Below are positions 1 to 52,983 of a stretch of 52,983 nt of DNA, one piece after another; the first letter of the stretch is position 1, and every line of letters starts with the position of its first letter. The notes under the pieces were generated by a model that did not search any database, was not told the origin of the DNA, and saw only the letters and a program-made list of their open reading frames with translations. The position numbers were made by a program, and so were the translations under genes. The DNA is from an uncultured Thermoanaerobaculum sp. (GTDB lineage: Bacteria > Acidobacteriota > Thermoanaerobaculia > Thermoanaerobaculales > Thermoanaerobaculaceae): the NCBI GenBank assembly GCA_937934115.1, contig CALHAH010000046.1, forward strand, positions 1 to 52,983. The letters are read 5' to 3'.

Positions 1-137
1 TAGAGCTCCTCCAGGCTGACCCGCGCAAAGCCAAAGAGAAGCTGGGGTGGCGGCCCCGGGTTTCTTTCCCGGAACTGGTGCGCCTCATGGTTCAAGCCGA
101 CATCCAGGAACTCACCGAAAAACTCCAGGGGCGCTAA
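1..137 (+). CDS. GDP-mannose 4,6-dehydratase-like protein, C-terminal end only
   Basis: Only the last 44 codons or so are present; the gene begins before the window. The frame reads from base 3 to a TAA at 135-137. The visible tail has the pattern [12 protein letters not shown], then a valine-rich stretch and [13 protein letters not shown]. This matches the C-terminus usual in GDP-mannose 4,6-dehydratases (short-chain dehydrogenase/reductase superfamily), which make GDP-4-keto-6-deoxymannose for fucose, rhamnose or perosamine-type sugars. The polysaccharide genes that follow support the call. Another NDP-sugar epimerase or dehydratase of the same superfamily cannot be excluded from so short a piece. 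Confidence 0.6.
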
Positions 138-143
138 TTCACC

Positions 144-1466
144 ATGGTGGGGACTGGTCTTCGTGGTCCCGCACTAACGCAGAAAGCTGAGCCATCGGTA
201 AGAAAGCGCTTCTGGCCGGCGAAGCTATCGCCTACCTTCGTTAAGAACACGGCAGGCCTCTATTTGGATACGTTGACGAGTTACCTCTTCCCCCTCATCA
301 CGCTTCCCTACGTGGTGCGGGTCCTAGGTGCTCGGGGTTTTGGCCTGGTGGCCTTTGCTCAGTCATTCGTTAGCTACATCAACGTCATCGTGGATTTTGC
401 ATTGGCTTTGTCAGGCACTCGGGCGGCAGCGCAGTGCCTTCATAACCGGGTCCAAACGAGCCAGCTGCTAGCCGACGCCCTGGGTCTTCGCTTGGCTTTG
501 GCTTTCGGTCTTCTCCCAGGCGTCCTTCTGCTTTGCCACAGCGTCGCCGCCTTTCGGGAAGCTCGAGAAATAATTCTCATCCTTTACGCCACCGCCTTTG
601 CCACTGCGCTCAGCGCCACCTGGCTGTTTTTGGCATTCGAGGCGATGTGGCTTCTAGCCCGCATCAACCTCCTTATCAACTCTGCTGTCATCGTTGGCAT
701 TTTCCTATTAGTCCGCTCCCCAGAAGATACCGAAATTTATGCCGTCCTCCTTGCAGCAGGACCGGTAGCAGGGAGTCTCGTATCGCTCCTTTTGGCCTTC
801 CATCGGTTTTCATTGTCCCCCCTCGCTCCGAGACTTGCAGGTGTCTTGAGTACCGCCCGCCAAGGGGCCGCTCTTTTCCTCTCTCAAACTAGCATCGCCC
901 TGTACACCACTGGAAACTCTTTCCTTTTGGGGACCCTGGCCAGCAAAGAAGCTGTGGGCTATTTTGCCGCTGCGGACAAAGTAGTGCGTGCAGTTTTGCG
1001 TTTGGTTGCACCGCTTACCACCGCTATCTTTCCCCGCATGGTCAACGCCGCCCAGCGTTCTGGCGAAGAGCTCAGGGTAAAGGCCCGCAGGCTACTCTCG
1101 GTTTACGGCGCCTTAGGTGCGGGTCTCGCCCTGGCCCTGTGGCTGGCGGCACCCTGGGTGGTAGGGTTGTTTTTTGGGCCCACTTTTTTGGCTTCGGTTC
1201 CTGTCCTAAGAATTCTAAGCGCCATTGTATTTTTGATTGCTCTAAGTAACGTCCTAGGCCTTCACGTCTTGCTCCCCTCTGGTCGGGACCGCGCTTTTAC
1301 CGCAGCTACTTTAGCTGCGGGGTTATGGAACGTGCTCCTGGCTTGGCTTCTAGTCCCCCGCTGGCACGCCCTCGGCATGGCTTGGGCCGTAGTGGGGAGC
1401 GAAACGTTGGTAACCTTAATGATGGCTGCAGCGAGCTGGAAGCTCTTCGTTACCAAGGCAGGTTAG
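144..1466 (+). CDS. Wzx-type polysaccharide flippase (MATE/MOP superfamily)
   Basis: A 440-residue polytopic inner-membrane protein with about twelve hydrophobic segments. After a hydrophilic N-terminal stretch of about 33 residues comes the family opening, with the core LPYVVRVLGARGFG followed by an F-A-Q-S-F block. This is characteristic of oligosaccharide flippases that move undecaprenyl-linked repeat units across the inner membrane. The ATG lies 6 nt after the dehydratase stop and no strong ribosome-binding site is visible, so translation is probably coupled. The N-terminal extension is longer than usual, so a later start is possible. Neighbouring glycosyltransferases and a UGM-like flavoprotein fit O-antigen or exopolysaccharide assembly. 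The exported glycan is unknown. Confidence 0.85.
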   Translation: MVGTGLRGPALTQKAEPSVRKRFWPAKLSPTFVKNTAGLYLDTLTSYLFPLITLPYVVRVLGARGFGLVAFAQSFVSYINVIVDFALALSGTRAAAQCLHNRVQTSQLLADALGLRLALAFGLLPGVLLLCHSVAAFREAREIILILYATAFATALSATWLFLAFEAMWLLARINLLINSAVIVGIFLLVRSPEDTEIYAVLLAAGPVAGSLVSLLLAFHRFSLSPLAPRLAGVLSTARQGAALFLSQTSIALYTTGNSFLLGTLASKEAVGYFAAADKVVRAVLRLVAPLTTAIFPRMVNAAQRSGEELRVKARRLLSVYGALGAGLALALWLAAPWVVGLFFGPTFLASVPVLRILSAIVFLIALSNVLGLHVLLPSGRDRAFTAATLAAGLWNVLLAWLLVPRWHALGMAWAVVGSETLVTLMMAAASWKLFVTKAG

Positions 1467-1467
1467 G

Positions 1468-2823
1468 ATGGAGGGCATGTTGCACGGTAAAGAAGAAACT
1501 GTGATTCTGGGCGGTGGGGTAACGGGTTTAGCTGCCGGGATAGCCTCCCAAGGCCTTGTCCTAGAAGCCGAAGAAACTCCCGGTGGCATTTGCGCCAGTT
1601 ACTATGTGGGAGCTCGCTCCGGCAAAATTTACCTACAGACCCCTGGTCATGAGCCGGCTTTTCGCTTCGAAAGAGGAGGAGGCCACTGGATATTTGGAGG
1701 AGATCCCGCGGTGTTACACCTGATCTCTCAGGTTTCTCCGTGCCAGCGCTATACCCGCAATTCAGCTGTCTACTTTCCCCAGTGGGATCTGTACGTGCCT
1801 TTCCCACTGCAGAACCACCTGGCGTTCTTACCCAAAGAAGTGGCAACAAAAGCCCTTGCGGAAATGGTAGCGAGAACTGGACAGCTGGCTGAAAACACCA
1901 CCATGGATCAGTGGTTGGCGTCATCTTTTGGACCTACACTTTGTGAGCTTTTCTTTTTTCCCTTTCACGAGCTTTACACTGCCGGCCTCTACCGCGCTAT
2001 TGCCCCTCAAGATCCTTACAAGACACCGTTTCAGATTACGAGCGTCATTCGCGGGGCCCTAGGACTGCACCAACCCATGGGTTACAACCAGACCTTTCTC
2101 TACCCCGAGAAGGGACTTGACCACTTAGTACGTGGTTTGGCCAGTGGTTGCCGTTTGCGGCTTAGCTCCCCCGTTTCAGCAATTGATGCTTGGGAGAAGA
2201 CCGTATTCCTCGAAGACGGAACGGCGATTCCATATCAGCATCTCATAAGCACCCTTCCCCTCGACAAAACGCTCGCCTTGGCCAGACTTACCCCGGCCAG
2301 TCGGCCTGACCCCGCAACCGCGGTGCTGGTGGTCAACGTGGGCGGAGTTCCGGGTAAGCACTGCCCACCGTATCACTGGGTCTACTTCCCACACTCCCAC
2401 TCCGGCTTTCACCGCATAGGCTTTTATAGCAACGTAGTAAGTCACTTTCTCCCCGAAGGGAACAGGAAGAAATTCGTAAGCATGTACATCGAGCGCTCGT
2501 TTTTACCGGGCGATTTACCACAGGGCGAGACGCTAGCAGCAACCGTTCAGGCGGTCATCCAAGAGGCAACAGACCTGGGCTTCCTCAAGGAACCCGTGGC
2601 CATCCACTGGAATACGATCTCCACTGCTTACACTTGGCGTTGGCCGCGGTCACCATGGCAGCAGGAAGCCCAAAACCTCCTTTTGGAAAACGGCATCATT
2701 CCTGCAGGACGCTTTGGCCGCTGGACGTTCCAGGGAATCGCCGAGTCCATATCGCAGGGGCTCTTCATTGGCGCGCTCAGTGCCGGGTTGGACCGGTTGT
2801 TAAAGAATAATCGGCAGCTGTAA
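1468..2823 (+). CDS. FAD-dependent oxidoreductase, amine-oxidase / UDP-galactopyranose-mutase-like
   Basis: 451 residues. The N-terminus has a dinucleotide-binding motif, ILGGGVTGLAAG (about residues 13-24), then an acidic strand end and a GG motif (EETPGGIC), as in FAD-binding NAD(P)-Rossmann proteins of the amine-oxidase and protoporphyrinogen-oxidase group. Internal blocks such as VPFPLQNHLAFLP and WVYFPHSHSGFHRIGFY resemble the UDP-galactopyranose mutase family, with its P-F/L-Q-N and F-x-R motifs. It may isomerise or oxidise an activated sugar for the neighbouring glycan pathway, but the substrate is not evident. It starts 1 nt after the flippase stop, so the two are co-transcribed. An alternative ATG at 1477 has a purine-rich GGAGGG too close to serve as a site. 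Its last 47 bp overlap tail-to-tail with the convergent minus-strand gene. Confidence 0.7.
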   Translation: MEGMLHGKEETVILGGGVTGLAAGIASQGLVLEAEETPGGICASYYVGARSGKIYLQTPGHEPAFRFERGGGHWIFGGDPAVLHLISQVSPCQRYTRNSAVYFPQWDLYVPFPLQNHLAFLPKEVATKALAEMVARTGQLAENTTMDQWLASSFGPTLCELFFFPFHELYTAGLYRAIAPQDPYKTPFQITSVIRGALGLHQPMGYNQTFLYPEKGLDHLVRGLASGCRLRLSSPVSAIDAWEKTVFLEDGTAIPYQHLISTLPLDKTLALARLTPASRPDPATAVLVVNVGGVPGKHCPPYHWVYFPHSHSGFHRIGFYSNVVSHFLPEGNRKKFVSMYIERSFLPGDLPQGETLAATVQAVIQEATDLGFLKEPVAIHWNTISTAYTWRWPRSPWQQEAQNLLLENGIIPAGRFGRWTFQGIAESISQGLFIGALSAGLDRLLKNNRQL

Positions 2824-4792
2824 AACGTGGCGGAAAAAAACTCCCCCAATTGTCCTGGTGAAGCCAATAGGAGAGCTGTTCTTCTCGAAACCGGGTGAGG
2901 CGCGGAACCAACGCTTGGATCACCTCTGGGTATTTCTCCCAGAGGTTGTTGCTCTCTTCTGGATCCATCTCCAAGTGATAGAGCTCGCGCTTCTCTTCTG
3001 GCCAACGGGTCAGCAAAACCTTCCAGGGCCAGGCTACCATTCCGTCCTGTAGGACGAAACCGTAGGAATGCAAAAACACTTCCGGCCGTGGATGGGGTTT
3101 CAAAAAAGGCGACACTCCCTGAAAATCACGGGGAGGCACAACTCCCAAAAGATCCATGATCCCCGGGACGAGGTCAATGAGATTCACCGGGTGTTCGGGA
3201 GCCGCCACGTTTATTCCGCGCGGAAGCTTCATTACCACAAGCGTCCGCACGCATTCCTCGTACATCGGTCCAGAATGATTCCCAAACCCATGTTCATAGA
3301 AAGCTTCCCCGTTGTCGCCCGCCACTACAAAGAAGCAGTTTTCCCAAAGCCCACGCCTTGCGAGCTCCTGCGAAAACTCCGCAAGCAAGCGGTCTACGTT
3401 CAACACCGCGTTCAAATAACGGTTTCTCACAACCTCTTTTTTTTCTTTTGGCCACGTATAATAGACCGCGGGAAAATCAATCTCATCTGGTTGCAAAGGG
3501 CGAAGGGGCCTCGGTGGATACACATAGTGAAAGTGAGTATTCTGTAAGTTTAGGCCTAAAAAGAAGGGTCCTTGGGCACCGTGGGAATCAATCCACTTCA
3601 AAGCTACGCGCAAAGTTTCACTATCTTCAATTTTCCCAGCGGTAGCTATCCCCTTCTTGATTAAGCCCACCAAACCGGGAAGGTCATCCCAGTTTTCCCA
3701 AGTAGTTCCCTCAAAGTCTTCAGAATGGAAAAAGTAGTCCACCTCTGGGACCTTAAGCCACGAAATCATATTCCCCCACTTTTCATTTTGTGAGGAAATA
3801 TACGCAGTTTTATAACCTAAAGCCTTAAAAGCAGCAAAGGCAGAAAGCCCCCGCCTAGGATCATCGGCGCGCCAAACCATTCGCGTTCCCGACAGCAGAG
3901 GGTAGCGGGAATACCAAACACTAAGGTCCGAGTAATCCGAATGAGTAGCAGGCGTATAAGCCTTCTCTAGCAAAACCCCCTCTTGAGACATCCTTTTTAA
4001 AAAAGGGACGAACTGGGGATACTGCTTTAGCAAATCCCAGCGAAGGCTTTCAACGAGTACGACAATAACCGGAAATTTTTTCTCAGGGAGCTGTAATTCA
4101 CGTCCCCTCGTAGCTTTTGCGACCCAATGGGGGTACTTTCGGATGCTAGCCGGCGAACGGTCCACATCTCGAGGCCCCGGAAGCACCGCGCCCCAAGTAC
4201 TCTTTGGCCAGGTCCCCTGCAGATACCCGCAAAACCAATGAGTAATTCCAAGGCACAGAAAAATAGCGCCGAACGCTAGCCATCCACCGTTACGATTCTG
4301 CGGTGGAGCGAAACGTCTAACTGCTAGTACGAGGGTTAAACACCCCGCCAGTAGGCAGCAAACAAAGGCGAAAACAGCTGTTGGCGCAGTTTGTAACAAA
4401 TGCAGCAGTACTCTAAGGGCATTTTCCGCCCCGAAGCGAACATGGTCGTAGCGCACAAAATGACCAACCTTTTTAAAGCCCCAGAATGCGAGGCTCAGAG
4501 GAAGCACAACAACAGCAAGGAAAAAAGCCGCAAGAAAAAGGCGCCAACGCGTTGGGGATGGGCTTTTGGCTTGCGAGCTTAGGCCTGCGAGGCCAAGGGC
4601 AACCCACAAAGTTACCAGCCACCAGGGGGCCGTGGTGACCAGAAGCTGATGGTTTGGAGAAAGATCCCACACGCGAAGGGATGCCCAGCCCTCGGTAAGA
4701 AGGCCTTCCACGGCTGACAGTATCAACGCCGGAAGTAGCGCGGAAAATAGCGTCCTGTTGTGGGAGACGCGGAAGATCATAGGTGTAGTCAC
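2777..4792 (-). CDS. Membrane-anchored phosphoglycerol/phosphoethanolamine transferase-like enzyme (alkaline phosphatase superfamily)
   Basis: 671 residues. The first 200 or so contain about five hydrophobic segments. The rest is a periplasmic alkaline-phosphatase/sulfatase-fold domain beginning VIVVLVESLRWD (a metal ligand in the ESxRxD region) and including GDNGEAFYEHG and NHSGPMYEECVRT. The usual sulfatase C/S-x-P-x-R formylglycine motif is absent. At the nucleophile position the sequence reads PATHSDYS, as in LTA-synthase and phosphoethanolamine-transferase relatives that use threonine. Transfer of a phospho-headgroup to lipid A, O-antigen or another glycan is therefore more likely than sulfate hydrolysis; this is an inference. 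The start is GTG 4792, with ATG 4780 as alternative. It lies antisense within a plus-strand glycan locus and overlaps the flavoprotein gene tail-to-tail. Confidence 0.7.
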   Translation of the reverse strand: MTTPMIFRVSHNRTLFSALLPALILSAVEGLLTEGWASLRVWDLSPNHQLLVTTAPWWLVTLWVALGLAGLSSQAKSPSPTRWRLFLAAFFLAVVVLPLSLAFWGFKKVGHFVRYDHVRFGAENALRVLLHLLQTAPTAVFAFVCCLLAGCLTLVLAVRRFAPPQNRNGGWLAFGAIFLCLGITHWFCGYLQGTWPKSTWGAVLPGPRDVDRSPASIRKYPHWVAKATRGRELQLPEKKFPVIVVLVESLRWDLLKQYPQFVPFLKRMSQEGVLLEKAYTPATHSDYSDLSVWYSRYPLLSGTRMVWRADDPRRGLSAFAAFKALGYKTAYISSQNEKWGNMISWLKVPEVDYFFHSEDFEGTTWENWDDLPGLVGLIKKGIATAGKIEDSETLRVALKWIDSHGAQGPFFLGLNLQNTHFHYVYPPRPLRPLQPDEIDFPAVYYTWPKEKKEVVRNRYLNAVLNVDRLLAEFSQELARRGLWENCFFVVAGDNGEAFYEHGFGNHSGPMYEECVRTLVVMKLPRGINVAAPEHPVNLIDLVPGIMDLLGVVPPRDFQGVSPFLKPHPRPEVFLHSYGFVLQDGMVAWPWKVLLTRWPEEKRELYHLEMDPEESNNLWEKYPEVIQALVPRLTRFREEQLSYWLHQDNWGSFFPPRFTAADYSLTTGPTRH

Positions 4793-4803
4793 GCCCAGCG
4801 CTT

Positions 4804-4822
4804 AGTGTATCCTAATTCCTGT
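4804..4822. promoter_or_regulatory. Divergent promoter region between the transferase and GT2 genes
   Basis: Only 30 bp separate GTG 4792 (minus) from ATG 4823 (plus). A -10-like TATCCT lies at 4808-4813, nine nt before ATG 4823. On the other strand TACACT (4809-4804) lies 11 nt before GTG 4792. No ribosome-binding site is seen before ATG 4823, so its transcript would be leaderless or nearly so. The call rests on pattern only, because no convincing -35 box is visible. Confidence 0.35.
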
Positions 4823-5803
4823 ATGGCGAGAAGCGACGCTCAAGGAGGTCACCCAGAGCCTTTTTGGTCGGTCATGATTCCGGCTTACAACTGCGCTCGC
4901 TTCCTCGCTGAGACGCTGGCAAGCGTACTTATGCAGGATCCTGGACCAGAAAACATGCAGATTGCTGTTGTGGATGACTGTTCCAGTGATGACCCGAAAT
5001 CAGTGGTCACAAAAGTGGGCAAAGGACGCGTGGAGTTTTACCGCAACGAGAGGAACTTGGGAGCCCCAGCCACGTTCAACCGTTGCATTCAGTACGCCCG
5101 CGGTCAATGGATCCACATCCTCCACGGCGATGACTTGGTCCGTGCCGGCTTTTACCAAAAATTTCGGTTGGTGGCCGAAAGCCACCCGGAGCTTGGCGCC
5201 ATTTTTTGTCGCTGCATTGTGGTTAATGAGCGGGGGCACTGGCTCGAAATTTCACCCTTGGAAGCCGAAGCCCCTGGCGTTATTGCTGACTTTTTGAGGC
5301 GAATTGCAGTTGCAAACCGCATTATGACTCCGGCAGTGGTGGTTTCACGAAAGGCCTATGACAGACTGGGCGGCTTTAACACAGATTTGATTCACACCGC
5401 CGACTGGGACATGTGGAAGCGAATTGCGTGTTCGTTTCCCATCTGGTTTGAACCAGAGCCGCTAGCCTGTTGGCGCCTCCACGGGAGCAATGACACCCTG
5501 CGCCTTGTTTCCGCTGGAACCAACCTCCATGACCTCAAGAAAGCCATCGCAACCGCGCGGACCTATCTCCCTTCCCCCCATGCCAAGGTTTGGACGCGAC
5601 GGTCGCGGGCGGTTCACGCTCAGGCTGCCCTCCAAACCGCCCGAGCTATGCTCGCAGAAGGTTCCTTTCGTGGAGCGTGGTCTCAGATGCGCGGAGCTTT
5701 AGCTTTGGACCCCACTCCTCGCACCGCGTTGCTTGCGTTGGTCATGATAGCCTCCAGCGCTTTTCGCACGCTGGTACCAGCAGGCTACCGAGATGCTTCG
5801 TAA
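4823..5803 (+). CDS. Glycosyltransferase family 2
   Basis: 326 residues from ATG 4823; the frame is open back to 4760, but the longer N-terminus has no family similarity. It has a GT-A fold: SVMIPAYNCARFL at the nucleotide-binding start, VVDDCSSDD, and HGDDL as the metal-binding DxD region, followed by an acceptor-domain tryptophan motif (TADWDMWKRI). Such enzymes transfer a sugar from an NDP-sugar to a lipid-linked acceptor on the cytoplasmic face of the membrane. It has a C-terminal helical tail and no transmembrane segment. It is the first gene of a plus-strand trio with two further glycosyltransferases. Donor and acceptor cannot be told from sequence. Confidence 0.85.
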   Translation: MARSDAQGGHPEPFWSVMIPAYNCARFLAETLASVLMQDPGPENMQIAVVDDCSSDDPKSVVTKVGKGRVEFYRNERNLGAPATFNRCIQYARGQWIHILHGDDLVRAGFYQKFRLVAESHPELGAIFCRCIVVNERGHWLEISPLEAEAPGVIADFLRRIAVANRIMTPAVVVSRKAYDRLGGFNTDLIHTADWDMWKRIACSFPIWFEPEPLACWRLHGSNDTLRLVSAGTNLHDLKKAIATARTYLPSPHAKVWTRRSRAVHAQAALQTARAMLAEGSFRGAWSQMRGALALDPTPRTALLALVMIASSAFRTLVPAGYRDAS

Positions 5804-5851
5804 AAGAAGTGGTTCAGCTTTTGCGAAACCCCCTCAAAAGCGGAGAGCGCC

Positions 5852-6844
5852 ATGACTCTGTCACCTGGCGCTCCTCTAGTAAGCGTGATCATGGCCACCC
5901 ACAACCGGGCGCAGTGGTTGCCCGACGCCGTCTCTTCAGCCTTAGGGCAGGACCTCCAGCAGATCGAGGTACTGGTAGTAGCTGACGGTTGCACCGACGA
6001 GACCCCTGACTTGCTTTCGGCTTGGAGCCAGCAGGACCCCAGGATTCGCGTTTTTTTCCAGGAGCGAAAAGGACTGGCGCGAGCTCGCAATTTGGCCTTG
6101 GCTCACGCGCGGGCACCTTGGGTGGCTTTTTTGGACGACGACGACCTTTGGGATTCAAGTGCCTTGCGCATCTTGCTCGAACATGCCAAAGGCCAAGAAG
6201 CTGTAGGCTGTCTTGCTTGGACATTTCAAAGCGAAGATCCTGGTCTGACACCGGCCAAGCTTTGCACTGAACCGCAGAAGTACCGCCTCAGCCCTTGGCC
6301 TGCCCATCCCGTCCCCAAGAGTGTAGGCGTGTCATTTATGCTTTTGCAGCCGCCCTTTTTTATCAACGCCGCGCTCTTTTCTCGAGACGTACTTTTGACC
6401 GTGGGGGGATTCCCGGAACAATGGCCGGCAGCCGACGACTACGGGTTGTGGCTCCGGTTAGTTGGCCGTCGACCTATCCCAGCCGTTTCTTATCGCCTGG
6501 CGTTTGTTCGGAGACATGCCCAGCAAGACACGGCACAAATAGGCCGGCACACCGCTGCTTGCTACCAAATCATTGAGGATTTTCTTCGTACCCAGCCTGT
6601 ACCTCCCGAGCTTTCGAAAAAGCATTTGCACCAACGGCTGGGAGGCCTTGCCCGGGTCACCGCAGTGGCAGAGCTCAAAGCCGGCCACAAAGCTAACGCT
6701 CGGCGCTGGCTCTGGAAGGCGCTGCGCCACCAAAGTGCCCATCCCAAACTTTGGCTTGGCCTCATGGCCACCTTCCTACCCCTGCGGCTTTTTTCTCTTC
6801 TTTTGAGGATCCACAAGCTCGGCACCCAGCGGCAAAGGATCTGA
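5852..6844 (+). CDS. Glycosyltransferase family 2
   Basis: 330 residues. The N-terminal GT-A domain shows VSVIMATHNRAQWL, VVADGCTDETPD, an RKGLARARNLAL helix and the metal-binding block FLDDDDLWD. The C-terminal part has a WPAADDYGLWLRL motif, as in the ED-Y region of the family, and ends in a basic amphipathic tail that could touch the membrane. A GGAG sequence precedes ATG 5852 at normal spacing. The gene starts 48 nt after the previous glycosyltransferase, so they probably share an mRNA. Its role is presumably one sugar-transfer step in building the repeat unit exported by the flippase. Specificity is unknown. Confidence 0.85.
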   Translation: MTLSPGAPLVSVIMATHNRAQWLPDAVSSALGQDLQQIEVLVVADGCTDETPDLLSAWSQQDPRIRVFFQERKGLARARNLALAHARAPWVAFLDDDDLWDSSALRILLEHAKGQEAVGCLAWTFQSEDPGLTPAKLCTEPQKYRLSPWPAHPVPKSVGVSFMLLQPPFFINAALFSRDVLLTVGGFPEQWPAADDYGLWLRLVGRRPIPAVSYRLAFVRRHAQQDTAQIGRHTAACYQIIEDFLRTQPVPPELSKKHLHQRLGGLARVTAVAELKAGHKANARRWLWKALRHQSAHPKLWLGLMATFLPLRLFSLLLRIHKLGTQRQRI

Positions 6845-6846
6845 CC

Positions 6847-8007
6847 GTGAACAGCAAAACCCAACGTCCGCGGGTCGCTTTAGATCTCCTGCCCCTGCAA
6901 ACCGGCTCGGCCTACCAGGGGATTGGTCGCTACGTGCGGGAGCTGGGGAGGGCTTTGCTTGAGGTTGGTACGGTAAAGGACCTGGAGCTTTGGGGGCTCC
7001 ATTTGCAAGACAGCAGAGTCAAGGCCGACCCGTTGCAGCAAGCCCTGAATGAGGCGAAACGCCTTCCCTCCAAGCCCAACTGGCGCCAGCTCACCAAGCT
7101 CATGGCGGCGGCGCAGCAGGCAGGATGCGCGATGCTACACATCCTGGAACCTTGGCCGCTGCCCCCGCCTCCCGGGTTGCCGATCGTCGCCACTTGCCAT
7201 GATGTCGTCCGCTTGCAGCTCCCCCACCTTTACTCCCGGCGTATCCCCCAGCTGCGTAAAGGGCTGGCTTGGGTGAGTCTCTGGCTTTACCTCCGGCGAG
7301 CCTCGGCGGTCATTGCCGATAGCTACGCTACTGCCAAGCAAGTTACCACAAGGCTTTGGTTCCCGCGCCCGCGCATTCACGTGGCGTACCCGGGTATCGA
7401 TCCCGTCCGTTTCCACCCCCACGCTGCAGCGGAGGAAGCAGAAGCCCTCAGCCACACCCTTGGTCTTCAGCCCGGTTACGTTCTTTTTGTGGGCACCGGG
7501 GACCCTCGCAAGTCCTTGCCGCAACTCATTGCCAGTTTGGCCGAAGCAAAGCTTGGCAGGCCCCTAGTGCTTGTAGGAAAAATCCACCCCCAGCAAGAAG
7601 CCGCGGTGGCGCACACGCTGGCGCGAGTCCCGCCTGAAACAACTAGAATCCTTGGCTTCGTGCCGGACGAGCTCCTCCCGGTTCTCTACCGCCACTGTTC
7701 GGCCTTTGTCTTTCCTTCCTTGGCCGAAGGCTTTGGCTTGCCGGTGGTGGAAGCCATGGCCTGTGGGGCACCAGTGGTTGCCTTTGCGGATGAAGCCGTT
7801 GCGGAGGTGTCCGGTGCTGCGGCCTTGTTGGTACCCGTTGGCGATTTTTTCCAGTTAGCCTGTGCCCTGCGAGACGTTGTCACCAACCTGAACCTGCAAC
7901 GCAGGCTTCGGGAGGCAGGGCTGATTCGGGCGCAAGCGTTCCGCTGGGAGGCAACAGCAGAGAGAGTGTTCCAGGTCTACACTCAGGTTCTGCAAAAAAA
8001 CCGTTAG
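6847..8007 (+). CDS. Glycosyltransferase family 4
   Basis: 386 residues from GTG 6847. This start is 2 nt after the stop of the previous gene and gives an N-terminus (VALDLLPLQTG, then GIGRYVRELGRAL) typical of GT4. The open frame extends upstream, but only inside the preceding gene. GT-B fold: an N-terminal Rossmann domain, then the family signature LFVGTGDPRKSLPQLI, FVPDELLPVLY, and the E-x7-E motif region FPSLAEGFGLPVVEAMACG, which binds the nucleotide-sugar phosphate. It is a retaining, mannosyl-transferase-like enzyme by family. It is the last gene of the polysaccharide group on this strand, and the mannose-type donor would fit the dehydratase gene at the window start. Confidence 0.88.
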   Translation: MNSKTQRPRVALDLLPLQTGSAYQGIGRYVRELGRALLEVGTVKDLELWGLHLQDSRVKADPLQQALNEAKRLPSKPNWRQLTKLMAAAQQAGCAMLHILEPWPLPPPPGLPIVATCHDVVRLQLPHLYSRRIPQLRKGLAWVSLWLYLRRASAVIADSYATAKQVTTRLWFPRPRIHVAYPGIDPVRFHPHAAAEEAEALSHTLGLQPGYVLFVGTGDPRKSLPQLIASLAEAKLGRPLVLVGKIHPQQEAAVAHTLARVPPETTRILGFVPDELLPVLYRHCSAFVFPSLAEGFGLPVVEAMACGAPVVAFADEAVAEVSGAAALLVPVGDFFQLACALRDVVTNLNLQRRLREAGLIRAQAFRWEATAERVFQVYTQVLQKNR

Positions 8008-8037
8008 CTTACGTTACGATTCCCGCTGGAGGTGGAA

Positions 8038-9741
8038 ATGAGGCTGGTGGAGTGTGTGCCGAACATTTCGGAGGGGAAAAAACCGGAAGTCTACGAAAAG
8101 GTGGCACAGGCGGTGACCAAGGTAGCGGGTGTGACGCTTCTCAACGTGGACGCCGGGGCGGAAACCAACCGCACGGTGATTACCTTTGTGGGTGAGCCGG
8201 AAGCGGTGCTGGAAGCCGCGTATCACCTGGCGGCCACCGCCTTCGAGCTCATTGACATGCGCCAGCACAGAGGAGCACACCCGCGCATTGGTGCTGTGGA
8301 CGTAGTGCCTTTCGTGCCCATCTCCGGGGTCACTTTAGAGGAGTGCGTAGCTTTGGCGAAAGCGTTGGGTAAACGTCTCGCCGACGACTTCCAAGTTCCG
8401 GTCTTCCTTTACGAGTATGCAGCTTCCGCACCTTACCGCCGCAACCTTTCAGACATCCGTACTGGGGAATACGAAGGCTTGCCTGAGAAGCTCAAGGACC
8501 CCGCCTGGCAACCGGACTTTGGGCCGGCAGAGTTCAACCCCAAGCTGGGAGCGTGCGTGGTGGGGGCGCGCAAGTTCTTAGTGGCGTATAACGTGAACCT
8601 CAACACCACCGACAAGCGCTTGGCTAATCGCGTGGCCCTGGACGTGCGCGAAAAGGGCCGCATGAAGCGCGACGAGCACGGGGAAGTGATCCGCAACGAA
8701 AAAGGCGAGCCCATGTACGAGCCCGGGCTTTTAAAGTCCGTGAAAGCCGTAGGGTGGACCATCCCCGAGTACGGCTGCGCCCAGGTTTCCATGAACCTCA
8801 CGGACCTGGACGTGACGCCGCTGCACGTGGCCTTTGACACCTGCGAGGAAAAAGCCCGCGAACGGGGGCTGCGGGTCACCGGATCGGAGCTGGTGGGGTT
8901 GGTGCCCAAGTCGGCGCTCTTGGAAGCGGGGAAGCACTACTTGGCACGCATGGGCAAGAGCAGGGGTGTTCCGGAAGAGGAAATCATTCACGTGGCCGTT
9001 CGTACCTTGGGTCTTTCGGAAGTTAAGCCTTTTAACCCCGCCGAGCGCATCATTGAGTACCGCTTGGCGCCGCCGGCACCCCTTGCGCAAATGAGTGTGC
9101 GCTCTTTTGTTAACGAGCTTTCCACCGATTCCCCTGCTCCCGGAGGCGGTTCGGTTTCTGCCCTCTGTGGTGCATTGGCGGCCGCCTTGGCGTCCATGGT
9201 GGCTAACTTGAGTTTAGGGAAAAAGGGCTTTGAGGACAAGAAAGAACCGCTGGAGCGTATCGCCATACGCGGACAAGAGCTTAAGGACAAATTGCTTGCG
9301 GCGATGGATGCAGATACCCGCGCTTTTGATGAGCTCCTGGCCGCCATGCGCTTGCCTAAAGGCAGTCCGGAAGAACAGGTAAGCCGAGCACACGCCGTGC
9401 GACAAGCCACACTAAAAGCCATCCAGGTGCCGCTTTCGGTGTTGGAAGCTTGTCCGGAAATCCTGGACCTGTGCCTGGAAGTGGCCGCCATTGGTCTGCA
9501 AGCTTCCCTTTCCGATGCTGGGGTGGGCGCCCAGGTGGCCCGCGCTGCCGCCGCCGGCGCCTACCAAAACGTGTGCATTAACCTTCCCTCCCTGGACGAC
9601 CAAGCGGTCGCCGCCCAGCTCCTGGCCAGGGCGGAGGAGGCGTGGCAAAAGGCGCAGGAAAAACACGGGCTTGCGGAAGCTCGCATCCTCCACAAACTGC
9701 GAGAGCAGGCCTTAAGCCCAGGAGCACCGGAGAAGAGTTAG
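8038..9741 (+). CDS. ftcD: Fused glutamate formiminotransferase / formimidoyltetrahydrofolate cyclodeaminase
   Basis: 567 residues. The N-terminal two thirds begin RLVECVPNISEG and contain DMRQHRGAHPRIGAVDVVPF, the conserved core of formiminotransferase, which moves the formimino group of formiminoglutamate (from histidine degradation) onto tetrahydrofolate. The last 200 residues or so begin MSVRSFVNELSTDSPAPGGG, the start of cyclodeaminase, which releases ammonia to give 5,10-methenyl-THF. The two activities are fused as in vertebrate FTCD; many bacteria encode them separately. GGAGG at 8028-8032 sits 5 nt before ATG 8038, so this start is preferred over GTG 8032, which overlaps it. No other histidine-utilisation gene is nearby. 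Confidence 0.92.
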   Translation: MRLVECVPNISEGKKPEVYEKVAQAVTKVAGVTLLNVDAGAETNRTVITFVGEPEAVLEAAYHLAATAFELIDMRQHRGAHPRIGAVDVVPFVPISGVTLEECVALAKALGKRLADDFQVPVFLYEYAASAPYRRNLSDIRTGEYEGLPEKLKDPAWQPDFGPAEFNPKLGACVVGARKFLVAYNVNLNTTDKRLANRVALDVREKGRMKRDEHGEVIRNEKGEPMYEPGLLKSVKAVGWTIPEYGCAQVSMNLTDLDVTPLHVAFDTCEEKARERGLRVTGSELVGLVPKSALLEAGKHYLARMGKSRGVPEEEIIHVAVRTLGLSEVKPFNPAERIIEYRLAPPAPLAQMSVRSFVNELSTDSPAPGGGSVSALCGALAAALASMVANLSLGKKGFEDKKEPLERIAIRGQELKDKLLAAMDADTRAFDELLAAMRLPKGSPEEQVSRAHAVRQATLKAIQVPLSVLEACPEILDLCLEVAAIGLQASLSDAGVGAQVARAAAAGAYQNVCINLPSLDDQAVAAQLLARAEEAWQKAQEKHGLAEARILHKLREQALSPGAPEKS

Positions 9742-9877
9742 GCTTTCGAGAAAACGCCTGAGCTACCGTGGCCCGCCCGCGCTGGCGGCGCAAAGCGAAC
9801 GGGGTCTTTGCAAAAAGTTGGCCCACTAGCAGCAGTGAAAGACCATCGAAGGCCCTGCTTTTCAAACACCATGGGCG

Positions 9878-9904
9878 AAAAGCTTGGGGAAAAGCAGCTT
9901 TTTT
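9878..9904. terminator. Bidirectional rho-independent terminator
   Basis: A 7-bp stem (AAAAGCT with AGCTTTT) and an 11-nt loop, flanked by A and T runs on both sides. It lies in the 238-bp gap between the convergent ftcD and lipid-kinase genes and could end transcription from both. The stem is short and AT-rich. I see no gene in the rest of 9742-9979. Confidence 0.5.
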
Positions 9905-9979
9905 GCCTGCAATGGTCGACTTTCCCCACGAACGTCAAAAGAGGTGGCTACGCTGTTGGGACCCCAAAGCAGCAACAGG

Positions 9980-10876
9980 TCAGCACCTTGCCCCCCGCGC
10001 CACCTGGAGGGCAGCGGGCATCACCGAAAAGCGGGCAGGGGCCGAGGGCACACACTCCCCATCCACGTCAAAGGGCGGCAGTGAGCCCTCGAAGTTCAGC
10101 CGGACATCTTTTCCCCGGGCCAAGCGCACCTGGGGCAAACGTAAATGCCGGCCCAGGTACACCAAGGGCAGCCGCCGCACCAGCTGCCAACCCCGTACCG
10201 CTTCCACCACCACCACATCCAAAAAACCGTCATCCACCCGGGCCTGGGGAGCGATCCTCATGCCTTTACCAAAGCTTGTGCCGTTGGCCACAGCAGCCAA
10301 AAGGACAAAGCCCGAATAAAGCAACTGCCCTTCCACCTCCACCTGAGCCACCACCGGCTGGTATCGCCGCAAAGCCTTAAAAGTTGATGTGAGAAACGCC
10401 AGCGCCCCACGCCGAGGGTTGGCGTTCACCAGCTCATCTACCAAACCGGAGATACCGGCAGAAGCCACGTTAACGAAGTATCCACGGCGCGCTGGGCCCG
10501 CCATGACCCCAGCATCCACCGGCTTCGCTTCCCCTTCCAAGGCCAGCTCCAAGGCCGCCCTGGGCTTCTTGGGGAGCACCAAGGCCCGGGCAAAGTCACA
10601 GCCCGTGCCAAGGGGCACAAGACCTAAGCTTACGGTGGACACCCCCGCCGCCAAGGTTTCTTCAGCCACCAGGTGGAAGGTGCCGTCCCCGCCCACCACC
10701 ACCAGGCGGGTACAGGAAGCCGCAAGCAACTGGCGTACCGCCTCGCGCATGGCCTCAGAGGAAGGGGGCATGAGCACCGGCAACGAGCGGGGAAGCGGGA
10801 CCTGTGCTGTGAGCCCATCCCACTGCACCCGGGCACGACCCCCTCCGGCCCTGGGATTGACCAAAACGGCTTTCAC
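9980..10876 (-). CDS. Diacylglycerol-kinase-like lipid kinase (DagK/YegS catalytic family)
   Basis: 298 residues from GTG 10876. The GTG overlaps the upstream dehydrogenase stop as GTGA, which favours it over longer starts inside that gene. Family motifs are VLVNPRAGGGRA at the N-terminus, VVGGDGTFHLVAEE (the nucleotide-binding GGDGT signature, about residue 65) and LVPLGTGCDFAR; the family usually has GTxNDFAR here, so a cysteine replaces the asparagine. The C-terminal half is the usual beta-sandwich with a DGFLDVVVV motif. The family phosphorylates diacylglycerol, sphingoid bases or related lipids with ATP. In this operon the substrate may be an alkyl- or acylglycerol; that is inferred from neighbours only. 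It is last in the operon, before a bidirectional terminator. Confidence 0.82.
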   Translation of the reverse strand: MKAVLVNPRAGGGRARVQWDGLTAQVPLPRSLPVLMPPSSEAMREAVRQLLAASCTRLVVVGGDGTFHLVAEETLAAGVSTVSLGLVPLGTGCDFARALVLPKKPRAALELALEGEAKPVDAGVMAGPARRGYFVNVASAGISGLVDELVNANPRRGALAFLTSTFKALRRYQPVVAQVEVEGQLLYSGFVLLAAVANGTSFGKGMRIAPQARVDDGFLDVVVVEAVRGWQLVRRLPLVYLGRHLRLPQVRLARGKDVRLNFEGSLPPFDVDGECVPSAPARFSVMPAALQVARGARC

Positions 10877-12492
10877 GGGGCTCCCTTCGGCGGCAGCCAC
10901 CCTTGCAGCTCATTGGCCAGGTGTTCCAGCTCCTGCTCCCACTCCTGCACGGTCCATCCTGCCGCCCGCCGTACCACCCGCCGCAACTTAGGGGCCAGTT
11001 CCAGGCATTGGCGAGGCTGCCACATGCCCATCCGCACCCGGCGCAGGAGCAAATCCGCAAGGTGGACAACCCTGCTCCAAGCTAGGTGATAGGTGATTTC
11101 CGCCGGGCATAAACCGAACTGATATTCCAAAGGCGCAAGGGCTTCCCAGGGGCTTGCCTGAACCAAGGGCAATGCCTGGGCACCGAGGCGACGCACCAGG
11201 CCGAAAGCGACCACTTCCTCCACCCCGCGGGCTTGCAAAGCCTGGACCGCATCGGCAGAAACACGGTCGGGTAACGCTGCGGTGGCCAAGCCAAGGTCGA
11301 AATCAAGAGGGCGCCGCTCCTCGGGCAATAACCGCAGCGCCTGGGCCACTACCTCAGCGGCGGTGACGCGAAAGGTGGTGAGCTTACCCCCAGCTGCCGA
11401 CACCATCCCCCGCTCCACCCACACCGCTTCTTCCCGGCTGGCCTCGGAGGGTTCCTCGGCGTCGGTGTCCACGATGGGCCGCACCCCAGCAAAAGCGCCG
11501 CAGACGTCCTGGAGGTTCAGTCGGGCCGCGGGAAATGTGTGCTGCACGAAGCGCATGAGGTACTGCACCTCTTCTTGCGCAGGCCTGGGGTCGTCCAAAG
11601 GCCCCTCATGAAAAAGGTCGGTGGTACCCACCAGGGTTCCCTCCAGGTGGGGTACGGCAAACACGGGGCGACCATCATCCGGCGAAAGGCCGGTGACCGC
11701 CACCGACAGCGGCAGCCGGTGTCGGGGAAAAAGCAAATGGGATCCGCGGGAGGGGCGCAACCGCCCAGGAACCGAGCCCAAAAAACCCCGAACTTGGTCG
11801 CACCAAACTCCGGTGGTGTTGATGACTACGTGCGCCACCACCTTCCTGGCTTTTCCTGAGGGGACATCGCGCACCACTGCCCCCCGCACCTGACCTCGAG
11901 AGTCCCAAAGGAGCTCCTCCACCCGCGCGTAGTTGAGAGCCACACCCCCTGCCCGCACACCCCCTTTGATCACCGCCCACGTGAGCTGGGCGTCATCCGC
12001 CACGCAGTCGTCGTACGCTAAGCCAAACTCCAGTCCTGGGGTTGCCAAAACCGGAACAAGCTGGCGTACGTCCGCAGCGCCGAGCCGCTGGTGTTGGTGG
12101 CGAAAAGGCGTCAAGTGGTCATACATGCTTAAGCCCAAGGCCACTTGCCAGCCCGGAGTAGGGTCCTGGGTGTACGCGGGGTAAACAAAGCGCAGGGGCC
12201 ACACCAGGTGAGGGTTAAGGAGTGCCAACGTATCGCGCTCCCGACAGGCAGTGCGGGTAATGCGTAACTGCAAGCGCTTTAGGTAGCGCAACCCGCCATG
12301 GATGAGCTTGGATGAGCGGGAGGATGTCCCCGAGGCAAAGTCCCCCTTTTCCACCAAGCCCACACGCAAGCCCCGTACACTGGCTTCGTGGAACACCCCA
12401 GCCCCGGTAATCCCGCCCCCAATGATTAAGAAGTCCACCCCCTCTTCCAGGAAACGCCAGGCCGCGGTGCGCCAATCTTTCAGAACGTTCAT
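10873..12492 (-). CDS. glpD: FAD-dependent glycerol-3-phosphate dehydrogenase
   Basis: 539 residues, normal length for aerobic GlpD. FAD-binding motif IIGGGITGAGVFHEA near residue 22, followed by LVEKGDFASGTSSRSSKLIHGGLRYL, nearly the family consensus (quoted here as two adjoining blocks, LVEKGDFASGTSS and RSSKLIHGGLRYL). The C-terminal DAO-C region is present. The enzyme oxidises sn-glycerol-3-phosphate to dihydroxyacetone phosphate at the inner membrane and feeds electrons to quinone. Its ATG overlaps the stop of the alkyl-DHAP-synthase-like gene as ATGA, and its stop overlaps the lipid-kinase start as GTGA. No glycerol uptake or glycerol kinase gene is adjacent. This suggests the job is to supply or recycle DHAP for lipid synthesis rather than glycerol catabolism; that is an inference. 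Confidence 0.9.
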   Translation of the reverse strand: MNVLKDWRTAAWRFLEEGVDFLIIGGGITGAGVFHEASVRGLRVGLVEKGDFASGTSSRSSKLIHGGLRYLKRLQLRITRTACRERDTLALLNPHLVWPLRFVYPAYTQDPTPGWQVALGLSMYDHLTPFRHQHQRLGAADVRQLVPVLATPGLEFGLAYDDCVADDAQLTWAVIKGGVRAGGVALNYARVEELLWDSRGQVRGAVVRDVPSGKARKVVAHVVINTTGVWCDQVRGFLGSVPGRLRPSRGSHLLFPRHRLPLSVAVTGLSPDDGRPVFAVPHLEGTLVGTTDLFHEGPLDDPRPAQEEVQYLMRFVQHTFPAARLNLQDVCGAFAGVRPIVDTDAEEPSEASREEAVWVERGMVSAAGGKLTTFRVTAAEVVAQALRLLPEERRPLDFDLGLATAALPDRVSADAVQALQARGVEEVVAFGLVRRLGAQALPLVQASPWEALAPLEYQFGLCPAEITYHLAWSRVVHLADLLLRRVRMGMWQPRQCLELAPKLRRVVRRAAGWTVQEWEQELEHLANELQGWLPPKGAP

Positions 12493-14087
12493 ACTTCGTC
12501 CTCGGGGAGCAGCACGCCAGGGTTCAAAATCCCGGCGGGATCCAAGCTTTGGGTCAAAGCTTTCAAAACATGCATGCCTTGGGAACCGAGCTCCCTCTCC
12601 AAATAGGCGGCGTGCATGCGGCCCACCCCGTGGTGGTGCGAGATGGTGCCACCGGCTTGAAGAATGGCCTCAAGCGAGGCGCGCTTGCAGCTTTGCCACT
12701 GGGAAAGCGCTTCCTCCCGTCGCAAAGGCCAAAAGAACGTGAAGTAAAGGGACGCCCCATCGGGATACGCGTGGGAGAGGTGGCAAAGCAGGAGAATTGG
12801 GATTCCTAAGCTGGCAGCCGCCCGTTCGAGACCAGCCCGCACCGCCTCTTTGAGGCGCGGCAACTGAGACCATGGCGCCGCGGTTTCAAAGGTGTCCACG
12901 CCAAAACCGCAACTTAAAAAACTATCCCGCAGATAGGGATGTTTAAAACGCTCCTGCAACCAACGCCGGTACACCCCTGAACCCAACGGCAAACCACCCC
13001 AGTGGCGCGCTTGTCTTGCCCAGCAACCCACAAGCCTGCTGGCCTTCCCCGTAGTGCCTACCAAAAGCAAACAAGCCTGAGAAAAGCGCCTGAGGGAAAA
13101 GAGGAAATCCCGGGCCAGGCTTGCTGCGCGTCCAGATGTCACAAGGTGCCGCCCGAAGCTGGTTTCCGCGGCATCGGAAAGCCGCAAAACCTCCGGAAAC
13201 GGCTCTTCCCGCAGAAGCCAGCGACAAAACTCAAAACCTTGGTCCCAGGAAGGGAACAGGATGGCCTTACCCCGCTCTTTTGCTGGCCGCGGCCGCACCC
13301 GCACCGTCACCGACGTGAGAATGCCAAGTCTTCCTTCGCTACCACACAAGACCCGGCGGAGCTCTGGCCCCGCCGCTGCGGCCGGCAAAGGTCCCAGCCG
13401 CCAAGCGCCCGCAGGTAAAGCCACCTCCACACCAGCCACCAAGTCTTCCATCTTTCCCAACCCGGTGGAGCGGTGACCGGCAGAGCGGGTGGCTGCCCAA
13501 CCGCCAATGGTGGAAAGCTCAAAGGACTGCGGTTCATGCCCCAGCCAAAAGCCATTTGCCGCCAGCTGCGCCTCCACCTCCGGGCCGGGCGTACCCGCCC
13601 CCAAGGTAGCTAGCCCCGAACGACCATCCAAAGAGTAAAGTCCGGAAAGCTTTTCCAAGCTCACCACCACCACCGGACGCGGATCCTGGGGGATGTTGAC
13701 CCCGCCCACCACCGAGGTCCCCCCACCCCGTGGCACCAGCACTACCCCTTGCGTGCTGGCTTGCTGCACCAAGGCCAAAACCTCTTCCGGCGAAGCGGGA
13801 AAAGCCACCGCGTCCGGGAAGTGACGTAAAGCTGCCGTTCGCACCAGCAAAAGGTCAGGAAAACTCTGGCCACAAGCGTACGCGAGCCGCGTAGGGCCAT
13901 CGCTTTTCAGCACTCCTGGCAAGCGGGGCAGCTTCCTGGGCTTGGGAAGGCGAAAAAACTCCAAGGCGGCCTGCGGCAGGCCTTCACCTTTTCCCAGAGC
14001 ACACTCCAAGGCCGAAAGCGCCTCTGGGGGCGGCAGCGCGTGGGTATCCGCAAACCCCCACCCGCCGAAGCGCCGCTGCCGGTTCAT
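12489..14087 (-). CDS. FAD-linked oxidase of the alkyldihydroxyacetonephosphate synthase type
   Basis: 532 residues. A PCMH-type FAD domain spans about 85-265, with LVPRGGGTSVVGGV and FELSTIGGWAATRSAGHRST. The latter closely matches the FSTxGGWxxTRxxGxxxxxYG block of eukaryotic AGPS. The C-terminal domain has HLSHAYPDGASLYFTFFW and SHHHGVGRMH, the active-site tyrosine and histidine regions of AGPS. That enzyme exchanges the acyl chain of acyl-DHAP for a fatty alcohol, making the first ether bond of ether lipids. D-lactate or glycolate oxidases share the fold but lack the HHHGVG block. Partners downstream are GlpD and a lipid kinase. The start ATG overlaps the stop of the S4 gene (ATGA). A related bacterial FAD oxidase with another substrate is the main alternative. 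Confidence 0.75.
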   Translation of the reverse strand: MNRQRRFGGWGFADTHALPPPEALSALECALGKGEGLPQAALEFFRLPKPRKLPRLPGVLKSDGPTRLAYACGQSFPDLLLVRTAALRHFPDAVAFPASPEEVLALVQQASTQGVVLVPRGGGTSVVGGVNIPQDPRPVVVVSLEKLSGLYSLDGRSGLATLGAGTPGPEVEAQLAANGFWLGHEPQSFELSTIGGWAATRSAGHRSTGLGKMEDLVAGVEVALPAGAWRLGPLPAAAAGPELRRVLCGSEGRLGILTSVTVRVRPRPAKERGKAILFPSWDQGFEFCRWLLREEPFPEVLRLSDAAETSFGRHLVTSGRAASLARDFLFSLRRFSQACLLLVGTTGKASRLVGCWARQARHWGGLPLGSGVYRRWLQERFKHPYLRDSFLSCGFGVDTFETAAPWSQLPRLKEAVRAGLERAAASLGIPILLLCHLSHAYPDGASLYFTFFWPLRREEALSQWQSCKRASLEAILQAGGTISHHHGVGRMHAAYLERELGSQGMHVLKALTQSLDPAGILNPGVLLPEDEV

Positions 14088-14467
14088 CGCCGACCCCGGA
14101 GCCGATCCAGGGCACGGCGATGGCGCTTTTCCGGGCGACCCCAGCCCTTGGGTGGTGCCGGGGGCGGGGCCATGTGCCGCAGGGCCAGCTCTTCAGGAGT
14201 GGGGGGCGGGGTCACATCCTCGTAAAGCGTGCGCGCTTCGGCCTTGGACACATGGGTGGCACGCACATCCCGCACCACCACTTCCTTTTTCCTGCCCGGC
14301 CCCAAGGTGAGCGTGATGCGGTCCCCTGCCCCCACCAGGCGGTGGGGCTTGGCCCGCTCGCCGTTCACCTCCACCTTCCCCCCGTCGCAGAGCTGCTTCG
14401 CTTGCGAGCGGGTTTTGGCAAGACAGGCCACATCCAGGAACACATCCAGCCGCACTCGTTCCGTCAC
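14084..14467 (-). CDS. S4-domain RNA-binding protein, Hsp15-like
   Basis: 127 residues. The N-terminal S4 domain starts RLDVFLDVACLAKTRSQAK and continues with a GGKVEVNG turn, as in Hsp15 (HslR), which binds 50S subunits carrying stalled nascent chains. The C-terminal tail is basic and proline-rich. The start is GTG 14467; a TAGAAT hexamer ends exactly 6 nt upstream and there is no ribosome-binding site, suggesting leaderless mRNA. It is the first gene of the ether-lipid-type operon. Its stop overlaps the next ATG, so it may be a passenger or set expression of the operon; nothing links it functionally to lipids. Confidence 0.8.
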   Translation of the reverse strand: MTERVRLDVFLDVACLAKTRSQAKQLCDGGKVEVNGERAKPHRLVGAGDRITLTLGPGRKKEVVVRDVRATHVSKAEARTLYEDVTPPPTPEELALRHMAPPPAPPKGWGRPEKRHRRALDRLRGRR

Positions 14468-14514
14468 AAGACTATTCTACCGGGCATCCGCCTGGGAGAG
14501 GCTACAATGCCTTG
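14468..14514. promoter_or_regulatory. Compact divergent promoter pair, both apparently leaderless
   Basis: Only 47 bp separate GTG 14467 (minus) from ATG 14515 (plus). TAGAAT (14479-14474) precedes the GTG by 6 nt, and TACAAT (14503-14508) precedes the ATG by 6 nt. With the normal 6-7 nt from -10 box to start site, transcription would begin at the start codons themselves. A GGAGAGG at 14495-14501 is 13 nt from ATG 14515, too far to be an ordinary ribosome-binding site. No good -35 box is seen for either. Confidence 0.5.
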
Positions 14515-15252
14515 ATGGTTTGGATTGGCGGCGTTCTGGTGCTGGCGGTGGTTTTGGCCACGCTGCTTGGGGGGCTAGTGCCACTTACCTGGGACCGCCA
14601 CAGCCGCGTGCTTTTAGCCTTTTCCGCCGGCACCTTGGTGGGGTTGGCTCTGGGCGAGCTGATTCCCGAAGGCCTTCAATCTGTGGGCGACGCGCACCGC
14701 GGCGCCATGCTGGTACTTTTGGCCTTTGTAACGACCATGGCCTTGGACAAACTTCACATCCTGCACCCCCATCCCCACGGACTTGCGGCCCATTGCCCCC
14801 CCACCGAGCACACCCATCCGCCCTTGGCCATGCACGGAGCGGTAGGTCTTCTGCTCCACTCCGCGTTGGATGGCCTGGCCTTGGCAGCCGCATGGCGAGA
14901 AGGGCTCCCCGCATTGGTGGCGGTGGCCACGGCCCTTTCCGCCCACAAGTTTGCCGATGGTCTTACCGCCGTGAGCTTGGTGCTCTCCCACCATCACCAG
15001 CGCTCCCAAGCCACTCACGTGCTCTTAGCTAACGCTGGCCTGCTGGTGGTAGGTTTCTTTGCAGGCTTACGTATTCGCGTGCCCGCAGGTGGCATGGCAT
15101 GGTTGCTGTTGCTCTTAGCTGGGTTTTTCCTTTACCTAGGCGCTTGCGACCTGATCCCCGCCCTCACCACGCCGCGTTGTCGCAAGCGCGACGTCTTGGC
15201 TACCGCCTTGGGCGTGGCCGCGGTCGTGCTGATATCAGCAGCCCTCCATTAG
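14515..15252 (+). CDS. ZIP family divalent metal transporter
   Basis: 245 residues with seven or eight hydrophobic segments. Metal-site motifs of the family are visible: LALGELIPEG in the second membrane segment, HSALDGLALAA in the fourth and AHKFADGLTAV in the fifth, together with a His-rich cytoplasmic loop (HPHPHG and H-rich PTEHTHPP, about residues 84-103). It would import Zn2+, Fe2+ or Mn2+ across the inner membrane. ATG 14515 is chosen over TTG 14512. It stands alone, divergent from the S4-AGPS operon and convergent with the next minus-strand gene. The selectivity for a given metal cannot be read from sequence. Confidence 0.85.
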   Translation: MVWIGGVLVLAVVLATLLGGLVPLTWDRHSRVLLAFSAGTLVGLALGELIPEGLQSVGDAHRGAMLVLLAFVTTMALDKLHILHPHPHGLAAHCPPTEHTHPPLAMHGAVGLLLHSALDGLALAAAWREGLPALVAVATALSAHKFADGLTAVSLVLSHHHQRSQATHVLLANAGLLVVGFFAGLRIRVPAGGMAWLLLLLAGFFLYLGACDLIPALTTPRCRKRDVLATALGVAAVVLISAALH

Positions 15253-15278
15253 CCACACCTTGACGGTGGAAAAAGCGT

Positions 15279-15302
15279 GGCTTGAAAAGCGCGGGTCAAG
15301 CC
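15279..15302. terminator. Possible hairpin between convergent genes
   Basis: GGCTTGA at 15279-15285 pairs with TCAAGCC at 15296-15302 (7 bp, 10-nt loop), in the 59-bp gap between the ends of the ZIP gene and the minus-strand hypothetical gene. There is no T-run, so it may be only a weak bidirectional terminator. Confidence 0.3.
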
Positions 15303-15311
15303 CTATGGGGC

Positions 15312-16085
15312 CTATTTCACCTCGTAGGCCAGCGCCACGTTGGTTTGGCCACCCGCTTCTTGCGTCACCGTAACCGTTAGCCGCCGACCCTGAGCATGTT
15401 TTCCCTGTACGAGACCACCCACGAGTTTGCCGTTTTGCTCAAAGCGCGAGGTGCTGGGGGAAAACCCTCGCGCTTTCAGCTCCCGCTCGTAAAAAGCCAT
15501 GACCTTGTCCGGGGCATCCGCGGTGGTGAAAACCGCCGCTCCGCCTGCTCCTTCCCGCGACCGGGTTTGCCAGCTTCCGGAAGCTTTGCCTTTCGGGTAC
15601 ACGGGGACCCAGTCGGGAAGCTCGCCCGCACCCTCACCAAACACCATTTCGCCCTGCTGGGAGGAAACCTTGACCTTCCCGTGCTCTTGGCTGCCCTCAA
15701 TGGTTACCTCTTGGCCTTTTTCGTTGGTGAACTTGAGCCGACCCTTCTTGATGTCCTCGGCGTTAAGGGTGATGGTCTCGCCGGTTTTCTTGTGGCGGAG
15801 AGTTACGGTGCCAGCTTTGTCGTCCGCATCCACCACTTCAATTTCTGGGTTGACGGCCGCCACAATCTTGGCCGCGGCAACTGCCGGATTCTTCTCCGCG
15901 GTCTTCACAAAATCCTTGCCCTTCTTAAACAGGAACAGCCCTCCCACCACAAACACCAAAACCACAATCAAGCACAAAACCCCACACCCCACGCACACCC
16001 ATAACCAGGGGCTGGTCTTTTTGGGAGCTGGGGGCTGCTGCGTTGGCACTGACGCCGGCGGCACCGGCGGAGGAACACTTGCCAT
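15312..16085 (-). CDS. Single-pass membrane protein with proline-rich N-terminus, function unknown
   Basis: 257 residues. Residues 1-24 are rich in proline and alanine, then a Lys-Lys flank and one strong transmembrane segment (about 26-52, with three cysteines in its first half), then a soluble domain. In that domain a beta-rich stretch of about 70 residues has repeated V-T-L / T-I-T-L strands. The C-terminal 100 residues start LPDWVPVYPKGKASGSW and contain AFYERELKARGFS. This resembles the small domain in many membrane-anchored bacterial hypotheticals where a W-x-P-x-YP-G motif precedes a squared-difference fold. An excellent AAAGGAGGTGA sits before ATG 16085. I do not recognise a function. 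The soluble part probably faces the periplasm. Confidence 0.7.
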   Translation of the reverse strand: MASVPPPVPPASVPTQQPPAPKKTSPWLWVCVGCGVLCLIVVLVFVVGGLFLFKKGKDFVKTAEKNPAVAAAKIVAAVNPEIEVVDADDKAGTVTLRHKKTGETITLNAEDIKKGRLKFTNEKGQEVTIEGSQEHGKVKVSSQQGEMVFGEGAGELPDWVPVYPKGKASGSWQTRSREGAGGAAVFTTADAPDKVMAFYERELKARGFSPSTSRFEQNGKLVGGLVQGKHAQGRRLTVTVTQEAGGQTNVALAYEVK

Positions 16086-16110
16086 GAGTCACCTCCTTTG
16101 ACTTCCACCC

Positions 16111-16116
16111 ATGCTA
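16111..16116 (-). promoter_or_regulatory. Putative -10 box for the membrane-protein gene
   Basis: TAGCAT with an upstream TGG (extended -10 form), 25 nt before ATG 16085. Between them lies the strong ribosome-binding site, so this transcript would have an ordinary leader, unlike several others in the window. Confidence 0.35.
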
Positions 16117-16180
16117 CCACACTTTGCCACTTCCCCCGCAAGCAGACTTTGAGCTCCCCCGGCCACACGAGGTGCTCCGC

Positions 16181-16205
16181 AAAAATAAGCAACATTGCTT
16201 GCTGC
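16181..16205 (-). terminator. Possible terminator after the exosortase cassette
   Basis: On the minus strand AGCAA, a six-base loop and TTGCT form a short stem followed by TATTTTT, about 90 nt past the stop of the XrtH-associated gene. The stem has only five base pairs. The rest of 16086-16292 shows no gene. Confidence 0.35.
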
Positions 16206-16292
16206 GACGCCTTGTTCCAGAACGCCGCGCCGGTGAGAACCAGCCCGCCGCTTCTCGGGGTTCCTACAACCTGCGACGCGGTACAGGCACTG

Positions 16293-16919
16293 CTAGTTCA
16301 AAGACTTTTCCGCAAGCGGCCGCAGACCCAAAAGCAGCGCTGTTTCTTCTGGCAACGCCCAAAACACCAAGAGGATGGGCAAACCGTACAGCGCTGCCAA
16401 ACTCAAAAAGAAGCGCAGGACCCCCCAGAGGGCCCGGGAAAGAGGCGAGTAATTCTCCAAGCTCCAGGGACCCAACTGGCTGGCGTAAAACCACTGCGCT
16501 TCCGCCACCAGGGTCAACACATGGGCAGCGGCAAGCCAAGCAAAAGCTTTAACCACCCGCCAGCGAGCCTTTCGCGAAGAAGCCAAGGCCCAGCCCAGGG
16601 CAAAATAGGGAACGATGTTGGCATGCACCTGCACCAAGGGGATCTGCAGCCACCCGGAATCCGGTCGAAAATCCCGACGACCAATCACCACATTGTTTCC
16701 TTGAGCTTCCAGCACCGGCGCAGGTGAAAATGACACGATACGCGTAAGTCCCTGCGCTACCCAACTCACAGCCGCACCGTAAGGCGCTTTGAGCACCAAC
16801 CATACCAGCAACACAACACCGACAGCCAGCAGCAAGCGCCGCAAAAAGCGCTTGCGAAGGATTTTCAGTTTTTCGGCGTCTGACCTTTCAGCTTTTGTGG
16901 CTTTTGATCCCTTACCCAC
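16293..16919 (-). CDS. Exosortase H-associated membrane protein
   Basis: 208 residues from GTG 16919. That start overlaps the xrtH stop by 8 nt and has AGGAG upstream; the frame is open further, but only inside xrtH. After a Lys/Arg-rich N-terminus come a transmembrane segment (about 28-45), a periplasmic loop of about 80 residues and three or four further hydrophobic segments. Known exosortase H loci carry a dedicated companion membrane protein next to the sortase; position, size and topology fit that family. The biochemical role of the companion is not established. It could take part in substrate recognition or in the step after cleavage. Confidence 0.65.
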   Translation of the reverse strand: MGKGSKATKAERSDAEKLKILRKRFLRRLLLAVGVVLLVWLVLKAPYGAAVSWVAQGLTRIVSFSPAPVLEAQGNNVVIGRRDFRPDSGWLQIPLVQVHANIVPYFALGWALASSRKARWRVVKAFAWLAAAHVLTLVAEAQWFYASQLGPWSLENYSPLSRALWGVLRFFLSLAALYGLPILLVFWALPEETALLLGLRPLAEKSLN

Positions 16920-17457
16920 GGCGCTCCTGCCCCCAAGCCACGGTGATTGCCCGGCGCTGACCGTACTGTGCCCACACGACAAGCATCGCTACGGCCAAAA
17001 CCACAATGACCACCTGCCAAACCACGTTGTGAAAGGCCGAAAACCACTCCCGCTTTAGTATCCCCAGCCCAAAAAGCGAAAGCACCCGCACCAAGTTCAC
17101 CACGTGAATCACCAAAAGACCCATGACCACGCCCACAGCCTTCCAGCGCCAGCGGGAGGGGAAAGCTAAAATGCCGGAAAGAAGCACAATGCTGGCTTCA
17201 AGCCCATTGCAGCCGTTGTAAATGGCCACGGAAAAGCGTGGTGACGTGAGTGTTAACCCCACCGCTTGCGCGTTCACCCCGAACCATCGCAGGACCACGG
17301 CCGCTTCCCGCGCAATGAACGTGGTATAGGGGACGACCATGTGGTCGTTAACGGGTTTCCACGCCAGCGCCAAAAACAAAACCGCCAGCCAAAGCCCAAA
17401 CATCAACACAAATCGGCTTCCCGGATGCTGCCAAAGCTGCACAAGCCCTTTTCTCAT
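16912..17457 (-). CDS. xrtH: Exosortase H (IPTLxxWG-CTERM-specific transpeptidase)
   Basis: 181 residues, polytopic. The exosortase/archaeosortase catalytic triad is visible: Cys83 in YNGCNGLEA, Arg124 in NLVRVLSLFG and His143 in FSAFHNVVW, each at the edge of a membrane segment. By family the enzyme cleaves C-terminal sorting signals of exported proteins at the inner membrane, probably passing them to a surface anchor. The subtype is called mainly from context: the next upstream gene on the same strand encodes a protein ending in an IPTLxxWG signal. ATG 17457 is preceded by TAAACT exactly 6 nt upstream and no ribosome-binding site, so the mRNA may be leaderless. The short length without extra domains agrees with XrtH. 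Confidence 0.85.
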   Translation of the reverse strand: MRKGLVQLWQHPGSRFVLMFGLWLAVLFLALAWKPVNDHMVVPYTTFIAREAAVVLRWFGVNAQAVGLTLTSPRFSVAIYNGCNGLEASIVLLSGILAFPSRWRWKAVGVVMGLLVIHVVNLVRVLSLFGLGILKREWFSAFHNVVWQVVIVVLAVAMLVVWAQYGQRRAITVAWGQERRG

Positions 17458-17463
17458 GCTTTG

Positions 17464-17469
17464 AGTTTA
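17464..17469 (-). promoter_or_regulatory. Putative -10 box of the xrtH transcript
   Basis: TAAACT at 17469-17464 followed by CAAAGC and the ATG. The 6-nt spacing would place the transcription start at the start codon. This suggests that xrtH is transcribed apart from the substrate gene, 260 bp upstream. That 260-bp gap (17458-17717) otherwise holds only short GC-rich hairpins and no gene. Confidence 0.4.
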
Positions 17470-17717
17470 ACACCCGGCGAAGGGACCCTATCGTGGACCG
17501 CTCGCGACTGGTCCCCCGGCCCCCAAGCCTTCACGAACACCCGGGGGCTTGCCTGCGCGCGCCGAGGAAGCGCAAAAGTGGCGGCCCCACAGAAAACAAA
17601 ATGTGGCACCCGCCCTGGGCGCGGGTTTTGAAAAAAAGAGCCAAGAGCCGCGGCAAAGCGGCGGTGCCACACTACTCACGGCTTGCAGCAAAACACCAGC
17701 AGCCTGGGCCTCGCTTT

Positions 17718-19217
17718 TTACGAGGCACACATGGGCCGCAAAAGCAGGAGTCCGGCGCCAGCCATGAGCACGATAAGCACGAAAAGCCCCCAATCACCCA
17801 ACGTGGGGATGGGCTCTTGTTGCTGCGCCGTGACCACCAGTTGCGCGGTGTCACAGCCACTTAAGGCACAGACGCGGTAGGCCACCACACAGGAACCAAC
17901 AGCGGGCACCTGAAACGTGGCCACCCCGGTGGTGGGGTTTATGCTGGCGCTGGCACAGGTGGTGGAACCCAGCAGCGTGAACGTGGCGCCTGGCGGTAGG
18001 CTGCCGGTCCCAAATTGGTCGTTGCTGCCCACATTAAAGGAGCCAGTGCTGCCCGCGGGCAAGCTCACCGCGTCATCCAAAGCATCCACCAATGGCACTG
18101 GCGGCGTTGTGGTGGCGGTGTTGTTGCTGGGGTTGTTGTCAAAATCCGCGCTGGCCGTTACGGTAAAGGTCACCTGGGTGGCAGGCGTATCAACCCCTCC
18201 TTGACTTCCCGGAGCGGTGAAATCGTAGGTGCACATGATGCTGTTGGTAGCCGGTAAAAGGGCCACAGGCACAGGGGGGGAGCAGTTTACGTTGCTCACC
18301 GCACCAACTGAAGCCGCAAGGGAACAGGACGCGTTTACCGCGTCGCCAGGACCGTTGTTGGTGCACGAAAAGGTAAGACCCGAGTACATGGTGCCGGGCC
18401 CGAGGCTCGGTGGCAAGGAACCCAAAAACGCCTCCACGTCGTAAGCAATTTCGAAGTTGTGATCAATGCTGGCCGCCCCAGGTGTGTTACTGGCTACCAC
18501 GACGTTGTCCACGGCCCCAAGAAAACTGGGCGAAGGCCCAGGCCAACCTGACCCCACGCCAACGCTTACCCCCAAAACCAGGCTCGCGCCGCTGAGCACG
18601 GGAAAACCGGGAGCAGAAGGGTACGACCCCGACTGATAATCGGCGAGAGTGCGGTTAAAGATGTAATCCGGGCCCACACCTATCCACCAGAGCCAAAGCA
18701 CGGTGGAACCAGTAATACTGTCGGTTACCCACGTGTTTGTGGGAGCGGCAGGGCAACCCGGGACGTTGTAACAGCGCTCGTAAATGAGGTAGACGATGTC
18801 GTTGGTGGTAGCGGTGTTGCCGTCGGCGTCCACGATAAGGCGCAAGGCCGGGTGTAACCAGTTGGACACCACCGAGGCGCTGTCCCGGTACCAGTCGTAG
18901 CGCACGGTACCCAGCTGTCCCAGCAACCCGAAACTGGTTGCAGGTACAAATTCCCAGTCCGCCTTACCGCCGTTGGAGGTATTGGCCCCCAAGGAGAACC
19001 ACACCGAGCCGTTGCCACTTCGTGGGTAATTTGTGGTGATGCCCACGCTACCGTCTAAACGGACGTTGCGCCGCATCCACAGGTCGAAAGCCGGCGGATC
19101 AGAAACCAGCGTGGCCCCTGGGTTGTGGAGAACACCTGTGGGGGTCGTAATCACGATGGCATGGCCAGCAGAGGTACTCAGCACCAAACCAATAAACACT
19201 CGCCCTATTGGCTTCAT
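17718..19217 (-). CDS. Exported protein with IPTL-CTERM sorting signal
   Basis: 499 residues. The N-terminal signal peptide (MKPIGRVFIGLVLSTSAGHA) is followed by a domain of about 250 residues with many Ser, Gly, Asn and Trp. Next is a DUF11-like region (about 275-370: FSCTNNGPGDAVNASC, NPSNNTATT) typical of surface proteins, then a Cys-bearing beta domain (about 380-460). The C-terminus is EPIPTLGDWG (about 468-477), a hydrophobic helix and a short tail with one Arg: the tripartite IPTLxxWG-CTERM signal read by exosortase H. Cysteines come in pairs and suggest disulfides. It is expected to be cleaved after export and anchored at or released from the surface. Its own job is unknown. Confidence 0.85.
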   Translation of the reverse strand: MKPIGRVFIGLVLSTSAGHAIVITTPTGVLHNPGATLVSDPPAFDLWMRRNVRLDGSVGITTNYPRSGNGSVWFSLGANTSNGGKADWEFVPATSFGLLGQLGTVRYDWYRDSASVVSNWLHPALRLIVDADGNTATTNDIVYLIYERCYNVPGCPAAPTNTWVTDSITGSTVLWLWWIGVGPDYIFNRTLADYQSGSYPSAPGFPVLSGASLVLGVSVGVGSGWPGPSPSFLGAVDNVVVASNTPGAASIDHNFEIAYDVEAFLGSLPPSLGPGTMYSGLTFSCTNNGPGDAVNASCSLAASVGAVSNVNCSPPVPVALLPATNSIMCTYDFTAPGSQGGVDTPATQVTFTVTASADFDNNPSNNTATTTPPVPLVDALDDAVSLPAGSTGSFNVGSNDQFGTGSLPPGATFTLLGSTTCASASINPTTGVATFQVPAVGSCVVAYRVCALSGCDTAQLVVTAQQQEPIPTLGDWGLFVLIVLMAGAGLLLLRPMCAS

Positions 19218-19242
19218 AACAGGTCGCCCTTTCCCGATACAG

Positions 19243-19272
19243 ATTCTAAAAACTCTGTTCAGCTACAGTCAA
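19243..19272 (-). promoter_or_regulatory. Sigma-70-type promoter of the IPTL-CTERM gene
   Basis: TTGACT (19272-19267), an 18-bp spacer and TAGAAT (19248-19243), five of six matches in each box. The start site would fall near 19236 and give a leader of about 20 nt carrying a GGGAAAGGG purine stretch before ATG 19217. It is the best-formed promoter in the window. Confidence 0.65.
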
Positions 19273-19354
19273 GCGATCTGGCGCACCAACTCCAGCCCCT
19301 GGAGCAAGCCGGCACCAACAAGCCCCCAGAACCCTGCGTTCCCATGTCCCCCCC

Positions 19355-19386
19355 AAAAAAACGCCCCGGGACCAAGCCCGGGGCGT
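19355..19386 (-). terminator. Strong rho-independent terminator of the bamA-tricorn operon
   Basis: A perfect 10-bp GC-rich stem (19361-19370 with 19377-19386), a 6-nt loop and, on the minus strand, seven T residues. It lies 20 nt past the tricorn-like gene stop and separates it from the IPTL-CTERM gene. Confidence 0.9.
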
Positions 19387-19405
19387 CAACAAAACACGAA
19401 TGGGC

Positions 19406-22400
19406 TTACTTGGTCTTCACCGGATCAGGTGGACGCTGGGGCAACCTGCGGGGCTCCTTTTGCATCTTGTCCAAAAGGTACGCTACTGCCCTTTCCAACT
19501 GGTTGTCCTTGCCGGCAATGACCGAAGCGGGGTCGTTTTCCACTGCAATGTCCGGGTCCACCCCGTGGCCCTCAATGATCCATGAACCGTCTACGTCGTT
19601 GGTGCCTTGTTCCGGAACAAAAACTTGCCCGCCATCAATAAGCGGCCCATGCGATGAAATCCCCACCACACCGCCCCAGGAGCGCTTGCCAATGAGGGGG
19701 CCAAGACCTGCTTTGCGGAACATATGCGGGAAAATGTCGCCGTCGGAAGCCGAAGTTTCGTTCAGAAGACAGGCCATGTGCCCGTAAAACACCGTGTAAG
19801 GATAGGTCCGGGCTTGGTCGCCACGGTTACCAAAACGCGTACCCAAAAGCTTGTTGTCCAGCCGCTCAATGATCCACTGCGAGACGTTGCCCCCGCCGTT
19901 GGAGCGCACGTCAACAATCAAGCCTTCCTTGCGAATTTGCGGGTAGTACCACTTGATGAACTCGTAAATGCCGTCGGCACCCATGTCCGGGATATGCACG
20001 TATCCAATGCGACCGCTGGAAAGGGCCGCCACCTTTTCGCGGTTTTCTTTGACCCACTCGAAGTAAAGCAGGTTCGACTCATCAAAAATGGGCTTAAAGG
20101 TGACCTTGCGCGCCCCTTCCCAGCTGGGCCTGTCGTTGAGGGTAAGGGTCACCGGATCTTTCTTGTGCTGCAGGAGGCGGTACACGTTGTCGTCCGCCCG
20201 CAGTTCTACGCCGTCCACCGCCAGCACGTAGTCCCCAACCCGCGCATCCACGCCCACTTCCGCCAAGGGTGCGCGGTATTTTTCGTCAAAGGGATCGCCG
20301 GTGAAGATCTTGGTGATGCGATAACGGCCAGCCTTGGCATCAAGGGCAAACCGCGCCCCGGGGAGGGCCACCTGCGGCCTTTCGGGAATTTCAAAGTCGC
20401 CACCTTGAATGTAGGCGTGGCCCACGTTGAGCTCGGAAACCATTTCTCCCAGGAGGTAGTTCAAGTCACTACGATGCTTGACGTAGGGCAAAAGCTTTTC
20501 GTACTGCTGGCCAATGGCTTTCCAGTCGTAGCCGTGCATGTTGCGCACGTAAAAGAAATCGCGAAAGCGGCGCCACACCTCACGGAAGATTTGCGCCCAC
20601 TCTTCCTGCGGCACCCTGTAAACCTTAAGGTCTGCAGTGGAAACGGTCTTGGATTCCTTGGCTTGCGGTTTGACGTCGTAAACCTTGTACGTCTTTCCCT
20701 GCTGCACCAGAACCTTTTTCCCGTCGCCGGATACGGCATAAGCCGCCACATCGTCCACCAAAAGTGACTCCTCCCGCTTTTTCAGGTCGTAGATGTACAA
20801 GCCCGGTTTGGCATAGGAATCACGACCGTAAAAGGGAGCACCGCGCTTCACGTACAACAGGTAGCCCGGAACCACCGAAAGCCCGTCGTAGTTTTCACCC
20901 ACCAAGGGCACTGGCACCACCCGTTGCCCTAGTCCTTGGAAATCCACCACCACTTTCGGCAGTTTTTTCTCAGCTTGAACCTTGTCCTTCTCACCCTTTT
21001 TTTCGCCCTCTTTCTCGCCGGCTTCTCCTTTGTCTTTGTTGTTCTTGTCGCCGTCGATCTTTACTTCGTCAGACTCCGGTGGAAAGGGGTGCTTGCCGTC
21101 TTTCTTGAGCACCAGCGCGTAAATCCTGGTCATGCGGTTGCCCGCAAAGTTCCACTCTACCTGCGAAATCTGCGGTGCAAACTCCCGCGTGGAAAGGAAA
21201 TACAAGTAATGGCCTTCGGGGTCCCACACCGGTTGCCTTTCGTCGAAAAGGTCATCGGTGACGCGGTACATTTTTTTCTCCTGCAAGCTGTAAATGTAAA
21301 GGGATCGGTTTTCGTTGGGATCACTCAAAGAAAAGGCCAAGAACTGACCGTCCGGAGAAAAGCTATAGTCCCTCACGCGCGAGCGCTGGTCCTGGGCAAT
21401 GACCTCATAGGATTTCTTGGCCACGTCCAAGAGGTAAACCTTCCCATCCTTGTCGGCAAAGGCTAGGTGGGTGCCGGTGGGGGACCATTCCGGTGCGTAC
21501 AGCATCGCCGTAAGGCCCTTGGTGATCTGCACCGGCCTTTCGGAGCCATCCTGGGCTACCAAGTACACGTTTTCCTCACCATCGGCATCGGACACAAACG
21601 CCACGTACTTGCCATCGGGGGACCACCGCGCCCATTTGTCGTGAGCGCCGGAGGTTTGCGTAAGGTTGCGGGTGGGCCCTTTCTCCACCGGCACCGTAAA
21701 CACATCCCCACGGGCCACAAAAAGAGCGCGCTCCCCCCCCGGACTCAAAGCAAAATCTTCCACGTTTTTGTCGGCCCGATACCAGGACGGCCGCGCGGCC
21801 AAGCCATCGTCGGGGACCGTGATGGGGATGCTGCGGTCCTCGCGGGTTTGCGTGTCGAAAAGCCGCAACTCCCCACCCAGTTCATAAACGATGAAGCGTT
21901 GGTTATCCGAGGAAGCCCAACGCACATCCCACGTGTGGGAATGGGTACATTGCTCGGTGGCCTGGGTCTTGGGATCGAAGCTATAGAGGTTTAAGGTGCC
22001 ATCGCGGTCAGAAACGAAGTAAATCTTGTCCCCAATCCACATGGGGTCCCGCTCGGTGCGCTTGCTGGGAGAAACTGGGGTTAACGCTAAGGTGGCTAAA
22101 TCCACGATATACAAATCCTGCGCCCAGCCACCCTCGTACCTTTTCCAAGTGCGAAAGTCGCGGAACAAGGGCGAGTAAACCATTTTCTTGCCGTCGGGGG
22201 AAAAATCACCGGCCCCTGCCGTGGGCATGGGCAGCTTCTGGGGTAAGCCACCAGTGCGTTTCACGGTGTAGAGGGCAGTTTCCGTGCGCCCGCCATCGGC
22301 GTCCATGAAGCTGCGGAAAAGCACGGCGCTGCCGTCTGGCGTCCAGCCGTACACCTGGTTGTCATACCCGTGGCGCGGTGCCAACGGTCCGCGTGCCGGG

Positions 22401-22705
22401 TAATGGGTGAGCTGTTTGGGCTCCCCACCCTGGGAAGGGATCACGTACACCTGCTCGTCCCCGTCGTACTGGCCGGTAAAGGCAATCCACTGACCATCGG
22501 GGGAAAACTTGGGGAAAAGCTCCTGCCCCGGGTGCGCGGTCAGCCGCACCGCAGTCCCGCCAGCCACCGGAGCTTTCCACAGGTCTCCCGCGTAGCAAAA
22601 CACCACTTCCCCACCGTGTACATCCGGGAAGCGCAAAAGCTTGGTCTGGGCCCACAATACATGGGGTAAAAGGCAAAGCGCAAAAAGAAAACCCCAACGC
22701 CGCAT
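19406..22705 (-). CDS. Tricorn-like S41 serine protease, exported
   Basis: 1099 residues from ATG 22705, which has AGGAGG 5 nt upstream; GTG 22711 overlaps that site. A signal peptide ends near LLPHVLWAQ. The first 550 residues or so carry TolB/PD40 propeller repeats (for example FPKFSPDGQWIAFTG and RWSPDGKYVAFVSDADGEEN). Next comes a highly charged Lys/Glu insert (about 560-600), a second propeller part, a core helical domain, a PDZ domain (YVLAVDGVELRADDN, about 850-920) and the S41 peptidase domain. That domain has GLIVDVRSNGGG and the nucleophile block NETSASDGDIFPH. Tricorn degrades peptides released by larger proteases. Here the protein is exported, so it would act on periplasmic peptides. 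It follows bamA in an apparent operon and ends at a strong terminator. Confidence 0.9.
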   Translation of the reverse strand: MRRWGFLFALCLLPHVLWAQTKLLRFPDVHGGEVVFCYAGDLWKAPVAGGTAVRLTAHPGQELFPKFSPDGQWIAFTGQYDGDEQVYVIPSQGGEPKQLTHYPARGPLAPRHGYDNQVYGWTPDGSAVLFRSFMDADGGRTETALYTVKRTGGLPQKLPMPTAGAGDFSPDGKKMVYSPLFRDFRTWKRYEGGWAQDLYIVDLATLALTPVSPSKRTERDPMWIGDKIYFVSDRDGTLNLYSFDPKTQATEQCTHSHTWDVRWASSDNQRFIVYELGGELRLFDTQTREDRSIPITVPDDGLAARPSWYRADKNVEDFALSPGGERALFVARGDVFTVPVEKGPTRNLTQTSGAHDKWARWSPDGKYVAFVSDADGEENVYLVAQDGSERPVQITKGLTAMLYAPEWSPTGTHLAFADKDGKVYLLDVAKKSYEVIAQDQRSRVRDYSFSPDGQFLAFSLSDPNENRSLYIYSLQEKKMYRVTDDLFDERQPVWDPEGHYLYFLSTREFAPQISQVEWNFAGNRMTRIYALVLKKDGKHPFPPESDEVKIDGDKNNKDKGEAGEKEGEKKGEKDKVQAEKKLPKVVVDFQGLGQRVVPVPLVGENYDGLSVVPGYLLYVKRGAPFYGRDSYAKPGLYIYDLKKREESLLVDDVAAYAVSGDGKKVLVQQGKTYKVYDVKPQAKESKTVSTADLKVYRVPQEEWAQIFREVWRRFRDFFYVRNMHGYDWKAIGQQYEKLLPYVKHRSDLNYLLGEMVSELNVGHAYIQGGDFEIPERPQVALPGARFALDAKAGRYRITKIFTGDPFDEKYRAPLAEVGVDARVGDYVLAVDGVELRADDNVYRLLQHKKDPVTLTLNDRPSWEGARKVTFKPIFDESNLLYFEWVKENREKVAALSSGRIGYVHIPDMGADGIYEFIKWYYPQIRKEGLIVDVRSNGGGNVSQWIIERLDNKLLGTRFGNRGDQARTYPYTVFYGHMACLLNETSASDGDIFPHMFRKAGLGPLIGKRSWGGVVGISSHGPLIDGGQVFVPEQGTNDVDGSWIIEGHGVDPDIAVENDPASVIAGKDNQLERAVAYLLDKMQKEPRRLPQRPPDPVKTK

Positions 22706-22764
22706 GGTCACCTCCTGTGGTTTTTACGTTTCCCCAGACCTGAGGTTGCAGGTCCCTCCGGGTG

Positions 22765-25167
22765 CTAAAAAGTGGTTCCTATGGAGAACTGGAAATCCGA
22801 GCGTTTCTCGTCGGGGAAGGGTTTGAGGTTGACACCGTAAATGAAGCGTAAAGGCGCTTGGAAGATGGGTAAGGTGATACGCAGCTCCGCCCCTGCTGCA
22901 TAGCGCAAAAGCCCCAACTGCCAGCCTTGCAGCTCGTGCCACGTATTCCCCATATCCGCAAAAAGAATGAACTTCAGGGGGCCACCAAGCTTAATTTGGT
23001 ACTCCAAGTTGAGCTGCAGGTAGCGGTCGCCACCCATGCGCGAACCGTTGGGGGTGAGGAAAAAGTCACCGTTGGCCTTTCGTGGCACCACCGAATAGTA
23101 CGAAAACCCCCGCAGCGAGCGTTCCCCCCCGAGAAAGTAACGGTCGTAAAGGGGGATTCGTGAGCCGTTAAAGGGACGAATCCACCCACCCTCTACGTTG
23201 GCTGCGACAATGTAACGTCGGGATAGCGGGTGGAAAACGGAAAAACCCAGTTCCGGCCGCACGTAGTTAAAATCTCCCCCAAGGATGCCCCCGGCAGTGC
23301 GAAACCTGACGTAGTAGCTCACCCCTTGGTTGGGATCAAATGGGTCATCGCGAGAGTCAAAGCCAAAGGCCGGTGTAATGGCTGAGGTGACGCCGCTGGC
23401 TTCCTCAAAGTAAAGGGCAGGCGCCGGCATACCCGGGTACGGCGGTGGTAATGGACGGCGGTGGGGGCTACGTGGCTCCCCACCTGCGGGGACCGTGCGC
23501 ACCACCGCAAATTTGGCAAAGACGTCTTCGAAACCGTAACTTAAGGAAAAGGTGCCAAAATCCCCAACGCTCACGCCCCAGACCGCCGAGAGTCCTTTGG
23601 CGTCGCGGTTTTGCGTGAGCAAGTCGTAGCTGGTCTTGTAAATGGAGCCCCCGATGAACATGCGCTTGTCCAAAAAGTAAGGCTCGGAAAACGAAAGGGA
23701 ATAGGTGTCCGCCCGGGTACCGCTTTGCACCGCCACACCCAAGGTTTCGCCTCGGCCCAAGAAGTTTCTGGTGTTAAACATGAACTGCAGGAAAAAGCGG
23801 TCCAGCTCCGAATAACCCGCACCAAACTGGATATCGGTGCGACCCACCTCTTGGCCCTTGATGGTAACGTTGACCAGCCGGTTTTCCTGATCGAAATCAA
23901 AGGCCACCGGGTCCTCGGTAAGCTTGAAGTACCCCAGCTGGTTGACCTTGAAAAGCGAGCGCTTGAAGGCGGTCATGTTCATGAAGTCACCTTCAAAAAG
24001 CCGAAATTCCCTGCGCAACACCTTGTCTTGGGTCTTGACGTTGCCGGAAAACTCCAGCCTCCCCAGTCGCCAGCGATCCCCTTCAAAAACCTGAATCACC
24101 ACATCCAGTTCGTCTTCCGTGCCCTCGCGAGTGCGGAGGATTTGGCTGGTGTACGCGTAAATATAGCCCCTTGACTGATACAGCGTCCGCACCGCCTCGT
24201 TGCCAGCCTCCACCTGTGAGTAGTTGTACGTGGAGCCCAGTTTCACCTCGTAAAGCTTACGCAGTTTTTCCTCCTCAAACACCGTGGCGCCCTCGATTTT
24301 AAGGGAAGCCATGCGGTACTGCCGGCCCTCCTGCACTGGAATGGTTACCACCGTCGTGAACTTTTTCTTCGCTTGGGTGGGAGCATCCGGGTTTTTAGCT
24401 ACCAAGTCCACCTGAGGTTCGCCAATCACCACGTCTTTGTAACCGTGGTTAAGGTAAAGCTTCTTGAGGTTTTCCGAGTCCTCACCCCAGTTTTCCTGGT
24501 TCCAAATGATCTTTTTGCCCCAAGGGCGTAAGAAGCTGCGCTCTTTGATTTTTTTCATGGCGCGACGCAGCCGGGCATCGGAAAACACTTGGTTGCCCTC
24601 AAAGCGGATTTCCCCAATGCGGACCTTAGCCCCTTCGTCAATAACAAAAGTCACCTTGACTTGGTTAGGGCCCACGCTTTCTTGTACCGGCTCAACCGAA
24701 GCCGAAAGGTAGCCTTCCTTGGCGTATTCGTCCAAAATTGTGCGCCGAATGCGGTTAATTTCCGACTGGCGCAACGGCACGTTGCGACGCAGGGAAATAC
24801 CTGCGGTGTCTAGCTTTTCCTTGAGCGTGGAGGTGGCAATTTTTTTGTTGCCCGTAAAGACGTACTCGGCAACCTTGGATCGCTCCTTCACGCTTACAAC
24901 CAGGCGCACGTTGCCGTCAGGAAGGTGTTCCACCTCCACTTTGAGATCTTCCAACAGGCCAGATTCCCAAAAGCGGTGAAAGTTCTTGGCGATGGCCGCC
25001 TCGTCCAAGGCATCACCCACACCCACCCCAAGGTAATACTCCACGGTTTCCTCGGTAACGGTGGTGCCGCCTTCCACGCGAAGCTCTTTGATAACTGGCG
25101 CCGCGGACCAAAGCTTGGGAACCAGGAACACGGGCAACAAACCAAGCACCCACCTCATGCCTCGCAC
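22765..25167 (-). CDS. bamA: Outer membrane protein assembly factor BamA (Omp85 family)
   Basis: 800 residues. A signal peptide (GLLPVFLVPKLWSA) is followed by about five POTRA repeats (roughly 25-440, for example VAEYVFTGNKKIATSTLKEK and IGEIRFEGNQVFSDARLRRA). A 16-strand barrel region follows, with RGFSYYSVVPR as the conserved loop-6 R-G-F motif, and a final Phe after FSIGTT. It inserts beta-barrel proteins into the outer membrane. The clpC stop overlaps ATG 25158 as ATGA. GTG 25167 has AAGGAGG 4 nt upstream, so either start is possible; only the signal-peptide length differs. No skp or ompH follows, as it often does in other phyla; a tricorn-like protease is there instead. Confidence 0.93.
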   Translation of the reverse strand: MRGMRWVLGLLPVFLVPKLWSAAPVIKELRVEGGTTVTEETVEYYLGVGVGDALDEAAIAKNFHRFWESGLLEDLKVEVEHLPDGNVRLVVSVKERSKVAEYVFTGNKKIATSTLKEKLDTAGISLRRNVPLRQSEINRIRRTILDEYAKEGYLSASVEPVQESVGPNQVKVTFVIDEGAKVRIGEIRFEGNQVFSDARLRRAMKKIKERSFLRPWGKKIIWNQENWGEDSENLKKLYLNHGYKDVVIGEPQVDLVAKNPDAPTQAKKKFTTVVTIPVQEGRQYRMASLKIEGATVFEEEKLRKLYEVKLGSTYNYSQVEAGNEAVRTLYQSRGYIYAYTSQILRTREGTEDELDVVIQVFEGDRWRLGRLEFSGNVKTQDKVLRREFRLFEGDFMNMTAFKRSLFKVNQLGYFKLTEDPVAFDFDQENRLVNVTIKGQEVGRTDIQFGAGYSELDRFFLQFMFNTRNFLGRGETLGVAVQSGTRADTYSLSFSEPYFLDKRMFIGGSIYKTSYDLLTQNRDAKGLSAVWGVSVGDFGTFSLSYGFEDVFAKFAVVRTVPAGGEPRSPHRRPLPPPYPGMPAPALYFEEASGVTSAITPAFGFDSRDDPFDPNQGVSYYVRFRTAGGILGGDFNYVRPELGFSVFHPLSRRYIVAANVEGGWIRPFNGSRIPLYDRYFLGGERSLRGFSYYSVVPRKANGDFFLTPNGSRMGGDRYLQLNLEYQIKLGGPLKFILFADMGNTWHELQGWQLGLLRYAAGAELRITLPIFQAPLRFIYGVNLKPFPDEKRSDFQFSIGTTF

Positions 25168-27572
25168 AGTGCCTCCTTAGCTGCCTCCACCTTCACCTGT
25201 CCGTTTTCCGCCCGTACCACCAAGGGGCCAGCAGGGGGCGGGCGGTGGCTTACCAGGTAATCGGAAACCGCATCTTCCACAAAACGCTGCACCGCCCGCC
25301 GCAGGGGGCGAGCCCCCAAGGAGGGTTGCACCCCCACTTGCTCCACCAACCATGGGGCCACGCTGTCCGCCACCTGCAATCCAACTCCCTGATCTGAAAG
25401 GTGTTCCACCAGATCGTTGAGGAGCAGCTTCGCCACCTGCTCCAAATGCTCCCGCGTCAAGGGGTGGAAAACCACCACATCGTCCAAGCGGTTGAGAAAC
25501 TCAGGAGGGAAAAAGCGCCGCAGCTCGCGCAGTACTGTTTCCTTGAGTTGCTCGTACGAAGCCGTTCCGGCAGCGTTGCCAAACCCCACCGTGCCGTTGC
25601 TGACCAACTCGCGACTGCCCAAGTTGGAGGTCATGATAATGAGGGTGTTTTTAAAGTTCACCTGGTCGCCAAAGGCATCGGTGAGAATCCCATCGTCCAA
25701 CACCTGCAAGAGCAAGTGCACCACGTCCGGGTGCGCCTTTTCGATTTCGTCAAAAAGCACCACCGAGTACGGCTTTTGTCGCACTCGCTCCGTGAGTTGG
25801 CCCCCCTCCTCGTACCCCACATAACCAGGAGGGGAGCCAATAAGGCGAGACACGGTGTGTTTTTCCATGTACTCGGACATGTCGAAGCGCAGAAGCGCCT
25901 TTTCCGAGTGGAACAAAAATCGGGCCAGCTGCCTTGCCACCTCGGTCTTGCCCACCCCCGAAGGCCCCAAGAACAGAAAAGAACCCACGGGTCGTTGCCC
26001 GCGGGTAACGCCCAGCCGTGCCCTGCGGATGGCGCGCGCAATGGCTGCCAGGGCTTCCTCTTGCCCTACGATGCGCTCGGCAAGGATTTTTTCCATTTTT
26101 GCCAAGCGCTCCGCTTCCTCCTGCCGCAACTCTGTGACCGGCACACCGCTCCAGGAGGCCACCACCTCCTCCACATCGGCCACGGACACCGGAAAAGCCG
26201 GCAGGTCCTGGGGCATAGCCTGGGTTAAGCGCTTGATCTTCCCCCGCACCTCCGCTTCCCGCTCGCGCAGGGCCACCGCTTGCTCGAAGTTCTTGCTGGA
26301 TACCGCACGCTTCAATTCGCGGGAAAGACGGGCAGCTTCCGCCTGAAGGGCACGCACCTGCTCGGAAGTGGCCGCTTGCCTCAGCTTTACCCGCGCCCCG
26401 GCTTCGTCCAACACGTCTATGGCTTTGTCTGGGAAGAAGCGGTCCGTGATGAACCTGCCGGAAAGGCGCACCGCAGCCTTCACCACCTCCGGCGAGTACA
26501 CCACATGGTGGTACCGCTCGTAACGCTCTTTGATGCCCATCAAAATGCTCTCGGTGGTGGCCTCGTCCGGCGGTTGCACCACCACCGGTTGAAAACGTCG
26601 GGAAAGCGAGCGGTCTTTTTCGATGTACTTGCGGTACTCTTTGAGGGTTGTCGCCCCGATGCAGGTAATTTCGCCGCGGGAAAGGGCGGGTTTGAGGATG
26701 TTGGCGGCATCCAGCGAGCCCTCCGCCGAGCCCGCACCGATGAGCACGTGCAGCTCGTCAATAAAGATGATGATTTCCGGGTTTTCCTTGAGCTCCTTGA
26801 GGATGGCTTTGAGCCTTTCCTCAAATTGGCCCCGGTACTTGGTGCCGGCCACCACCAACGTGAGGTCCAAAGCAAAGATGCGGCGATCGGAAAGTTGCAC
26901 TGGAACGCGCCCGGAGATAATGCGTTGCGCCAGCCCCTCCACAATGGCCGTTTTTCCCACGCCTGGTTCGCCCAAAAGCACGGGGTTGTTTTTGGTGCGG
27001 CGCAGGAGGATTTGCACCACCCGGTCCACCTCTTGCTCGCGACCCACCAGTGGGTCGAAGCTTCCCGAAGCCGCGTACTCCGTGAGGTCACGGGCAAACT
27101 CCGCAAGGGCCGTAAGTTCCTTTTTCACCCGCCGCGCTTCCCTCTCCTGGGTGATCTCTGCCAACTCTTCCCGGGCAGCAAAAAGCGTGATGCCATGGGC
27201 GTGGAGCATGCGTGCCGCAAAGCAGGTTTCAAGGCGCAGGATCCCCAAAAAGATGTGCTCGTTACCCACCCCCAGCTGCCCTGCCACCTCCGCTTCGTGA
27301 GCCGCCAAAAGCAGGATCCTTCGGCTCTCCTCGGCCAGGGGCAAGTCCCCCGCCACCACCCCCTCCCGGCGATCGGCACCTCCCAGCTCGTGTTGCAAGG
27401 TGCGCCCGTCCACGCCAAAGCGGTGCAGGAGCTGCTCCACCACCTCGTCCGCCTCCCGCAACAGCCCCAGGAGCAAATGCTCCGACTCAATAGCCACAGC
27501 TCCCGCCCTGGCCGCTTCGTAGCGGGCAAAGAACAGCGTGCGACGAGCGCGGTCGGTAAAGTTCTCCAACAT
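25155..27572 (-). CDS. clpC: ClpC-type AAA+ unfoldase with UVR domain
   Basis: 805 residues. The N-terminal double Clp-N repeat spans about 1-145 (MLENFTDRARRTLFFARYEA, SEHLLLGLL, NEHIFLGIL). The first AAA+ module has Walker A GEPGVGKT and Walker B IIIFIDELH. A UVR-type middle helix (SRELKRAVSSKNFEQAVALR) lies between the modules. The second module has Walker A GPSGVGKT and VVLFDEIEKAHPD. This is the ClpC/MecB architecture, which feeds substrates to ClpP; no clpP is in the window. It starts 3 nt after the lolD stop and overlaps bamA, so it belongs to the envelope operon. The C-terminus is short and I did not see the ClpP-binding loop with certainty. Confidence 0.9.
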   Translation of the reverse strand: MLENFTDRARRTLFFARYEAARAGAVAIESEHLLLGLLREADEVVEQLLHRFGVDGRTLQHELGGADRREGVVAGDLPLAEESRRILLLAAHEAEVAGQLGVGNEHIFLGILRLETCFAARMLHAHGITLFAAREELAEITQEREARRVKKELTALAEFARDLTEYAASGSFDPLVGREQEVDRVVQILLRRTKNNPVLLGEPGVGKTAIVEGLAQRIISGRVPVQLSDRRIFALDLTLVVAGTKYRGQFEERLKAILKELKENPEIIIFIDELHVLIGAGSAEGSLDAANILKPALSRGEITCIGATTLKEYRKYIEKDRSLSRRFQPVVVQPPDEATTESILMGIKERYERYHHVVYSPEVVKAAVRLSGRFITDRFFPDKAIDVLDEAGARVKLRQAATSEQVRALQAEAARLSRELKRAVSSKNFEQAVALREREAEVRGKIKRLTQAMPQDLPAFPVSVADVEEVVASWSGVPVTELRQEEAERLAKMEKILAERIVGQEEALAAIARAIRRARLGVTRGQRPVGSFLFLGPSGVGKTEVARQLARFLFHSEKALLRFDMSEYMEKHTVSRLIGSPPGYVGYEEGGQLTERVRQKPYSVVLFDEIEKAHPDVVHLLLQVLDDGILTDAFGDQVNFKNTLIIMTSNLGSRELVSNGTVGFGNAAGTASYEQLKETVLRELRRFFPPEFLNRLDDVVVFHPLTREHLEQVAKLLLNDLVEHLSDQGVGLQVADSVAPWLVEQVGVQPSLGARPLRRAVQRFVEDAVSDYLVSHRPPPAGPLVVRAENGQVKVEAAKEALCEA

Positions 27573-27575
27573 GGG

Positions 27576-28244
27576 TCAGGCTTCCGGGAGGAGGTGCACC
27601 ACCCGGTGACACCCCCTCGCCAAAACCTCGTTATGGGTGACGATAACACTGGTGAGGCCGTCTCTCAAATGGAGCTGCTGCAAAAGCTCGAAAAACCTGC
27701 GCGCCGCCACCGCGTCCAAGTTGCCTGTGGGCTCGTCCGCCAGCAAAAGCTCGGGCCCGCAGGCCAAGGCCCGAGCCACCGCCCCGCGCTGCTGCTCGCC
27801 ACCGGAAAGCTCGTCGGGGTAGTGGTGCCCGCGGTGCGCCAAGCCCACCTGCGCAAGCAGCTCCTTGGCACGCTGCAGTGCTCGTTCTTTGCGTTCGCCC
27901 GCAAGCATGAGGGGCATGGCCACGTTTTCCTCCAGGGTAAAGTCTGCCAAAAGCAAATGGTACTGAAAAACAAAGCCAAGCTTGCGGTTACGGAGATGGG
28001 CCCGCTCGTCCTCGTTCAAAAGGTTGGCGCGCTTACCGAAAATCACTATCTCGCCAGCATCCGGCCTATCCAACAGCCCCAAAAGGTACAAAAGCGTGCT
28101 CTTGCCCACCCCGGAGGGACCCACGATGGCCACCATTTCACCCTTTTGCACGGTAAGCGAAAAACCGCGCAGCACCTCCACCCTGCGCTCACCCTCGCCG
28201 TACCCTTTCCACAAGTCCTGCGCCACCAGCATGGGTTCACTCAC
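27576..28244 (-). CDS. lolD: Lipoprotein-releasing ABC transporter ATPase LolD
   Basis: 222 residues. Walker A GPSGVGKSTLL near residue 42, a Q-loop in FVFQYHLLLADFTLEENV, signature ELSGGEQQRGAVARAL, Walker B LLLADEPTGNLD and the H-loop VTHN. The block after the Q-loop is the LolD form (H-LL-x-FT-x-EN). It powers release of outer-membrane lipoproteins from the inner membrane to a carrier. The GTG start overlaps the lolC stop by 8 nt, so the two are translationally coupled. MacB-type ATPases are close relatives; the neighbouring LolC-type permease decides the call. Confidence 0.9.
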   Translation of the reverse strand: MSEPMLVAQDLWKGYGEGERRVEVLRGFSLTVQKGEMVAIVGPSGVGKSTLLYLLGLLDRPDAGEIVIFGKRANLLNEDERAHLRNRKLGFVFQYHLLLADFTLEENVAMPLMLAGERKERALQRAKELLAQVGLAHRGHHYPDELSGGEQQRGAVARALACGPELLLADEPTGNLDAVAARRFFELLQQLHLRDGLTSVIVTHNEVLARGCHRVVHLLPEA

Positions 28245-29373
28245 GGCGCAACCCCTCTAACACCGAACGGCGCGCCGCTGCCCGCGCGGGAAACTGCGAC
28301 GCCAAATACGAGGCCACAAAGGTAACCCCGAGCACCACCGCCACATGTTCCGGCCGTACCGCAAAGGGCACGTGGCTCACAGCAAAAACCCCACGGGGAA
28401 GGGGGATGGCCTGGGTTCGGTGCAAAACCTCGGCCACCACCGCGCCGCCCAAGCCCCCCCCAATTCCAGCCCCCACGCCAATGGCCAGTCCTAAGCCTTG
28501 GAAAAGCTGCCTCACGCCTTGGGGACGCAAGCCCATGGCCTGTAGGATGGCGGCATCAGCCCGCTTTTCCACCGCCAGCATGGTGAGGTTGCACAGCAAG
28601 TTGAGGCTTGCCACCAGCACGATAAGGGAAACCCCCAACCCAATGAGTGCCTTTTCCAAAGCCAATGCCGCGAGAAGCGGGCGGTTACGTTCGCGGAAGG
28701 AACGCACCACCACGCCAGCAGGCACTCCCGTGAGCTTTTCAGAAAATACCAGTGGGTCCTTACCCGGTGGCACCGTCACGTGCACCTCCTCCTGGCCCCC
28801 CTGGGGGAAAAGCCGGCTTCCCAAAACCCGAGGTACCCGCACGGTACCGCGCTCAGCCCGGGCTGGACTGGGGACCACGCGCTCCACCCGCACGCGAAAC
28901 TGGCGGGGAGCCGGACCCAACGGCGTGAGCATTGGCGCAGGCGAGACGATGTTCACCTCCGCCCCAGGCCCAATGGCACCCCTGGCAGCCAGCACGCGGT
29001 CCACCTCCACGCCCGAAAGCTCCTCGCTCACCTCCACGTGCACAGGGATGGCTTCCCCCAACGCCACCACCCAGCCCACACCTCGTTCGAGCTTGCGAAA
29101 GGAAAAGCCAGGGTTGCGCGCTGCTAGCTCGGCCAGCCACCCGCCAGGGGGGAGCTTGTCACCCACCGCCGGAAGCAAGAGCGCATGAGGGCCGACCATC
29201 TTTAGCTCTTGGCGAACGGTGGCCTGGAAACCTTCCAAAAGTGCCAAGGTCAGCACCAGAGCCGCCGCGCCCAGGCTTAAGGAAACAAAAGAAATGGCAC
29301 TCACCACCGCCACGTGGGTACGTCGCGAAAGCCCCCATAGGTAGCGGTACACCACAAAAGCGAGAGCGCGCAC
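28237..29373 (-). CDS. lolC: Lipoprotein-releasing permease LolC/LolE
   Basis: 378 residues. The N-terminal membrane segment (about 17-45) follows a short Arg-containing tail. A periplasmic domain of about 200 residues has the MacB-core character, and three C-terminal membrane segments form the FtsX-like domain, with KRADAAILQAMGLRPQGV, the LolC/E hallmark (KxxxIxxLxAMG). It takes lipoproteins from the inner membrane. Only one permease gene is present, so the complex may be a homodimer on LolD. The start is GTG 29373 with no ribosome-binding site; a TAGCCT lies 7 nt upstream. This may be an internal leaderless promoter after lysS. Confidence 0.85.
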   Translation of the reverse strand: MRALAFVVYRYLWGLSRRTHVAVVSAISFVSLSLGAAALVLTLALLEGFQATVRQELKMVGPHALLLPAVGDKLPPGGWLAELAARNPGFSFRKLERGVGWVVALGEAIPVHVEVSEELSGVEVDRVLAARGAIGPGAEVNIVSPAPMLTPLGPAPRQFRVRVERVVPSPARAERGTVRVPRVLGSRLFPQGGQEEVHVTVPPGKDPLVFSEKLTGVPAGVVVRSFRERNRPLLAALALEKALIGLGVSLIVLVASLNLLCNLTMLAVEKRADAAILQAMGLRPQGVRQLFQGLGLAIGVGAGIGGGLGGAVVAEVLHRTQAIPLPRGVFAVSHVPFAVRPEHVAVVLGVTFVASYLASQFPARAAARRSVLEGLRRE

Positions 29374-29446
29374 GGCCTAAAGGCTAACACGGCCCAGCGC
29401 CGCCCGGCCCTGTTCTCCCCACAGGACCAACACCGCGCCCTTGCCT

Positions 29447-30919
29447 TTACGCCCTTTCCTCTTTTGGCCTTAGCAGAGGAAAAAGGATCACATCGCGAAT
29501 GGAACGGGAGTTGGTAAAAAGCATGACCAAGCGGTCAATGCCAATGCCTTCACCGGCGGTGGGGGGCATGCCGTGCTCCAAGGCTAAAAGGTAGTCCTCA
29601 TCCACCACCCCACCCCCTCGTCTCACCTGCTCCTCAAACCGGGCCCGTTGATCGTCGGGATCGTTAAGCTCGGAAAAGGCGTTGGCCACCTCCATGCCCC
29701 CCATGTAAAGCTCAAAGCGCTCGGTGAGGTTGGGGTCATCGGGCTTGCGCTTGGCCAAAGGCGAGATGTCCGCGGGAAAATCGGTGATGAACGTGGGGCT
29801 TTGCAGCTTGTCCTCCGCCACCCGCTCAAAGATCTCCGCCAGCAGTTTGCCGGAGCTTAAGTTAGCGACCCCCTCCACCCCCAAGCGTTGGGCATGCTTT
29901 TCCAAACGCAGCCGATCATCCAGCTCCTCGGGGGCAATGGGGGAAAAGGCCAGCACCGCTTGGCGCATGGTCAGGCGCCGCCAGGGCCGGCTGAGGTCCA
30001 ACGTTGCCTCACCCCAGGCTAGCTTGCTCGCCCCCAAAACCTTTTCAGCCACCTGCGTCAGCATCTCCTCGGTAAGTGCCATGAGGTCCTCGTAACAGGC
30101 GTAGGCCCAATAAAACTCCAGCATCGTGAACTCGGGGTTGTGTTGCGTGGAGATGCCTTCGTTGCGGAAGTTGCGGTTGATCTCGTACACCCGCTCAAAA
30201 CCACCCACCACCAGCCGCTTTAAGTAGAGCTCCGGCGCAATGCGCAAGTAAAGCGTCATGTCCAGGGCGTTGTGGTGGGTGACGAAAGGGCGAGCGGTGG
30301 CCCCTCCGGGAATGGGGTGCATCATGGGCGTTTCCACCTCCAAAAACCCCCGCTGGTCCAAGAACTGACGGATCTCCTTGATAACCTTGCTGCGGGTGAG
30401 AAACACCCTTCGCGATTCGGGGTTGGTGTAAAGGTCGAGGTAGCGTTGCCGCGCCCGCAGCTCCACGTCACTAATGCCGTGCCACTTTTCCGGCCAAGGT
30501 GCCAAGGCCTTGGCCAGCACCGTAACTTTTTCCGCCCGCACCGTGAGCTCCCCGGTGCGGGTGCGGAAAAGCTCCCCCTCCACGCCCCAAAAATCCCCCA
30601 AATCAAGGGCCTCCAAAAGGGCAAACGTGCTCTCCCCAACCACATCTTGGCGAAGATACGCTTGCAGCCGGCCATCGCCGTCGGAGAGGTCAAAAAACGC
30701 CGCTTTTCCGTGACGTCGTACCGCCGTTACCCTGCCCCCCACCCGTACCCGGGGTTTTTCTTGCTCCAACTGCGCGGCATCAAATGGGGAAAAACGCGCT
30801 GCCACCTCGCTTACCCGCCCATCCACGGGGAACCGCGCGGGGAATGGCTCCACACCCCAACGGCGGAGCTGTTCCAGCTTGGCGCGTCGGTGTGCTCGCA
30901 GGATCTCGATGGGTTCCAA
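29447..30919 (-). CDS. lysS: Lysyl-tRNA synthetase, class II
   Basis: 490 residues, the family length. The N-terminal OB-fold anticodon domain spans about 60-165 ([21 protein letters not shown]). The class II catalytic domain has motif 1 around [21 protein letters not shown], motif 2 [21 protein letters not shown] (quoted from its core, [18 protein letters not shown]) and motif 3 [14 protein letters not shown]. It charges tRNA-Lys in the cytoplasm. TTG 30919 is the start: GGGAGG lies 5 nt upstream and the reading begins [24 protein letters not shown] extended -10 box lies about 35 nt upstream. It leads the lysS-lolCD-clpC-bamA-tricorn run. Confidence 0.95.
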
Positions 30920-30952
30920 AGCTGCCTCCCGCTCGCTTTCGCGAAGCGCGGC

Positions 30953-30998
30953 ATTTTAGCAAGCCCAACCCCCGCTTCAGGTGCGCTATGCTTAGCAT
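30953..30998. promoter_or_regulatory. Divergent promoters of lysS and the phosphorylase gene
   Basis: For lysS, TAAAAT at 30958-30953 with a preceding TTGC (extended -10). For the plus-strand gene, TATGCT at 30987-30992, nine nt before ATG 31002, with a second candidate TAGCAT at 30993-30998. The lysS leader carries a normal ribosome-binding site; the other gene has none. No convincing -35 boxes. Confidence 0.45.
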
Positions 30999-31001
30999 CC
31001 T

Positions 31002-31835
31002 ATGGAGTTCACACCTCGGATTCTGGAAGAACGTGCCCAGGCCCTCCAAGGGCAACTGCCACCGGTACCCGTGCGCTTGGCCGTGGTGGCCGGCTCAGGA
31101 ATCAACCTGGTCCTCCCTGGGGCCCGTAAGCTTTTTAAGCTCCCCTACCATGAGGTCTTTCCGTTTCCGGTCCACAACCTCATCGGGCACACCCCGACCC
31201 TTTCCCTTTGGGAGGTCCACGCGCACGGGGTGCTGATGTTCCACGGGCGCTTCCACCTCTACCAGGGGTATAGCGCCGCGCAAGTGGCGGCCATTCCCCG
31301 CCTGGCCGGCTTGCTGGGCGCTTCTACTTACATTCTCACCAACGCCGCTGGTGCCCTGGTGCCCACGTTGCAACCGGGCTCGCTGGTGGTTTTATCGGAC
31401 CACCTCAACTTGCAAGGCACCAATCCCCTCCTGGGAGAGTGGGGTCGCTGGCGGGAACCGGTTTTCCCGGACATGACCCACGCCTACGACCCGGAACTTC
31501 GGCGAGTAGCCCTGCGCTTGGCGCGGGAAGCGGGGTTTACCGTGGAAGAAGGGGTCTATGCCGGCGTGTTGGGACCCTCGTATGAAACCCCCGCCGAGGT
31601 ACGGATGCTGGCCCAACTCGGCGGAACGGTGGTGGGCATGTCCACGGTGCAAGAGGTCATCGCCGCCCGCCATTTCGGGCTTAGGGTGCTGGGGCTTTCG
31701 TTGGTTACCAACTTCGCCGCCGGCATTGCCACTAAACCTTTAACCCACGAAGAGGTGCTGGAAGCCGGCGCACAAGCCCAGAGTAAGCTGGCGACGCTCC
31801 TTTTGGCCCTGGTACAGCAGCTGGTAGCGCCATGA
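31002..31835 (+). CDS. Purine nucleoside phosphorylase, trimeric (class II) type
   Basis: 277 residues. Motifs in order: VAVVAGSGINLVL-like phosphate loop (here RLAVVAGSGINLVL, about 26-39), FHGRFHLYQGYSAAQV (phosphate-binding His region), ILTNAAGALVPTLQPGSLVVLSDHLN (cited from the core LTNAAGALVPTLQPG) and GVYAGVLGPSYETPAE. Near residue 200 VVGMSTVQEVIAA and VTNFAAGI complete the PNP/MTAP signature. It cleaves purine nucleosides with phosphate, giving base and ribose-1-phosphate. The Asn in SLVTNFAAG favours 6-oxopurines (inosine, guanosine) over methylthioadenosine, as in the human-type enzyme. The ATG has no ribosome-binding site. Confidence 0.9.
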   Translation: MEFTPRILEERAQALQGQLPPVPVRLAVVAGSGINLVLPGARKLFKLPYHEVFPFPVHNLIGHTPTLSLWEVHAHGVLMFHGRFHLYQGYSAAQVAAIPRLAGLLGASTYILTNAAGALVPTLQPGSLVVLSDHLNLQGTNPLLGEWGRWREPVFPDMTHAYDPELRRVALRLAREAGFTVEEGVYAGVLGPSYETPAEVRMLAQLGGTVVGMSTVQEVIAARHFGLRVLGLSLVTNFAAGIATKPLTHEEVLEAGAQAQSKLATLLLALVQQLVAP

Positions 31836-32473
31836 AAGTCCACTCCTTTGCCCTCGGGCCCTTCGCCGCCAACTGTCTGGTCTTGGAAAGCAAGCATGAC
31901 CCCGAGGTGTTCGTGGTGGACCCCGGCTTCGACGTGGAACAGGTAATCGTCTGGCTGCAGGAACGCCAAAGGCAGCCCCGAGCCGTGCTCCTCACCCACG
32001 CCCATTTGGATCACGCCTGGGGGTGCAGCGCGGTGACGGAGAGCTTTCCCCACGTCCCGGTATGGGTCCACCCCAGCGACCTTCCCCTGTTGGAAAACCT
32101 CGCCACCCAGGCCCGGATGTTTGGGTTTCCGCCACCACCGGCGGTGAGCGCCGAGGCCATACTGCAAGAGGGGCTAGAGCTTCAGCTGGCTGGGGAGTGC
32201 TTACGGGTACGCCACTGCCCGGGCCACTCGCCAGGCCACGTGGTTTTCCTTGGGGAAGATGATGGACAACCCTGGGCTGTGGTGGGAGACGTGATCTTTG
32301 CTGGCTCCGTGGGTCGTACCGACCTTTGGGGGGGCTCCTGGGAGCAACTGGAGCTCTCCATACGCAAGGTCATTTACCAACTGCCGGGCCAAACCGTGCT
32401 GTACCCCGGCCACGGCCCCACCACCACCGTAGCTCAGGAACGCCTTTCCAACCCCTTTGTAGCGCAACCTTAA
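31832..32473 (+). CDS. Metallo-beta-lactamase-fold hydrolase, glyoxalase II-like
   Basis: 213 residues. The HxHxDH motif is LLTHAHLDHAWG (about residue 50-61). Further metal ligands are in CPGHSPGHVVF and VVGDVIFAGSVGRTDL, and the C-terminal LYPGHGPTTTV matches the glyoxalase II-like group (YcbL / GloB2 type). It would hydrolyse a thioester such as a hydroxyacyl-glutathione analogue, or an unrelated small molecule. The ATG overlaps the phosphorylase stop as ATGA. At the other end its TAA shares the palindrome TTAA (32470-32473) with the stop of the convergent kinase gene. The substrate is unknown. Confidence 0.85.
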   Translation: MKVHSFALGPFAANCLVLESKHDPEVFVVDPGFDVEQVIVWLQERQRQPRAVLLTHAHLDHAWGCSAVTESFPHVPVWVHPSDLPLLENLATQARMFGFPPPPAVSAEAILQEGLELQLAGECLRVRHCPGHSPGHVVFLGEDDGQPWAVVGDVIFAGSVGRTDLWGGSWEQLELSIRKVIYQLPGQTVLYPGHGPTTTVAQERLSNPFVAQP

Positions 32474-35034
32474 GTTTGGGAGCAAAGCCTTTCTAACGTT
32501 TCCACCAGCACGTGCGCTGCGTAGGGCTTTTGCAAAAAAACCACTGCGTGGCGTTGCGCCAGCTCTGGGGGCAAGGCTTCCCAGGTGTGACCCGAAGAAA
32601 AAACTACAGCTAAGTTAGGCTTTTTTGCCAAAAGATGCGTGGCCAACTGCATGCCGTTGATGCCCGGAAGCAACACGTCTATTACCGCCACCTGAATTTC
32701 GTTGGGTTGGAATAGGCGAAGGGCTTCCTCCGCGGAAGACGCGCACACCACGCGAAAGCCCTCCAGCTCCAAAACCTGCCGCAGTCCATCAAGGATCGTG
32801 GGCTCATCATCCACCAACAGCACGCCGCAACCCACCCCCTGGGTGCCTTCCCTGGCCAACGGTTGCTCAGTGGGCTGAACAACTTCCGGGACGGCGGCAA
32901 GAGGCAAGGTCACGGTCACCTTGGTTCCCACCCCCAGCTTTGAGTCAATGTGCACCGTGCCCCCATGCGCCTCCACGGTACGGTACACGGTGGTTAGGCC
33001 TAAACCGGTACCCTGCCCCAGCGGTTTGGTAGTAAAAAACGGGTCAAAAACTCGGGGCAAATGGGCGGGGTCAATGCCGGAGCCGCGATCTTCCACCTCC
33101 AAAACCAGCTGCCTATCCTGGGGAAAAGCGCGAATGGTTACCAAGCCCCCCTGCGGCATAGCGTCTCGGGCATTGGTGAAGAGGTTGAGGAGCGCTTGTT
33201 GTAGAGCTGCCCCTTCCCCCAAAACGTAAAGCTCACCTTGCACCGCGATTTCAAACTGCAGCTGCGGCCCTAAGGTGTGACGGGCCAGATCCACGGTCTC
33301 GTGAATGAGCTGACGCACCGAAATGGGCTTTGGCTTGACCACCGCTGGTCGGGCAAAGGTCAAGATGCGGTGCACCACCTCGCCCCCCCGTTGCGCCAGC
33401 GTTACCACATTCTCCGCTTTTGCCCGCAACTCCGGTGGCACCAAACGTGCCAGCACCTCCGCTTCTGCCAAAATACCCGCCAAAACGTTGTTGAAATCGT
33501 GGGCAATACCGCCGGCCAGTACCCCCAGTGCCGCTAGCTTTTCCTGGGCGGCCAGTTCGCTTTCCAGCTCCTTTTGCTGGCGAAGCAAACGGAGCCGCTC
33601 CAGCTCCCGGCCCAGCCGCACCGCGTACATTTCCAAAATCTGTTGCTCCAGAAGGGAAAGCTGCCGCGGTTTGCTATCCAAGACCGCCAAAATCCCCAGC
33701 GCTCTTCCTTCGCTGCTTACCAGCGGCACCCCAAAGTACGATTCTGGCACCCCTTGGATGAAGCTCGGCTCGCCAAATTGCGCCACAAAACCGGAGGGCA
33801 ACTGGAACAGCCGCTTCTCGCGCATAGCCACTTCGCAGGGCGTGCCCGCCAAAGGGATGGGTTCCTGCTGCACGGCGCCACGAGCGCCCAAGAGGGAAAG
33901 CTTGCCTTCCGCTTCCTCAGCCACAAAGGCCACGGGCACATGGAGCAACGTGGCCACCGAGTCCACGGCAGCTTGAAACACGTTTTCCCCTGGTAGGGCC
34001 ACCACCGCGCGGTACGCCGCTTCCACCGCTTGCCGCGCCGCTTCTTGTTCGGAGTTGTCCACGATGGTGCCCAAAACCGCTGGACCTGAGGGCAAATCCA
34101 CCCGCGCGCCAAAGACCTCCGCTGGGAACCGAGAACCATCGGGCCTAAGGCCGGTAAACGAGTAGCGAAGGGCCTTGAGCTTCCCCGAAAGGCGTTTTTC
34201 GATGTTCTCCATAACCAGCGCTCGATCCTCCGGAGCTACCAGATCCCAAACCTTTAACTTCTGCAAAACTTCTTCCTGCGTATACCCAAACATCTCCGCC
34301 GCCCGCTGGTTGCAGTAGAGAATTTGCTCACCGCGAATGAGGTAAACGCCAACCACGTTGGACTCTATTAGGGTTCGATAGCGTTCCTCGGAGGCGGCGA
34401 GTTTTTGCTCCGCTTCGGCACGCTCCATCTCCGCCCTTCGCTCGTGCTTAAAGGCCACTAGGGTCACCCACCAAAGCGCCGCGGACGTAACCGCGAATAA
34501 TCCCCCAATCAAACCCAGCAAGTTGAGCCGACGTGCAGTTAGGAGGCGGCTCAGGAAACGAGTTTCCACGCGAAACGTTAGCCCACCCGCCACCTGGCCG
34601 GGCACGAGCTGTGGATGGCATCGCTGGCAGCCATCCAGGGCCTTTACCACCGAAAAACCCGCAAGGCCTTGCTGAAAATCCCCTGGCCACCACACCCAAA
34701 AGCCATCACCCATCCCGGGTAACGGGCGCACGGCCTTCGGGGGTTGCGGCACTTCTTTCCCAAGGAAAGCGGCGTCCAGGCCAGGAATCGGCATAAGGTG
34801 AGCCGCCTTGGGGTCCTGCGACGTGGCGGGGCCTTGCTGGTAAAAGAGCTCAAGGCTTCGCTCCCACTGGCGCACCGCTTGGGCAGCGGCGTGTTCCACA
34901 GAACGCTGGAGGTTGAACTCGAGGTATTTTGACCCTTCCAGATACCCCACCGCCGCGGCGCCCACCAGCAGCACCTGCAACGTGGTGGCCAGGCGCACCA
35001 GGGGTTTTCCCACCTGTCGCCGGAGCTCAGCCAT
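32470..35034 (-). CDS. Hybrid sensor histidine kinase with haem-binding-type periplasmic domain
   Basis: 854 residues. TM1 is at about 13-33. A Tll0287/DUF3365-like extracytoplasmic domain (35-165) carries CQRCH at 136-140, a c-type haem attachment motif. TM2 is at about 170-195. Then come a PAS domain (about 222-335, with RYRTLIESNVVGVYLI) and a GAF domain (about 350-500). HisKA has the phosphoacceptor H in GGIAHDFNN. HATPase_c has NLFTNARDAM, DRGSGI and GTGLGLTTVY. The C-terminal receiver (735-850) has the phospho-Asp in VAVIDVLLPG and Lys in LQKPYA. It probably senses redox state, a gas or oxygen through haem and relays phosphate to its own receiver. No partner regulator is nearby. ATG 35034 follows TAGCAT by 6 nt. 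Confidence 0.9.
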   Translation of the reverse strand: MAELRRQVGKPLVRLATTLQVLLVGAAAVGYLEGSKYLEFNLQRSVEHAAAQAVRQWERSLELFYQQGPATSQDPKAAHLMPIPGLDAAFLGKEVPQPPKAVRPLPGMGDGFWVWWPGDFQQGLAGFSVVKALDGCQRCHPQLVPGQVAGGLTFRVETRFLSRLLTARRLNLLGLIGGLFAVTSAALWWVTLVAFKHERRAEMERAEAEQKLAASEERYRTLIESNVVGVYLIRGEQILYCNQRAAEMFGYTQEEVLQKLKVWDLVAPEDRALVMENIEKRLSGKLKALRYSFTGLRPDGSRFPAEVFGARVDLPSGPAVLGTIVDNSEQEAARQAVEAAYRAVVALPGENVFQAAVDSVATLLHVPVAFVAEEAEGKLSLLGARGAVQQEPIPLAGTPCEVAMREKRLFQLPSGFVAQFGEPSFIQGVPESYFGVPLVSSEGRALGILAVLDSKPRQLSLLEQQILEMYAVRLGRELERLRLLRQQKELESELAAQEKLAALGVLAGGIAHDFNNVLAGILAEAEVLARLVPPELRAKAENVVTLAQRGGEVVHRILTFARPAVVKPKPISVRQLIHETVDLARHTLGPQLQFEIAVQGELYVLGEGAALQQALLNLFTNARDAMPQGGLVTIRAFPQDRQLVLEVEDRGSGIDPAHLPRVFDPFFTTKPLGQGTGLGLTTVYRTVEAHGGTVHIDSKLGVGTKVTVTLPLAAVPEVVQPTEQPLAREGTQGVGCGVLLVDDEPTILDGLRQVLELEGFRVVCASSAEEALRLFQPNEIQVAVIDVLLPGINGMQLATHLLAKKPNLAVVFSSGHTWEALPPELAQRHAVVFLQKPYAAHVLVETLERLCSQT

Positions 35035-35040
35035 ACCTTC

Positions 35041-35046
35041 ATGCTA
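35041..35046 (-). promoter_or_regulatory. Putative -10 box of the histidine kinase gene
   Basis: TAGCAT at 35046-35041, then GAAGGT and the ATG. The 6-nt gap would put the transcription start at the start codon. GAAGG touches the ATG too closely to act as a normal ribosome-binding site. Confidence 0.4.
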
Positions 35047-35099
35047 CACCTAGAACCTAAAGCAGCTTCCCGGCGTTTTATGCGTTGGTGGAGGCAACC

Positions 35100-35765
35100 A
35101 TGAAACGTTGGCTGCATGTGGTGATGATGCTTGCCGCAGGCCACCTCGCGGCAGCGGAGCGCACGTTACGTTTCGTGCAGCCTGCTGGGGAAGTGGAAAC
35201 CGTGACCGTGAATGTGGGTGCCGGTGATGTGACGGTCACGGGCTGCGACTGCACCGAAATCACCGCCCAAGTCACCGTTACCGGCAAACGTTGGCACCTG
35301 GAAGAGCTGGAATTGGAAGCCACACGTACTGGCAAAACCTTAAAGCTTTCCCTCTCGCCGCGGAAGTACTCGGGGAAAAAGGCGGGCGAAGATTGGACGC
35401 TGAAGCTGCCCCGCCAGTTGAACCTTTCCATTGCCACGGGGGTGGGGGATCTGCGCGTTTCCGGCATGACGGGCGAGCTGGAGCTGCAGGTGGGGGTGGG
35501 CGACGTGGAGGTGGCCGGTTTAGTTGCCAACTTGGCAGCTGAAACCGGTGTGGGAGACGTGGAAGTTCGCGGGTCGTGGGCGGCCGTGGGGCGGATGCGG
35601 CTTACTACCGGGGTGGGCGCGGTGACGGTGGTGACGCCGGAAGCGAGGATGCGCGGTCACGGCTTGGTTTCCGAATCGTTGGTGGCAGAGGGTCCTGGCA
35701 AAGCCAAAATTGCCATTACCACCGGCGTGGGGGACATCACGTTGCGGTTGCAAGATACGCTTTAG
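35100..35765 (+). CDS. Exported DUF4097-like beta-helix repeat protein
   Basis: 221 residues from ATG 35100, which has GGAGG 5 nt upstream. A signal peptide (KRWLHVVMMLAAGHLAAA) is followed by a region of about 70 residues with two cysteines (GCDCTE). The second half repeats a unit of about 20 residues built on T/V-G-V-G-D-V/L-x-V-x-G, seen at least five times (for example IATGVGDLRVSG, QVGVGDVEVAG, ETGVGDVEVRG, TTGVGDITLRL). Such repeats fold as a right-handed beta-helix in DUF4097 / putative auto-adhesin proteins. It is likely periplasmic or surface-located. It stands divergent from the haem kinase with 65 bp between starts. Function unknown. Confidence 0.75.
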   Translation: MKRWLHVVMMLAAGHLAAAERTLRFVQPAGEVETVTVNVGAGDVTVTGCDCTEITAQVTVTGKRWHLEELELEATRTGKTLKLSLSPRKYSGKKAGEDWTLKLPRQLNLSIATGVGDLRVSGMTGELELQVGVGDVEVAGLVANLAAETGVGDVEVRGSWAAVGRMRLTTGVGAVTVVTPEARMRGHGLVSESLVAEGPGKAKIAITTGVGDITLRLQDTL

Positions 35766-35838
35766 AAGCGCCGAAAGTCTTCGTGCCTTTTTGAAGACGA
35801 AGCCCTTGCGCCCCACATTTCATGCTCGGCTCACGCTC

Positions 35839-37488
35839 CTACGTTTGCAGCACACCCCAGCGGTAGGGGGAAAGGCTTCCTTGGTGCGCACAGGCTTCCA
35901 AGCAGGCGGCCACCACTTCCCGGGTTTGTCGGGGGTCCAAGATGCCGTCCACCCACAGGCGGGCAGCGGCGTAGCGGGGATCCATGGTGGCCTCATAGCG
36001 GGCGCGGATGTGGGCTAGCAAGCGTTCCTTTTCTTCAGGACTCACTTCGCGTTTGCCCACCTGCAGCTGTAAAAGCGTTTGCGCTGCTTGATCGCCGCCC
36101 ATGACCGCAATGCGGGCCGAAGGCCACGCAAAGATAAACCGCGGCCCGTAGGCTTTGCCGCACATGGCGTAGTTGCCGGCACCGTAGGAGTTGCCCACGA
36201 TGATGGTGATTTTGGGCACGGTGCTGTTGGCTACCACGTGCACCATTTTGGCCCCGTCTTTGATGATGCCCTCCCGCTCCGCCCGCGTTCCCACCATGAA
36301 ACCCGTGACATCCTGCAGGAATACAAGGGGTATGCCCTTTTGGTTCATGAGCTCCACAAAGCGCGCCCCTTTGTCAGCGGCATCGGCGTAAATCACACCG
36401 CCAATTTGCATCTCTTGCTCGGAAGGCGAAAGCCCGCGCCGGCGAGTGACAATTTGCCGCTGGTTAGCCACCACACCCACCGCCCAGCCGAAAATACGCC
36501 CCTCCCCACACACCAGCGTGCGCCCCGAGGTGGCCTTGTACTCCTCAAACTCCGAATCGTCCAAAAGGTGGGCTAAAAGCGCATAGGTATCGTAGGGCTT
36601 GCTGCGGTCCGGGGGGATGACGCCAAGGATGTCCGCGGGATCCACCGCCGGCGCCTTGGGTTCTTGCCGAGCAAAGGGGGCCAAGGAAGGCCGCGCCAAC
36701 TTACTTATGCGGTTGCGAATGGCCTTTATGCAACTGCGATCGTCGGGGAAGCGGTCGTCCACCACCATGGAAATGTCGGTTTGTACTCGCGCCCCTCCCA
36801 GTGCCTCAATATCCACCGTTTCACCGATGGCCGCTTTCACGAGGGCGGGACCGGCCAAAAAAATGGAACCCGTTCCTTCCACGATCAAAGCTTCATCAGA
36901 CATAATTGGCAAATACGCGCCCCCCGCCACGCAAGGTCCCATGATGGCAGCAATTTGGTAAATCCCCGCCGCAGAAAGGCGAGCGTTGTTGTAAAAGACC
37001 CGACCGAAGTGCTCCTTGTCCGGGAATATCTCCTCTTGCAAGGGTAAAAACACACCAGCGGAGTCCACCAGGTAAATGACGGGCAAGCGGTTTTCCAAGG
37101 CAATTTCTTGCGCTCTAAGGATTTTCTTGCAAGTTATGGGAAACCAAGCCCCTGCCTTCACCGTGGCGTCGTTGGCCACGATCACACAAAGCCTGCCGGA
37201 AACCCGCCCTATCCCGGTGACCACCCCAGCGCCCGGTGCCCCACCCCACTCCTGGTACATGCCCCAGCCGGCCCATGAGCCCAGCTCCAAAAAATCCGTC
37301 CCGGGATCCAAAAGGGCTTCCACCCGCTCGCGGGCCAGCATCTTGCCCTGCTCCTTTTGCCGCGCTGCAGCCTTGGCCCCGCCTCCTTCCCGCAAGGCCG
37401 ATACCTGCACCGCCAATTCAGCGAGCACCTGCTCCCAGTGCTTGCGAAACTCAGGCCGAAGCTGAGAGGAACGCACCTTCAGCTGCAC
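35839..37488 (-). CDS. Acyl-CoA carboxylase, carboxyltransferase (beta) subunit, methylcrotonyl-CoA-like
   Basis: 549 residues from GTG 37488, which has GGGAGG 5 nt upstream; GTG 37494 overlaps that site. Both crotonase-fold halves of the carboxyltransferase are present. The first has MLARERVEALLDPGT, FLPLQEEIFPDKEHFG and VAGGAYLPIMSDE. The second has FLQDVTGFMVGTRAE, NSYGAGNYAMCGKAYGPRF and AVMGGDQAAQTLL. The FLPLQEE-FPDKEHFG block is closest to methylcrotonyl-CoA carboxylase beta, of leucine degradation, although propionyl- or geranyl-CoA enzymes are possible. The partner biotin carboxylase/carrier subunit is not in the window. A TAGTAT lies 17 nt upstream. Confidence 0.85.
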   Translation of the reverse strand: MQLKVRSSQLRPEFRKHWEQVLAELAVQVSALREGGGAKAAARQKEQGKMLARERVEALLDPGTDFLELGSWAGWGMYQEWGGAPGAGVVTGIGRVSGRLCVIVANDATVKAGAWFPITCKKILRAQEIALENRLPVIYLVDSAGVFLPLQEEIFPDKEHFGRVFYNNARLSAAGIYQIAAIMGPCVAGGAYLPIMSDEALIVEGTGSIFLAGPALVKAAIGETVDIEALGGARVQTDISMVVDDRFPDDRSCIKAIRNRISKLARPSLAPFARQEPKAPAVDPADILGVIPPDRSKPYDTYALLAHLLDDSEFEEYKATSGRTLVCGEGRIFGWAVGVVANQRQIVTRRRGLSPSEQEMQIGGVIYADAADKGARFVELMNQKGIPLVFLQDVTGFMVGTRAEREGIIKDGAKMVHVVANSTVPKITIIVGNSYGAGNYAMCGKAYGPRFIFAWPSARIAVMGGDQAAQTLLQLQVGKREVSPEEKERLLAHIRARYEATMDPRYAAARLWVDGILDPRQTREVVAACLEACAHQGSLSPYRWGVLQT

Positions 37489-37505
37489 AACCACCTCCCG
37501 CGCTC

Positions 37506-37616
37506 ATACTAGCGTGCTTTTCCCCGGGCAAAGCCACCGCCCTTGGCACCGTCGCGTGCTGCACCTGGCAGTGTGCTTTTTCCCAAAACCAGAAAACGCC
37601 GGCACGTTGGTACACT
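37506..37616. promoter_or_regulatory. Divergent promoters of the carboxyltransferase and antiporter genes
   Basis: TAGTAT at 37511-37506 on the minus strand gives a short leader with a ribosome-binding site. TACACT at 37611-37616 on the plus strand ends 7 nt before GTG 37624, which has no ribosome-binding site. The sequence between the two is GC-rich and shows no further element. Confidence 0.4.
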
Positions 37617-37623
37617 GCGTGCC

Positions 37624-39270
37624 GTGCTGGTACGTGCGGCGCTTTTGGAAATAGCGGTTCTTTTGGCGCTGGCCGCGCTTTTGGGTGTGCTCGTGCACCG
37701 GCTAAAGCAACACCCGGTGGTGGGATACCTGTTAGCCGGCATGCTTTTAGGACCCTCTGGCCTGCATGTCGTGGGGCAGCCGGAAGCGGTGGCAATTGCC
37801 AGCGAAACCGGTACAGCGTTGTTTTTGTTCGTGCTCGGCTTGGAGTTTTCCTGGTCCAGGCTGCGTTCCTTTGGTGGACGGGTTTTACGGCTGGGGGCAG
37901 GGCAAATCCTCCTAACGTTCGCCGTGGTTTGGCTTGCAGTGTGGGCTTTTACACGCAATCAGGGACTGGCCTTAGTGTGGGGAGGAGCCATTGCCCTATC
38001 CTCTTCTACGGCAACCGTAGGCAAAATCTTGGAACAGGAGCGGCGCCTCGATTCCCCTATTGGCCGCGCCACCATGGGCACCCTCCTGCTCCAAGATGTG
38101 GCCGTCGTTCCCTTGCTCCTCGCTATTTCCGCTTTGGGTACCTCCACCACCCCCCAAGCCAACCCGTCCGTGGTGGGTGTTTTGGGCCGCGCCTTGCTTT
38201 TTGCCTTCAGCGCATGGGCCTTAGGCAAGCACTTGCTGCCGTGGGGGTTACACCGCTTGGCCGGTAGGGAACGACGAGAGCTGCAGGTGATCTTTGGATT
38301 TGCTTTTTTGGGTTTGGCATCCTGGGCTGCTCACACCCTTGGTTTTTCCCCTGCTTTTGCCGCTTTCATTCTGGGGACCTCCCTGGGAGAAAGCGAATAC
38401 GCGGCGCAACTGCGAGCTGACGTGGCCGGCGTCAAGGAGGTGTTCCTTTGCGTGTTTTTTGCCAGCGCCGGGATGTACGTGGACGTAGGATGGCTTGCCA
38501 GCCACGCGGCGTTGGTAGGGGCCGTGGCCGTGCTGGCAGTGGGTACCAAGCTCCTAACCACCTGGGCAGCGGCACGCTTGGCCGGGTGGCGGTCGCACCT
38601 GGCTTTGCCCATAGCCCTTATCCTTGCGCAGCTGGGGGAGTTTTCGTTTGTGCTCATACAACAGGGTACAGCAGCCGGCATCATCAATGCCTCCTCGGTC
38701 CAGCTTTTGGTTACTCTCACGGTTTTCACGTTGGCGCTCACGCCCTTGGCCATACGAGTGGCGTGGACAAAGTTAGATCTCCGCTGCGGTGAGCACACGG
38801 CGACTCCGGGAAAAAAGGGTCACGTGGTGGTTGTGGGCTTTGGGCCGGCAGGTCAAACTGTGGTGGCGCACGCGCAAAAGGCAGGCCTGGAGGTCACGGT
38901 GGTGGATCTCAATCCACAACTGGCCAAGCAAGCGCGCACCACCGGGGCCGTCGCCGTGGTGGGTGACGCCACCCACTGGGAGATCCTGGACCGGGCAGGG
39001 GTAGCCAATGCCGCGGCCGTAGTGGTGACGGTCCCCGATGACCGCGACGCCGTTCGAGTGGCGCAGCTAGTCACCCGGGCCACCCATACCGTGCCCGTGC
39101 TTGTGCGCGCCCGGCACCAAGCCACGGTTCCCCGGCTGGAAAAACTGGGGGTGATTCCGGTAGGCGAGGAAGTCTTGGTAGGCCAGGCGCTGGCCGAAAA
39201 GCTCCTGCAAACCCTTGCCACGCTTCCCCAGCCAGCCCCCGAACCCCAAGCCCCCAGCGTACCCCGCTAG
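37624..39270 (+). CDS. KefB/KefC-type cation:proton antiporter with TrkA-N domain
   Basis: 548 residues from GTG 37624. This start places a hydrophobic helix at the N-terminus (LVRAALLEIAVLLALAALLG); the longer open frame would add a basic, non-conserved tail. About twelve membrane segments form the CPA2 Na+/H+ exchanger domain, with HPVVGYLLAGMLLGP and IALSSSTATVGKIL (the S-S-T-A block). A cytoplasmic Rossmann domain (about 390-500) has VVVGFGPAGQTVV and VVGDATHWEILDRAG, binding NAD(H) or another nucleotide. It would exchange K+ or Na+ for protons across the inner membrane, gated by the Rossmann domain. No glutathione-regulation partner is adjacent. Confidence 0.87.
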   Translation: MLVRAALLEIAVLLALAALLGVLVHRLKQHPVVGYLLAGMLLGPSGLHVVGQPEAVAIASETGTALFLFVLGLEFSWSRLRSFGGRVLRLGAGQILLTFAVVWLAVWAFTRNQGLALVWGGAIALSSSTATVGKILEQERRLDSPIGRATMGTLLLQDVAVVPLLLAISALGTSTTPQANPSVVGVLGRALLFAFSAWALGKHLLPWGLHRLAGRERRELQVIFGFAFLGLASWAAHTLGFSPAFAAFILGTSLGESEYAAQLRADVAGVKEVFLCVFFASAGMYVDVGWLASHAALVGAVAVLAVGTKLLTTWAAARLAGWRSHLALPIALILAQLGEFSFVLIQQGTAAGIINASSVQLLVTLTVFTLALTPLAIRVAWTKLDLRCGEHTATPGKKGHVVVVGFGPAGQTVVAHAQKAGLEVTVVDLNPQLAKQARTTGAVAVVGDATHWEILDRAGVANAAAVVVTVPDDRDAVRVAQLVTRATHTVPVLVRARHQATVPRLEKLGVIPVGEEVLVGQALAEKLLQTLATLPQPAPEPQAPSVPR

Positions 39271-39277
39271 CGACCGG

Positions 39278-39310
39278 TTGCAAATTTGGAATTTTGTGTC
39301 AACATTTAAG
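39278..39310 (+). promoter_or_regulatory. Putative suf operon promoter
   Basis: An AT-rich patch in an otherwise GC-rich window. TTGCAA at 39278-39283, 17 bp, then AACATT at 39301-39306, followed by a leader with GGAGGA before GTG 39334. The -10 match is poor. It is a natural place for the Rrf2 protein to regulate its own operon, but no clear palindrome is visible. Confidence 0.35.
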
Positions 39311-39333
39311 CGTTGGAGGGGTTGGAGGAACGG

Positions 39334-39828
39334 GTGAGAATAACCACCAGTGAGGAGTATGGGTTGCGGTTGGCCTTGCAGCTGGCCACCTGCTACCCCC
39401 AGCCGTTGACCCTGGGGGAGCTGGCGGAGCGGGAAGGCATCCCGCAACCGCTGGTAGCCAAGGTACTGGCAAAGTTGCGCCGGGCTGGGGTGGTACGGGC
39501 CAGGCGGGGTCGCCTTGGGGGCTACGAGTTGACCCTGGGCCCCAATCGCATGACGCTGGATCGGGTTCTTTCAGCTCTGGGCGAACCGCTCTTCCACCCT
39601 GAGTTTTGCCGGAACCACGGCGGCGAGCTTAGTGCTTGCGTTCACAGCAACGAGTGCTCGGTGCGGCCGCTGTTTTTCCACTTAGACCGTATGTTCCGAG
39701 AATTTTTTGCCGGCACCAGCTTGGCCGATTTGTTAGCCGAAGAACAATTGCTGCATCGCAAGCTGGCCGAAAAAACCGCACCGCGCTTGCCGCTGTGGGT
39801 GGGAGCACAACAAGGAGAAGGAGCATGA
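39334..39828 (+). CDS. sufR: Rrf2-family iron-sulfur regulator of the suf operon
   Basis: 164 residues from GTG 39334 with GGAGGA upstream. The winged-helix N-terminus RITTSEEYGLRLALQLA continues into the recognition-helix region PQPLVAKVLAKLRRAGVV and GGYELT. Three cysteines at about 92, 102 and 108 (C-x9-C-x5-C) resemble the cluster ligands of IscR (92, 98, 104), but the first gap is longer. It would bind a [2Fe-2S] or [4Fe-4S] cluster and repress suf when clusters are plentiful. Its stop overlaps sufC as ATGA. The symbol follows its role in the operon; the family is Rrf2, not the cyanobacterial DeoR-like SufR. Confidence 0.82.
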   Translation: MRITTSEEYGLRLALQLATCYPQPLTLGELAEREGIPQPLVAKVLAKLRRAGVVRARRGRLGGYELTLGPNRMTLDRVLSALGEPLFHPEFCRNHGGELSACVHSNECSVRPLFFHLDRMFREFFAGTSLADLLAEEQLLHRKLAEKTAPRLPLWVGAQQGEGA

Positions 39829-40586
39829 GCGAGAAAAGACCGGTATTTGCCCTAGAAAACCTGCGCGTTTGGGTGGGAGAAAAAGAAGTCGTAAAGGGTG
39901 TGTCGCTGGCCGTATACCCCGGGGAGGTGCACGCCATCATGGGTCCCAACGGCTCGGGGAAAACCACGCTGGTGCAAGCGGTGATGGGACACCCAGCCTA
40001 CACGGTGGAGGGAAAGATCTTCCTCAACGGCGAGGACGTGACCGCCCGAGAGCCTGACGAAAAGGCCCGTAAGGGCATGTTTTTAGCCTTCCAGTACCCG
40101 GTGGCGGTTCCCGGCGTCACCGTAGCTTCGTTCCTGCGCGCAGCGGTGGCTGCCCGCCGTGGCCACGATGTACCGGTGAAGGAGTTCCGGCAGGAGCTCT
40201 TGCGGCGCATGGAACAACTGGAAATGGACCCCGCTTTTGCCGGTCGCTACCTCAACGACGGCTTTTCCGGCGGCGAGAAAAAGCGCTTGGAAATCTTGCA
40301 GCTTTTGATGCTGCAACCGGTTTTCGCCATGCTGGACGAAACCGACTCCGGCTTGGACATTGACGCCCTGAAGGTGGTGGCCTCCGGTATTAATGCGGCT
40401 GCCACTCCCGAGCGCGGCCTGCTTTTGGTAACCCACTACCAAAGGCTTTTGAACTACGTTCAGCCCCACGTGGTACACGTGTTCATGAATGGCAAGCTGG
40501 CGAAAACCGCAGGGCCAGAGCTGGCGTTGGAGCTTGAGGCAAGAGGGTACGACTGGCTGGAAACGTCAGTGGGAGGTGGAGCGTGA
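39825..40586 (+). CDS. sufC: Fe-S cluster assembly ATPase SufC
   Basis: 253 residues from ATG 39825, which overlaps the regulator stop and has AGGAGAAGGAG upstream. Walker [11 protein letters not shown], the SufC-specific block [13 protein letters not shown], signature [16 protein letters not shown], Walker [17 protein letters not shown] and H-loop VTHYQRLL. The D-E-T-D-S-G-L-D string is diagnostic for SufC. It forms the SufBC2D scaffold in the cytoplasm and uses ATP to open it for cluster assembly. Confidence 0.96.
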
Positions 40587-41998
40587 GCACCGCACCGCAC
40601 TTAGACATCAACAAAGACTACGCCGAGCGTTACGGCTTTTCGGATCCGGTGGCGTACTTTGCCCGTACTCCCAAGGGCATCAACCACGAGGTGGTGGAGA
40701 TGATCTCGCGCCTCAAGGGTGAGCCTCAGTGGATGCGGGAGGCCCGCCACAAGGCTTTGGACATCTTCTTTGCCAAACCCATGCCTTCTTGGGGCAACCA
40801 GGAGCTTTTGGGGCGTATCGATTTCGAGGACATCACGTACTACGCCCGTGCCACCCAAAGACCAGAAACCTCCTGGGACGATGTGCCGGAAAACATCAAG
40901 CGTACCTTTGAGCGCTTGGGCATCCCCGAGGCGGAACGTAAGTTCCTCGCCGGGGTTTCCGCCCAGTACGAATCGGAAGTGGTGTACCACTCGGTGAAAA
41001 AAGAGCTGGAAGAGCAAGGGGTCATCTTCCTGGATATGGATTCCGGTTTGCGGGAGCACGAGGACATCGTGCGCCAGTACTTTGGCACGGTGATACCCCC
41101 CAACGACAACAAGTTTGCCGCTTTGAATACGGCCGTTTGGTCAGGGGGTTCTTTCATTTACGTGCCCCCCGGTGTGCATGTGGCCATTCCGCTGCAGGCG
41201 TACTTCCGCATCAACGCGGAACGCATGGGCCAGTTTGAGCGCACGTTGATCATTGCCGATGAGGGTGCCAAGGTCCACTACATTGAAGGCTGTACCGCGC
41301 CCGTTTACTCCTCCAGCTCCTTGCATTCGGCAGTGGTGGAGCTCATTGCCAAAAAAGGCGCCTACATTCGCTACACCACCATTCAAAACTGGTCCCACAA
41401 CGTGTACAACCTCGTAACCAAACGGGCCATGGCCTTTGAGGATGCGGTGGTGGAATGGGTGGACGGCAACTTAGGGTCGCTTTTAACCATGAAGTACCCC
41501 TGCGTGGTGCTGCGGGGGGAACGGGCCCATGGGGAAATCCTCTCCATTGCCTTTGCTGGACCCGGCCAGCACCAGGATGCAGGGGCTAAGGTGATCCACT
41601 TGGCACCCAACACCACCTCCAAGATTACGTCCAAGTCCATCTCCAAAGACGGCGGCCGCGCTTCCTACCGGGGCTTGGTGAAGATCCGCAAGGGGGCCCA
41701 CGGCTGCAAAACCACCGTGGAATGCGACGCGTTGCTCATTGGCGCAAAGGCCCGCACCGATACCTACCCCACCATGGAAATTGCCGAAGACGACGTGCGG
41801 GTGGAGCACGAAGCGCGCGTTTCCAAGCTGGGGGACGAGCAGCTCTTTTACCTGCGCTCTCGGGGGTTGAGCGAAGAACAAGCACGGCTCATGATCGTCA
41901 ACGGCTTCATTGAGCCTTTTGTCAAGGAACTACCCATGGAGTACGCGGTGGAGTTGAACCGGCTCATCGCTTTAGAAATGGAGGGCTCCGTTGGCTAG
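40583..41998 (+). CDS. sufB: Fe-S cluster scaffold protein SufB
   Basis: 471 residues, normal length. GTG 40583 overlaps the sufC stop as GTGA, with GGGAGGTGGAG upstream. Conserved blocks are [39 protein letters not shown] (cited as [17 protein letters not shown]) and the C-terminal [20 protein letters not shown], with [19 protein letters not shown]. It carries the nascent cluster together with SufD and receives sulfur persulfide from SufS/SufU. The EGC cysteine and the C-terminal beta-helix core are intact. Confidence 0.96.
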
Positions 41999-43268
41999 CA
42001 CCGCCCTACCTTGGACAACCCCTTTTGCCTCCCTTGGCGATCCCAGTCCCTTGAGCCACGCTTTGGGAGAGCCGGCCTGGCTTGCGGACTTTCGCCAAGG
42101 GGCCGCCGAACAGGCGCGGTTGGTGTCGCTTCCCAACCGCGCCCGTCACCTCTGGCGCTTTTCCAACCCCGAGCGGTTTTTACCAAACCAAGACCCCATG
42201 GAGTTGGTACCGGCGCCGGCACCGCCGCCTTGGCGCTTGGAAGAAGACCTGGCGGCGGCGGTGCTGCTTTCCAGCACTTCCGTGCAGGTTGTGCACCTCT
42301 CGCCGGAAGCCCAACGCGCCGGGGTGGTGGTGGCACCTCTAGGACACGCGCCGGTGCAGGAGTTTTTGGGCAAGGCCGTGCCCCCTCATCATGGGTTCTT
42401 AGAGGCTCTCAATGCCGCCGCTTTCCGTCCGGCGCTGGCCGTGCTGGTGCCAGCCAAAGTGAGGCTTGAAAAGCCCATTCGCCTGCGCCTGGTGGCTTCC
42501 GGGCTTTCCCTCCCCCGCGTTCTTGTGGTCTTGGGGGAAGAGGCCAGCGCTGAAATCGTGGAAGGGCACGTGGGTGGCAGCAAAGGTTCTCTGGTCTTGG
42601 GGGTGACCGAGGTCTTCGTGGGTGCAGGCGGGGAGCTTTGCTACGACCTGGTCCAGCGTTGGGAGCTTCCGGTCACCGGTCATCTCACCAGCCGCATCGT
42701 TTTGGGTGAAAACGCCAAGGCACAACTGGCCTTGGCATCCTTTGGGGGTGAAGCCACAAAGGTGGATACCGGGGTGGTGCTAGCCGGAAAGGGAGCGGAG
42801 GCGGAAACCTACGGGGTTGCTCTCGGCACCGGTACCCAGCACTTCGACCACCACACCGAGCACATCCACGCGGCACCTCAGTCGCACTCCAACTTGGACT
42901 TCAAAGTGGCCCTGGCGGGGCAAGCCCGCTCCGTGTACACGGGTCTTATCCGCATCGAGGAGCAGGCTTTCACCTGCGAAGCCTACCAGGAAAACCGTAA
43001 CCTCTTGTTGTCCGAGGAAGCGCGCGCCGAGTCCATACCGGAGCTGGAGATCCTCAACGAGGACGTGCGCTGTACCCACGGGGCCACGGTGGCACCGCTG
43101 GACGAGGAACAGGTCTTCTACCTCAAGAGCCGGGGCATCCCGCACCACCAAGCTTTGCGCCTCATCGTTTACGGCTTTTTAGACCAAACCCTGTCGCGGC
43201 TACCGGAGAAAACCCGCGAGAGGATTGAGGCGTTGGTGGCCGGTCGCCTGCACGGGGAGGTACTATGA
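41991..43268 (+). CDS. sufD: Fe-S cluster assembly protein SufD
   Basis: 425 residues starting at TTG 41991, 8 nt inside the sufB end, with GGAGGG at 5-6 nt spacing. The N-terminal helical part is variable. The C-terminal beta-helix has the SufD block [20 protein letters not shown] and [20 protein letters not shown], ending [19 protein letters not shown]. The family pattern of paired His and a late Cys ([10 protein letters not shown]) at the SufB interface is present. It forms the SufBC2D complex. Its stop overlaps sufS as ATGA. Confidence 0.93.
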
Positions 43269-44515
43269 AGGCCACCGCGGTGCCCACCGTCATCCGTCCC
43301 ATGCGCCTGGCCGAACGCTTCCCCATCTTGCAGCGCACCGTGCGGGGCCGGCGCCTGGTGTACCTGGACAACGCCGCCACCACCCAGAAGCCCCAAGAAG
43401 TACTGGACGCCCTCCACCACTTTTACACCCACACCAACGCCAACGTCCACCGCGGCGTCCACACCCTGGCCGAAGAGGCTACTGCCGCTTATGAGCATTG
43501 TCGGGAGCGCGTGGCCCACTTCCTCAACGCTCCTGATCCGCGCGGCGTTGTGATTCTCCGCAACACCACCGAAGCTATTAACCTCGTAGCCCAGTCCTGG
43601 GGCCGCAAGCTACAAGCGGGGGATGAGGTTATCGTTTCGGAAATGGAGCACCACTCCAACCTGGTGCCCTGGATCATGCTGGCCAAAGAGCGTGGCGTGG
43701 CTCTCAAGCACATCCCCATTACCCAAGATGGGGAGCTGGATCTGGTTTCCTACCGCAAGCTTCTCTCGCGCCGCACGCGGGTGGTAGCCGTGACCGGCAT
43801 GTCTAACGTCCTGGGTACCATCGTGCCCGTTGCCGAAGTTGCGGAAGAAGCCCACAAAGTGGGCGCTGTGGTGGTGGTAGACGGAGCGCAGCTCGTGCCT
43901 CACGAGCCCGTGGACGTTCGCACCTTGGGTTGTGACTTTCTGGCCTTTTCCGCCCACAAGATGTACGGGCCCACAGGTGTGGGCTTTTTGGTGGGAAAAC
44001 CTGAGCTTTTGGAAGCCATGGAACCCATTTTTGGCGGGGGCGAGATGATCCGCGAGGTGCATTTAGACCGTGCCACCTGGAACGACATTCCCCACAAGTT
44101 TGAAGCCGGCACCCCCAACATTGCCGACGCCGCCGCGTTTCCCGCTGCTTTGAACTTTATAGAAGAGCTCACCGTCGAAGCTATTCGCGCCCACGAGCGC
44201 GACCTCACCGCGTACGCTTGGGAAAAGCTGCAGAGCCTCGGTGGCCTTACCCTCCACGGCCCGGCGGATCCCCAACGCCGCGGCGCGCTCATTTCCTTTG
44301 TGGACGAACACATCCACCCTCACGACTTGGCCACGGTCCTGGACACCTACGGCGTAGCCGTCCGTGCCGGCCACCACTGCGCCCAGCCGCTCATGCGCAA
44401 GCTGGGGGTCGTGGCCACCGCCCGCGCCTCCTTTGCCGCGTACAACTCCCGTGAGGACGTGGACGCCCTGATCTTTGGCTTGCTGGCCGCCCGCAAGTAC
44501 TTCGGGCTCGCCTAG
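43265..44515 (+). CDS. sufS: Cysteine desulfurase SufS
   Basis: 416 residues, class V aminotransferase fold with pyridoxal phosphate. VYLDNAATTQKPQEVLDAL starts the fold, SEMEHHSNLVPW holds the cofactor-stacking His, FLAFSAHKMYGPTGVGFLVG contains the Schiff-base Lys, and RAGHHCAQPLM contains the persulfide Cys in the type II short-loop form. It takes sulfur from L-cysteine and hands it to SufU. The neighbouring SufU, rather than SufE, agrees with the Gram-positive-like type of SUF system. Confidence 0.96.
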   Translation: MKATAVPTVIRPMRLAERFPILQRTVRGRRLVYLDNAATTQKPQEVLDALHHFYTHTNANVHRGVHTLAEEATAAYEHCRERVAHFLNAPDPRGVVILRNTTEAINLVAQSWGRKLQAGDEVIVSEMEHHSNLVPWIMLAKERGVALKHIPITQDGELDLVSYRKLLSRRTRVVAVTGMSNVLGTIVPVAEVAEEAHKVGAVVVVDGAQLVPHEPVDVRTLGCDFLAFSAHKMYGPTGVGFLVGKPELLEAMEPIFGGGEMIREVHLDRATWNDIPHKFEAGTPNIADAAAFPAALNFIEELTVEAIRAHERDLTAYAWEKLQSLGGLTLHGPADPQRRGALISFVDEHIHPHDLATVLDTYGVAVRAGHHCAQPLMRKLGVVATARASFAAYNSREDVDALIFGLLAARKYFGLA

Positions 44516-44528
44516 GAGGATGCCGCCC

Positions 44529-45005
44529 ATGAGCTCGCGCCCGGAAGTGCCACTGGACGAGCTGTACCGCGAGGTGGTGATGGACCACTACCGCCGTCCT
44601 CGGGGACGGCAGCCGCTTTCTAAGGTGGACGTGGCTGCCAAAGGGTTCAACCCGCTGTGCGGCGACGAGGTGGAAGTGGCCTTGGAACTTTCCGGGGAAA
44701 CCATCGCCCAGGCCCAGGTGGTCAGCCGCGGCTGTGCCATTTGCACCGCTTCCGCTTCCATAATGGCCGAAATACTCCCCGGAAAATCCGTCACCCAAGC
44801 CGAAACCGACGCCGAGGAATTCCGCCAGGTCATGCACGGCAAGCCCTTCCCCCAGGACCGGGAGCTGGGCGATTTGGAAGCCTTGGAAGGCGTCAAGCAC
44901 TTCCCGGTGCGGGTGAAGTGCGCGCTTTTGCCGTGGATGACACTTAAAGATGCCATCGCCGCCTTCCGCCGCGGCGAAAGGCACGCGCAAACCACAACGG
45001 AGTAA
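44529..45005 (+). CDS. sufU: Zinc-dependent sulfurtransferase SufU
   Basis: 158 residues from ATG 44529, nine nt after AGGAGG; the frame is open into sufS and ATG 44520 overlaps the ribosome-binding site. IscU-like fold with LYREVVMDHYRRPRG. Three cysteines lie in FNPLCGDEVEV, GCAICTASASIM and VKCALLPW, with Asp in CGD as the extra zinc ligand of SufU. An insertion between the second and third Cys (about 20 residues, DAEEFRQVMHGKPFP) is typical of SufU and absent in IscU. It accepts persulfide sulfur from SufS. CAIC has an additional Cys where Bacillus SufU usually has CSIS, which may be worth attention. Confidence 0.93.
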   Translation: MSSRPEVPLDELYREVVMDHYRRPRGRQPLSKVDVAAKGFNPLCGDEVEVALELSGETIAQAQVVSRGCAICTASASIMAEILPGKSVTQAETDAEEFRQVMHGKPFPQDRELGDLEALEGVKHFPVRVKCALLPWMTLKDAIAAFRRGERHAQTTTE

Positions 45006-45009
45006 GACC

Positions 45010-45321
45010 ATGGAACTCACACCCGAAGCCATTAAAAAAGCCTTACAACCGGTGGTTGACCCGGAAATCGGTATTTCCGTGGTGGACTTGGGGCTCATCC
45101 GCGACATCCAAATAACCCCCGAGGGTGTGGTCACCGTGCGCATGACCCTCACCTCCCCCTTTTGTCCCGAAGGTCCCGCCATCGTCCAGGAGGTGGAGCA
45201 AACCGTGCGCTTTCTTCCCGGTGTGAAAGAAGCCGCGGTGGAGCTGGTATGGAGCCCCCCCTGGGATCCCCGCAGCGAAGCCTCTGACGAAGTCAAAGCC
45301 ATGCTGGGAATTTGGGAGTAA
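45010..45321 (+). CDS. sufT: SufT / MIP18-family (DUF59) Fe-S maturation factor
   Basis: 103 residues from ATG 45010, 4 nt after the sufU stop. DUF59 fold: VVDPEIGISVVDLGLIRDI, then MTLTSPFCPEGPAI with the conserved Cys, and a C-terminal V-x-L-VWSPPWDP block as in PaaD/SufT. It is needed for maturation of some Fe-S proteins. It is the last suf gene and is convergent with the next gene 15 bp away. A near-identical copy of its last 52 bp is found at 50192-50243. Confidence 0.92.
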   Translation: MELTPEAIKKALQPVVDPEIGISVVDLGLIRDIQITPEGVVTVRMTLTSPFCPEGPAIVQEVEQTVRFLPGVKEAAVELVWSPPWDPRSEASDEVKAMLGIWE

Positions 45322-45336
45322 CTCCCCCGTCCCGGC

Positions 45337-48309
45337 TTAGCGCGCCCGCACCAAACGCTTGAGGCCCGACGGCGTCACCAACGTGTACGTCCCGGGCAGC
45401 AGTGGACCCCACACCAAGTTGCCTCGCTCCCAGCTCGGTGCGGGCAAAAGCCAAGCCAAAGGGCAGGAAAGCTCGCTTAAAAGGCCAAGGGCTGCGTCCG
45501 GCGTGGGGTCCAGCTCCTCGCGAATCCACGCCTGACCCTCCAAAGAAAGCTCCACCAGGCGCGTTTCCTGTTCCCTGAGCGTAACGGCGGAAGTGCACCC
45601 CACTGGCCCCCCGTACGCTTTGGCGCATACTTGGTACTGGCCCGGCTGCAGACCGAAAAGCTCAAAGCTGCCGTCGGCATTAGCGTACACGGTGCGGGCG
45701 GCGGACCCGCAAAGGACCACAGGGGCACCGGCAACACCCGCTCCTGGGCTTACAACCTTTCCCTTTAACCCAGTTCGTGCTTGCGGACGGAGGACAATTT
45801 CCACCTCCACTGTCCCCCGTTCGGGAACCACCACCTGCACCCTTCCCGGAGCGTACCCCTCCCGCCGTGCCTGCACCCCCAAGGCACCGGCAACCATACC
45901 GGCAAGGTGGAAGTACCCTGTGCTGTCTGTTTCGCCCCCTGCCAAAACCTCCCCCGAAGCACGCATAACTTCCACGGCCACCTCTGGCAGCCCCGCGCCG
46001 TTTTCGTCCTTGACGCGACCGCAAAGGGCCCCGCCCGGGAAATCCAAAACCACAGTCGATTCTCCCTCTTCAGGAACAAAAACGGACAAGGGCGAGGTGG
46101 ACCGCTGCCCCAGTACCCAACGAACCTGCCACGTCCCCGCTTGCGCCGGTTCCAACACAAACGTGCCTTCATCTGTGACCGGGGCAGCCATGCCCGTTGC
46201 ATTGAGCCCAAAGAAACGTGGTTTCTCCCCGGGGCGATGCACCATGACCACTGGCCCCCGCGGGGGCACGTGCGGCGGCGCAAACACCACCTCACCCCCC
46301 GCCACAGGAACCCCACCCACCAACACCGTGCCCCGCACCCGTGGGTGCCGGCAGGAAACCGTCACGGCTTTTTCCTCCCCCTCTTCTCCCTCGGCCCACT
46401 GCTCTTTTTCGCAGCCTGGGGCGGTCACAACAAGGCGCCACCGACCCGGCGGAACGTGGGGGAACTCCACCGTGCCTTTTTCATTGGCCACACCCCGGAA
46501 CAGGGGTTCGTATTCATACGCCTTACCCTCCCCCACTTCCACTGGCGCCCAAGGGCGGGGGTGCAGCTGCGCGTCCACCACGTGCACGCGCAGGAAAAAC
46601 CCATGGCTTAACTCCAGGGTGCCCAGGTCAGCCCCACCGGGTTCCGGTTCCAAGCCGGAAAGCAGGAGGGGGGCAAAGTTTGGGGCTTCCACCACCAGGC
46701 GGTAACGGCGCTTTTGCAGGCCCGTCAAGGTAAACGTGCCGTCCGCACGGGTGAGGGTTTGACCCGCATGTATGACCTCGTGCGGGAGGCGGAACTCGGC
46801 GGGATCACCCGGTTCTGCTCGCACCCGGGCCCCCACCACCCCTTGGCCTGAAGCCTTTGCCACCACTCGTCCCCAAAAGCTCAAGCCCGCATCTAAGCGT
46901 GCCTCCGGAAGACGAACCACGCCTCCCGCTTCGCTTATGCGAGCCTCGGTGGCCAACGGTGTAAAACCGGGAACGCGCACTTCCACGCGGTAGGTCCCAG
47001 GCGGCAAACCTTCCCACCAAACCGTGGCTGGCTTTTCCGTCACCGAGCCCGCAAAGACCTGTAAGGTCTCGCCGTTTTCCACCAATGCGGCTTCGGCAAA
47101 GACACCCTCCCAAAGGTCGCCAACCACGGGCCATTCCAAGCGGGTGCCGCGCTGTAAGCGGAGGATCACCTGCTGTGTGCCCGGCTCCACCGCGACAGTT
47201 GCGGGCACAAACCCCTTGGCTTGCGCTGCCACCGTCACCAACTCCCAGGGAAGACCTTCCAAAAGAAACTCCCCACTGGGGCTCGTTTTCGCTTCTGCCC
47301 CATGCCCGCGCACAGAAGCCTCCACCACAGCTTCACCATCAAAGGCCAGAACCCTTCCCCTTAAGTCCCACCCAGGCTGGAGAGTCACGGTAATCGGCTC
47401 GCCCTGGGGAATGACCAGCTCTTGTTCCCACGCCGCCTTCCCCTGGGCCGCTACGCGCACCTTAACTTTGCCTTCCGCCAGTCCTTTGACAGTGCATACC
47501 CCGCTGGCTGCCGTAGTACATGCGCTTTCGTAGGGAAAGTTGCCCATCCCGGGCACCCTTGCCGTCACCGTGACTTTGGCGTTGGCCACGTCTTCTTTTT
47601 GCGCATCCTGCACGTGCACGGTGAGGGTCACACCCGGAGCGCAGGGCACGAGGTAGTTTTGCGGCGGCGTCCCGCGCACCACGTGTGGCTCGCAGCCCGG
47701 GCTTCGCACCACCACCACCGCTGCACCGGCAGGCGCTGGTATTTTGAGAATCCCCTCCTTTTCCGCTTGCACACACAAGGCCTTGGCCGAAAAAGGGGCA
47801 AACGTGCCCAGCTCCGCCCAGGGCGCAACACAGGCCTCTCCTGGCCCTCCCCCAGCCAAGCGCCAGGTAAGCACCTGTTCGCGCTCCAAGACCACGGTCA
47901 TCGACGCCTGGGCCCAGGTAAATTCTTTGGTTTTGTAACCTTCGGCGCCTAAGCGTACACGCAACGGTAAAGCCGCCTTCCAGGAAAGCCATTGATTTTT
48001 TTGTACCCAGTTCTGGCGCAACGTTGGGGGCGGAGCGTCCACAACCTCAATCCATCCGCTGGCCACCGGCCTGCCGCTCTGGGCGTCAACCACCGCCAGC
48101 TGCAGGTCAGACAGCGGGGGGACCGTCCACAGGGACCCCCCATCCCGTGCCCGCACCGGGAGGGTGTCGGCGCCCACTACCCACGGAGGAGAGGCACAGG
48201 CACTTTTAGGAAGGGAAAGCGTCGCAGAAGCACATGCCGTCTGGCCACAAAACCAGGAAAAACTTGCCAAGGGGAGCGTTGCGGCAAGCGTAAACGCACA
48301 AAAAGCCAT
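45337..48309 (-). CDS. Large exported protein with carboxypeptidase-regulatory-like repeats
   Basis: 990 residues. A signal peptide (FTLAATLPLASFSWF) leads into a Cys-rich head. The rest is a chain of about ten beta-sandwich repeats of roughly 70-90 residues with the CarboxypepD_reg / Ig-like pattern V-x-G-A-x-V ... G-x-F-x-L-x-G-L-x-x-G-x-Y-x-x-x-V-x-A-x-G-F. Examples are SPSGEFLLEGLPWELVTVAA, TLTRADGTFTLTGLQKRRYR and YANADGSFELFGLQPGQYQV. Several repeats contain paired cysteines, probably disulfides. No catalytic domain, transmembrane anchor or TonB plug was seen, so it is likely a periplasmic or surface structural protein. TTGGAG precedes ATG 48309. It lies 3 nt after the thioredoxin-like gene and belongs to the exported-protein operon. 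Confidence 0.75.
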   Translation of the reverse strand: MAFCAFTLAATLPLASFSWFCGQTACASATLSLPKSACASPPWVVGADTLPVRARDGGSLWTVPPLSDLQLAVVDAQSGRPVASGWIEVVDAPPPTLRQNWVQKNQWLSWKAALPLRVRLGAEGYKTKEFTWAQASMTVVLEREQVLTWRLAGGGPGEACVAPWAELGTFAPFSAKALCVQAEKEGILKIPAPAGAAVVVVRSPGCEPHVVRGTPPQNYLVPCAPGVTLTVHVQDAQKEDVANAKVTVTARVPGMGNFPYESACTTAASGVCTVKGLAEGKVKVRVAAQGKAAWEQELVIPQGEPITVTLQPGWDLRGRVLAFDGEAVVEASVRGHGAEAKTSPSGEFLLEGLPWELVTVAAQAKGFVPATVAVEPGTQQVILRLQRGTRLEWPVVGDLWEGVFAEAALVENGETLQVFAGSVTEKPATVWWEGLPPGTYRVEVRVPGFTPLATEARISEAGGVVRLPEARLDAGLSFWGRVVAKASGQGVVGARVRAEPGDPAEFRLPHEVIHAGQTLTRADGTFTLTGLQKRRYRLVVEAPNFAPLLLSGLEPEPGGADLGTLELSHGFFLRVHVVDAQLHPRPWAPVEVGEGKAYEYEPLFRGVANEKGTVEFPHVPPGRWRLVVTAPGCEKEQWAEGEEGEEKAVTVSCRHPRVRGTVLVGGVPVAGGEVVFAPPHVPPRGPVVMVHRPGEKPRFFGLNATGMAAPVTDEGTFVLEPAQAGTWQVRWVLGQRSTSPLSVFVPEEGESTVVLDFPGGALCGRVKDENGAGLPEVAVEVMRASGEVLAGGETDSTGYFHLAGMVAGALGVQARREGYAPGRVQVVVPERGTVEVEIVLRPQARTGLKGKVVSPGAGVAGAPVVLCGSAARTVYANADGSFELFGLQPGQYQVCAKAYGGPVGCTSAVTLREQETRLVELSLEGQAWIREELDPTPDAALGLLSELSCPLAWLLPAPSWERGNLVWGPLLPGTYTLVTPSGLKRLVRAR

Positions 48310-48312
48310 GGC

Positions 48313-48771
48313 CTACTCCAAGAAGTAATGCTCGAGATTACACACGGTGCCCCCAGAGGGGGGAAGGGTTTCGGCGCGCACCAGTAACCCTTTGCGGTTG
48401 CAAACCGCCAAAAAAGGCAGTGCAAAAGTCCCAAAAACCCGCGCAAACGCCTGCGGGGAAACGTTTACCAGGTAAGCCGCTTGCGGCACTTGGCTTTCCC
48501 ATGCGAGGTGTCTTTCGCCCACCACCAGCACCACCAAAGCTAGTTCGCCGCCCCGCTCTTGGTGCAAGCTTTTCAGGCTTGCAAGAACGGGAGCCAGGCA
48601 GCCAAAGCACGCGCCTGGCTTCACCGCCAACCACACCGTGAGCTTGTTCGGGAACGGTTGCCACCTTTTACCCTCCCGGTCCACCAGCGGCCACCGGGGA
48701 ACATTCCCACCACAAGCCAAAAAACTAAGGCAAAAAAGCTTCGCACAAGCGAGTAGGAGAACCGGCCGCAT
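48313..48771 (-). CDS. Thioredoxin-fold lipoprotein, small
   Basis: 152 residues. The N-terminus ends in a lipobox-like LSFLAC|GGN with Cys20, suggesting a lipoprotein. A thioredoxin-like domain follows, with the pair Cys55-x-x-Cys58 in KPGACFGCLAP preceded by a strand (LTVWLAV). ALPFLAVCNRKGLL near residue 125 matches the cis-Pro region of TlpA-like proteins, although the Pro context is unusual. It may reduce or isomerise disulfides in the cysteine-rich exported proteins encoded around it, which would make functional sense. The start lies 47 nt inside the upstream gene; a later start would lose the signal peptide. Family assignment is moderate. Confidence 0.65.
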   Translation of the reverse strand: MRPVLLLACAKLFCLSFLACGGNVPRWPLVDREGKRWQPFPNKLTVWLAVKPGACFGCLAPVLASLKSLHQERGGELALVVLVVGERHLAWESQVPQAAYLVNVSPQAFARVFGTFALPFLAVCNRKGLLVRAETLPPSGGTVCNLEHYFLE

Positions 48772-49735
48772 AGCTGTCCCTTACCAAAAAGAAAAAGGTT
48801 TTTGCCGTGCCCCTCACGGAAATCAAATAATCCCCAGCTTTGAGGGGCACCTTCACCTCCTCCGCCCCCAAAAAGAGGCCGTCAGGCACTCGGTAGATTT
48901 CCAAAAAAACCTTGGCGCTTGCCGGCGCGCGTACCAGCACCGCCACCTTACCCCCCGGTAAGCACTGTGGCGCTGAAACGTAGGATTGGCGGGAAAGCCA
49001 GGAAAAATACGCGTCGCGGTTGTAACGATCTTTTGGCCGCGAAGCCCAGTCCGGGGAGCGGAAAAGCTCACGCCGGCCGGCAAAACTTCCCACCAGCTGC
49101 CCTCGGCGGTCAGCCACAAAAAAGCGGTACTCCACCGGCGAAACAGCCACGAACTGGCCATTTCCCAGGGCACACACACCCCCTTCTTGGGCGTCCGACG
49201 CCTTTAGAAGCTCTTCCGCCGTGTCCGCAGCTACCACGGTTTTGAATTTTTTCTGGCTAAAAATAGAAAGCCAACCGTCAGCGCCACCCAAACTGCTGCC
49301 TATGCCACCGTAGAGCACCAAGGCGCCATCCTCCCAGGCGGGCGGGGCCTCCAGGAGAAATTCAGCCAACACCTCTGGTCGATCCCAAGCGTATTCGTTC
49401 CGCAAGGAATGATCGCGGCCAAAAAAGAGAAGGGCATACCTGCCACCGTCAAACACCCCGTACCCTTCCTCGGTGGCGAAAAGGTAAAAAGGCCGTTCGT
49501 ACTCACCACGCCTGCTCCCCATCTTGCCCACCTTTGCCACTTGCCTACCCGTGCTTCGCTGGTAACGCCAAAGGGCGGGGGTGCTGTGGTCAGCCACCAC
49601 CAACTCCGAGTCCAGAACCAGGGCATGAACCACCTCACCTGGTGGTGGGGTTAAGGCTTGACAGGAAGCATGTGCCGCCCAGGCGGCCGCAGCCGCCTGG
49701 GCCAGCAAGGAAACCCCCAAAAAAACCGCACTCAT
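48725..49735 (-). CDS. Exported 6-bladed beta-propeller-like protein
   Basis: 336 residues. A signal peptide (FLGVSLLAQAAAAAWAAHAS) is followed by strands with propeller character. LVLDSELVVADHSTPALWRY, VGKMGSRRGEYERPFYLF and YGVFDGGRYALLFFGRDHSL resemble NHL/6-bladed propellers, where a G-x-x-P-G-E-F/Y-x-x-P loop recurs. No catalytic residues are recognised. AGGGAG sits about 9 nt before ATG 49735. It lies 71 nt after the stop of a 51-residue secreted peptide gene and overlaps the lipoprotein gene by 47 nt. It is probably periplasmic or surface-located, and binding of a partner is more likely than enzymatic activity. Not recognised beyond the fold. Confidence 0.65.
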   Translation of the reverse strand: MSAVFLGVSLLAQAAAAAWAAHASCQALTPPPGEVVHALVLDSELVVADHSTPALWRYQRSTGRQVAKVGKMGSRRGEYERPFYLFATEEGYGVFDGGRYALLFFGRDHSLRNEYAWDRPEVLAEFLLEAPPAWEDGALVLYGGIGSSLGGADGWLSIFSQKKFKTVVAADTAEELLKASDAQEGGVCALGNGQFVAVSPVEYRFFVADRRGQLVGSFAGRRELFRSPDWASRPKDRYNRDAYFSWLSRQSYVSAPQCLPGGKVAVLVRAPASAKVFLEIYRVPDGLFLGAEEVKVPLKAGDYLISVRGTAKTFFFLVRDSYAAGSPTRLCEAFLP

Positions 49736-49806
49736 GGCAGCAGCTCCCTTAGCTTGTGATTATAAGACAGAGCAATCTCGCTTCGCGTCAACTCGCAGAC
49801 GTGCAT

Positions 49807-49962
49807 CTACGGCTTGCACATGTACAAACCGTTTTCGATGACGCGCGCGTCACTCTCCCCTGGGCTTAAGGTGAGGATCGCCCCACCCAGCAGGCTAGCC
49901 AGAAAGCCCACAAGGAGCGCTCGCTTACCCCAACGGCGTTTTCTGCCTTTGCCCTTGACCAT
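49807..49962 (-). CDS. Small exported peptide, 51 residues
   Basis: The reading runs from ATG 49962 to TAG 49807: a basic N-terminus (MVKGKGRKRRWGKR), a hydrophobic segment (ALLVGFLASLLGGAILTL) and a polar tail (SPGESDARVIENGLYMCKP) with one Cys near its end. This is a signal-peptide or membrane-anchor layout. AGGGAGG lies about 11 nt upstream. It is upstream of and co-oriented with the propeller gene. In Bacteroidota some propeller proteins are preceded by very short secreted peptides (NVEALA type); the arrangement here is similar, the sequence is not. Base composition and third positions look coding. It is easily missed by gene finders. Confidence 0.55.
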   Translation of the reverse strand: MVKGKGRKRRWGKRALLVGFLASLLGGAILTLSPGESDARVIENGLYMCKP

Positions 49963-49994
49963 TGCTTTCAAAGCCTCCCTTCTCTTTCGTATTC

Positions 49995-50008
49995 CGGGTC
50001 CGGACCCG
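49995..50008. repeat. 14-bp perfect palindrome upstream of the small-peptide gene
   Basis: CGGGTCCGGACCCG, symmetrical about 50001/50002, some 30 nt upstream of the peptide ribosome-binding site. It could be an operator or a small hairpin in the leader. Confidence 0.4.
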
Positions 50009-50032
50009 TTTGCGGTAAAGCTAGTTTTTTTT

Positions 50033-50038
50033 TGTCAA
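50033..50038 (-). promoter_or_regulatory. Perfect -35-like TTGACA upstream of the exported-protein operon
   Basis: TTGACA followed by an A8 tract and CTAG on the minus strand, upstream of the 51-residue peptide gene. No canonical -10 is found at 16-18 bp, so promoter activity is uncertain. In the rest of 49963-50390 I see no complete gene: only the palindrome, a copied sufT end and a possible gene remnant. Confidence 0.35.
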
Positions 50039-50181
50039 GCCCACGGTAAATGCAAGGAGCAACGCAGGCTTTGTAACACGCGCGCGGCAACAAGGGACCG
50101 TGACGGGGGTGTTCCTCACCAAAGGCTTAGAGGGCCTTCAAACCTGCCCGCAGACCACCCCGAGCCATGATCGGGGAAAAG

Positions 50182-50244
50182 ATGGGCTGGTCCCGCAGCG
50201 AAGCCTCTGACGAAGTCAAAGCCATGCTGGAAATTTGGGAGTAG
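50182..50244 (+). pseudogene. Fragment copy of the sufT 3' end
   Basis: 50192-50243 matches 45269-45320 at 51 of 52 positions; the one difference is A at 50231 where sufT has G. The copy keeps the reading frame and, after an in-frame ATG at 50182, reads MGWSRSEASDEVKAMLEIWE and a stop. Nothing of the rest of sufT is nearby, so it is a short dispersed duplication rather than a second gene. The same frame extends back to a stop at 50128-50130. It is presumably non-functional; a 20- or 25-residue peptide is conceivable. Confidence 0.8.
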
Positions 50245-50390
50245 GCACCGCACCAGCGCCTCCTCCGGGCGGTTTACGCCCACAGCCAGAGCCCACCAGC
50301 ACAAAATCTCCACGTGGTCTTGTTCCGGCCCTCGCTCCCGTAAATTGCCAAGGGCAACGCCTCGCGCACTAAGACCACGCACCACACGAC
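50245..50390 (-). pseudogene. Possible gene remnant next to the sufT fragment
   Basis: On the minus strand a frame reads GVALGNLRERGPEQDH, then a stretch with VEILCWWALAVGVNRPEEAL and VR, before running into the sufT copy. The spacing of E, W, G-V and E-E-L residues faintly recalls the DUF3606 family, and the similarity stops at the junction. There is no start or ribosome-binding site: upstream it runs into the terminator of the next gene. Very tentative. Confidence 0.2.
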
Positions 50391-50419
50391 AAAAAAAAGC
50401 CCGAGCCAAGCCGGGCCTT
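50391..50419 (-). terminator. Rho-independent terminator of the M23/unknown exported gene pair
   Basis: On the minus strand GCCCG, an 8-nt loop and CGGGC, followed by eight T residues, 18 nt past the stop at 50437. It separates this pair from the downstream propeller operon. Confidence 0.75.
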
Positions 50420-50436
50420 ACGAAAATGCCTCAAGG

Positions 50437-51600
50437 TCAGTGGCGAAAGGTGAGGTTAAGCCGACCACAACCCTCAGAACAACAAACGTACAACTCCCCT
50501 TCTCCCACCTGCAGCCGCCGTTCCAAAGCGTAGGCTTTTTCGCATCGCTTTTCCACAAGGCACTGACGGAGGGAGCAGAGGCGTAACGCGTCGTCACCCG
50601 CCCGGGGAAGGCGTAGCAGTCGCGCCTCTCCTCCGCAGTCGAGGCCCAACCCAAAGAAAGCATCTTTCCCTAAAAGGAGAAGCTCACCACTGGGAAGAAT
50701 GCGGCCGCTTTCCAAACGCAGGAACCCGGAAATCCAGTTCCAGTCTGCGGGGAATCCCTCGCGCACGGGAAGAGGATGGGTCCCGTTGGCCGGGCGGGGC
50801 CGGCATTCTTCGTGGGCTCGCGCCACAATTTCCTCAACCCGCCCCCGTAACGCAGCCGGCCCTTCCCAGCGAAAAGCCTCTGCCCCATCTTTCAGCGTAA
50901 GCACCACGGCGGTGCTTAAGGTGCCATCACCCATGAGAAGCTCCTGCCGCTGCCGGTTAATATCCCAAAGCTGGGGCGCTAGCCATTCGCTCACGTTTTT
51001 GCGCCACACCACACGGCCTTGCTGAAGCCGAGCTACAAAACGTGAGTCTGTGCTCTCACAAATCACCAGCACGTCGCCGCGGCTTACAGGCATGAAGCCC
51101 TGAAGAGAGACCGCCCCGAGATTGTAGGTATGGGTGCTGCACTCCCAGGCCGGCAGCGTACAACTGTGCACCACGAGTTTTGGCGATGCATCATTGAGGG
51201 ACGGAGGGAGATGCAACAGGGGCAAAGTGTCTTTCCAATCCGGTAAAGGGAACACGACGGTTAGCCCATCACCCTCATGGTTGAGTTGCCACTGCCCGAT
51301 CCGGGTCCGGTACAGAACCGCCCCTGAGCTGTCCACTACGGCCCAATCTGCCTCTTCCCCCTCACCGCATCCGGGACACAACCAACCTGCCAAGAAACCA
51401 CCAGCCATAGCCACCGGGGTAAAGCCATCTGGCACAACTAAAGCTTTAGCGAGAGCTCCCGGGTGGCCCAAAGTTTGGGATGTAGCCACCACTCGTAGCT
51501 GCCCGCTTTTGGAATCCACAAACATCCAAGGTCCCTTCGCCGACGCAACTCCTGCCGCCATAACCAAAACGGGAAACAAAAATCTCACCCTTTGCCTCAT
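50437..51600 (-). CDS. Exported cysteine-rich protein of unknown function
   Basis: 387 residues from ATG 51600, with GGGAGG 5 nt upstream; the frame is open to 51624. A signal peptide (RFLFPVLVMAAGVASA) is followed by a beta-rich protein with pairs of cysteines: LCPGCGEG near residue 75, CTLPAWEC near 150, and a C-terminal cluster (LCSLRQCLVEKRCEKA, YVCCSEGCGR). Repeated strands ending in V-V-D-S or L-E-S-G suggest a propeller-like body similar in style to the 336-residue neighbour. No enzyme motif is recognised. It begins 10 nt after the M23 gene stop, so both are in one transcript that ends at the terminator at 50391-50419. It is probably periplasmic or extracellular, stabilised by disulfides. 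Confidence 0.65.
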   Translation of the reverse strand: MRQRVRFLFPVLVMAAGVASAKGPWMFVDSKSGQLRVVATSQTLGHPGALAKALVVPDGFTPVAMAGGFLAGWLCPGCGEGEEADWAVVDSSGAVLYRTRIGQWQLNHEGDGLTVVFPLPDWKDTLPLLHLPPSLNDASPKLVVHSCTLPAWECSTHTYNLGAVSLQGFMPVSRGDVLVICESTDSRFVARLQQGRVVWRKNVSEWLAPQLWDINRQRQELLMGDGTLSTAVVLTLKDGAEAFRWEGPAALRGRVEEIVARAHEECRPRPANGTHPLPVREGFPADWNWISGFLRLESGRILPSGELLLLGKDAFFGLGLDCGGEARLLRLPRAGDDALRLCSLRQCLVEKRCEKAYALERRLQVGEGELYVCCSEGCGRLNLTFRH

Positions 51601-51610
51601 GTGAGCCTCC

Positions 51611-52353
51611 CTAGCAATCCCCAAAAAACGTCCTCGGATCCAGAGTATTCCGCAAAGAAACCGCCGGACCCGAGGTCAGCCACTGGCTCGTCTGCACCTG
51701 AAGATGCCCATGGCAACCACACCCACCACAACCGGTATTCCTTAGCCTTCCGATGATTTGCCCTGGGTAGGTTCGACGGTTGATAGCAACCCAATCCTCA
51801 AAACCGGAGAGGTGGGCCAAAACGACCCAGTACCCGTTGTCGAGTTGCACCGTAATGCAGTTGCCAAGGCCATCTTTGAAACCGAATTCCTTAACGAAGC
51901 CCAATCCCGGTGCACGAATAAAACTGTCACAAGGCGCTACCACATCTTGGCCACGATGCACGTGTCCGCGGCTACACGGTGGCGAAGTGGCTCCGTACTG
52001 CTGGCAATAGCCTGTCTCGGAAAGCGCATCGTATTCCCGAACCGCCTGCTTCCAACAATCCAAAAGCCCATCCCCGTTCACGTCGCGAGCATTTCCCGGC
52101 GGTCCCGGGGGACTGGGTAATGGACCTGCATCTACGGGTTTATCACCGGGATAAAAGCAAAAGTCCTCAACCCAGTGGCAGTGAAGCTCGCAATGTTCTG
52201 GGTCGCAGCTCCCACCGCTCCCCGTCCACGGGCACGTTTGGCTACAGGCCTAGAAGCACGCATGACGCGCATACAGCCCGATGGTAACGCCAGAATGTTT
52301 CCAGATACAGCCAAAAGCGCACAGATGCCTGAAACAAGCCACGAACGTCGCAT
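51611..52353 (-). pseudogene. Exported M23-family metallopeptidase-like protein, split by a frameshift
   Basis: ATG 52353 has AAGGGAGGG upstream and starts a signal peptide (RRSWLVSGICALLAVSGNIL). That frame runs to a stop at 52132. The peptidase lies in another frame, open from 52249 to the TAG at 51611. It shows a Cys-rich segment (CSQTCPWTGSGGSCDPEHC), a dockerin-like DVNGDGLLDCW and the M23 zinc-site set: HRGQD, LAHLSG and HGHLQVQ. Its frame has a stop at 52252-52250 and no good start before GTG 52081, which lacks a signal peptide. Moving back by one base near 52249 joins the two parts. No slippery heptamer is present, so mutation or sequencing error is more likely than programmed shifting. 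All zinc ligands are intact, so loss is recent or only apparent. Confidence 0.7.
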
Positions 52354-52373
52354 GTACCCTCCCTTCGCGTGCA

Positions 52374-52385
52374 CCCGCCGGCGGG
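52374..52385. repeat. 12-bp palindrome in the leader of the M23 gene
   Basis: CCCGCCGGCGGG, just upstream of the ribosome-binding site for ATG 52353. It may form a leader hairpin or bind a regulator. Confidence 0.35.
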
Positions 52386-52397
52386 AGGCTAGGGAAA

Positions 52398-52424
52398 ACT
52401 TTAAAAAATGGGGGGAACTTTCAA
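52398..52424 (-). promoter_or_regulatory. Possible promoter of the M23/exported-protein operon
   Basis: TTGAAA (52424-52419), a 15-bp spacer and TAAAGT (52403-52398). The spacer is short and the boxes are imperfect. The rest of 52354-52647 (about 290 bp) shows no gene or RNA that I can recognise. Confidence 0.3.
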
Positions 52425-52647
52425 CCACCCTGCGTTCCCCAAACTCCGCGATTGTGTTTTGCATGGTTGTGAAAAATGCTTGTAGGTTATGGGAGGATTT
52501 TGGTTGTGGGTGGCTCGAGTTTTTTCATTTGCCAGGTAAGGGTATGGAAGGATAGACGGTGCTGGCCTTTACGCTGGGCGAGGCTTCCAGGTTTTCTAAA
52601 AGCGGACTGCCCAGCTAGTTGCCCTGGTGATTGGCGAGACTGCTGCG

Positions 52648-52983
52648 TTACCTAAGCATGGCCAACAAGCCTGCCACGGCAGCCAGCTGCCCAATCCAAA
52701 ACAGGAACATCCACTTTATGATTTCGGCTTTAAAAGTGCTCATATCAGCCCGTAGTTTGCTCACCTCCTCGGTAATGCGGGCATCCACGCGGGCAATGTG
52801 CAGCGCAAGCTTGGCCACTTCCTCGGTGATACGATTTTCCAGATTGGCCACTTCCTCGGTGATACGATTTCCCAGCTTGGCCACTTCCTCGGTGATGCGT
52901 TGGTTGAGGCGGGCTTCCGTGTCGGTAATTCGCTGGTTAAGGCGCGCTTCCGTATCGAAGATCCGTTGCTCGAGCCGGGCCTC
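52648..52983 (-). CDS. Coiled-coil membrane-anchored protein with 11-residue repeats, N-terminal part outside the window
   Basis: The frame is open to the last base of the window, giving at least 111 residues; the start lies beyond it. Most of the visible part is a series of 11-residue (hendecad) repeats on the pattern R-I-T-E-E-V-A-K-L-x-N, which form a long coiled coil. It ends in a membrane segment (WMFLFWIGQLAAVAGLLAML) and one Arg. This layout, with a linker AEIIKW before the membrane helix, resembles DUF1640/CCDC90-like bacterial proteins. Family members are small, of unknown function and often strain-specific. Repeat copies are close at DNA level, so length probably varies. Confidence 0.7.
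   Translation of the reverse strand, partial: EARLEQRIFDTEARLNQRITDTEARLNQRITEEVAKLGNRITEEVANLENRITEEVAKLALHIARVDARITEEVSKLRADMSTFKAEIIKWMFLFWIGQLAAVAGLLAMLR
52750..52983 (-). repeat. 33-bp tandem repeats in the coiled-coil gene
   Basis: Six to seven imperfect copies of a 33-bp unit. The three copies covering about 52798-52896 are nearly identical (shared core ATCACCGAGGAAGTGGCC), while outer copies drift. One 21-bp spacer breaks the register near 52780-52800. The array continues past the window edge. Confidence 0.75.

Follow-up and report, generated by a model that had tools for sequence, protein, structure and literature searches.

A duplicated 52-bp sufT 3' end beside a lineage-specific operon for exported proteins in an uncultured Thermoanaerobaculum sp.

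Introduction

Elements that integrate into a host gene's 3' end restore the gene and leave att direct repeats. A locus that we analyzed in an uncultured Thermoanaerobaculum sp. resembles such elements in that the 3' end of a gene, here sufT, is directly repeated up to its stop, with the intact gene on one side, a spare gene end on the other, and lineage-specific genes in between. It differs from them in that integrase and mobile-element genes were not found in the segment, the right flank is not that of the conserved neighbor, and the arrangement does not recur at sufT. The locus also resembles the duplications left by template switching or filler synthesis, which are small, direct, local fragments without flank homology; unlike these, the fragment ends at a stop codon, and its two copies bracket an operon. 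A third point of comparison is lineage-specific gain between conserved genes, as the interval between sufT and ftsK is empty in one congener (G001), holds two genes in another (G002), and would measure at least 7.66 kb in this genome if contigs C46 and C7 are neighbors; within this variable interval, however, a duplicated sufT end is found only in this genome. A literature search returned no usable precedent for 3'-end integration in protein genes or for short templated insertions in bacteria.

The window, that is, the whole stretch of 52,983 nucleotides that was analyzed, is the complete contig C46 of a 52-contig assembly. Our best reading of the repeat is that it is a small partial-gene duplication made in the course of DNA gain or rearrangement beside sufT, likely a harmless rearrangement scar.

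Results

The sufT end occurs twice in the genome. Direct comparison of the two copies (Table 1) showed that 51 of 52 bases are identical, on the same strand and in direct orientation, at a distance of 4.9 kb. The single mismatch lies at repeat position 40, where copy 1 has G and copy 2 has A. The match ends abruptly at both edges, and in local alignments the 80-bp flanks of the two copies scored no better than shuffles, which rules out a longer homology concealed in the flanks. In both copies the reading frame reaches a stop codon (TAA in copy 1 and TAG in copy 2), the third base of which falls outside the match. Copy 1 ends 16 bp from the 3' stop of the operon at 45337, and copy 2 starts 229 bp past the operon's 5' start at 49962. 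Thus, the initial annotation was correct in describing a near-exact, same-orientation copy of the sufT end with unmatched flanks and an intact frame and stop, and in placing the two copies at opposite ends of an operon spanning 45337-49962. The genome-wide search that it had proposed found exactly two copies in the 2.42-Mb assembly (E values of 8e-33 and 9.6e-20) and none elsewhere, the next match having an E value of 0.29. Since, in addition, no other kilobase-spaced repeat in the window reaches the quality of this pair, chance can be excluded.

Table 1. Features around the two copies of the sufT 3' end (window coordinates)
Feature	Position	Strand	Basis
Intact sufT, last in the suf cluster, for a 103-aa SUF-associated Fe-S assembly protein	45010..45321	+	PF01883, 1.6e-20
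Copy 1, native sufT 3' end, through the second base of the TAA stop	45269..45320	+	Continuous homology
Exported protein, 990 aa, seven carboxypeptidase-regulatory-like domains	45337..48309	-	PF13620, 1.4e-59
Exported protein, 152 aa, CFGC motif, redoxin-like by eye only	48313..48771	-	Motif in sequence
Exported protein, 336 aa, probably a beta-propeller	48725..49735	-	Weak match, TRIM71 NHL propeller, 4.2e-5
Short exported peptide ORF, 51 aa, first operon gene	49807..49962	-	Translation
Copy 2, partially duplicated sufT 3' end, in the spacer 5' of the operon	50192..50243	+	Comparison
Intrinsic terminator-like hairpin, 3' of the 395-aa gene	50396..50419	-	
Exported protein, 395 aa, no family assigned, beyond copy 2	50437..51624	-	Absent from G001
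M23 peptidase-domain protein, 156 aa, beyond copy 2	51611..52081	-	PF01551, 1.9e-11

The assignment of the gene as sufT rests on its FeS_assembly_P domain together with its location in the suf cluster; its match to TIGR02945 (2.8e-25) lies below the curated cut-off, and the protein is 96% and 87% identical to those of the two congeners. Synteny with relatives spans the upstream suf cluster and ends at the sufT stop codon, and homology to G001 likewise passes through copy 1 and stops there. The sufT tails that are readable in the coding orientation terminate in G-I-W-(D/E), and the Gly codon in question, GGA, is conserved in relatives and kept in copy 1 but is GAA (Glu) in copy 2. Because the relatives share the Gly codon of copy 1, copy 1 is the true sufT end, and copy 2 is derived from it. 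Copy 2, which lies between the terminator-like hairpin and the operon start, sits in a reading frame of 20 to 24 codons that shows no sign of use, and it is a non-functional partial duplicate. The two copies are 98% identical, whereas the same 52 bp are only 88% identical to those of G001, the nearest congener, so the duplication is younger than the split within the genus.

No DNA match to the operon that lies between the copies was obtained in 16 relatives, both Thermoanaerobaculum congeners included. In G001, sufT is followed by a spacer of ~226 bp with GC-rich repeats, a convergent small ORF, ftsK, uppP, and further genes. In G002, an hsp70-like gene and then a helicase-like gene separate sufT from the small ORF and ftsK, and the hsp70-like gene is found in G002 alone among the three genomes of the genus. 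The interval between sufT and ftsK is thus variable within the genus, the hsp70-like gene being missing from the other two genomes, and the position of sufT upstream of the small ORF and ftsK is the arrangement conserved in the genus. The hsp70-like gene of G002 carries a C-terminal extension; it and the helicase-like gene are located at L047:3768-7381.

In the genome studied here, the small ORF and ftsK lie at the end of a separate contig, C7, the terminal spacer of which has repeats in common with the sufT-ftsK spacer of G001. These GC-rich repeats, of the GCGGGTCGCACAT / GGCGCTCCTGCGCCGGC type, are found at L046:12584-12810 (the G001 spacer) and in the last 350 bases of L070 (the C7 end), and they look like REP-type dispersed elements. 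At a family of coiled-coil genes, contig C46 can continue into either C45 or C6, which makes a direct joining of C46 and C7 impossible, and for this reason the change may also have been a rearrangement rather than a simple insertion. The coiled-coil genes, which lie at the end of C46 (52648-52983), at the ends of C45, C6, and C23, and at G001:C8:166667-166963, have 33-bp tandem repeats, and several near-identical copies break the assembly.

The DNA beyond copy 2 resembles the DNA before it, in that minus-strand genes for exported proteins lie on both sides and the composition is similar. The 395-aa protein has no match in G001 and a partial match of 30% in G002, and the gene for the 156-aa M23 protein has no DNA match in the congeners. 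The whole of 50244-52983 matches relatives solely through the coiled-coil gene family. As far as the compared genomes show, copy 2 thus lies inside a larger lineage-specific block of at least 7.66 kb (45322-52983).

The initial annotation had further proposed that the operon, or part of it, was inserted beside sufT and that the old downstream border of sufT lies at copy 2. The first part of this proposal holds as far as a gain of DNA is concerned: because the operon is missing from both congeners, which have other genes next to sufT, and from the rest of the 16 relatives, DNA has very probably been gained beside sufT in this lineage. The boundary, in contrast, finds no support in the relatives compared. 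The conserved neighbor in both congeners is the small ORF with ftsK, and the claim is weakened again by the sequence past 50244, which, the coiled-coil family aside, is lineage-specific too. Nor did the two congeners reveal an empty site, in which sufT fused directly to the sequence from 50244 would read as the hybrid end GGGAGTAG. The bases after copy 2 bear no resemblance to the sufT flank of G001, and the ~20 bp of GC-rich similarity between the right flank of copy 2 and G002 had a P value of 0.16 with strict scoring and 0.003 with lenient scoring, as one of several comparisons. With G001 unmatched and the similarity to G002 dependent on scoring, these comparisons do not support the right flank of copy 2 as the old sufT flank.

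Discussion

How copy 2 arose is open to several explanations, of which we tentatively favor a recent duplication of the sufT end made during the gain of DNA directly after the sufT stop codon. Foreign DNA would have been gained in this lineage immediately 3' of the stop, either by integration of a molecule that carried a sufT end or by an equivalent duplicative join; the result would be an intact sufT end on the left side and, 4.9 kb further right, a spare end of 52 bp, with the gained DNA now parting sufT from its conserved small ORF/ftsK neighbor. Two points of this scenario are what we infer: a single event behind duplication and gain, and integration as the mode of joining. The edge of the repeat coincides with the stop codon, which is where an event constrained to spare sufT would be expected to place it, and the direct repeats bracket an operon that is unmatched in the relatives. 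Against this explanation, the DNA to the right of copy 2 is also lineage-specific, and copy 2 stands at no demonstrated boundary of the gained block.

The segment itself carries no signature of an integrating element in the form of a gene, tRNA, or Rfam match, and a tRNA- or RNA-associated site was rejected on this basis. There is no recombinase or integrase among the ORFs between the copies; a genome-wide search for tyrosine recombinases gave three matches in the assembly, all on other contigs (C3, C9, and C44). No phage or plasmid relative of the segment was found by DNA similarity, for which reason a plasmid or phage origin was rejected, and a scan of viral contigs with a degenerate repeat pattern gave no match. 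At 91 other loci, the sufT 3' end has no comparable copy at kilobase spacing. A second piece of sufT in G005 proved to be two overlapping contig ends rather than a recurrent repeat. A more specific version of the favored explanation, in which the operon would be a passenger element that integrates at the sufT 3' end through a recombinase supplied from elsewhere, brings its own sufT end, and could be excised as a circle leaving sufT intact, seems to us quite improbable.

The main alternative is a real possibility: a piece of sufT may have been copied independently into an existing spacer, by template switching during replication or by filler synthesis during repair, without any connection to the arrival of the operon. 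Such local templated copying is consistent with the position of copy 2 within the lineage-specific block, at no demonstrated edge of it and in a spacer behind a terminator, and with a fragment that begins in the middle of a gene and lacks flank homology. Local direct repeats are also not rare, as 22 pairs of at least 28 bp and at least 90% identity occur in 1.4 Mb from 94 related and unrelated loci, a sample collected mostly around sufT and not random. Furthermore, in an unrelated Thermoleophilia genome (L104), 37 bp of the sufT end are repeated at a distance of 152 bp. Templated copying leaves two features unexplained, namely the termination of the fragment at the stop codon and the position of the copies on either side of the operon. 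We regard site-specific integration and local templated copying as about equally possible, and it is on account of these two features that we place the duplication linked to DNA gain slightly ahead.

The repeat in L104 consists of the sufT 3' end plus post-stop bases, with the copies (L104:10272-10308 and 10424-10460) 97% identical over the 37 bp and the second lying 152 bp downstream. In L143, a 15-bp repeat of that genome's own sufT end flanks a small palindromic sequence.

We consider it unlikely that a larger tandem duplication started in sufT and was trimmed by deletions to the 52 bp that remain. The direct orientation and short distance are consistent with such an origin, but two extra deletions would be required, one of them at the sufT stop, and no further duplicated sequence is left in the region. 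An assembly artefact or a chimera of strains is very unlikely. The genome is in 52 contigs, and the window contig terminates in a branching repeat, its last 141 bases being identical to the ends of C45 and C6. This exact overlap suggests that the final k-mer of the assembly was 141, a length that far exceeds an inexact 52-bp repeat and so argues against an artefact, as does the GC content, which shows no jump at either copy. A template/variable repeat pair of a diversity-generating retroelement, for which nothing speaks apart from the adenine-type mismatch (A versus G) and the 3'-end position, was rejected as practically negligible, since a PF00078 search found no reverse transcriptase in the assembly and since the G, which relatives share, is the ancestral base.

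If the two copies were shown to delimit an insertion, sufT would count among the protein genes that serve as 3'-end integration targets, and the mobility of the exported-protein operon would be demonstrated. At present, the repeat is one genomic scar, the origin of which is likely ordinary.

The genes between the copies have a distribution of their own. The 152-aa CFGC protein has no match in Pfam or NCBIfam, and distant relatives of the propeller protein are encoded in four genomes of the order. In two of these (L060 and L061), a short Cys-containing exported peptide is encoded just upstream of the propeller homologue; in a third, the propeller is followed by a 193-aa exported protein. This patchy spread fits gene gain, and the short stretches of the other propeller genomes that were examined showed no link between the module and sufT. 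A module of a short exported peptide and a propeller-like protein thus recurs in distant members of the order (L060:1203-1403, L061:2477-2743, and L059:721-2467; here the 51-aa, 336-aa, and 152-aa genes of Table 1), and a further exported protein joins it in this genome and in L059. The peptides of L060 and L061 have GWMVYTPNHPNGCAPL-YDCYVI in common, and the module is possibly an undescribed peptide system.
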